From the NCBI GenBank assembly GCA_021772955.1, contig JAJFKZ010000107.1, positions 1-36,509 of the forward strand: a stretch of DNA of 36,509 nt, written 5' to 3'. This stretch comes from Gammaproteobacteria bacterium. GTDB taxonomy: Bacteria; Pseudomonadota; Gammaproteobacteria; Xanthomonadales; Wenzhouxiangellaceae. Below the pieces are notes generated by a model, which was not told the origin of the DNA, searched no databases, and saw only the letters and a list, made by a program, of their open reading frames with translations. The position numbers and the translations under genes are program-made. Position 1 is the first letter of the stretch. Each line of letters begins with the position of its first letter. Positions 1-36,509 of this stretch are shown here, piece by piece.

Positions 1-651
1 CTGCGATATAACCCGTATGTGCAGACCAACTTCATTCTTGGGCTGGACTGTGATCAGGGACCTGAACCGTTTGAGTTGACCAAGCGTTTCATGCAGATGA
101 CCCCCGGTGCGTACCCGGCGTTTTCGCTGTTTACCGCCTATGGTCGGGCCGCGCCGCTGAATCTGGATCTGCAGCGCGCCGGGCGCGTGTTGCCAGTGCC
201 GTTTCACTTTCTCAACAGCACGCGCGGCATGAACATCAAGCCGAAAAATTACGACTGGGCCGAGTTTTACGGTTATGTGCGTGATCTGACCGCGTTTGCA
301 CACTCCTGGAATCAGGTGCGGCGCCGGTTCCAGGCCGGCAATGGACTGCTGCCCAAAGCCATTGGCGCGTTGCGCGGCGCCACCTCGAAAAAAGTGAGGT
401 ACTACGCATTGATGGAAAAAATGATGCGTGAAGACAGCGGGTTTCGTGCCTATTTTGATGGCGCCAGCAGCAAGCTGCCACAGTTTTTTCGTGAACGCAT
501 TCGTAATGATCTGGGGCCATTCTGGGCGCATTTGCCGGAAGGTGCGCTGGAGCATGATGCCTACGCCTATCTGCAAGGCCATGATGCTGCGCAAGCTGAA
601 CTACAGGCCAGGTCGGCACCCGGGTCAGTGCCGCTGGCGGTGGTTGCCTGA
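1..651 (+). CDS. B12-binding-type radical SAM protein, C-terminal part (5' truncated by window)
   Basis: The reading frame is open from base 1 (LRYNPYVQTNFILGLD), so the GTG at 19 in the ORF track is internal and the start lies outside the window. About 216 C-terminal residues remain. The stretch FILGLDCDQGPEPFELTKRF, followed by PAYSLFTAYG-like and PFHFLN segments, resembles the end of the radical SAM barrel plus C-terminal region of cobalamin-binding radical SAM enzymes. The CxxxCxxC cluster and the B12 domain would lie upstream and cannot be seen. The gene converges on the leftward glycan-type operon, with a MITE between them. The substrate is unknown, and the family call rests on remembered sequence resemblance. 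Confidence 0.6.
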   Translation: MRYNPYVQTNFILGLDCDQGPEPFELTKRFMQMTPGAYPAFSLFTAYGRAAPLNLDLQRAGRVLPVPFHFLNSTRGMNIKPKNYDWAEFYGYVRDLTAFAHSWNQVRRRFQAGNGLLPKAIGALRGATSKKVRYYALMEKMMREDSGFRAYFDGASSKLPQFFRERIRNDLGPFWAHLPEGALEHDAYAYLQGHDAAQAELQARSAPGSVPLAVVA

Positions 652-682
652 GCGCAACAACACTGGGAACTGCTCACACCAT

Positions 683-932
683 GCTAGCCCGCCTATTGCA
701 CGAGGACGGACGTTCAGGTAAGAAAAGCGTACGCACACCAATAAGTTATAACGAAATTGATCGAAATTGCAAAAGTACAGTTTGTCCTATTCGGTGTTAG
801 GAAAAATCTGCCGTCGTATTTTGGCACATCCTTCTTGAACCTTAGCCAGCTATGGCTCTGCGGACGATGCACCAAACTACTTTGGCAGATTTCCCCTAAA
901 ATCCGAATCCCTCATGCAATATGCGGGCTAGC
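683..932 (+). mobile_element. MITE family 1, copy A (long form, 250 bp)
   Basis: Near-perfect terminal inverted repeats bound this element: GCTAGCCCGCCTATTGCACG at the left and the complement of GCTAGCCCGCATATTGCATG at the right, 21 of 23 bases matching. It encodes no protein. Inside is an inverted pair, AAAATCTGCC and GGCAGATTT, separated by about 70 bp. The same element recurs at 23062-23250 (short form, about 97% identical where shared) and inverted at 15529-15758 (diverged long form). No clear target duplication is visible. It fills the convergent gap between the radical SAM gene and the NTP-transferase gene, where its hairpin could end transcription from both sides. Confidence 0.82.
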
Positions 933-958
933 GGTGAAGCCCGACCGGCTGGCTGCCT

Positions 959-1834
959 TCAGATCTGCTCGCGTTTGGCGAGAATGCCCTCGGAAAGTGC
1001 AAACGAATTAGGGTTGTCGACATCGATGGGGCCAAATGCGTAAGGTAAAAACACCGCTTCCATGCGCAGCCCCAGATTCCGGCCGATGCGGCGTATGAGT
1101 TTTTCGGTGGTGGTGAGTTTGAACTTGTAGAGCAGGAATGGCATCACCCCGAAAGCTTTGAGAATGCGCCAGTGCTTTTTCCCAAACTGTCCGCCAGAGC
1201 GGAATATGTTTACACCGCGCAAGGTTTTACGGTTGTGCAAGAAGTACAGATTGCAGGATGAAAAGCCACCATCTTGCAGCCAGTGCCAATGCAGGCCGGA
1301 ATCAGGAATGGTTGCGGTCACATGCTCTTCTTTGGTCAGGCCCAAAGCAACATCACAATCCAAAGCACTGCTTTGCGTAACAAAGTCCTTAATCAGTTCG
1401 GCTGTGTGCAGGGCATTGTCGCCGGTCGTGATCAACAATGGCCAGTTCGCATCCTCAATCAGCTCGGCGGCAACCAGCACACTGTCGGCCAGATTGCCCG
1501 CGGCTGGAACGGCGACTACCGTTCCGGCCTGCAGCCAATCGCGCAAGCGTGCGCCATCCTGTAATACGGTAGCCTCATCAATGCAGACATAGGCCATATC
1601 CACACAGCCACTGTCCAGCAATGCGGCGATCACTCGTTCGAGCATGATCTGGCCATGAATGTGCAGCATGCATTTGTGCGTTACATCAACATTGGCACAC
1701 AATGGATCAGGCTCGCCTGGGCGGCGGGCCGCCATGATCAGAGCGCTGGCTTTATTCGCCTTGCCACTGGTCTTGCCACTGGTCTTGCCATCAGACTCGG
1801 GCCGGTGAGCGCTGCTGGTCTGTTGTTCTGGCAT
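959..1834 (-). CDS. MobA-like NTP-transferase (nucleotidyltransferase) family protein
   Basis: This protein of about 291 residues has the order expected of a GT-A nucleotidyltransferase. It has an N-terminal ALIMAARRPGEPDPLC stretch where the LxAGxGxRM nucleotide loop would be, a middle segment LLITTGDNALH, equivalent to the metal-binding D-containing strand, and a basic C-terminal extension. The loop is atypical, so activity is uncertain. The ORF track starts at 1894 inside the upstream gene. AAGGAG precedes ATGs at 1840 and 1834, and 1834 has the better spacing (8 nt), leaving 28 bp after the MmgE/PrpD stop. It is the last gene of the leftward operon. Near the start is a 12-bp tandem repeat encoding KTSGKTSGK. 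It may activate a sugar or cofactor as a nucleotide derivative (inference). Confidence 0.65.
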   Translation of the reverse strand: MPEQQTSSAHRPESDGKTSGKTSGKANKASALIMAARRPGEPDPLCANVDVTHKCMLHIHGQIMLERVIAALLDSGCVDMAYVCIDEATVLQDGARLRDWLQAGTVVAVPAAGNLADSVLVAAELIEDANWPLLITTGDNALHTAELIKDFVTQSSALDCDVALGLTKEEHVTATIPDSGLHWHWLQDGGFSSCNLYFLHNRKTLRGVNIFRSGGQFGKKHWRILKAFGVMPFLLYKFKLTTTEKLIRRIGRNLGLRMEAVFLPYAFGPIDVDNPNSFALSEGILAKREQI

Positions 1835-1862
1835 GTTCATTGCTCCTTTTGGTCGGTCTTGC

Positions 1863-3287
1863 TCAAGTTTCAGGTTTGCTGCTGATGCTGGCAAAATAGC
1901 GACTCATGTCACTGCTGTGTGGCAGCTGCGCAAACGTTAGCAGAGCCTGACGCAGCGCCTGTTGATGGTCGGCATCAAGGTGGCCACTGCTACACTCATC
2001 AAACTTGTCCCAGTACTGGGAGGTGGGGAAGGGTGCGTCGATACTGCCCTTGGGCAGCATTGTTTGACTGCGCCAACTGCGGCCATCGTAGCCATGCGCG
2101 ATCAGTACTGTTGGCGTGATGCTTTCCAGTGCGGCAATGGGGTGCAGTTCAATCTTGTCGCAATGCCTGAGTACGCTGCTGCGGTGTACAGCACTGTCGG
2201 TGAAATCATCAAGACGGGCCTGGCCCGTTTCCAGCAGACAAGCCAGTGCGTATTGCATGGAAAACTTGGCCTGCAGGCCGGTCGCGGGTCGGTGATAGAA
2301 CAGATTGTTGAGATTGGCCGCCGGGGCATGCACTTCAATGCGTTGAATCTGATCGCCGCCGAGTTGTTGTTGCTGCATCAAATCCTGCAACAAATCCATG
2401 GCTCGATGCGCGCTGCCGCAGTTGGGAAAGCGTTTCACACGGTAGCCGTGATGGGTGATTAACAATGGCTCACCCACCGGCTCCAGATTAAAACTGAGCG
2501 TTTGACCGTGCTCGGCACCGTTCAGCTCGGCCTTGAGCTGCTCGCGATCGGGACCCACCATCAGCGTGTTCATGCCATGCTTGCCATCCAGCGTGTGCAA
2601 GCCAGCCTGCATGCCCTGCTGTGCCAGCGTGGCTGCCATGATACCGCGCATCGCAGCCAGGCCAGCATGCAACGGTTTGGTCATGGTGCCAAATTGGGAC
2701 ATGAAACCTGACGCCATGCTGCTGGCCAGTGACAGTGCATGCGTGCATTGTGCAGCGTTCAGCCGCAACAGGCGGGCGCAGGCAGCGGCGGCCCCGAACA
2801 CGCCGACTGTGGCGGTAGCGTGCCAGCCGCGGTCGCGGTGGGTCGGATTGACGCCCTGGCCGATGCGACCCATGATCTGCAAACCCACAATATAGGCATC
2901 CAGCACCTGGGCACCTGACGATTGCTCGGCATCGGCCAATGCCAGAATGGCCGGGTACAGCACGGTAGAGGCGTGCGCCTTGGGCGGATCAAAATTGTCG
3001 TCATAATCCAGCGCATGGCCTGCCGTGCCGTTCACCAGTGCGGCCCATGGCGCTGGTAATTTGTTATCCAGGCCGGTGACATAGGCGGATTTGATGGCCT
3101 GTTGACCCGACCACAACTGTACCGATTGCAGTGCTATCCGCGTGGCTGGCTCGACCGCGCCGGGGATCATCACCGCCACGGTGTCGATCAACTCGCGGTG
3201 CGCGCTGATAAGCGCAGCTTGCGGCCAGTCGTTGTCAGCTGAGGCCACCCATTGCGCATAGACCTGAGTCGGGGTCAATTTGCTCAT
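1863..3287 (-). CDS. MmgE/PrpD family protein
   Basis: At 474 residues it has the usual length for the MmgE/PrpD family (2-methylcitrate dehydratase, cis-aconitate decarboxylase, iminodisuccinate epimerase). Diagnostic segments are NGTAGHALDYDD near residue 85, where the family carries a conserved HxxDxDD-like motif, GWHATATVGVFGAAAA in the helical domain, and KPLHAGLAA near residue 200. The enzyme normally dehydrates, decarboxylates or epimerises small carboxylic acids. It begins 6 bp after the UDP-sugar dehydrogenase stop and precedes an NTP-transferase, so it is probably co-transcribed with sugar genes. That is not the usual prp (propionate) setting: prpB, prpC and prpR are not nearby. The substrate cannot be given from sequence. 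Confidence 0.85.
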   Translation of the reverse strand: MSKLTPTQVYAQWVASADNDWPQAALISAHRELIDTVAVMIPGAVEPATRIALQSVQLWSGQQAIKSAYVTGLDNKLPAPWAALVNGTAGHALDYDDNFDPPKAHASTVLYPAILALADAEQSSGAQVLDAYIVGLQIMGRIGQGVNPTHRDRGWHATATVGVFGAAAACARLLRLNAAQCTHALSLASSMASGFMSQFGTMTKPLHAGLAAMRGIMAATLAQQGMQAGLHTLDGKHGMNTLMVGPDREQLKAELNGAEHGQTLSFNLEPVGEPLLITHHGYRVKRFPNCGSAHRAMDLLQDLMQQQQLGGDQIQRIEVHAPAANLNNLFYHRPATGLQAKFSMQYALACLLETGQARLDDFTDSAVHRSSVLRHCDKIELHPIAALESITPTVLIAHGYDGRSWRSQTMLPKGSIDAPFPTSQYWDKFDECSSGHLDADHQQALRQALLTFAQLPHSSDMSRYFASISSKPET

Positions 3288-3293
3288 GATCAG

Positions 3294-4604
3294 TTACAGG
3301 GTCTTGTCGACCAACGCTGGAACCAGGGCCGATTTAATGTCATACACCAGACAAGGCTGGCGACACAGAGAGCGTACCCAGTCGGCACCACGCTGCAGAA
3401 ATTCATCGTGAGGTACCGCCATGATCACACAGTCGTAGTGGTTTTGTGGTGGTTCACCGGCCAGGCTCACGCCCAATTCATGTTCTGAGTCGGCGCTACG
3501 TACCAGCGGATCATAGACGTCGATGGTGCCGACCATACTGACCAGATAACGGTGGATATCCACCACTTTGGAGTTGCGCAAATCTGGGCAGTTCTCCTTG
3601 AAGGTGATACCCAGGATCAGGACATTGGCCTTGGTCACTTCGATATCACGCTGGGTCATCATGCGTGTGACTTTACGCGCGATGTAGGTACCCATGCTGT
3701 TGTTGATGCGACGTCCGGAGATGATCAAATCCGGGTGGTGACCGACGCGCTGGGACTTGTGGATCAGGTAATAGGGGTCAACACCAATACAGTGGCCACC
3801 CACCAATCCTGGTTTGAACGGCAAGAAATTCCATTTCGTGCCGGCAGCTTCCAGCACCTCGTAGGTGCGTAAATCCATGTGGTCGCAGATGATGGCCAAC
3901 TCGTTCATCAATGCAATGTTGACATCACGCTGTGCATTTTCCACCACTTTGGCCATTTCGGCAGTGCGGATCGAGGCGGCCTTGAAGGTGCCGGCCACAA
4001 TGATCTTGCTGTAGAGTGCATCGACAAATTCAGCGCATTCGTGGGTCAATCCTGAAGTGATCTTCATGATGTTCTTGAGCTTGCGGTCCTTGTCGGCCGG
4101 ATTGATTCGCTCTGGGCTGTAACCCAGCGCGAAGTCCTTGCCGGCTTTGTGTCCGGATTGTTCCAGCAGTGGTTGGCACAGCTCCTGCGTAACGCCAGGG
4201 TACACGGTCGATTCATAGATCACGGTGTCGCCGGCTTGCAGGTAACCGGCGATCAATTCAGTCGCACTGATAATGGCTCCCAAATCAGGCTGGTGACTCA
4301 AATCGATGGGCGTCGGCACAGTGACGATGTAAACATTGCACTGGGCAATGTCTTCGGCTGCGGCAGAAAAGAGCAGGTTGTTTGCTGATTGCAGTTCGGC
4401 ACTGGTTGCTTCGCGGGTCAGATCGATGCCTGCACGAAGCTCCTCAATACGCTGCGCATTGATATCAAAACCTACCACCGGGTAATGCTGCTGAAAGGCC
4501 AGCGCCAGCGGCAGCCCTACGTAACCCATACCAACCACGCAGATGCGCAGCTGCGCAGGAAACTGCAGCGAGCTCGCGCCGCCGCCATTGATTGTTTGAT
4601 TCAT
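3294..4604 (-). CDS. tviB: UDP-N-acetylhexosamine 6-dehydrogenase, TviB/WbpO type
   Basis: Nucleotide-sugar dehydrogenases make a uronic acid by two NAD-dependent oxidations of a UDP-hexose. The N-terminal Rossmann motif VVGMGYVGLPLALAFQ comes first, then VTVPTPID and IYESTVYPGVT. YSPERINPADK follows, and the GGHCIGVDPYYL segment near residue 275 carries the catalytic cysteine. The dimer helix AKVVENAQRDVNIALMNELA and the C-terminal ITFKENCPDLRNSK UDP-binding stretch are present. The length of 436 fits. The pattern is closer to Vi-antigen TviB/WbpO (UDP-GlcNAc or GalNAc) than to Ugd. It starts 6 bp after the glycosyltransferase stop, consistent with one mRNA. Confidence 0.88.
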   Translation of the reverse strand: MNQTINGGGASSLQFPAQLRICVVGMGYVGLPLALAFQQHYPVVGFDINAQRIEELRAGIDLTREATSAELQSANNLLFSAAAEDIAQCNVYIVTVPTPIDLSHQPDLGAIISATELIAGYLQAGDTVIYESTVYPGVTQELCQPLLEQSGHKAGKDFALGYSPERINPADKDRKLKNIMKITSGLTHECAEFVDALYSKIIVAGTFKAASIRTAEMAKVVENAQRDVNIALMNELAIICDHMDLRTYEVLEAAGTKWNFLPFKPGLVGGHCIGVDPYYLIHKSQRVGHHPDLIISGRRINNSMGTYIARKVTRMMTQRDIEVTKANVLILGITFKENCPDLRNSKVVDIHRYLVSMVGTIDVYDPLVRSADSEHELGVSLAGEPPQNHYDCVIMAVPHDEFLQRGADWVRSLCRQPCLVYDIKSALVPALVDKTL

Positions 4605-4610
4605 GCTTGC

Positions 4611-5393
4611 TCAGCTGTGAGTGGTAATCCAGTAACCGGATAAAATCCGCTCACCACGTTGACCGGAATCGGTTTCAGACAATACCCGTTTGCCGATGCC
4701 TGATAAATTATTGTCATGCATGCGGTAGTGGAATAATGGTTCGGGGATGTGCAGGCCAGTCCAGCCCTGGTCGACCATGCGCAGCCACTTGTGATGCTTG
4801 GTACCCACCTTGATGCTGGTGTCAAACGGCATGACTGATAAATAGGCTGCGCTGAGACACAGCGCCGGTTCAGGTATGTAGGACATGGTTTTGAGCTTGT
4901 CAGCATCGAAGTCGGTGGAGCGGCCGCGATCAATGACATCGCTGTGCTCATCGATCAGTAAACAGTCACTGTAGACGATGGCCAGGTGCGGATCAGCTTG
5001 CCTGGCTGTGAGCATGGTCTGCAGGGTGCGCTCGATGTAATCCGGCGTCAGCTGATCGTCAGCATCCAGTGTCAGCATGTAGGGTGAGGTAATTTCATGC
5101 ATGACTGCGTTCAAGGCAGACAGTTTGCCACTGTTTGGCGACTGGCGATGAAAAACCGTACGTCGGCTGGCGCTGCTGGGCGGCAAGGTGTCGGTGATCA
5201 CGGCGACGGAATCATCCGTGCTGCCATCATCGACGACGATGATGTCCAGTGCCTGATGGGTTTGCTGCAAGACGCTGTTCAGGGTTTCTGCAATATAGCG
5301 ACCATAATTGTGGTTGGGAATGATCACACTGACACGCTGCTGCGTCGCCTGACTGTGAAGGTCGCTGTTGACCGGTTTTGCGTTGCTGTTCAT
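4611..5393 (-). CDS. Family 2 glycosyltransferase
   Basis: At 260 residues this is a single GT-A domain without membrane helices. VSVIIPNHNYGRYIAETLNS opens the nucleotide-sugar-binding fold, IIVVDDGSTDDS is the classic GT2 motif, and MLTLDADDQLTPDY carries the metal-binding DxD. A WLRMVDQGWTGLHIPEPLFH stretch matches the usual acceptor-side region. It probably transfers a sugar to a glycan or small-molecule acceptor in the cytosol. Its neighbours, a sulfotransferase upstream and a UDP-sugar dehydrogenase 6 bp downstream, suggest a sulfated or acidic glycoconjugate. The acceptor and linkage cannot be told from sequence. Confidence 0.88.
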   Translation of the reverse strand: MNSNAKPVNSDLHSQATQQRVSVIIPNHNYGRYIAETLNSVLQQTHQALDIIVVDDGSTDDSVAVITDTLPPSSASRRTVFHRQSPNSGKLSALNAVMHEITSPYMLTLDADDQLTPDYIERTLQTMLTARQADPHLAIVYSDCLLIDEHSDVIDRGRSTDFDADKLKTMSYIPEPALCLSAAYLSVMPFDTSIKVGTKHHKWLRMVDQGWTGLHIPEPLFHYRMHDNNLSGIGKRVLSETDSGQRGERILSGYWITTHS

Positions 5394-5426
5394 AAAATGG
5401 TTCTCTGAGTGCTTTTGGGCGCCAGC

Positions 5427-6665
5427 TTAGCCATGCTGCTGGCCTTGCTCAAGGCCGCATGCGTGGTCTTGTTGGTAGCGAATGTTTTGTGCCGAATTCA
5501 GCATTTGCAGCCAGCTGCTTTGACAGTAGTGGTCAACGCTAGCGATTTGTTGCGCGGTCAGCGCATTGCGCTTTCTGTGGCTGTCATCCTTGAATGAGGT
5601 TGTGTTCTGATCATCCTTGGAGTAGATTTGAAATTGTTCCAGCATCTGCTGTAATTGACCGGCAGAAACTTCCAGGTCAAACGCATCGGCAAGAATCTGC
5701 TGCATGGTATCGGCTTTGAAGTTGGCATAGTTTACCAGCTTGAGGTCAGTCCTGGCATGCATTACCGTGTCAAAACAGTGCGCATAGCAGGCTGACAAAT
5801 ACTCCAGATCAGTCAAGGTTGCCATTTCTGCAGTACTCATACCGCTGAGAAATTCCGCCTGGGGCTTGTTTCGGGCCATCAATATCGCCGTGGTTTCATG
5901 CAATACCGAGGCAATGACTTCTACCGGATTCCGATACATGTACATCATCGGCGTGTCTGGAAAACAAGCTTGAATAAAATCCACGTACAAGGCATTCCAA
6001 CTGATCAGCTTGATGAAAATGTGGCTCTCGCCAGTTCGCCGTTGCTGGCACAGCAGTTCGATCAGATTTCGAAACCGTGTTCGGTTCAGTTCATTGTCAA
6101 AATCGGTAGCACGCTTGTGATCCATCCAGTTGCCAGAAATCCAGGCCCAGAATCCATGTTGCAAGATGGTCGGCTGGTTGATGATGCCGATACCTTCAGC
6201 GCGCGCCAGTGCCTTGCCCAACAGGGTTGATCCACAGCGCGATACATGCAGGATAAAGCCTCTGGGAGCGCGCGCATGCTGCAACAGATGGGGCTCATCC
6301 AGCAGTCTGACCGAGGTGCTGAAGTAGTCGGTGATGCGATCGTCTAGGGCGAGCTGTTGAATACTGTAAATGTGCTGCCATTCCCGATAACGGTAGCTGC
6401 CCAGATCAGCAAAATAGATCAGCTCCAGATCCGGATTGATGGCGATCGGGACCAACTGCGGGTTGGTTCGGATACAGGCGCTGGCCGCGGAGATTGCAAG
6501 CTGCCGTGCTGGCAGTTCTGGCAGCAAGGCCTCCACCACTTGATGTTCCGGTAAGGCGAACAGTGGTGGGTTCAGATTATTGCGGTCATCGAACACCCGC
6601 TCGCCCTCAATCTTCTTGTCACTGACTTCTGACCTGGTGGGGGTCGATGCGCTTGACTTGCTCAT
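5427..6665 (-). CDS. Sulfotransferase family protein
   Basis: The P-loop-like segment LHVSRCGSTLLGKALA would bind the 5'-phosphosulfate of PAPS. MYMYRNPVEVIASVLHE matches the 3'-phosphate-binding motif of sulfotransferases (R, then S one helical turn later). An N-terminal region of about 130 residues lies before the P-loop. The ORF in the track extends to 6986, but that part overlaps the BtuF-like gene in another frame. ATGs at 6671 and 6665 are preceded directly by TATAAT (6672-6677) and by no Shine-Dalgarno. If that box is a real -10, transcription would start close to 6665 and the mRNA would be leaderless, so I prefer 6665. It heads the five-gene leftward operon. The acceptor is unknown. 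Confidence 0.75.
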   Translation of the reverse strand: MSKSSASTPTRSEVSDKKIEGERVFDDRNNLNPPLFALPEHQVVEALLPELPARQLAISAASACIRTNPQLVPIAINPDLELIYFADLGSYRYREWQHIYSIQQLALDDRITDYFSTSVRLLDEPHLLQHARAPRGFILHVSRCGSTLLGKALARAEGIGIINQPTILQHGFWAWISGNWMDHKRATDFDNELNRTRFRNLIELLCQQRRTGESHIFIKLISWNALYVDFIQACFPDTPMMYMYRNPVEVIASVLHETTAILMARNKPQAEFLSGMSTAEMATLTDLEYLSACYAHCFDTVMHARTDLKLVNYANFKADTMQQILADAFDLEVSAGQLQQMLEQFQIYSKDDQNTTSFKDDSHRKRNALTAQQIASVDHYCQSSWLQMLNSAQNIRYQQDHACGLEQGQQHG

Positions 6666-6795
6666 GTGCATATTATAAACCGCTGTTGCTTCTGGCGTAG
6701 GTGCGTTGTCGGCAAAACTTGAACCACCACAAGCGCGGGTGCTGGAGTCACCGCAGTCGATCAGGGGGCGCATGATCCGGGGCAGTGCCTGGTGA

Positions 6796-7587
6796 TCAGG
6801 CCGGATTCGGGGGCAGGTTCTGCAGCAATTGCCGCAGTGCTTGCAAGCCCTGTACCAGTCTCGGGCCGGGCCGCCCCAACCAGGCCTCACTGATGGCATG
6901 GATCTGGCCATTGCGCACGGCCGGAATGGCTTCCCAGTCCTTGCGTCTGGCCACAATATGCGGTCGATAATGACGCACATCGACACCGCACCAGGACATG
7001 ATGATCAGTTGCGGTGCGGCAAGTTGTGCCTGCCGCGTACTGATCTCAAGACTGGCTTGCGCTTGATCTGCCCAGGGGTTGTGGCCACCAGCCATCGTTA
7101 TCAGCTGTGTGGCCCAGGACAGTTGCGCCGGCACGATGACCGGCTTTGGCCACCACTCCAGCAGTACTGGCGCAGGCTGTGTCCGGCGCTCTGCTTCAGG
7201 TACACGCCAGTAATCAATCTGGCGCAGAAAATCATGCGCCAGGCGACGTCCACGATCGGGCACCTGCAAGGCCGTTGCGATGCTGATCATATCCGCTGCA
7301 ATATCGGTAATCGACCGCGGTGCGGTAACCAGCAATGGCAGGTCTCTTGATTTGAGCCTGGCAATCACGCGCTCGTGGCCAGGCACGGTATTGGAGGCAA
7401 TGACCAGATCGGGTTTCAGTGCCGCAACTTTATCCGGGTCCACATCCAGGTCGGCACCAACTCGGGGCAAGGGCGCTACGATGGCCGGCGGGTAGTCCGA
7501 GTGATCATCAACGCCGACCAGCAGCTGTGCACAGCCAAGTGCACAGATGATTTCTGTGTTGGAGCAACTGTGACTAACGACACGCAT
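6796..7587 (-). CDS. BtuF-like cobalamin/iron-siderophore-binding fold protein
   Basis: The opening MRVVSHSCSNTEIICALG, with LVGVDDHSDYP soon after, is the start of the BtuF/TroA-like periplasmic-binding fold. KPDLVIASN and the C-terminal IPAVRNGQIHAISEAWLGRPGPRL also fit. The length is about 264 residues. No signal peptide or lipobox is visible with any start (TTG 7623, ATG 7608, ATG 7587), and no permease or ATPase gene is adjacent. It may therefore be a cytosolic orphan of the family rather than a transporter subunit. I chose 7587 because family members usually begin with the R-I/V-V-S strand; no start has a good ribosome-binding site. Confidence 0.7.
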   Translation of the reverse strand: MRVVSHSCSNTEIICALGCAQLLVGVDDHSDYPPAIVAPLPRVGADLDVDPDKVAALKPDLVIASNTVPGHERVIARLKSRDLPLLVTAPRSITDIAADMISIATALQVPDRGRRLAHDFLRQIDYWRVPEAERRTQPAPVLLEWWPKPVIVPAQLSWATQLITMAGGHNPWADQAQASLEISTRQAQLAAPQLIIMSWCGVDVRHYRPHIVARRKDWEAIPAVRNGQIHAISEAWLGRPGPRLVQGLQALRQLLQNLPPNPA

Positions 7588-7704
7588 CAGCGCAGCGTGG
7601 CAGCGCATGCAGCGCTCATTCAAGTGTGGTCATGGTTGTGGGGTTGTGGAGGCCGCCAGCAGCAGCACATTGCTGCCATAGAGCGCTGGGCCTGGCTGAT
7701 TGGC

Positions 7705-8532
7705 TTATTGTCGGCTTCTGGCCACACCGGCTGACGCGCTTAGTGCCGAGCTACCGGAAGCACCACGAGCGACTCTCGCGGCAGACGTTGGGCTTCGGCC
7801 TGATCGGCTTGATCTGAAGCCGTGGCGATCGTGGCCGAAACGGCGGCGGTCGCCACGGAAGCCATAGCCACCACGGAAGCCGCCATAATAGCCTGGATAA
7901 CCGTAGAATCCACCTCGATAGTGGCCTCCATACAGCCCGTGGCCATAGAAACTGTGACCAAAGCCGCCGAAATACCATGGGTAGGCAAACGCGGACCCGT
8001 AATAGCCATAGCCGTAGTAAGACGGCTGTCGATAGCGGGCCACGTAATAGCCATAGTCTTCCTGGTAGCTGCTGCCGGCGTAATAACCGCCGTTTTGCTC
8101 CGGCCATAGCAACAGCACTTCGGTGGCGATAACGGCATAGCGGTAGTCAAAGTCATTGATCTGGGTGGTTTCGACGGCCTGGATGCGGCCGGTAACCGTG
8201 ACTTCGCGTCCGGCCGCAAAAATAGCCGGATCCAGAAAACCGGATTTGCAGGCCACGAAGCGCCCAGTGCTGATATCCGGTGCAACCGGTCTGGCCAAAC
8301 TTTCATCCAGCGTCTGACCCAACACCTCCATGCAGGAATCATCATCAACGGTGTAGGTCTTGAGGATGGTGCCGCCCCAACGCACCTGTTGGCCAATCAT
8401 GGTCTCGTTTTTGGCCACGTCCGCGGGTTGGATGAAGGCAAAGTCACCAGCCAGCGGTTTGGGCATGGATACGCAACCGCTGATGCCAGTCAACATCATC
8501 AGGGCAGTTAGGTATAACGCTGATCGGATCAT
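7705..8532 (-). CDS. slp: Slp-family outer membrane lipoprotein with Tyr/Gly-rich tail
   Basis: The N-terminus has a signal peptide with a lipobox ending GISGC (lipidated Cys about residue 20). Residues 25-145 match the Slp (starvation-inducible lipoprotein) fold: IGQQVRWGGTIL, CMEVLGQTLDESLARP, GRFVACKSGFLDPAIFAAGREVTVTGRI. Slp proteins are anchored in the outer membrane and their job is poorly known. Residues 146-235 are an unusual extension rich in Tyr, Gly, Phe and Arg (for example YYGYGYYGSAFAYPWYFGGF), then a Ser/Arg/Ala end. Ordinary Slp proteins stop near residue 190. It starts 40 bp after the phhB stop and may be read from the phhAB transcript. Confidence 0.82.
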   Translation of the reverse strand: MIRSALYLTALMMLTGISGCVSMPKPLAGDFAFIQPADVAKNETMIGQQVRWGGTILKTYTVDDDSCMEVLGQTLDESLARPVAPDISTGRFVACKSGFLDPAIFAAGREVTVTGRIQAVETTQINDFDYRYAVIATEVLLLWPEQNGGYYAGSSYQEDYGYYVARYRQPSYYGYGYYGSAFAYPWYFGGFGHSFYGHGLYGGHYRGGFYGYPGYYGGFRGGYGFRGDRRRFGHDRHGFRSSRSGRSPTSAARVARGASGSSALSASAGVARSRQ

Positions 8533-8572
8533 TAAGTTTGCTCGGGCTCTATACGAATGCTATGACACCGGT

Positions 8573-8905
8573 TCAGTCCATGAGTTCGTTGACTTTTGCG
8601 GCGCAGATGAAGTCGTTTTCAGACAAGCCGTTAATCGCATGCGTGGTGAAGGTGACCAGACAGAAATTGTAGCCGGCACTGAAGTCGGGATGGTGCATCT
8701 GCTGGTTGGCAATCCAGGCCAGGGCATTGATGAAAGCCATGGTCTTGTAAAAGCCCTTGAATTCGAATCGACGCTGAATGGCTTTGCCATCATTTTGTAG
8801 CGTCCAGCCAGTCAGCTGCTGTAGCAGTTTGCTGGCTTGCTCGTTACTTAGTGGTTGGGTGCCGCCTTCGCAGGGCACGCATTTTTGTTGTGCTAAATCT
8901 GTCAT
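8573..8905 (-). CDS. phhB: Pterin-4a-carbinolamine dehydratase
   Basis: This 110-residue protein dehydrates the 4a-hydroxytetrahydropterin released by phenylalanine hydroxylase, so the pterin cofactor can be recycled. The active-site run MHHPDFSAGYNFCLVTFTTH supplies the conserved His71, His72 and His89. The ORF track starts at 9001, but AAGGAG with 6-nt spacing precedes the ATG at 8905, and that start fits the family length. It lies 29 bp downstream of phhA in the usual phhA-phhB order. Confidence 0.93.
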   Translation of the reverse strand: MTDLAQQKCVPCEGGTQPLSNEQASKLLQQLTGWTLQNDGKAIQRRFEFKGFYKTMAFINALAWIANQQMHHPDFSAGYNFCLVTFTTHAINGLSENDFICAAKVNELMD

Positions 8906-8934
8906 ACAGGTCTCCTTGGGAATCTTGGCAATGC

Positions 8935-9729
8935 TCAGGCAGCTTGCTTGGGTGGGAACAGTGGTGCAAATTCGCCCATGACCCGGGCCTTGCGAATCCA
9001 TTCGATCAGATCCATGTCGGCCAGATCAAACATATCATGGAAATTGTGCAGCACGTAGTAAACCGGTTGATAAATATCTATGCGGTAAGGTGTGCGCAAG
9101 GCCGAGAGGATATCAAATCGTCGTCGTATGGGCTTGTCGCTCTCCGTGGCAAAAACACACTCGCCGGATGAGGAATTGATGCCGCCGCCGTAGCTGCGGA
9201 TACCGTCGTGAGAGTCGATAAGGCCAAACTCCACCGTGAACCAGTAGAGTCTGGCGAGCATGACCCGGTCCTGTTTGCTGGCATTGAGGCCCGCTTTGCC
9301 GTAGTTCTCGGTAAAGTCGGCAAAGGCTTGATGCGTGAGCATGGTGGCATGGCCGAAAATTTCATGGAAGATGTCGGGTTCCTGCAGGTATTCCATTTCC
9401 TCGCGACTGCGAATGAATGAGGCGGCCGGAAATCGTTTTTCCGCCAGCAGGCTGAAGAAACGATCAAAGTTGATCAGTGCTGGAACCGGCTCGACTCGCC
9501 AGCCAGTTCGTTGCAGCAGTTTCTCCGACACTTCAGCTGGTTGCGGAATGCGATCATGCGGCAAGTCCAGGATTTCCAGGCCTTCGATGAATTCGGGGCA
9601 GGCACGATTCTGGATAATCTGCAGTTGGCGGGTGATCAACTCGTGCCAGACCGCATGCTCATCCTCCGTATAATGGATAATGCCGTTTGCATCGGGGATT
9701 TTGGCCGCATACTTGCTGGATTTACTCAT
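8935..9729 (-). CDS. phhA: Phenylalanine-4-hydroxylase
   Basis: The protein converts phenylalanine to tyrosine using O2, Fe(II) and tetrahydropterin. At 264 residues it is the bacterial catalytic-core form, without the regulatory ACT domain of animal enzymes. The iron ligands are visible as His122 and His127 in PDIFHEIFGH and Glu167 in YWFTVEFGL. It is followed by phhB, which recycles the cofactor. The Shine-Dalgarno is weak. A MITE ends 34 bp upstream of the ATG, so the promoter must lie either in those 34 bp or inside or beyond the inserted element. Confidence 0.95.
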   Translation of the reverse strand: MSKSSKYAAKIPDANGIIHYTEDEHAVWHELITRQLQIIQNRACPEFIEGLEILDLPHDRIPQPAEVSEKLLQRTGWRVEPVPALINFDRFFSLLAEKRFPAASFIRSREEMEYLQEPDIFHEIFGHATMLTHQAFADFTENYGKAGLNASKQDRVMLARLYWFTVEFGLIDSHDGIRSYGGGINSSSGECVFATESDKPIRRRFDILSALRTPYRIDIYQPVYYVLHNFHDMFDLADMDLIEWIRKARVMGEFAPLFPPKQAA

Positions 9730-9763
9730 GTATCATCACTTTTGGCGTAGCTGTACAGGTTAA

Positions 9764-10038
9764 GGAACCTCTGATTTATAATGCATGGGCGCGACGGCGC
9801 CTCTGCGGGATGATCCGGTGTGGCTGCGGCGAGTGCTGTTTGCTCATCGCAAATGAGCGAGCCGAAACCCGCCGGAGCGCCCGCAGAGGCCCGTCCCTTC
9901 AGGGTTTCGACGGAAAAGCCGCATCTCACGCAGGGCTCCCTGCGGCCGTAGCGACGGCTACTGTCACTACGGTCGCACCACGCAATCTGCGGCTTTTCCG
10001 GACAAAACGCGCTCCATGCATAATAAATCAGAGGTTCC
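9764..10038. mobile_element. MITE family 2 (275 bp, TTAA target duplication)
   Basis: Terminal inverted repeats GGAACCTCTGATTTATAATG and the complement of GGAACCTCTGATTTATTATG match at 24 of 25 bases. Direct TTAA copies flank them at 9760-9763 and 10039-10042, as a target-site duplication. No transposase is encoded. Inside are nested inverted repeats (GCCTCTGCGGG with CCCGCAGAGGC; GGAAAAGCCGCA with its complement), so transcripts would fold strongly. TTAA fits the YTAR target of the IS5 group, but I do not recognise the parent element. It sits in the divergent gap between phhA and the FAD oxidoreductase gene, and its ends carry TATAAT-like boxes. Confidence 0.85.
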
Positions 10039-10099
10039 TTAAAGATATGGACGTTCACATAGACATGCAAATCGTTGGCTTGCTTGCAAGGCATGGTAC

Positions 10100-11422
10100 A
10101 TGAAAGCACGGCCACAAGACGAGCAGCATGCCGCCGGACAAAGCTGCTATCAGCAACAACTGAATGCCGATCAACGCCAGTATTGTCCGCCACTGAATCA
10201 GGATCTGCAAGTGGATGTGGCCATCATTGGCGCCGGTTTTGCCGGCCTGTCGACAGCGTTCGCCCTGGCAGGTCACGGTTGTCGTAATGTGGCGGTGTTT
10301 GAGGCAGGTGAATTGGGCGCGGGTGCATCCGGGCGCAATGGTGGCTTCATCATGGGCGGCTATTCATTATCACCGGCAGCGCTGTTGCGTCAGTTGGGTG
10401 ATGCACGTGCTCGCGAACTGTATCAACTCACCGTCAGCGCACAGCAATTGATCAAGTCGCGCATGCGTGAACACGCACTTGACTGCGACCTAGTGGATCA
10501 GGGCATTGTGCTGGCAGATCGGTTTGGGCGTCCACAGCGTTTGCGTGCTGTGCAGCAGATCATGAATCAGCGCCTCGGAGCTGACTGGCAATGGCTTGCG
10601 GCTGACGCATTGCGTGACTGGGTTCGTTGCGACCACTACGGCAATGGCTTGCTGGAACCTCAAGGCGCGCATTTTCAGCCATTGGCCTATGTTCACGGTC
10701 TCGCGAGTCTGGTTCAGGATCAGGGAATCAAGGTCTACAGTCAGACGCCTTGCCTTTCGGTACGCCGTGACGGTCGGCACTGGCAACTGAACATGCATAA
10801 CGCCGGGCAGGAATGCGTGCAGGTACGCTGCAAAAAGCTGGTGATCTGTTGTGGCGGCTACATTAAGGGGCTCAATGTGAAGCAGGCCGCTGGCATTATG
10901 CCGATTGCTACCTATATGGTCGCCACCGAGCCACTGGATGATTTGCTGGAACAGCTGCTGCCGGGCGCGGCAGCGGTCTATGACAACAGCTTTGCTTTTG
11001 ATTATTACCGCAAAAGTCCAGATCGACGACTGCTTTGGGGTGGGCGTATCTCGGTACAGCAGCGGTCTGTCGACTGGATTGCGACCCGACTCAAGGCAGA
11101 CATGGTCAGGCTCTATCCGCAACTGGCGCCGGTCAAGATTGACTTTGCCTGGAGCGGTCTGATGGCCTATACGCGTTCCAGCATGCCGGTAATCAGACAA
11201 CACCAGGCCGGGCATTGGTCTGCATTGGGGTTTGGCGGGCATGGTGTGTCCACCACCACACTGGCCGGAGAACTGCTGGCAGCGGGTCTATGCGGGGTCA
11301 ATGAAGATTACCGCCTGTTTGATCACTACCGGGCCCAGCGCACCTACGGAACACTGGGACTTTGTGCTGCGCAACTACTGTATTGGTACCAGCAGATTCG
11401 CGATCTTACATTGCGTAAGTAA
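10100..11422 (+). CDS. DAO-family FAD-dependent oxidoreductase (gamma-glutamylputrescine oxidase-like)
   Basis: The 440-residue protein has the dinucleotide-binding motif DVAIIGAGFAGLSTAFAL near residue 38 and GAGASGRNGGFIMGGYS, typical of PuuB/OrdL-like amine oxidases of the DAO (glycine/D-amino acid oxidase) fold. LVICCGGY follows later, then the C-terminal ALGFGGHGVSTTTLAGELLA flavin-contact segment. It should oxidise a secondary or primary amine with O2. No puuA, puuC or puuD lies beside it, although gabD is about 17 kb away. AAGG with about 8-nt spacing precedes ATG 10100. A MITE ends 61 bp upstream. The exact substrate is uncertain. Confidence 0.8.
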   Translation: MKARPQDEQHAAGQSCYQQQLNADQRQYCPPLNQDLQVDVAIIGAGFAGLSTAFALAGHGCRNVAVFEAGELGAGASGRNGGFIMGGYSLSPAALLRQLGDARARELYQLTVSAQQLIKSRMREHALDCDLVDQGIVLADRFGRPQRLRAVQQIMNQRLGADWQWLAADALRDWVRCDHYGNGLLEPQGAHFQPLAYVHGLASLVQDQGIKVYSQTPCLSVRRDGRHWQLNMHNAGQECVQVRCKKLVICCGGYIKGLNVKQAAGIMPIATYMVATEPLDDLLEQLLPGAAAVYDNSFAFDYYRKSPDRRLLWGGRISVQQRSVDWIATRLKADMVRLYPQLAPVKIDFAWSGLMAYTRSSMPVIRQHQAGHWSALGFGGHGVSTTTLAGELLAAGLCGVNEDYRLFDHYRAQRTYGTLGLCAAQLLYWYQQIRDLTLRK

Positions 11423-11557
11423 TTTCCTACAAACCATCAAGCGAATTGACTACACATCGCGTGGATGAATTCGCACTTGTCGCAAGCAAACTGTATGTGA
11501 AACTATGTTCGCCTGAGCTGGTTCGGGCACGTCAGTTGATCAGGGGAATCGCTGACA

Positions 11558-11588
11558 AAGCGGTGGCGCTTGCGCAGCGTCACCGCTT
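11558..11588. other. Strong intergenic hairpin
   Basis: AAGCGGTGGCGCT pairs with AGCGTCACCGCTT around a TGCGC loop, giving a 13-bp stem with one G-T wobble. A pyrimidine-rich stretch ending in CTTTAGCTTTTCC follows. It lies 136 bp after the oxidoreductase stop. It could be a terminator or part of a structured RNA; no long T run follows directly. Confidence 0.5.
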
Positions 11589-11839
11589 ACCTCTACCTGC
11601 TCCTCTCCCATCTCTTTAGCTTTTCCCAAGCAAATCTTGATTGTGCTGGCTGATCACCCTGGCGTCACTGCTGTTGCCCTGATTTGAGCAGGTTGCCGCA
11701 GGTTGCCTGTTGCGTGTACGGTTTCGACGAGCGCGGTTTGTCCACCGTAAGCGAACCTGGCAAATGAACGACGTTAGCTACTAATAGCGTCTGGACGTAC
11801 TGGCGCGTTCCATGTATCGTTATTCAGAAGTCATTTAGC

Positions 11840-11868
11840 TTGAGAAAAATCCTGAATATCATTATGAT
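11840..11868 (+). promoter_or_regulatory. Sigma70-type promoter for the ndk operon
   Basis: TTGAGA (11840-11845) and TATGAT (11863-11868) are separated by exactly 17 bp, close to the sigma70 consensus. The predicted start is near 11875, giving a leader of about 150 nt before the ndk TTG codon. Confidence 0.7.
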
Positions 11869-11871
11869 AGC

Positions 11872-11887
11872 TGCTCAATCTTGAGCA
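11872..11887. promoter_or_regulatory. 16-bp perfect palindrome at the predicted ndk transcription start
   Basis: TGCTCAATCTTGAGCA has two 7-bp arms around TC. It overlaps the expected +1 of the promoter at 11840-11868. This position suits a repressor operator or a 5' hairpin on the mRNA. No regulator can be named. Confidence 0.5.
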
Positions 11888-12027
11888 TATTCAAACACTA
11901 AAAACCAGGATTTGAGCCGGGTTTTGCGCAAGCTGCGCAATGGCCGCGCAATGCTGTCGTCCTGGCAGCCCGATACTGTTGCTCGAGACTAGCTGTATTC
12001 ACTAATTCTATCAACGGAGAAATTTTC

Positions 12028-12453
12028 TTGAACGAGCGGACCCTATCCATCATCAAACCCGATGCTGTTGCGAAAAATGTCATCGGGGAAATCTACAGCC
12101 GATTTGAACGTGCTGGCCTGGCTGTGATTGCTGCACGCATGCAGCACTTGAGTCGCGATGAGGCGGCCGGATTTTATGAAGTGCACAAGGAACGCCCTTT
12201 CTACAATGATCTGGTGGCATTCATGAGTTCCGGCCCGGTCATGATTCAGGTGCTGGAAGGCGAGCACGCCATCAGCCGCAATCGCGAGTTGATGGGGGCG
12301 ACCAACCCTGCTGATGCAGCGCCAGGAACCATTCGCGCAGATTTCGCCAGTTCCATCGATGCCAATGCAGTGCATGGCTCCGATGGTGCCGACACGGCGG
12401 CATTTGAAATAGGTTATTTCTTTACTGACGACCAGCTTTGTTGCAGAAGCTGA
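12028..12453 (+). CDS. ndk: Nucleoside diphosphate kinase
   Basis: It transfers the terminal phosphate from ATP to NDPs through a phospho-histidine. The protein has 141 residues. [12 protein letters not shown] opens the fold and NAVHGSD carries the catalytic His116. The start codon is TTG, preceded by CGGAG at about 10 nt; no in-frame ATG fits the family N-terminus, so the weak start is probably real. The C-terminus ([12 protein letters not shown]) is a small variant of the usual ending. It is the first gene of the conserved ndk-rlmN-pilW-rodZ run and sits behind a good promoter. Confidence 0.95.
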
Positions 12454-12469
12454 TCAATACGCGCACTGC

Positions 12470-13570
12470 ATGAGCACTCCTGCCGCATTGACGAATCTGC
12501 TGGATTTTGACCGGGACAGCCTGCGGCAGTGGTTTGTTGCGCATGGCCATAGCGCGTTTCGTGGTGATCAGCTGTTGAAATGGATTTACCACCAACAGGT
12601 TACCGATTTCGCCGCGATGACCAATCTCGGCAAAGACCTGCGTGACTGGTTGCAGGTCAATGCCGTTGTTGCGCCGCCGCAAATTGTCAGCGAGCAACAG
12701 TCCACCGATGGCACCGTCAAATGGTTGTTCGATGTTGGCACCGGTAATGCCATCGAAACTGTGTTCATTCCCGAACCCAGTCGCGGCACGCTGTGCGTGT
12801 CCTCGCAGGTTGGCTGCGCGCTAAACTGCAGCTTTTGCGCAACCGGCGCACAGGGCTTCAACCGCAACCTGAGTACGGCCGAAATCATAGGTCAGGTGTG
12901 GCAGGCCGCCAACCGTTTGGGGCATCAGCGCAACGGCACGCGGCGCATTACCAATATTGTCATGATGGGCATGGGCGAACCGTTGCTGAACATGTCGGCG
13001 TTGTTGCCGGCACTGCGCCTGATGTGCGAAGACCTGGCCTTTGGCCTGGCCGGTCGCCGGGTCACGGTCAGTACTGCCGGTCTGGTACCAGCCATTGACA
13101 CATTGGCGGACAGCGTGGATGTATCGCTGGCTGTTTCTCTGCACGCCGCAGACGATGACCTGCGCAATGAGCTGGTGCCGCTGAACCGCAAATACCCCAC
13201 CGCGCAACTGTTGGATGCCTGCGCTCGTTACTCCCGGGGGCGGGTCAAGCGTACTGTGACTTACGAGTACACCATGATAGATGGTGTCAATGACCAGATT
13301 CAGCATGCGCGCAAATTGATCACTCTGTTGCGCCGGGTGCCCGGCAAAATCAATCTGATTCCATTCAATCCTTTTCCCGGAACCAGGTATCGCTGTAGCT
13401 CGGAGACAGCCATCGCGAAGTTCCAGCAGCAGCTTATGGCGGCTGATTTTATCGCCACGGTCAGGCGCACTCGCGGTCAGGATATCGATGCCGCCTGCGG
13501 TCAACTGGCGGGTGATTTCATGGATCGCACCAGCCGCAGGCAGCGCATCCAGATGCAGGTGGCGGTATGA
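12470..13570 (+). CDS. rlmN: Dual-specificity 23S rRNA/tRNA (adenine C2) methyltransferase RlmN
   Basis: This radical SAM enzyme methylates A2503 of 23S rRNA and A37 of certain tRNAs. The 366 residues include the cluster motif CALNCSFC (Cys116, Cys120, Cys123). GFNRNLSTAEI and MGMGEPL (SAM-binding) follow, then VSLHAADDDLRNELVPLNRK. A C-terminal cysteine, Cys343 in DIDAACGQL, corresponds to the one that forms the protein-RNA thioether. It follows ndk by 16 bp and its TGA overlaps the pilW ATG, so translation is likely coupled. Confidence 0.95.
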   Translation: MSTPAALTNLLDFDRDSLRQWFVAHGHSAFRGDQLLKWIYHQQVTDFAAMTNLGKDLRDWLQVNAVVAPPQIVSEQQSTDGTVKWLFDVGTGNAIETVFIPEPSRGTLCVSSQVGCALNCSFCATGAQGFNRNLSTAEIIGQVWQAANRLGHQRNGTRRITNIVMMGMGEPLLNMSALLPALRLMCEDLAFGLAGRRVTVSTAGLVPAIDTLADSVDVSLAVSLHAADDDLRNELVPLNRKYPTAQLLDACARYSRGRVKRTVTYEYTMIDGVNDQIQHARKLITLLRRVPGKINLIPFNPFPGTRYRCSSETAIAKFQQQLMAADFIATVRRTRGQDIDAACGQLAGDFMDRTSRRQRIQMQVAV

Positions 13571-14355
13571 ACAGGCAGCTGCGGAGCGGCTTTATGGACT
13601 TAAAAATACTTCTTGTTTTACTTTTATTTATATCTCTAACCGCTTGTTCAAAAAAAGAAAATTTTCAAGGTTCCCTGTCAACTCCAAGCAGAACAGAACA
13701 AGCGTCACGCATCAATACCGAACTCGGGGCAGGTTACTTGCGGCGTGGCAACTACGAGTTGGCGCTGCAGAAATTGCAAAAAGCGATAGCCTATGACCCG
13801 AAGAATGTGCAGGCGCTTTCAACCCTGGCCATCTTGTATGAACAAATCAACAAAACCGACTCAGCCAGACAGTTTCATAAACTGGCGATCGAAGCAGATC
13901 CGGAAGATGCCTCAGCGCAAAACAACTTTGGTGCATTTTTGTGTAAGATAGGTGAATATAAAGAGTCTGAAAAGCATTTTATGCAAGCGGCGGTTAATCC
14001 GTTCTACCAGACGCCGGAACTGGCTCTGGTCAACGCCGGTCGCTGCGCTGCAAAAGTGCCAGATTACCCAAGCGCCGAGCGGCACCTGCGCGAGGCGTTG
14101 AAGTTTGCTCCGGACAACAGCGAGGCTTTGTTCTTGCTGGCGTCGATAAAATACGACATGCAGGAATTCATGAGCGCACGTGGCTTTCTGCAAAGATACG
14201 AAGCAGTAGCAGCGCCAAGCCGATCGAGCCTGGTGCTGGGTTATCGCATAGAGACTGAGTTAAACAATCTTGAGCAGGTAGAGATTTACGCCAGAAAACT
14301 GGAAAGCCTCTACCCCGGTTCAACAGCGATTCTGAGGGATCAGACGATATTTTGA
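13567..14355 (+). CDS. pilW: Type IV pilus biogenesis/stability lipoprotein PilW (PilF)
   Basis: This TPR lipoprotein is the pilotin that helps the PilQ secretin assemble in the outer membrane. The signal segment ILLVLLLFISLTAC ends in a lipobox Cys. About five to six TPR units follow, for example YLRRGNYELALQKLQKAIAYD and LAILYEQINKTDSARQFHKL. The first ATG (13567) overlaps the rlmN stop. A second ATG at 13594 has GGAG 7 nt upstream and gives a more usual short signal peptide, so it may be the true start. Bases 13594-13680 are clearly AT-richer than the surroundings. Its place between rlmN and rodZ is conserved. Confidence 0.92.
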   Translation: MNRQLRSGFMDLKILLVLLLFISLTACSKKENFQGSLSTPSRTEQASRINTELGAGYLRRGNYELALQKLQKAIAYDPKNVQALSTLAILYEQINKTDSARQFHKLAIEADPEDASAQNNFGAFLCKIGEYKESEKHFMQAAVNPFYQTPELALVNAGRCAAKVPDYPSAERHLREALKFAPDNSEALFLLASIKYDMQEFMSARGFLQRYEAVAAPSRSSLVLGYRIETELNNLEQVEIYARKLESLYPGSTAILRDQTIF

Positions 14356-14356
14356 C

Positions 14357-15364
14357 ATGAACCAGCCAGCAAATGAAATGACATGGAAATCATTGGGTGA
14401 GAGCCTGGTGAAGATTCGAGTTAAACAGAAACTTGAACTGCATGAGGTTGCAACGCTATTGCGACTGCCGAGCCGAACGATCAGCAACATCGAGCAGGGC
14501 CACTATCAGACCGTGCCGTTGGTGTATCTGAAAGGTCATGTGCAGCGCTATATCAAGCTGTTATCTGAGCACGACAAATCGCTGCAGAATGTTGATCTGG
14601 ATGCTTTGATCAATACAGTGCGATCAAGCAATTCCGCTACTCAGCCTGAGGTCAAGCTGCTGTCGGCAACGCTGCCGGCGCTGCCGCAACATAGGCTATT
14701 CGACAAGGTATTGCGCGTCGCCAGTTATCTGGTGGTGACCGCAGGTGTGGTCATTCCGCTGGTGTGGTGGTTTACCCAGGGGGCGGTGCGGATGTCTTTT
14801 GATGAAAGCCTGATCAGCAACAATGTGCCGACGGTAATGGATAATCTGCAAACAGCCGACCAGTCAGATACCATTGCATCGATTCGCCCTGGTCATCTCA
14901 ATGCATCCGCAGCTCCCTTTGCCAGCATGCGTCCTGTACGCTCATCCGGATCGCAGGATCTGTCAGCGTCGGGTCAGGTATTGCTACCGAGCACTTTGCG
15001 CATGCAAACCGCATGGCCGGGCACCGCAGCACAATCTACGCCGCAGCCGCCGTACCGTTATCACGACCCCGAACTTGGTCTGGAATTGACACCAGGCACA
15101 CCGTACAAGCCCGGTGCGCCGAACCAGTTGGCATTGCGTATGCTCAATGACTCCTGGGTGGAAATCACCGCTGCGGACGGCAAGCGGGTCGAGTTTGATC
15201 TGCTGAAAACAGGCAACCTGCATGAGTATCAGGTGCAGCTGCCGCTGGATATCCTGATCGGTAAGGCCTCGGCAGTCGACCTGATGTTCAATGGACAGGT
15301 CGTTGATCTGAGTCCGCATACCCGGGGCAATGTGGCTAAATTGCATTTAGGCGCCTCTGAATAA
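14357..15364 (+). CDS. rodZ: RodZ-like cytoskeletal membrane protein
   Basis: RodZ links the MreB filament to the cell-wall elongation machinery. The 335-residue protein has an N-terminal helix-turn-helix domain: LGESLVKIRVKQKLELHEVA, then RTISNIEQGHYQTVPLVYLK. One membrane helix follows (LVVTAGVVIPLVWWF, near 130), then a low-complexity periplasmic linker. The C-terminal beta domain (LNDSWVEITAADGKRVEFDL) matches DUF4115. It begins 1 bp after the pilW stop. Downstream, ispG would be expected but is missing. Confidence 0.92.
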   Translation: MNQPANEMTWKSLGESLVKIRVKQKLELHEVATLLRLPSRTISNIEQGHYQTVPLVYLKGHVQRYIKLLSEHDKSLQNVDLDALINTVRSSNSATQPEVKLLSATLPALPQHRLFDKVLRVASYLVVTAGVVIPLVWWFTQGAVRMSFDESLISNNVPTVMDNLQTADQSDTIASIRPGHLNASAAPFASMRPVRSSGSQDLSASGQVLLPSTLRMQTAWPGTAAQSTPQPPYRYHDPELGLELTPGTPYKPGAPNQLALRMLNDSWVEITAADGKRVEFDLLKTGNLHEYQVQLPLDILIGKASAVDLMFNGQVVDLSPHTRGNVAKLHLGASE

Positions 15365-15528
15365 CTGTCCATGACGGGCGTTTTGGTCGGCGCGCAGCGC
15401 AGGGGTTATTGGCCACAGCATCGCTGGTGTTAGTATGACGCTGGCAAGAAACATCCCGATCCTTGTGCAAACTATCCGCATGAACCAGACTTCGGTTTCT
15501 GATCTGAGCACAAGCTGATCGCGCTGTC

Positions 15529-15758
15529 GCTAGCCCGAATACTGCACGAGAGATTCGGATTTCAGGGACAATCTGCCTAAGTGGTTTGTTGCATCGTCCG
15601 CAGAGCCATAGCTGGCTAAGCCTCAAGGAGGACGTGCCAAATTACGACGGCAGATTTTTCCTGAAACCGAATGGACAAACTGTACTTTTACCATTAACTT
15701 ATTGGCGTGTTTAGGCTTTTCCGCAGTAGATCAGCGTTAAGTCCGACAAGCTGCTAGA
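15529..15758 (-). mobile_element. MITE family 1, copy C (diverged long form, inverted)
   Basis: Read on the minus strand this is a diverged copy of the element at 683-932. It shares the end GCTAGCCCGAATACTGCACG, the GATTCGGATTT and AATCTGCC blocks, the long loop segment (CAGAGCCATAGCTGGCTAAG) and the TGTACTTTTACC region. The other end, near GCTAG at 15753-15757, is worn, so that boundary is approximate. It occupies the rodZ-hisS gap (15365-15812). The rest of the gap holds no gene that I can see. The hisS promoter must lie inside or beside it. Confidence 0.72.
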
Positions 15759-15812
15759 CCTTGCTGACCTCGGCCTGGATCAAACCCGAAACGTCACTAC
15801 ATTGAAACTACC

Positions 15813-17081
15813 ATGACCGAAATCATCCGCAATATCCGCGGCATGCCTGATGTGCTGCCAGAGCAGACCAGATACTGGCGTTGGCTGGAGCAAACCGCAT
15901 TCAGCTTGCTGCAAAGCTATGGCTACGAGGAGCTGCGTCTGCCCGTGCTCGAAAGCACCGAACTGTTCACCCGCTCGATTGGCTCGGTCACCGACATTGT
16001 CGAAAAGGAAATGTACACATTTGCTGATCGTAATGGCGACAGCCTCAGCCTCAGGCCTGAAGGCACTGCCGGTGCCGTGCGCTGCATGATTCAGAGCGGT
16101 CTGCTGCATACACCGGGCGCAAAGGTCTGGTATCAAGGCCCGATGTTTCGCCATGAGCGACCACAACGCGGTCGTCTGCGCCAGTTCAACCAGATTGGTG
16201 TCGAGGCATTCGGTATCAGCGAACCGACCATCGATGCCGAGCTGATCATCATGTCACAGCGGCTCTGGCAGCAACTGGGACTGGCTGAGCAAACGGTACT
16301 CAAGCTCAACAGTCTGGGTAATCGGGAAGAGCGGCAACAATACCGACAGCTGCTACAGGATTGGCTGCAAAAGCATCAACAACACCTGGATGAGGATAGC
16401 CAGAGACGTTTGCTGAGCAACCCGCTGCGTGTTCTTGACAGCAAGAACCCGGCCCTGAGCGATCTGCTGCAGGAAGCGCCTAAACTACTGCAGCACCTGG
16501 GTCCTGCAAGTCGTGCGCATTACGACGAGGTTTGTGAGCTGCTGACCGACAATGGTATTGACTTTGTACAAGATGATCGGCTGGTGCGGGGGCTGGACTA
16601 TTATTCGCATACGGTATTCGAATGGCAGACCGATGCATTGGGCGCGCAGGGCACGCTTTGTGCTGGTGGGCGCTACGATGACCTGGTTGCGCTGCACGGT
16701 GCCAAGCCCACGCCCGGCATAGGCTTCGCCATGGGCGAAGAACGACTGGTGGAACTGTTGCAGTCGCAAGCTCACCAGGCGCAGCAGCCATTGGTTTACA
16801 TGGTGGTGCAGGAGCCGTCTCTGCGGCAGGCGGCGATGCAATTGCTGGAACACTGTCGCGACCGGGTTCCAACAGCGATCTTGTTGCTGGATCACCTTGG
16901 CGGCAGTTTAAAGGCGCAAATGAAGCGCGCCAATCGCAGTCAGACCAGTTATGCTGTGATTATCGGTGCAGAAGAATACGCTCGCGGGGAAGTCAGTGTT
17001 CGGCTAATGCAGCAGCAAGGGCCGCAGTTGCAGTTGTCAGCACAAGAACTTCCTGACTGGCTGGCTGGTCGTAACGCCTGA
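15813..17081 (+). CDS. hisS: Histidyl-tRNA synthetase
   Basis: This class II synthetase charges tRNA-His. The 422 residues match the usual length. Near the start is NIRGMPDVLPEQ; motif 2 is WYQGPMFRHERPQRGRLRQF with FNQIGVEAFG. The two histidine-specific motifs are RGLDYYSHTVFEW and GGRYDDLV, and motif 3 is GIGFAMGEERL. The C-terminal anticodon-binding domain includes LKAQMKRANRS. No Shine-Dalgarno is obvious before ATG 15813. It lies in its normal place before yfgM and bamB. Confidence 0.96.
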   Translation: MTEIIRNIRGMPDVLPEQTRYWRWLEQTAFSLLQSYGYEELRLPVLESTELFTRSIGSVTDIVEKEMYTFADRNGDSLSLRPEGTAGAVRCMIQSGLLHTPGAKVWYQGPMFRHERPQRGRLRQFNQIGVEAFGISEPTIDAELIIMSQRLWQQLGLAEQTVLKLNSLGNREERQQYRQLLQDWLQKHQQHLDEDSQRRLLSNPLRVLDSKNPALSDLLQEAPKLLQHLGPASRAHYDEVCELLTDNGIDFVQDDRLVRGLDYYSHTVFEWQTDALGAQGTLCAGGRYDDLVALHGAKPTPGIGFAMGEERLVELLQSQAHQAQQPLVYMVVQEPSLRQAAMQLLEHCRDRVPTAILLLDHLGGSLKAQMKRANRSQTSYAVIIGAEEYARGEVSVRLMQQQGPQLQLSAQELPDWLAGRNA

Positions 17082-17200
17082 AGTGCACGGGATATTCGCG
17101 GCATGATCAACTGCTGATAAAATCAAACCGCTCATGCCCTTGGCCTGTGCGTCTAATTCCACGATAATAGCTGATTGAAACACTTTCTGGAGAGTCCTAC

Positions 17201-18004
17201 ATGGCAGTCGAGTTGTACGACGATATTGAACAGGCCGAACGCGTCAAGAAATGGGTGCGTGAAAATGGCAGTGGCATAGTTATCGGTTTGTTGCTGGCGT
17301 TTGCGGGTATCTTCGGTTTTCGCTACTGGCAACAGTATCAGTTCGATCAAAATTTAAATGCTGCCAGACAGTACACTATCCTGCAGGGCCAGCTCACGAC
17401 ACTTGCCGGCGCCACTGGCGAGACAGCAGAGTCCGCCAAGGTTGCGGTAGAACAGGCGCTAAAAAGCCTGCAGCAGGATTACGGCAAAAACCTGTATGCC
17501 GACCTTGCCAGTTTGCAAGTCGCTGACCAGCACATCAAGGCCGGTGAGCTGGAAGCTGCAGACGCGCAATACGATTTCATCATCAATAACAACGACCAGC
17601 CTCAGCTGGCCAACCTCGCCAAGCTGCGCAAGGCCCGAGTGCTGATAGATCTGGAACAGTATGACGCCGCGATTCAGTTGCTGGACAGCATCAAACCTGC
17701 AGCTCAGTACGCGGCCTTGATCAACCGGGCCAAGGGCGAAGCCTATTATGCCAAAGGTGATCGTGACCAGGCGTTGGCAGCGTTCGAAGCGGTTGCAGCT
17801 GAGTTGGGCGGCACCCCTGATCGCCTGGTGACGCTGCGTCTGCAAGAGTTACAGCAGCCGGATGTTCAAGCACTGCTGTCGCAAACTCAGGGAACCCGTG
17901 GCAGCTTGCCATCCAGTTTACCTCCAGAGCTGCTGCAGCAGCCTGCCGCACCAACGTCACCGGTGGCTGTGGACAATGCGGCTGGTGGCGACGAAACTTC
18001 ATGA
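17201..18004 (+). CDS. yfgM: YfgM/ancillary SecYEG translocon subunit family, TPR protein
   Basis: The protein has a short cytosolic N-terminus (YDDIEQAERVKKWVRENG), one membrane helix (GIVIGLLLAFAGIFGFRYW, about residues 27-45) and a periplasmic TPR-like helical domain. In Escherichia coli YfgM works with PpiD at the SecYEG translocon and hands clients to periplasmic chaperones. TGGAGAG with about 8-nt spacing precedes the ATG. The C-terminal 40 residues are rich in Pro, Gln and Ala. Its TGA overlaps the bamB ATG (ATGA), as expected for this conserved hisS-yfgM-bamB-der neighbourhood. Confidence 0.92.
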   Translation: MAVELYDDIEQAERVKKWVRENGSGIVIGLLLAFAGIFGFRYWQQYQFDQNLNAARQYTILQGQLTTLAGATGETAESAKVAVEQALKSLQQDYGKNLYADLASLQVADQHIKAGELEAADAQYDFIINNNDQPQLANLAKLRKARVLIDLEQYDAAIQLLDSIKPAAQYAALINRAKGEAYYAKGDRDQALAAFEAVAAELGGTPDRLVTLRLQELQQPDVQALLSQTQGTRGSLPSSLPPELLQQPAAPTSPVAVDNAAGGDETS

Positions 18005-19209
18005 TCAAAGCGCTGACTTCAATCGATAATCAGGTGCGTGCCAAACGCTTGGCAATGGTTCCCATGCCACTGCTGTTGCTGCCAGTGCTTTTGCTCACCG
18101 GTTGCGGATGGTTTGGTGGTGATGATCTTGACCCCAATGCGCCGGCTGAACTGGTCGAGTTTGAGCACACCACGCAGCTCAAGCGTATCTGGAGGACCTC
18201 GGTTGGTGCCAGCAGTGGCGTTGTGCCGCTGAATATTGCACCGGTCTACAACGCCGGCAAGGTTTACATCGCCGATCGCAAGGGGGAAATCTTTATCGTT
18301 GCGGCAAACAACGGCAAAGTGGAACAGCGCATCGACAGCAAGCTGCGCATCTCTGCTGGACCTGAAGTCAGCGGTGGCCTGATACTGGTGGGCACGGTGG
18401 ATGGCGAAGTGTTTGCATTCGATAGCGCTGGCGGCAGTGTGCGTTGGCGTGCGCCAGTGTCGTCGGAAGTGTTGAGCAAACCGATTCTGCATGACGGCGT
18501 GGTGGTGGTACGCTGCATCGACGGTCGCATCTTTGGTTTTGATGCGATCACTGGTGTGCGTCGCTGGCTGTATGACCGCAATGTCCCGCTGCTGACTTTG
18601 CGTGGTAACAGTCCGCCACTGGCGCGTGGCGGAGTCATCTACGTGGGCTACGATGGTGGTGAAGTGATCGCTCTGCGTGCCAATGACGGCACGCTGATCT
18701 GGGAGCAGCCGGTCAGCACCCGTGAAGGCAAGACTGACCTGGAACGACTGGCAGACATCGATGGCGATATGGCCATTGTCGCCAGTGATCTGTATGTCAG
18801 TTCCAGCAAGGGTCGATTGGCTGCATTGTCATTGCAATCGGGCCGTATTCAATGGGTCAAGGATGTTGGCTCAGCCAAAGGGCTGGACGTGTCTCGCACC
18901 CGCCTGGCGCTGGCTGACAGCAACAGTCAGGTGTGGCTGGTGGATCGCATCAACTCGGCCACCTTGTGGAAACAGGACAAGCTGTTCAATCGCGACGTCA
19001 CCCGGCCCAGTTTCTATCTCAACTTCACCGTGGTTGGTGATGTAGAAGGCTATCTGCACCTGATTGACACCGAGTCTGGCGAGTTTGCGGCCCGTGATCG
19101 TCTCGACAGTGATGGCATCAGCCGTGCACCGCTGGTGATCGGGACCGACATGTTTATCTATACCGATGCCGGAAATCTCTACCTGTATCGGGCCGGGGCA
19201 GCGATCTAG
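18001..19209 (+). CDS. bamB: Outer membrane assembly lipoprotein BamB
   Basis: BamB is the beta-propeller lipoprotein of the BAM complex that folds outer membrane proteins. A signal peptide ends in VLLLTGC (lipobox Cys about residue 35). After it come repeated propeller-blade segments with the PQQ-like pattern: VYIADRKGEIFIVAANNGKV, LVGTVDGEVFAFDSAGGSV, VYVGYDGGEVIALRANDGTL. The length is 402. With the ATGA-coupled start the n-region of the signal is long; Met at residue 19 or 22 would give a standard signal peptide. Confidence 0.94.
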   Translation: MIKALTSIDNQVRAKRLAMVPMPLLLLPVLLLTGCGWFGGDDLDPNAPAELVEFEHTTQLKRIWRTSVGASSGVVPLNIAPVYNAGKVYIADRKGEIFIVAANNGKVEQRIDSKLRISAGPEVSGGLILVGTVDGEVFAFDSAGGSVRWRAPVSSEVLSKPILHDGVVVVRCIDGRIFGFDAITGVRRWLYDRNVPLLTLRGNSPPLARGGVIYVGYDGGEVIALRANDGTLIWEQPVSTREGKTDLERLADIDGDMAIVASDLYVSSSKGRLAALSLQSGRIQWVKDVGSAKGLDVSRTRLALADSNSQVWLVDRINSATLWKQDKLFNRDVTRPSFYLNFTVVGDVEGYLHLIDTESGEFAARDRLDSDGISRAPLVIGTDMFIYTDAGNLYLYRAGAAI

Positions 19210-19212
19210 TGA

Positions 19213-19351
19213 TCCTGCAACATGATAATGACGGATGCAGTTGGTCTGCCAGCGTTCAGGGCCAGGCGCGGCGCGCGGTGTATGGCACGAGCTCTTTACC
19301 AGCGTGGCAACGCCACAGCAACGCTGAACCTGTCATTATCCTGTTGCAGGA
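19213..19351. repeat. 139-bp element with 20-bp terminal inverted repeats between bamB and der
   Basis: TCCTGCAACATGATAATGAC (19213-19232) and the complement of 19332-19351 match at 19 of 20 bases. The interior holds a small GTGGC/GCCAC hairpin and no ORF that looks real. It begins 4 bp after the bamB stop and ends 34 bp before der. It may be a third MITE-type element or a very long stem-loop. No target duplication is evident. Confidence 0.65.
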
Positions 19352-19385
19352 CCATTAAGCTATCGACAACAATACACTTGAATGT

Positions 19386-20801
19386 ATGTCACAGCTACCC
19401 GTAGTCACTATTGCCGGACGCCCCAATGTTGGCAAGTCGACACTCTTCAATGCCCTGACCAGAACCCGTGATGCGATCGTTGCCGACCAACCGGGGGTAA
19501 CGCGCGATCGCCAGTATGGCATTTGCACTACGCGTGCCGAAGCCAGTTACCTGCTGGTTGATACCGGCGGCATTGTGGCCCAGGCACAAGGCATCGATGC
19601 ACAAACACTGGATCAGGTCGAGATGGCGCTGGAAGAAGCTCATCTGATCATTTTTCTGGTCGATGCACGCGCCGGGGTGCTGGCCGCCGATGAGGATATT
19701 CTCGCCAACCTGCGCAAGCAGAACAAAACCATATTGTTGGTCGCCAACAAGACCGATGGTATCAATTGGGAGGTAGCGCAGTCAGACTGGTTCAAACTGG
19801 GTTTGGGGCAAGCACTCGCGATTGCGGCCTCGCATCGCCGCGGTCTGGATGACTTGCAGGAGCTGATCGAGGAGACCCTGCAGCCGTTTTTTGACAGCGC
19901 CGAAATAGCCGCAGCGCAAGCTGACCCAAACCTGATCCGACTGGCCCTGATTGGTCGTCCCAATGCCGGCAAGTCAACCCTGACCAACCGCTTGCTAGGT
20001 GAGGAGCGGGTGATTTCCAGTGCCGAGCCAGGGACCACGCGAGACAGCATCGAAGTCAGCATGAGCCGTGACGGCAAGCAGTATCACATCATCGATACCG
20101 CAGGTGTCAGACGCCGCTCAAGAATTCACGATGAAGTCGAAAAACTCAGTGTCATCAAGGCATTGCAGGCAGTCAAAGGCGCAAGCATTGCGATCGTCAT
20201 GATCGATGCACAAGATGGCATGGTGGATCAGGATGCGCATTTGATCGGCCAGGTCATTCAGCTGGGTAAACCCATGCTGCTGGTGCTGAACAAATGGGAC
20301 GGCATGAGTCTGGACGATCGCCAGCGAATACTGTCAGAACTCGATCGCAAGCTGCCGTTTGCGGAATTCGTGCCGCGCATCACCATCTCCGCGCTGCATG
20401 GCAGTGGCTTGCGCGAACTGTTTCGACTGATCAATCACATCCACTCCATTGCCGGCATGCGCTTTTCCAGTAACAAGGTTACCGAACTCATCAAGACCTC
20501 GGTCAGAAACCATCCGCCACCACTGCAGGGCGGTCGCAAGGCCAGCCTGAGTTATGCCCATATCGGTGGTCGCTCACCCTTGCGCATCGTCGTGCATGGC
20601 AACCGCACGGCCAGTTTGCCGGCCAGTTATCATCGCTATCTGTTGAACCAGGTTCGCGAAGCTTTCAAACTGCAGGGCATACCACTGTCGCTGGAACTGC
20701 GTGACGGCAAGAACCCTTTTGCCGGTCGCAAGAATGTACTGACCAAGCGCCAGCAGGACAAGCGTCGCCGACTGCAGCGCCACGTCAAAGGCAAACGCTG
20801 A
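19386..20801 (+). CDS. der: Ribosome biogenesis GTPase Der (EngA)
   Basis: Der has two GTPase domains in tandem and acts in 50S subunit maturation. The first P-loop is GRPNVGKST near residue 12 with DTGG (G3) and NKTD (G4). The second is GRPNAGKST near residue 194 with DTAGVRRR and NKWD. A C-terminal KH-like domain (LSYAHIGGRSPLRIVVHGN) and a basic tail (RQQDKRRRLQRH) follow. The length of 471 is typical. The ribosome-binding site is weak. Its stop overlaps the next ATG by one base. Confidence 0.96.
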   Translation: MSQLPVVTIAGRPNVGKSTLFNALTRTRDAIVADQPGVTRDRQYGICTTRAEASYLLVDTGGIVAQAQGIDAQTLDQVEMALEEAHLIIFLVDARAGVLAADEDILANLRKQNKTILLVANKTDGINWEVAQSDWFKLGLGQALAIAASHRRGLDDLQELIEETLQPFFDSAEIAAAQADPNLIRLALIGRPNAGKSTLTNRLLGEERVISSAEPGTTRDSIEVSMSRDGKQYHIIDTAGVRRRSRIHDEVEKLSVIKALQAVKGASIAIVMIDAQDGMVDQDAHLIGQVIQLGKPMLLVLNKWDGMSLDDRQRILSELDRKLPFAEFVPRITISALHGSGLRELFRLINHIHSIAGMRFSSNKVTELIKTSVRNHPPPLQGGRKASLSYAHIGGRSPLRIVVHGNRTASLPASYHRYLLNQVREAFKLQGIPLSLELRDGKNPFAGRKNVLTKRQQDKRRRLQRHVKGKR

Positions 20802-21994
20802 TGGCGAAAGCACAGTCATTGCAACAACTGCTGCTTGCTGCGCGCGAACAAATCAGCGAAGTGGACGTTGACCAGGTGCAACAGCTGCAGGATTCCGGCT
20901 GGCAGGTGGTGGATGTGCGCGAAACCGAAGAGCTGCAGCAAGGCATGATCCCAGGTGCTTTGCATTGCTGTCGCGGGCGACTGGAAATGCAATTGCCGGA
21001 CCTGATCAGCACTCCTGAGCAGCCACTGTTACTGACCTGCGCACAAGGCGGCAGATCGTTGCTGGCGGCACGCAGCCTGCAGCAAATGGGTTTTCAAAAT
21101 CTGCTCAGTTTGCGTGGTGGCATGCAGGCCTGGTATCGCTCCGGTCAACGCGTTGATCAGCCAGCCAGTGCGTTTGCCGATAACTCGCTCAGCAGCTATC
21201 AACAGCAGCGCTACGCACGTCATTTGAGCTTGCCGGAGGTGGGGGCGGCCGGCCAGCAGCGACTGCTTGACAGTCGTATGCTGATTATTGGTGCCGGTGG
21301 GCTCGGCAGCCCGGCTGCTTTGTATCTGTGTGCTGCTGGTGTTGGTAGCATCGGCATCGTCGATGATGATCGAATCGAGCTGTCGAACCTGCAGCGCCAG
21401 GTGCTGCACAGCGAGGCCATGTGTGGCGAGCTGAAAACCGAATCGGCACGCGCCCGACTGAAACAGTTGAACCCGCATACACAAATTCAAACACATACGC
21501 TGCGACTGGCCGCCGACAACGTCAGCGATATCATCAATGATTATGATCTGGTTATCGATGGCAGCGACAACTATGCCACCCGTTATCTGCTCAACCGCGC
21601 CTGTGTGCAGCAGCACAAGCCCATGGTCTATGCCGCCGTCGAAGGGTTCAGCGCACAGGTGGCGGTGTTCTGGCCTGCTGCCGCGCGGGATAATCCCTGC
21701 TATCAATGCCTGTTTCCGCGTGCGGGTGATCGGCCATCCTGCGTTGCCGCTGGCGTGCTGGGCGTAGTGCCCGGTTTGGCTGGCATGCTGCAGGCCATTG
21801 AAGCGATCAAAATTTGCCTGCAGCAACCCTGCACACTGACTCGCAAGCTGCTGCAGATCGATACCATGCATTCCGAGTTCCGGCTTAGCAGCATGCGCGC
21901 TGATCCTGCCTGTAGCATCTGTGCCGGTGAATCCGGCCGGACCAGTCAGGCAGCTGCGCAACAACACTCAGCGCAGCCGGGGGTATCGACATGA
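20801..21994 (+). CDS. Rhodanese-ThiF/MoeB fusion (sulfur-carrier adenylyltransferase)
   Basis: An N-terminal rhodanese domain (about 1-115) has VVDVRETEE and the active loop CAQGGRS, whose Cys would carry persulfide. It is followed by an E1-like MoeB/ThiF domain. That domain has YARHLSLPEVGAAGQQRL, the ATP loop IIGAGGLGSPAAL, DNYATRYLLN, a zinc-binding pair CYQCLF and CSIC, and a conserved PSCVAAGVLG cysteine. It should adenylate the C-terminal Gly-Gly of a ThiS/MoaD-type carrier and perhaps add sulfur. The rhodanese-first order is the reverse of MOCS3/MoeZ-type fusions. It is tightly packed between der and folD. The carrier partner is not in the window. Confidence 0.88.
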   Translation: MAKAQSLQQLLLAAREQISEVDVDQVQQLQDSGWQVVDVRETEELQQGMIPGALHCCRGRLEMQLPDLISTPEQPLLLTCAQGGRSLLAARSLQQMGFQNLLSLRGGMQAWYRSGQRVDQPASAFADNSLSSYQQQRYARHLSLPEVGAAGQQRLLDSRMLIIGAGGLGSPAALYLCAAGVGSIGIVDDDRIELSNLQRQVLHSEAMCGELKTESARARLKQLNPHTQIQTHTLRLAADNVSDIINDYDLVIDGSDNYATRYLLNRACVQQHKPMVYAAVEGFSAQVAVFWPAAARDNPCYQCLFPRAGDRPSCVAAGVLGVVPGLAGMLQAIEAIKICLQQPCTLTRKLLQIDTMHSEFRLSSMRADPACSICAGESGRTSQAAAQQHSAQPGVST

Positions 21995-22896
21995 ACCGCG
22001 CCGTGGCGCAAGTGCTTGACGGACGCGCATTGTCTGCGAGCATGCGTGATGACATCAAACTGGCCATCGACCGCCATCTGCAAGGCGCTGACCAGGCATC
22101 GGCATTGCCCGAGAGATTGCCCCGGCGATCGGCTCCCGGATTGGCCGTCATACTGGTAGGCGATGATCCGGCCTCAGCAGTGTATGTGCGTAACAAGCGC
22201 CTGGCTTGTGAACAAACTGGCATTCGCTCGAAATCGTTGCATTTTCCAACTTCGGTCACCACCGCAGAGTTGGTGCAGGCAGTGCATCAGCTGAATCATG
22301 ATGATTCTATCGACGGCATTTTAGTGCAGTTGCCCTTACCATCTCAGGTCTGCGAGCAAGCGGTGCTGGAGTGCATCGACGTGGGCAAGGACGTGGACGG
22401 ATTCAATGCCATGAACATCGGTCGACTGGTGTTGCGTGATCGAGGCATTCGTCCATGTACACCACGCGGGGTGATGGCATTGTTGCATCATCATGGCATC
22501 AGCACGCGCGGTATGCATGCGGTGGTTGTAGGCGCGTCGAATATCGTCGGCCGACCCATGGCGCTGGAATTGCTGCTGGATGGCGCTACGATAACTGTTT
22601 GTCATCGCTTCACCCGCGATCTCGAACATCATGTGCGCCAGGCCGAAATTCTGGTCACAGCGGTTGGCAAAACCGGGATCGTGGATGCCAACTGGCTGCG
22701 CGCTGGCGCGGTGGTGGTGGATATTGCCATGAACCGCGATGCCGACGGTCAGTTGTGTGGTGATCTGGATGCCGAAATCGTGCGGCGCAAGGCCAGCTGG
22801 TATACACCAGTGCCTGGCGGCGTGGGGCCGATGACCGTGACCATGCTGTTGTTGAACACCATCCAGGCGGCGGGTATTGCGATGCCTGCTACCTGA
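21991..22896 (+). CDS. folD: Bifunctional methylenetetrahydrofolate dehydrogenase/cyclohydrolase
   Basis: FolD interconverts 5,10-methylene- and 10-formyl-tetrahydrofolate. ILVGDDPASAVYVRNKRLAC holds the catalytic Tyr and Lys. GILVQLPLP and VGKDVDGFNAMNIGRL follow. The NADP site is VVVGASNIVGRPMALELL, and the end is TPVPGGVGPMTVTMLL. The 301 residues include a slightly long N-terminal loop (about 30-48). The ATG overlaps the previous stop (ATGA), with GGGGG upstream. Confidence 0.95.
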   Translation: MNRAVAQVLDGRALSASMRDDIKLAIDRHLQGADQASALPERLPRRSAPGLAVILVGDDPASAVYVRNKRLACEQTGIRSKSLHFPTSVTTAELVQAVHQLNHDDSIDGILVQLPLPSQVCEQAVLECIDVGKDVDGFNAMNIGRLVLRDRGIRPCTPRGVMALLHHHGISTRGMHAVVVGASNIVGRPMALELLLDGATITVCHRFTRDLEHHVRQAEILVTAVGKTGIVDANWLRAGAVVVDIAMNRDADGQLCGDLDAEIVRRKASWYTPVPGGVGPMTVTMLLLNTIQAAGIAMPAT

Positions 22897-23061
22897 CCGG
22901 TTTTGGCATTGGCCTGATCCCTTGATTGGCCAACTGCCTTACATTGCCAACCCCTCAATTTGCCAGCATCGTTAACTCGCCAAATCCCTTGTTGTTACCA
23001 ATTCCATGCGGTCGAAGTTGTCATTCAACAGCTTGCTGATCGTCTGCGTCAGTGTTGCTCC

Positions 23062-23250
23062 ACTAACCCGCCTATTGCACGAGGACGGACGTTCAGGTAA
23101 GAAAAGCGTATGCACACCAACAAGTTATAACGAAATTGATCGAAACTGCAATAGTACAGTTTGTCCTATTCGGTGTTAGGAAAAATCTGCCAAAGTAGTT
23201 TGGCAGATTTCCCCTAAAATCCGAATCCCTCATGCAATATGCGGGCTAGG
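23062..23250 (+). mobile_element. MITE family 1, copy B (short form, 189 bp)
   Basis: The ends and flanking halves are about 97% identical to the copy at 683-932, but about 61 bp of the middle is missing. As a result AAATCTGCCAAA and TTTGGCAGATTT come together around GTAG (23183-23210) to form a perfect 12-bp hairpin. The left end is slightly worn (ACTAACCCGCC). It lies between the convergent folD and parC genes. The rest of that 464-bp gap (22897-23061 and 23251-23360) shows no gene. A 21-codon frame at 23274 reads like a signal-peptide fragment but is probably chance. Confidence 0.82.
23183..23210. terminator. Perfect 12-bp hairpin in MITE copy B, possible two-way terminator
   Basis: AAATCTGCCAAA, GTAG, TTTGGCAGATTT. 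Both arms end in A or T runs, so either direction of transcription meets a stem with a U-rich 3' arm. It lies between convergent folD and parC. A terminator role is an inference. Confidence 0.45.
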
Positions 23251-23360
23251 CGCTTGCAGTGGGCGTCATTATGGTTTTGCTGTTGGCCATGTGCGCTGGC
23301 ATTTTGCACCATCCGACGTTTTCGGTCCAGGCATGAAACTAAACTGCTGCTGTGGCGCAA

Positions 23361-27526
<4,166 letters not shown>

Positions 27527-27537
27527 TTACGTGCATC

Positions 27538-27543
27538 ATTATA
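27538..27543 (-). promoter_or_regulatory. Candidate -10 box of the parE promoter
   Basis: On the minus strand TATAAT lies 48 bp upstream of the parE ATG, within GCGTATAATGATG. No good -35 box is seen at 16-18 bp. The 247-bp gap (27491-27737) holds nothing else that I recognise. Confidence 0.4.
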
Positions 27544-27737
27544 CGCATCAGCGCAACGGATATGCTTGCCGTATTGCGCTGTATTTGTGTGCAGTGCAGT
27601 GGCCACGGCCATGGCTTGATGGCGATCCAGCGCCAGTCTTATTCAGGCTCACGATAATCACTGTCAAGACCACTGCGGCCTGGGGATCAGTAGTCCGACA
27701 GACCGTGCTGAGGCTGGGGCGTGGTTGGCTATGCTGC

Positions 27738-27971
27738 TTAGTCGCGCATGAAATAGGGGATGCCCATCAGCGTGACACCGATAGCGATCAGTACCATCAC
27801 ATTGCTAACGAAATACGGGTAGATCATCAAGCTAAATCCACACAGCATGGGCAACATGGCTTGCTGCTTTTTGCCGTAGATGAAGTAACTCAGCCCGATG
27901 GCGCCGAACAAAAACCCCCAAACTAACCAGGCCCCGCTCAAGTCTGACTCACTGCTTGCGTGGTCGGCCAT
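27738..27971 (-). CDS. Small two-helix membrane protein
   Basis: This 77-residue protein has an acidic start (MADHASSESDLSG) and hydrophobic spans (AWLVWGFLFGAIGLSYFIYG, then LCGFSLMIYPYFVSN and VLIAIGVTLMGIPYF), probably two to three membrane helices. KKQQ sits between them. Similar small proteins occur widely in Gammaproteobacteria without an assigned function. The track starts at GTG 27977; ATG 27971 is more likely. It is transcribed toward parE and stands alone. Confidence 0.72.
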   Translation of the reverse strand: MADHASSESDLSGAWLVWGFLFGAIGLSYFIYGKKQQAMLPMLCGFSLMIYPYFVSNVMVLIAIGVTLMGIPYFMRD

Positions 27972-28058
27972 GACCACAGCTCAACAGTTCTGTTATGACG
28001 ACCCTGGACAGATCGCCCCTGGACAAATCAGTAGTGGGCTCAAGCCGGGGGCTTCGCT

Positions 28059-28067
28059 TGTTATAAT
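28059..28067 (+). promoter_or_regulatory. Extended -10 promoter of gabD
   Basis: TGTTATAAT matches the extended -10 consensus (TGnTATAAT) exactly. No good -35 is present 17 bp upstream, as is common for this promoter type. The start would be near 28074, giving a leader of about 46 nt. AGGAG is at 28104-28108. Confidence 0.65.
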
Positions 28068-28119
28068 GGCCAGTTGATCCCGACATTAATGCATAGCCTG
28101 GACAGGAGAACATGTAACC

Positions 28120-29592
28120 ATGACATCAATCAAGCTAGCCCGTTCCGATTTGTTCAAAAACCAGGCCTATGTGAATGGCCGCTGGCAAAATGCGCCCGCA
28201 GCAGCAACCTTTGCGGTGCATGATCCTGCCACTGGCGAGTTGCTGGCTGAGGTCGCCGATCTGGATGCAGCAGCCACCACTCAGGCGGTTGCTGCCGCGC
28301 GCCAGGCATTTGCGCACTGGAGCAGCATCACGGCCAAGCAGCGCAGTGAGTATTTGCTGGCCTGGTATCAGCTGATCATGCAGCACAGCGATGACCTGGC
28401 CATGCTGATCACGCGCGAACAGGGCAAACCGCTGGCCGAGGCCAAAGGCGAAATAAGCTATGCTGCATCGTTCGTGCAATGGTTTGCAGAGGAGGCCAAG
28501 CGTGCCTATGGCGAGTTGATCCCGTCGCCATGGCCAGGCAGCCGTATACAGGTGCTGCGCCAGCCGATAGGCGTGGTCGCATCGATTACACCGTGGAACT
28601 TTCCGGCGGCGATGATCACGCGCAAGGCCACCCCGGCACTGGCGGCCGGTTGCCCGGTGGTGATCAAGCCTTCAGAAGAAACCCCACTGACGGCATTGGC
28701 GCTGGCCGTGCTGGCGGAACAGGCGGGTCTGCCCGCCGGGGTGTTCAATATCGTTACCAGCAATCAGGCGGCGGCAGTGGGTGAGGTACTGTCTACCCAT
28801 CCTGATGTCGCCATGCTGTCGTTTACCGGCTCCACTGCAGTGGGCAAGTTGCTGATGAAGCAGTGCGCCTCGACCGTCAAAAAGAGCGCCATGGAGTTGG
28901 GTGGCAACGCGCCGTTCATCGTATTTGATGACGCCGATCTGGACGCCGCCGTGGATGGCTTGATGCAAAGCAAGTTCCGCAACACCGGCCAGACCTGCGT
29001 CTGCGCCAATCGCATTTTTGTGCAGGATGCAGTCTACGATAATTTTGCCAACAAACTGCAAGCACGCGTCAGTGAGCTCAAGCATGGGCAGGGCACCGCA
29101 GACAATGTCACGCTGGGGCCTTTGATCAATCGCGGCGGGCTGGACAAGGTCAGCCGCCTGGTGGATGCCGCTGTGCAAGCCGGCGCCGAGTGCCGCTGGC
29201 GCGCGGATATCAATGGCCTGGATCAGCAGCGCTATTACCCGGCCACGCTACTGACCAACGTGCAAACCGGCATGGACATTACCAAAGAGGAGATATTCGG
29301 CCCGGTCGCCGCCTTGATCCGGTTCAGCAATGAGCAAGAAGTTATCCGCGCCGCCAACGACACCCGCGCCGGTCTGGCCGCGTATTTCTATGCCCGTGAT
29401 ATCGGTCGCATCTGGCGTGTTCAGGAGGCACTCGAATATGGCATTGTTGGCGTTAATGCCGGCCTGTTTTCCACCGAGGTGGCACCGTTTGGCGGAGTCA
29501 AGGAATCCGGACACGGCCGCGAAGGTTCGCACCACGGCATGGAAGAGTTCCTGGAAATCAAATACGTGCTGCATGCGGGGCTGGGTGAATAA
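28120..29592 (+). CDS. gabD: NAD(P)-dependent succinate-semialdehyde dehydrogenase
   Basis: It oxidises succinate semialdehyde to succinate, the last step of GABA breakdown. The 490 residues show the aldehyde dehydrogenase set: ITPWNFPAAMITRK, FTGSTAVGKLLM, general base Glu259 in MELGGNAPF, nucleophile Cys293 in NTGQTCVCANR, and EEIFGPVA. The C-terminal GLFSTEVAPFGGVKESG and GHGREGSHHG are typical of GabD. AGGAG lies 11 nt before the ATG, with an ATG-TAA start-stop pair (28112-28117) in between. No gabT or transporter is adjacent. It is the last housekeeping gene before the CRISPR locus. Confidence 0.92.
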   Translation: MTSIKLARSDLFKNQAYVNGRWQNAPAAATFAVHDPATGELLAEVADLDAAATTQAVAAARQAFAHWSSITAKQRSEYLLAWYQLIMQHSDDLAMLITREQGKPLAEAKGEISYAASFVQWFAEEAKRAYGELIPSPWPGSRIQVLRQPIGVVASITPWNFPAAMITRKATPALAAGCPVVIKPSEETPLTALALAVLAEQAGLPAGVFNIVTSNQAAAVGEVLSTHPDVAMLSFTGSTAVGKLLMKQCASTVKKSAMELGGNAPFIVFDDADLDAAVDGLMQSKFRNTGQTCVCANRIFVQDAVYDNFANKLQARVSELKHGQGTADNVTLGPLINRGGLDKVSRLVDAAVQAGAECRWRADINGLDQQRYYPATLLTNVQTGMDITKEEIFGPVAALIRFSNEQEVIRAANDTRAGLAAYFYARDIGRIWRVQEALEYGIVGVNAGLFSTEVAPFGGVKESGHGREGSHHGMEEFLEIKYVLHAGLGE

Positions 29593-29850
29593 GAGTGCGT
29601 ACGCAATTCTAGAAAACTTAGATCTGAGTATTTGGATATTTCGCAAGCTTTGTCTCTTCGTCGGCATATCAAAACATAAGCTTGCTGGCATTATCTACTT
29701 GATATTTCAATAAAAATATGCGAAGCCAATATATGAAGACCCGTTGACCGGTGCAATCAATAGGCCAAAACCAAATTATAATCAAATGTTAGCAATTTGA
29801 TTTAATGATTCAGATGAGGTAAAAGATGAGATAAAGCAGTGGTCGAGTGA
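29593..29850. other. AT-rich boundary between gabD and the CRISPR locus
   Basis: This stretch is distinctly richer in A and T than everything to its left. No full gene is seen. A short frame at about 29713-29793 reads KYAKPIYEDPLTGAINRP and ends in TGA. It has coding-like composition, begins after an in-frame stop and lacks a start, so it could be the tail of a lost gene. Terminators for gabD and for the leftward tracrRNA should lie here, but no T-run hairpin is clear. Confidence 0.4.
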
Positions 29851-29854
29851 GAAA

Positions 29855-29954
29855 TTTAGGGGATGTCCGGTCTTGCGACCGGACAGTGACCCCACGGCAC
29901 ATCAAATGAATGACGGCCTTATTGTAGCAACGGCTCTCACCCCGATTGGCTACA
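29855..29954 (-). ncRNA. tracrRNA of the type II-C CRISPR system
   Basis: On the minus strand the anti-repeat (29956-29921) can pair with the CRISPR repeat. A 21-base block (29934-29954) and a 7-base block (29922-29928) match, separated by a 5-base mismatch bulge; overall 29 of 36 bases match. The tail GCTACAATAAGGCCGTC then GATGTGCCG is nearly identical to the N. meningitidis tracrRNA as I remember it. A terminal stem GTCCGGTC-GCAA-GACCGGAC (29865-29884) closes the RNA, flanked by GGGG and CCCC that can extend it. The 3' end is approximate because no long T run follows. It binds crRNA and Cas9, and RNase III usually trims the duplex. Confidence 0.9.
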
Positions 29955-29960
29955 TGGACA

Positions 29961-29989
29961 ACTATACAGGGAGTGAAGGGAAAAGTGAA
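29961..29989 (-). promoter_or_regulatory. Predicted tracrRNA promoter overlapping the cas9 start
   Basis: On the minus strand TTCACT (29989-29984) and TATAGT (29966-29961) lie 17 bp apart. The expected start, near 29954, coincides with the 5' end of the anti-repeat pairing region. The -35 box contains the cas9 GTG start codon (29985-29987) on the opposite strand. Confidence 0.6.
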
Positions 29990-32900
29990 CAGTTTTGACA
30001 AAAAAACAACTCGCCATTACGTACTCGGCCTGGATATCGGAATTGCATCGATTGGCTGGGCGGCACTTAACAGTAATGACGGTAATGTTGTAGATGGCAT
30101 TATCGATCTCGGTGTTCGAATCTTTGAACGTGGCGAAACGGCCAAGAAAGGTGAGTCACTTAATCTTGCCAGAAGGCTTGCCAGAGGGACTAGAAGGCGC
30201 TTGCGAAGGCGTGCACACCGCATGTTGAGATTGAAAAGATTGCTATTACGCGAAGGATTGGTAAAACAAGAACATCTGGATTCAAGTGGCAATATCAAGT
30301 TCAGCGCAGATCCATGGCGTTTGAGGTCCGAAGGGCTTGACAGACTATTGACACCATTTGAGTGGGCGGGGGTGATCTATCACATGATCAAACACCGCGG
30401 CTATCTTTCGACACGAAAAGCCGACAATAACAGCGCGGATAATGATACCGGCAAGGTATTGGTTGCGCTCAAGGCCATGAACGAGCGTCTGGAAGCGGGT
30501 GGTTGGCGCACAATTGGCGAAATGGCTTATATGGATAATGAAGAGTTTGGCCATGCCATCCGCAACAAACAGGGTGATTACAGGCACTGCTTTGATCGTA
30601 AGATGCTGAGAAGTGAGTTACAGCTTCTGGCTGACAAGCAGCATGCATTTGGCAATCCGCACACAGATGATGCTTTTAGAGAGCAGATCATTACTCTCTT
30701 AATGCAGCAACGTCCTGCCTTATCGGGCAAGAATCTGCTCAAAATGCTCGGTAAATGTACCTTCGAGAAGCACGAGTATCGAGCGCCAAGAGCGAGCTAT
30801 AGTGCGGAAAGATTTGTCTGGCTGTCCAAACTCAATAACCTTCGTCTACTCAACAGTGATCGCAGCCGTCGCTCACTGACCGCAGCAGAAAGACAGGTAA
30901 TCATGGATTTTCCTTACGAGCGTGTCGTTGTCAAGTATGCACAAGTACGCAGAGCCTTAGACCTGCCAGACGATATCCTGTTTGTGGGTCTGCGTTATCG
31001 CGATGACGAGAACGCAGAAAACGAAAAGCTTATCGAACTGAAAGGTTGGCACAAAATGAAAAAAGCACTCTCGGATGCCGGTCTGACAACTGAATGGCAT
31101 GGAATTGCCAGCAGAACCGAAGAGCTTGACGAATTGGCCTACGCATTGAGCGTATTCAAAGACGATAAAGAGATTAGTACCCATTTGCGGGCAAAAGGGT
31201 TTGATGATGTTGTGATTCAAGCCTTGCTGTCTGTCAACTTCAGCAAATTTTCTCACCTATCGTTGCTTGCGCTGCGCAAGCTGATTCCACACCTGGAAGC
31301 AGGTATGCGCTACGACGAGGCGTGTACTGCAGCGGGCTATGATCACAGTTTGCCTATCAATATTGATAAATCTGATCTATTGCCGCCAATCAATGCTGAT
31401 GATGTGCGTAATCCGGTAGTGATGCGTTCACTCTCGCAGGCGCGCAAGGTGATTAATGCCATCATCCGTGAATATGGTCAGCCATTGCGCGTGCATATTG
31501 AATTGGCAAGAGATTTGAGCAAACCAAAGATCGAGCGAAATCGCATAGAGCGTGAACAGAAAAAGTGGCGCGATCACAAAGAAGGCCTGGTCAAGGAATA
31601 CATTGAGAATCTAGGTGCAGAGCCAAGTGGTAAGGACTTGCTGAAATACCGACTTTACAAAGAACAGAACGGCAAGTGTGCTTATTCGCTGCAATCTCTT
31701 GAGCTAGATAGGCTGACAGAAGCCGGTTATGCAGATATCGATCATATTTTGCCTTACAGCCGAACTTTCGATGATTCATTGAACAACAAGGTGCTGGTGC
31801 TCGGCAAAGAAAATCGCAACAAAGGCAATAAAACACCGTGGGAATACTTCGGCAGCAGCGATGAACAGCGCTGGGTGTTCTTTGAGGCCTGGGTTCGCTC
31901 GAACCCTGGGTTTAAACAGGCCAAACGCAATCGCTTATTGAAACGTTCCCTCACTGAAGAAGATCAACAGGATTTTCGCGAACGGCACCTCAATGATACG
32001 CGCTACATCGCGCGCTATCTGAAAAACTTCGTTGAACAAAATCTGCAGCTATCCGGTGATGCTCAACGCGTTCGAGTGGTTTCCGGCAGTTTGACCAGTT
32101 TTCTGCGAGCACGCTACGGCTTGATCAAAAAACGGGAAGAAAGCGACTTGCATCACGCAATGGATGCGGTGGTTGTCGCTGCAACCACCAACAGCATGAT
32201 CAAGCGCTTGTCGGACTACGCCAGATTTGATGAGCTTGATCGGGTCAAAATCACAGGTTATATCGATCCTGAAACTGGCGAAGTGCTGGATATCAGCACG
32301 CTACGGAAGCTGGAGCAGCAGTTCCCTGAACCATGGCCTAATTTCAGATACGAATTGCAGGCCAGATTGAAACCAGACCCGCAACGTGCATTGCGAGCCA
32401 TAGACGGCTGGCAGCACCGGGATATTTCCTGGATTCGGCCGATCACAGTTTCGCGCGCACCTCGACGCAGTGTTACCGGCCCTGGCCATGCAGAAATCAT
32501 TCGCTCTGCCAAACGACTTGACGAGCAGATCAGCTACACCCGCGTACCGTTGACCAAATTGACTTTGCCCATGTTAGAGACGATACATGGTCGTGAACGT
32601 GACAAACCCCTTTACGAGGCATTGAAGTCTAGGCTTTCAGAGCATGACGGCAAGGCGGACAAGGCATTTGCCGAACCGTTTTATAAACCTGCGGCGCCGG
32701 GCAAGCAAGCGCCCAGAGTCACGGCGGTCAAGATTGAGGCCATCCAGAAAAGTGGCATACCAATCCGAGACGGTGTTGCGGATAATTCATCCATGGTAAG
32801 GGTGGATGTCTATCGTAAAAACAACAAGTACTGGCTGGTGCCGGTGTATGCCTGGCAGATAGAAAAAAGCATCATACCGATGCATGCTGTCGTTGCCTAT

Positions 32901-33209
32901 AAACCGGAGCAAGAATGGGAGCCAATGGAAGACAATGCACAGTATTTATATCATTTTCAATATGATGATGTAGTCCAGATTGATACTGGAAAAGTCAAGA
33001 TATTTGGTTATTTTAATGGTATGAATCGTTCCACTGGCGCTATCAATATTGAGGTACATGATAGGAACCAATTGATTGGTAAAAAGGGATTATTCAGGGG
33101 CGTTGGTGTCAAGACCGCAAAATCGCTGCAAAAGTACCAGATTGATGTTCTGGGCAAATACTGGGTGATCAAAAAGGAGGCACCGCCATGGGCTGGCGCA
33201 GTATCATGA
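29985..33209 (+). CDS. cas9: Type II-C CRISPR endonuclease Cas9
   Basis: With GTG 29985 as start the protein has 1074 residues, close to NmeCas9 (1082), and its first residues (VNSFDKKTTRHYVLGLDIG) line up with that enzyme. The TTG start in the track would lie inside the tracrRNA anti-repeat. GAAGGG precedes the GTG by 4 nt. Order: RuvC-I with Asp17, arginine-rich bridge helix (RRLARGTRRRLRRRAHR), recognition lobe, RuvC-II Glu506 (VHIELARDL), HNH His587 (DIDHILPYSR), RuvC-III His724 and Asp727 (HHAMDA), and a C-terminal PAM-interacting domain. All nuclease residues are present. At the NmeCas9 PAM contacts Q981, H1024 and N1029 it has Ala971, Asn1014 and Ala1019, while the T1027 equivalent is kept. 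cas1 overlaps its end by 22 bp. Confidence 0.96.
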   Translation: MNSFDKKTTRHYVLGLDIGIASIGWAALNSNDGNVVDGIIDLGVRIFERGETAKKGESLNLARRLARGTRRRLRRRAHRMLRLKRLLLREGLVKQEHLDSSGNIKFSADPWRLRSEGLDRLLTPFEWAGVIYHMIKHRGYLSTRKADNNSADNDTGKVLVALKAMNERLEAGGWRTIGEMAYMDNEEFGHAIRNKQGDYRHCFDRKMLRSELQLLADKQHAFGNPHTDDAFREQIITLLMQQRPALSGKNLLKMLGKCTFEKHEYRAPRASYSAERFVWLSKLNNLRLLNSDRSRRSLTAAERQVIMDFPYERVVVKYAQVRRALDLPDDILFVGLRYRDDENAENEKLIELKGWHKMKKALSDAGLTTEWHGIASRTEELDELAYALSVFKDDKEISTHLRAKGFDDVVIQALLSVNFSKFSHLSLLALRKLIPHLEAGMRYDEACTAAGYDHSLPINIDKSDLLPPINADDVRNPVVMRSLSQARKVINAIIREYGQPLRVHIELARDLSKPKIERNRIEREQKKWRDHKEGLVKEYIENLGAEPSGKDLLKYRLYKEQNGKCAYSLQSLELDRLTEAGYADIDHILPYSRTFDDSLNNKVLVLGKENRNKGNKTPWEYFGSSDEQRWVFFEAWVRSNPGFKQAKRNRLLKRSLTEEDQQDFRERHLNDTRYIARYLKNFVEQNLQLSGDAQRVRVVSGSLTSFLRARYGLIKKREESDLHHAMDAVVVAATTNSMIKRLSDYARFDELDRVKITGYIDPETGEVLDISTLRKLEQQFPEPWPNFRYELQARLKPDPQRALRAIDGWQHRDISWIRPITVSRAPRRSVTGPGHAEIIRSAKRLDEQISYTRVPLTKLTLPMLETIHGRERDKPLYEALKSRLSEHDGKADKAFAEPFYKPAAPGKQAPRVTAVKIEAIQKSGIPIRDGVADNSSMVRVDVYRKNNKYWLVPVYAWQIEKSIIPMHAVVAYKPEQEWEPMEDNAQYLYHFQYDDVVQIDTGKVKIFGYFNGMNRSTGAINIEVHDRNQLIGKKGLFRGVGVKTAKSLQKYQIDVLGKYWVIKKEAPPWAGAVS

Positions 33210-34114
33210 TCAGCAAGGGTGCAGATTTGCGCCTGAAGCATGGCCAGTTGAAGATTTGCCGTCAAGATAAAGCGCCCATCACGCTGCCACTGGAGGATAT
33301 TGACAGCATGGTGCTGGATACCGCACAGACAAGACTCAGCGGACAATTGTTGAGTGCCTGCATGGAGCAACAGTCTGCAGTCTACGTCTGTGATAAAAAG
33401 CATATGCCTGCTGGTGTGCTGCTGCCATTTAACAGCCATCACCGCGGCCTCAAGGTCTTGCGGCGCCAGCTGAATATGGGCAAACCATTGCGCAAACGTC
33501 TGTGGCAGCAACTGGTGCAGGCCAAGATCAACAATCAAAGCGAGTTGCTGCTTCGTCAGAAGCATGCAACACAGGCCAGAATGCTGACGAGAATGGCCAG
33601 CAAGGTACGCTCTGGCGATCCTGACAATATTGAAGCCCCGGCTGCGGCAGCCTATTTTCGTGTTTTGTTCGGCCAAGGCTTTGCTCGACGCAAGCCGGTA
33701 TGGATCAATTCTGCACTGAACTACAGTTACTGCCTGATTCGTGGTTTAATCGCAAGGTCGCTGGTGGGTTCAGGTTATCAACCAGCTTTGGGGCTGGGGC
33801 ACAACAACGAACAGAATGCATTCAATCTCGCCGATGATTTGCTGGAGCCCTGGCGTGCCATTGTCGATGGCTGGGTGATCAGATTGATGCAAGAGATGGA
33901 TGATGATGATCAGAGCACAGATTTGCTGCCCGCTCACAAGCAGCAGCTGGTAGCCAACCTGACTGCCGAAGTGATATTGCAAGGCGATTGTTATGGTGTC
34001 AGTGCTGCGGCCAATGAACAGGTCAACAGCCTGAGTCGTGCAATCAAGTGCAAAGATACCAGATTATTGTTACATCCAGAAGCTTTGCAACATGATCTGA
34101 ACGATGGGCAATGA
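33188..34114 (+). CDS. cas1: CRISPR spacer integrase Cas1 (type II)
   Basis: Cas1 with Cas2 inserts new spacers. The 308 residues match type II-C Cas1: [20 protein letters not shown] and [11 protein letters not shown] in the N-terminal beta domain. The metal-binding residues Glu149 ([15 protein letters not shown]), His205 ([18 protein letters not shown]) and Glu220 (LLEPWR) are in place. AAAGGAGG with about 7-nt spacing precedes ATG 33188. It overlaps both cas9 (22 bp) and cas2 (11 bp), so the three genes are surely one operon. Confidence 0.95.
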
Positions 34115-34436
34115 GACGCGACGTTTTATGCGCTTGATGGTGCTGTTTGACCTGCCGACGACATCAGCGGCATACAAGCGCGCTTATGTGCAGTTCCGTA
34201 ATTATTTGCTGAAAGATGGCTATGTCATGGTGCAATGGTCGGTATATGCGCGCATCGTCAATGGTATTGATGCCGCAGAAAAGCATCTGCAAAGGCTGCA
34301 GAAGCACTTGCCCAGAGAAGGCTCGATCCGCTGCCTGCAGATTACCGAGAAGCAATTCACGCAAATGAAGATTCTGTTGGGTGAACGCACAAATCAGGAA
34401 AAAATCGTCAACAATGAACAGTTTCTGTTGTTTTGA
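34104..34436 (+). CDS. cas2: CRISPR-associated protein Cas2
   Basis: Cas2 dimerises as the platform of the Cas1-Cas2 integrase. The 110 residues have the ferredoxin-like core [13 protein letters not shown] with the conserved Asp, and [24 protein letters not shown] follows. The N-terminal [10 protein letters not shown] resembles N. meningitidis Cas2, which supports ATG 34104 over the internal ATG at 34128. It overlaps cas1 by 11 bp. The array begins 63 bp after its stop. Neither cas4 nor csn2 is present, which fits subtype II-C. Confidence 0.94.
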
Positions 34437-34450
34437 ACCGGTTTTGCGCG

Positions 34451-34490
34451 CGGCAAAAGTGCTCTGGAGCAAGCTCCAGAGCGGCTTTGC
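34451..34490. terminator. Two-way hairpin between cas2 and the CRISPR array
   Basis: GCTCTGGAGC (34461-34470) and GCTCCAGAGC (34473-34482) form a perfect 10-bp stem around AA. GCAAA on the left and TTTGC on the right can extend it. The short A and T tracts on the two sides could help end the rightward cas mRNA and the leftward crRNA precursor. T runs are short, so efficiency is uncertain. Confidence 0.55.
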
Positions 34491-34499
34491 GGGCGAGGT

Positions 34500-36509
34500 A
34501 TTGTAGCCAATCGGGGTGAGAGAGGGAGCTACAACTTCTACGTGCAATCGAACAATCGTTGGTATATTGTAGCCAATCGGGGTGAGAGAGGGAGCTACAA
34601 CATATTCGATCTGCGCTGCTGTCCTTGCTTTATTGTAGCCAATCGGGGTGAGAGAGGGAGCTACAACTCGCAATTCACAAGGAATCAGGCTGGATCGATT
34701 GTAGCCAATCGGGGTGAGAGAGGGAGCTACAACTCCCTGAACAACCTGCAGGACTCAGGGTTCATTGTAGCCAATCGGGGTGAGAGAGGGAGCTACAACG
34801 CATAGCGTTCAGGAACTCCAGCCTTAATGATTGTAGCCAATCGGGGTGAGAGAGGGAGCTACAACGCGCGGCGCGTTGGTCTGTGTGCGCCTGGTATTGT
34901 AGCCAATCGGGGTGAGAGAGGGAGCTACAACAAAGTTCGGCGCAGTCGGATTAACGGACTGATTGTAGCCAATCGGGGTGAGAGAGGGAGCTACAACAGT
35001 GGTGTCGCCGTAGTGACGCATGGCCATATTGTAGCCAATCGGGGTGAGAGAGGGAGCTACAACGGACGATGTGCTGTGCACACTGGACGCCGAATTGTAG
35101 CCAATCGGGGTGAGAGAGGGAGCTACAACGTGATATATTATGTATAAAGCACACAGAGAATTGTAGCCAATCGGGGTGAGAGAGGGAGCTACAACCAGCG
35201 CGGCCACGGTGATCAGCCTCGGCGCATTGTAGCCAATCGGGGTGAGAGAGGGAGCTACAACTTCACCTTCGGAGTAGACCGATGAAAAAAGATTGTAGCC
35301 AATCGGGGTGAGAGAGGGAGCTACAACGCGGTAGATGGTGGGGTCGCTGCCAAACGCATTGTAGCCAATCGGGGTGAGAGAGGGAGCTACAACTATGAAA
35401 GTAAATCTGGCGAAAGAGGAATTATTGTAGCCAATCGGGGTGAGAGAGGGAGCTACAACTTGTGGCATAACATCATAAACATCCGTCTGATTGTAGCCAA
35501 TCGGGGTGAGAGAGGGAGCTACAACGGTTGGTTTACGAAGGTCGCGGCAAGGTGCATTGTAGCCAATCGGGGTGAGAGAGGGAGCTACAACCGCGTGTAC
35601 AGTTATTATAACGGTGACGCGATTGTAGCCAATCGGGGTGAGAGAGGGAGCTACAACGTTAAGCGACTATAAATGGGTGTGGGATACATTGTAGCCAATC
35701 GGGGTGAGAGAGGGAGCTACAACCCTTTTATTACTGTTCAGCCCAAATAAACCATTGTAGCCAATCGGGGTGAGAGAGGGAGCTACAACCACGCCTTTGG
35801 TGCTAGTGTTGGTAAATGGATTGTAGCCAATCGGGGTGAGAGAGGGAGCTACAACCTTGCTGCCGCGCTGGTACAGCCATGCCATATTGTAGCCAATCGG
35901 GGTGAGAGAGGGAGCTACAACAGAAAGTTATGAACATTATGAACATTATTAATTGTAGCCAATCGGGGTGAGAGAGGGAGCTACAACTGTCCAGTTGATG
36001 GCACGCAGTGGCTCGCCATTGTAGCCAATCGGGGTGAGAGAGGGAGCTACAACCACCACATACGGAGTGTGCTTGCCCATCCAATTGTAGCCAATCGGGG
36101 TGAGAGAGGGAGCTACAACGCCGGTGACCCGCGCGGCCCAGCGCTGCAGATTGTAGCCAATCGGGGTGAGAGAGGGAGCTACAACATACTCGGCTTTGCT
36201 GGCAACCAGCTGCAGATTGTAGCCAATCGGGGTGAGAGAGGGAGCTACAACCTTGCGTGTTGCCGTCTGCCGCAAGCTGGTATTGTAGCCAATCGGGGTG
36301 AGAGAGGGAGCTACAACAGTGTCAACTCGCTGAGGCTGAATCGCTTGATTGTAGCCAATCGGGGTGAGAGAGGGAGCTACAACGACACCAGCGCAAGGGT
36401 TGCTGTTGGCCATATTGTAGCCAATCGGGGTGAGAGAGGGAGCTACAACTCAGAATCCGGTGCCCCTTGCATGACGTCTATTGTAGCCAATCGGGGTGAG
36501 AGAGGGAGC
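34500..36509 (-). CRISPR. Type II-C CRISPR array, 31 repeats and 30 spacers, truncated by window end
   Basis: Repeats of 36 bp start at 34500 and recur exactly every 66 bp (34500 + 66n), each followed by a 30-bp spacer. The 31st repeat (36480) is cut at base 36509. All repeats look identical, including the one next to cas2. On the minus strand the repeat begins GTTGTAGCTCCCTCTCTCAC and ends GGCTACAAT, the N. meningitidis/type II-C pattern, and it pairs with the tracrRNA when read that way, so crRNAs come from the minus strand. The TACAAT end matches the repeat-borne -10 box known in N. meningitidis, although the TGn extension is imperfect here. All 30 spacers differ. The far end is not seen. 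Confidence 0.98.

Follow-up and report, generated by a model that had tools for sequence, protein, structure and literature searches.

Three related repeats in the window

The DNA that was analysed (the window, 36,509 nucleotides in full) is part of a 2.63-Mb, 176-contig assembly (G000), which is 88% complete and whose contigs break at repeats. Three related repeats are present, as a preliminary description of the window had claimed (Table 1). The first (copy A) is located between the convergent genes 1–651 (plus strand) and 959–1894 (minus strand), an unannotated gene and a MobA-like gene, and the third (copy C) between the convergent genes 21991–22896 (plus) and 23361–25646 (minus), FolD and DNA gyrase/topoisomerase IV subunit A. 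The second copy, which is inverted, is flanked by tandem genes (rodZ-like and hisS-like), so that two of the three copies are found between convergent genes, in agreement with what had been reported. No promoter-like sites were found around the window copies. Positions 29946–36449 of the window are occupied by a Type II CRISPR-Cas locus with Cas9 (1087 aa, TIGR01865), Cas1 and Cas2; the array, in which at least 30 repeats recur every 66 bp, matches Rfam CRISPR-DR34.

Table 1. Positions and strands of the repeat copies in the window and of their parts.
Feature	Position	Strand	Remarks
Copy A, long form	684–931	+	CTAG target duplications at 684–687 and 928–931
Left TIR, copy A	688–706	+	CCCGCCTATTGCACGAGGA
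Right TIR, copy A	909–927	−	CCCGCATATTGCATGAGGG, read on the minus strand
Conserved structured core, copy A	776–909	−	RNA-like strand is minus
Diverged chimeric copy, inverted	15530–15757	−	family-1 core and TIR from 15534; family-2 end opposite
CTAG flanks, chimeric copy	15530–15533 and 15754–15757		
Structured core, chimeric copy	15552–15684	+	RNA-like strand is plus, since the copy is inverted
End of second MITE family, chimeric copy	15714–15753	−	CAGCTTGTCGGACTTAACGCTGATCTACTG... on the minus strand
Chimera junction	15714–15722		near GGCTTTTCC
Copy C, short form	23063–23249	+	61-bp apex deletion; flanks CTAA/CTAG
Perfect 12-bp hairpin, copy C	23183–23210	−	product of the 61-bp deletion

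Copies A and C are 95.2% identical (189 aligned bases), and the identity of copy A to the inverted copy is 81.3%. A near-identical pair and a diverged copy had both been described and both exist, but the identity of the pair falls short of the 97% given, the diverged copy is the one at 15529, and the earlier labels A, B and C fit only if B is the copy at 23062 (copy C here). The terminal inverted repeats (TIRs) match at 21/24 positions in copy A and 19/24 in copy C; the 23-bp TIRs ascribed to all three copies are not common to all, since the copy at 15529 has one such end only and its other end derives from a different MITE family. The short copy was correctly recognised as lacking 61 bp. The loss joins AAATCTGCCAAA and TTTGGCAGATTT around GTAG, and compared with shuffled sequences copy C folds with a z-score of −5.7 on the plus strand and −7.1 on the minus strand. 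On the minus strand its hairpin is followed by a T-run (TTTTTCC) and resembles an intrinsic terminator facing the gene at 23361–25646.

A MITE family with IS1380-type ends

A search of the genome with the element gave 45 matches. The TIR core, with at most two mismatches, gave 185 matches against 3 for a reversed-pattern control in the genome-wide search that the preliminary description had proposed, amounting to ~90 copies; the ends of several contigs lie within a copy. The elements are 145–260 bp long and have no transposase-sized ORF. Two main subfamilies, with lengths of 248/187 and about 251/167 bp, are told apart at the TIR (TATTGCA or TATTTCA). The short form has one deletion junction that is common to at least 10 copies at differing places, which indicates a single 61-bp deletion that was later amplified; the distinction of long and short forms is therefore sound, and the short form has moved as a subfamily in its own right. 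Young (2–4% diverged) and older subfamilies coexist, as expected for more than one wave of movement, but the diverged window copy from which such waves had been deduced is a chimera and not merely older. Enlarged forms of 515–708 bp (L049, L063, L066, L067, L069 and L070) have extra palindromic repeats inside the core and look nested.

The tetramers flanking the elements conform to YTAR. The left and right tetramers are equal in 33 of 58 elements, against 20.6 in shuffles (0/10,000 as high), and no element showed agreement over 5 bp; the duplication is exactly 4 bp. Head-to-tail elements share a common CTAG (L012), which is expected if the duplicated target of one element serves as the target of the next. 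The closed genome G161 (L284, C1 at about 662–663 kb) has three head-to-tail copies with a 247-bp period and CTAG joints.

Mobility was further assessed in G001, a relative from the same genus (98% complete), in which the element had no match. The element is absent from the orthologous gap at the 15529 site, the gap at the 23062 site is filled by different sequence, in which a 40-bp palindrome has a related TIR, and at the site of copy A the synteny stops at the element. These gaps show variation in element location, not at base precision, and the outcome named in the preliminary description as refuting, a fixed repeat that does not vary among relatives, was not observed; a precise empty site was not obtained in this relative, which is too diverged outside genes. 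Near 115.9–116.1 kb of C16 in G001 (L211), two related TIRs abut to form a 40-bp palindrome (CTAACCCGCATTATTCA...TGAATAACGCGGGCCAG), which may be a minimal solo element.

A TIR scan of a GTDB-based genome collection yielded 99 stretches from many phyla. Two of them contain a complete transposase gene that is enclosed by ends of this kind and flanked on either side by CTAG: a 1.59-kb element of a Kordiimonas MAG (L093, PF13701 E 1e-157) and a 1.73-kb element of the Osedax symbiont Rs1 (L149, PF13701 E 2e-140), both with an IS1380 family transposase (NF033539). Cognate autonomous elements with MITE-type ends thus occur in other genomes (L093, L149 and L264). The resident IS1380 of G381 (485 aa, NF033539 393.9 bits) ends in CCCGGATTTCTCACC, a 15-bp variant in common with the MITE ends of that genome, where CCCGCATATTKCAYGA is usual. 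This shared variant implies that the MITE ends track those of the local IS. No intact IS1380 gene was found in the G000 assembly (88% complete, with breaks at repeats), in which a 134-aa C-terminal remnant is the only trace. The remnant (L182, G000:C9:7154–7525) lies close to a contig end and has an unrelated end; it was rejected as the direct source because its end does not match. IS701-type (PF13546) and IS4/IS5-type (PF01609) transposases were rejected as partners, since neither type is present in the genome. With an IS1380 remnant only, and without PF13546 and PF01609, the partner of the G000 copies was lost, is unassembled or is foreign.

The repeat is a genuine, recently active IS1380-type MITE family, of which the ends are ordinary and the core is unusual. 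Its MITE nature, already proposed, is borne out by the TIRs, the 4-bp YTAR duplications, the dispersed copies and the cognate transposases with identical ends. A fixed, non-mobile REP/BIME-like repeat that does not transpose would agree with the missing intact transposase, but it is refuted by the target duplications and the locus variation, including absence from the same-genus relative, by CTAG-to-CTAG unit insertions beside other MITEs and by the identical ends of IS1380 elements, and we regard it as extremely improbable. In the mobile family, an IS1380-family DDE transposase, supplied in trans, would recognise the CCCGC... ends, and the MITE would insert at YTAR with duplication of those 4 bp.

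The MITE has the same ends and the same 4-bp target as the IS1380 insertion sequences found here, but in contrast to these it has no transposase, is 145–260 bp long and contains a hairpin core without a recognised counterpart in the IS. IS1380 is related to the eukaryotic piggyBac superfamily, for which the target TTAA and variants including TTAG and CTAA have been described (PMC10813416); all of these are YTAR, as for the MITE. The plasmid and viral collections gave no match to the element or the TIR, and searches of the literature with the exact TIR and core words gave no relevant paper.

Placement between genes

For classification of the copies by their position relative to genes, an ad hoc gene caller was trained on G000. 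Twenty-two of 46 classifiable copies (about 48%, P about 1e-8 to 1e-7; the gene calls are approximate, and 18 copies without flank were left unclassed) are situated between convergent genes; for comparison, convergent gaps make up 12.6% of all gaps and 13.9% of the intergenic length, and contain 14.4% of the intergenic YTAR sites. The placement noted for two window copies thus extends genome-wide. According to the same caller no gene is interrupted by a copy, though 483 of ~823 YTAR sites lie in coding sequence. With a second caller the convergent counts were 21/42 against 94/510 for G000, with one copy called inside an ORF; the excess in other genomes was weaker (18/56 against 127/637, P=0.03). 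In tandem contexts there was no orientation bias (12 copies with their plus strand co-oriented with the flanking genes, 7 opposite), so no orientation requirement in cis is visible.

The preliminary description had suggested that the copies act as two-way terminators. A mobile bidirectional transcription terminator, domesticated between convergent genes, would account for the convergent excess, in G000 as well as in the other genomes, and for the terminator-like hairpin with U5 on the minus strand of copy C. Against it, compact intrinsic terminators were found on neither strand of ordinary long copies (0/24 and 0/15 in the two subfamilies), and in short copies of the first subfamily in 4/11 on the minus and 1/11 on the plus strand; a bidirectional arrangement, with a GC stem and a U-tract on both strands, was not observed. 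The terminator idea survives for some short copies only, and in one direction only. The convergent excess is most simply explained by insertion tolerance downstream of genes, which suffices and accounts for the placement equally well, and we consider a domesticated two-way terminator improbable. Such tolerance would arise because no promoter or operon is broken at these sites; in addition, a stop codon can fall on the YTAR target and would then be restored by the duplication.

The hairpin core and its ends

The usual view of bacterial MITEs is that of transposon debris in decay, with an interior specific to each lineage. In the present family it is the interior that is conserved and that shows strand-specific covariation of the RNA type in many genera, and the ends are the changing part. 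When copy A was aligned to homologues in other MAGs, the internal sequence was conserved, and 27 of 64 pairs were changed on both sides. For the 136-nt core a covariance model was built (R2; a first model, R1, was replaced because its structure was lost through decayed copies). This model detected the core (~136 nt) in 27/369 genomes and, among the genera sampled in the class, in 24/272, frequently with many copies. No Rfam family matched the core. Covariation was determined from 30 aligned copies of different lineages with a median pairwise identity of 68%. Both-side changes were seen in 38 of 44 base pairs, and the number of both-side-changed cells was 186, against 47 in shuffles and 32–41 with slid partners (these statistics are not tree-aware).

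The two strands of the core differ. The minus strand of copy A folds better in 30/30 lineages, by a mean of 16.5 kcal/mol, where composition-preserving shuffles give 6.3. Wobble pairs on the minus strand comprise 104 G-U against 14 A-C cells (26 pairs against 2, P 3e-6), counted with a minus-strand structure that was derived from the same alignment; with a plus-strand-derived structure the direction was the same (47:16). The young G000 copies show symmetric decay (A-C 23, G-T 21) with only 6 compensated cells, which argues against a simple mutation bias as the source of the asymmetry and against rapid correction of one arm by the other. The G000 copies of the older subfamily are asymmetric (A-C 40, G-T 13), which was counted against the structured-RNA explanation.

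DNA palindromes as such give no reason for a strand preference. In principle, the element could be nothing more than an IS1380 MITE with a palindromic core that is maintained as DNA only, by hairpin or cruciform formation and arm-to-arm correction, and that has no RNA role; MITEs are commonly palindromic, and the compensated cells are mostly full Watson-Crick swaps. This is difficult to reconcile with the strong strand asymmetry in wobble pairs and folding energy and with the near absence of compensation in young copies. Moreover, the short copies without apex amplified well, which indicates that the covarying apex is dispensable for transposition. We therefore judge preservation as DNA only to be unlikely, although far from negligible, and favour as the likely explanation a non-autonomous IS1380-type MITE with a conserved hairpin core acting as a structured RNA. 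Judged from the sequence comparisons, the core is probably a structured RNA that is carried by the MITE.

According to the structured-RNA explanation, the internal imperfect hairpin (about 136 nt) would form as RNA upon transcription of the element in the minus direction of copy A, and would be kept by long-term selection, with ends that tracked, or were swapped with, those of local transposons. The most likely task of the hairpin RNA would be at the 3' end of transcripts entering the element (insulation, 3'-end protection or RNase III processing), which would make the MITE a low-cost guest. If the RNA reading is true, the element is an uncatalogued mobile structured RNA that depends on IS1380 transposases for its dispersal, and the dozens of natural insertions per genome allow its effect on the ends of transcripts to be tested directly by RNA-seq.

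Correia/NEMIS, ERIC and other bacterial MITEs are short multicopy elements with TIRs whose transcripts form long hairpins, and RNase III cleavage of NEMIS RNA has been proposed (PMC2229807). The present MITE is likewise short and multicopy, with TIRs and a predicted long-hairpin fold, but it differs from these in its ends and target (YTAR, IS1380) and in a core that is kept with compensatory changes across 24 genera and on at least two unrelated end types. QMITE1 and QMITE2 of Coxiella also have full and short forms; they comprise about 50 copies, are a source of small RNAs and are often in 3' regions. In contrast to the MITE described here they have variable direct repeats; QMITE1 orthologues are not reported outside Coxiella, and the paper makes no mention of IS1380 (PMC5896051).

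The copy at 15530–15757 bears on a possible exchange of ends. It starts with CTAG and a family-1 TIR and finishes with AAGTCCGACAAGCTG-CTAG. The latter is the end of a second family of MITEs, about 170 bp in length, which is present in G000 and common in G001. The sequence GAAAAGC occurs near the junction in both families, from which we infer that the chimeric copy likely arose by a microhomology join. Generally, the core lies within CCCGC-type ends that track the local IS1380; the R2 model also hits elements of G304, G195 and G091 (L253, L256 and L250) with family-2-type, CAGYCTGTCGGACTT-like ends. The occurrence of the core with both end types, in the chimera and in these three genomes, indicates that core and ends are separable. 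More tentatively, and with some doubt on our part, the core may persist independently as a structured RNA and spread, within Gammaproteobacteria and also outside them, on borrowed ends of different transposons, in which case the chimeric copy would be a snapshot of an end swap. Members of the second family (L208, L209 and L210 in G001, L014 and L048 in G000) insert at YTAR and have the ends CAGCCTGTCGGACTT.
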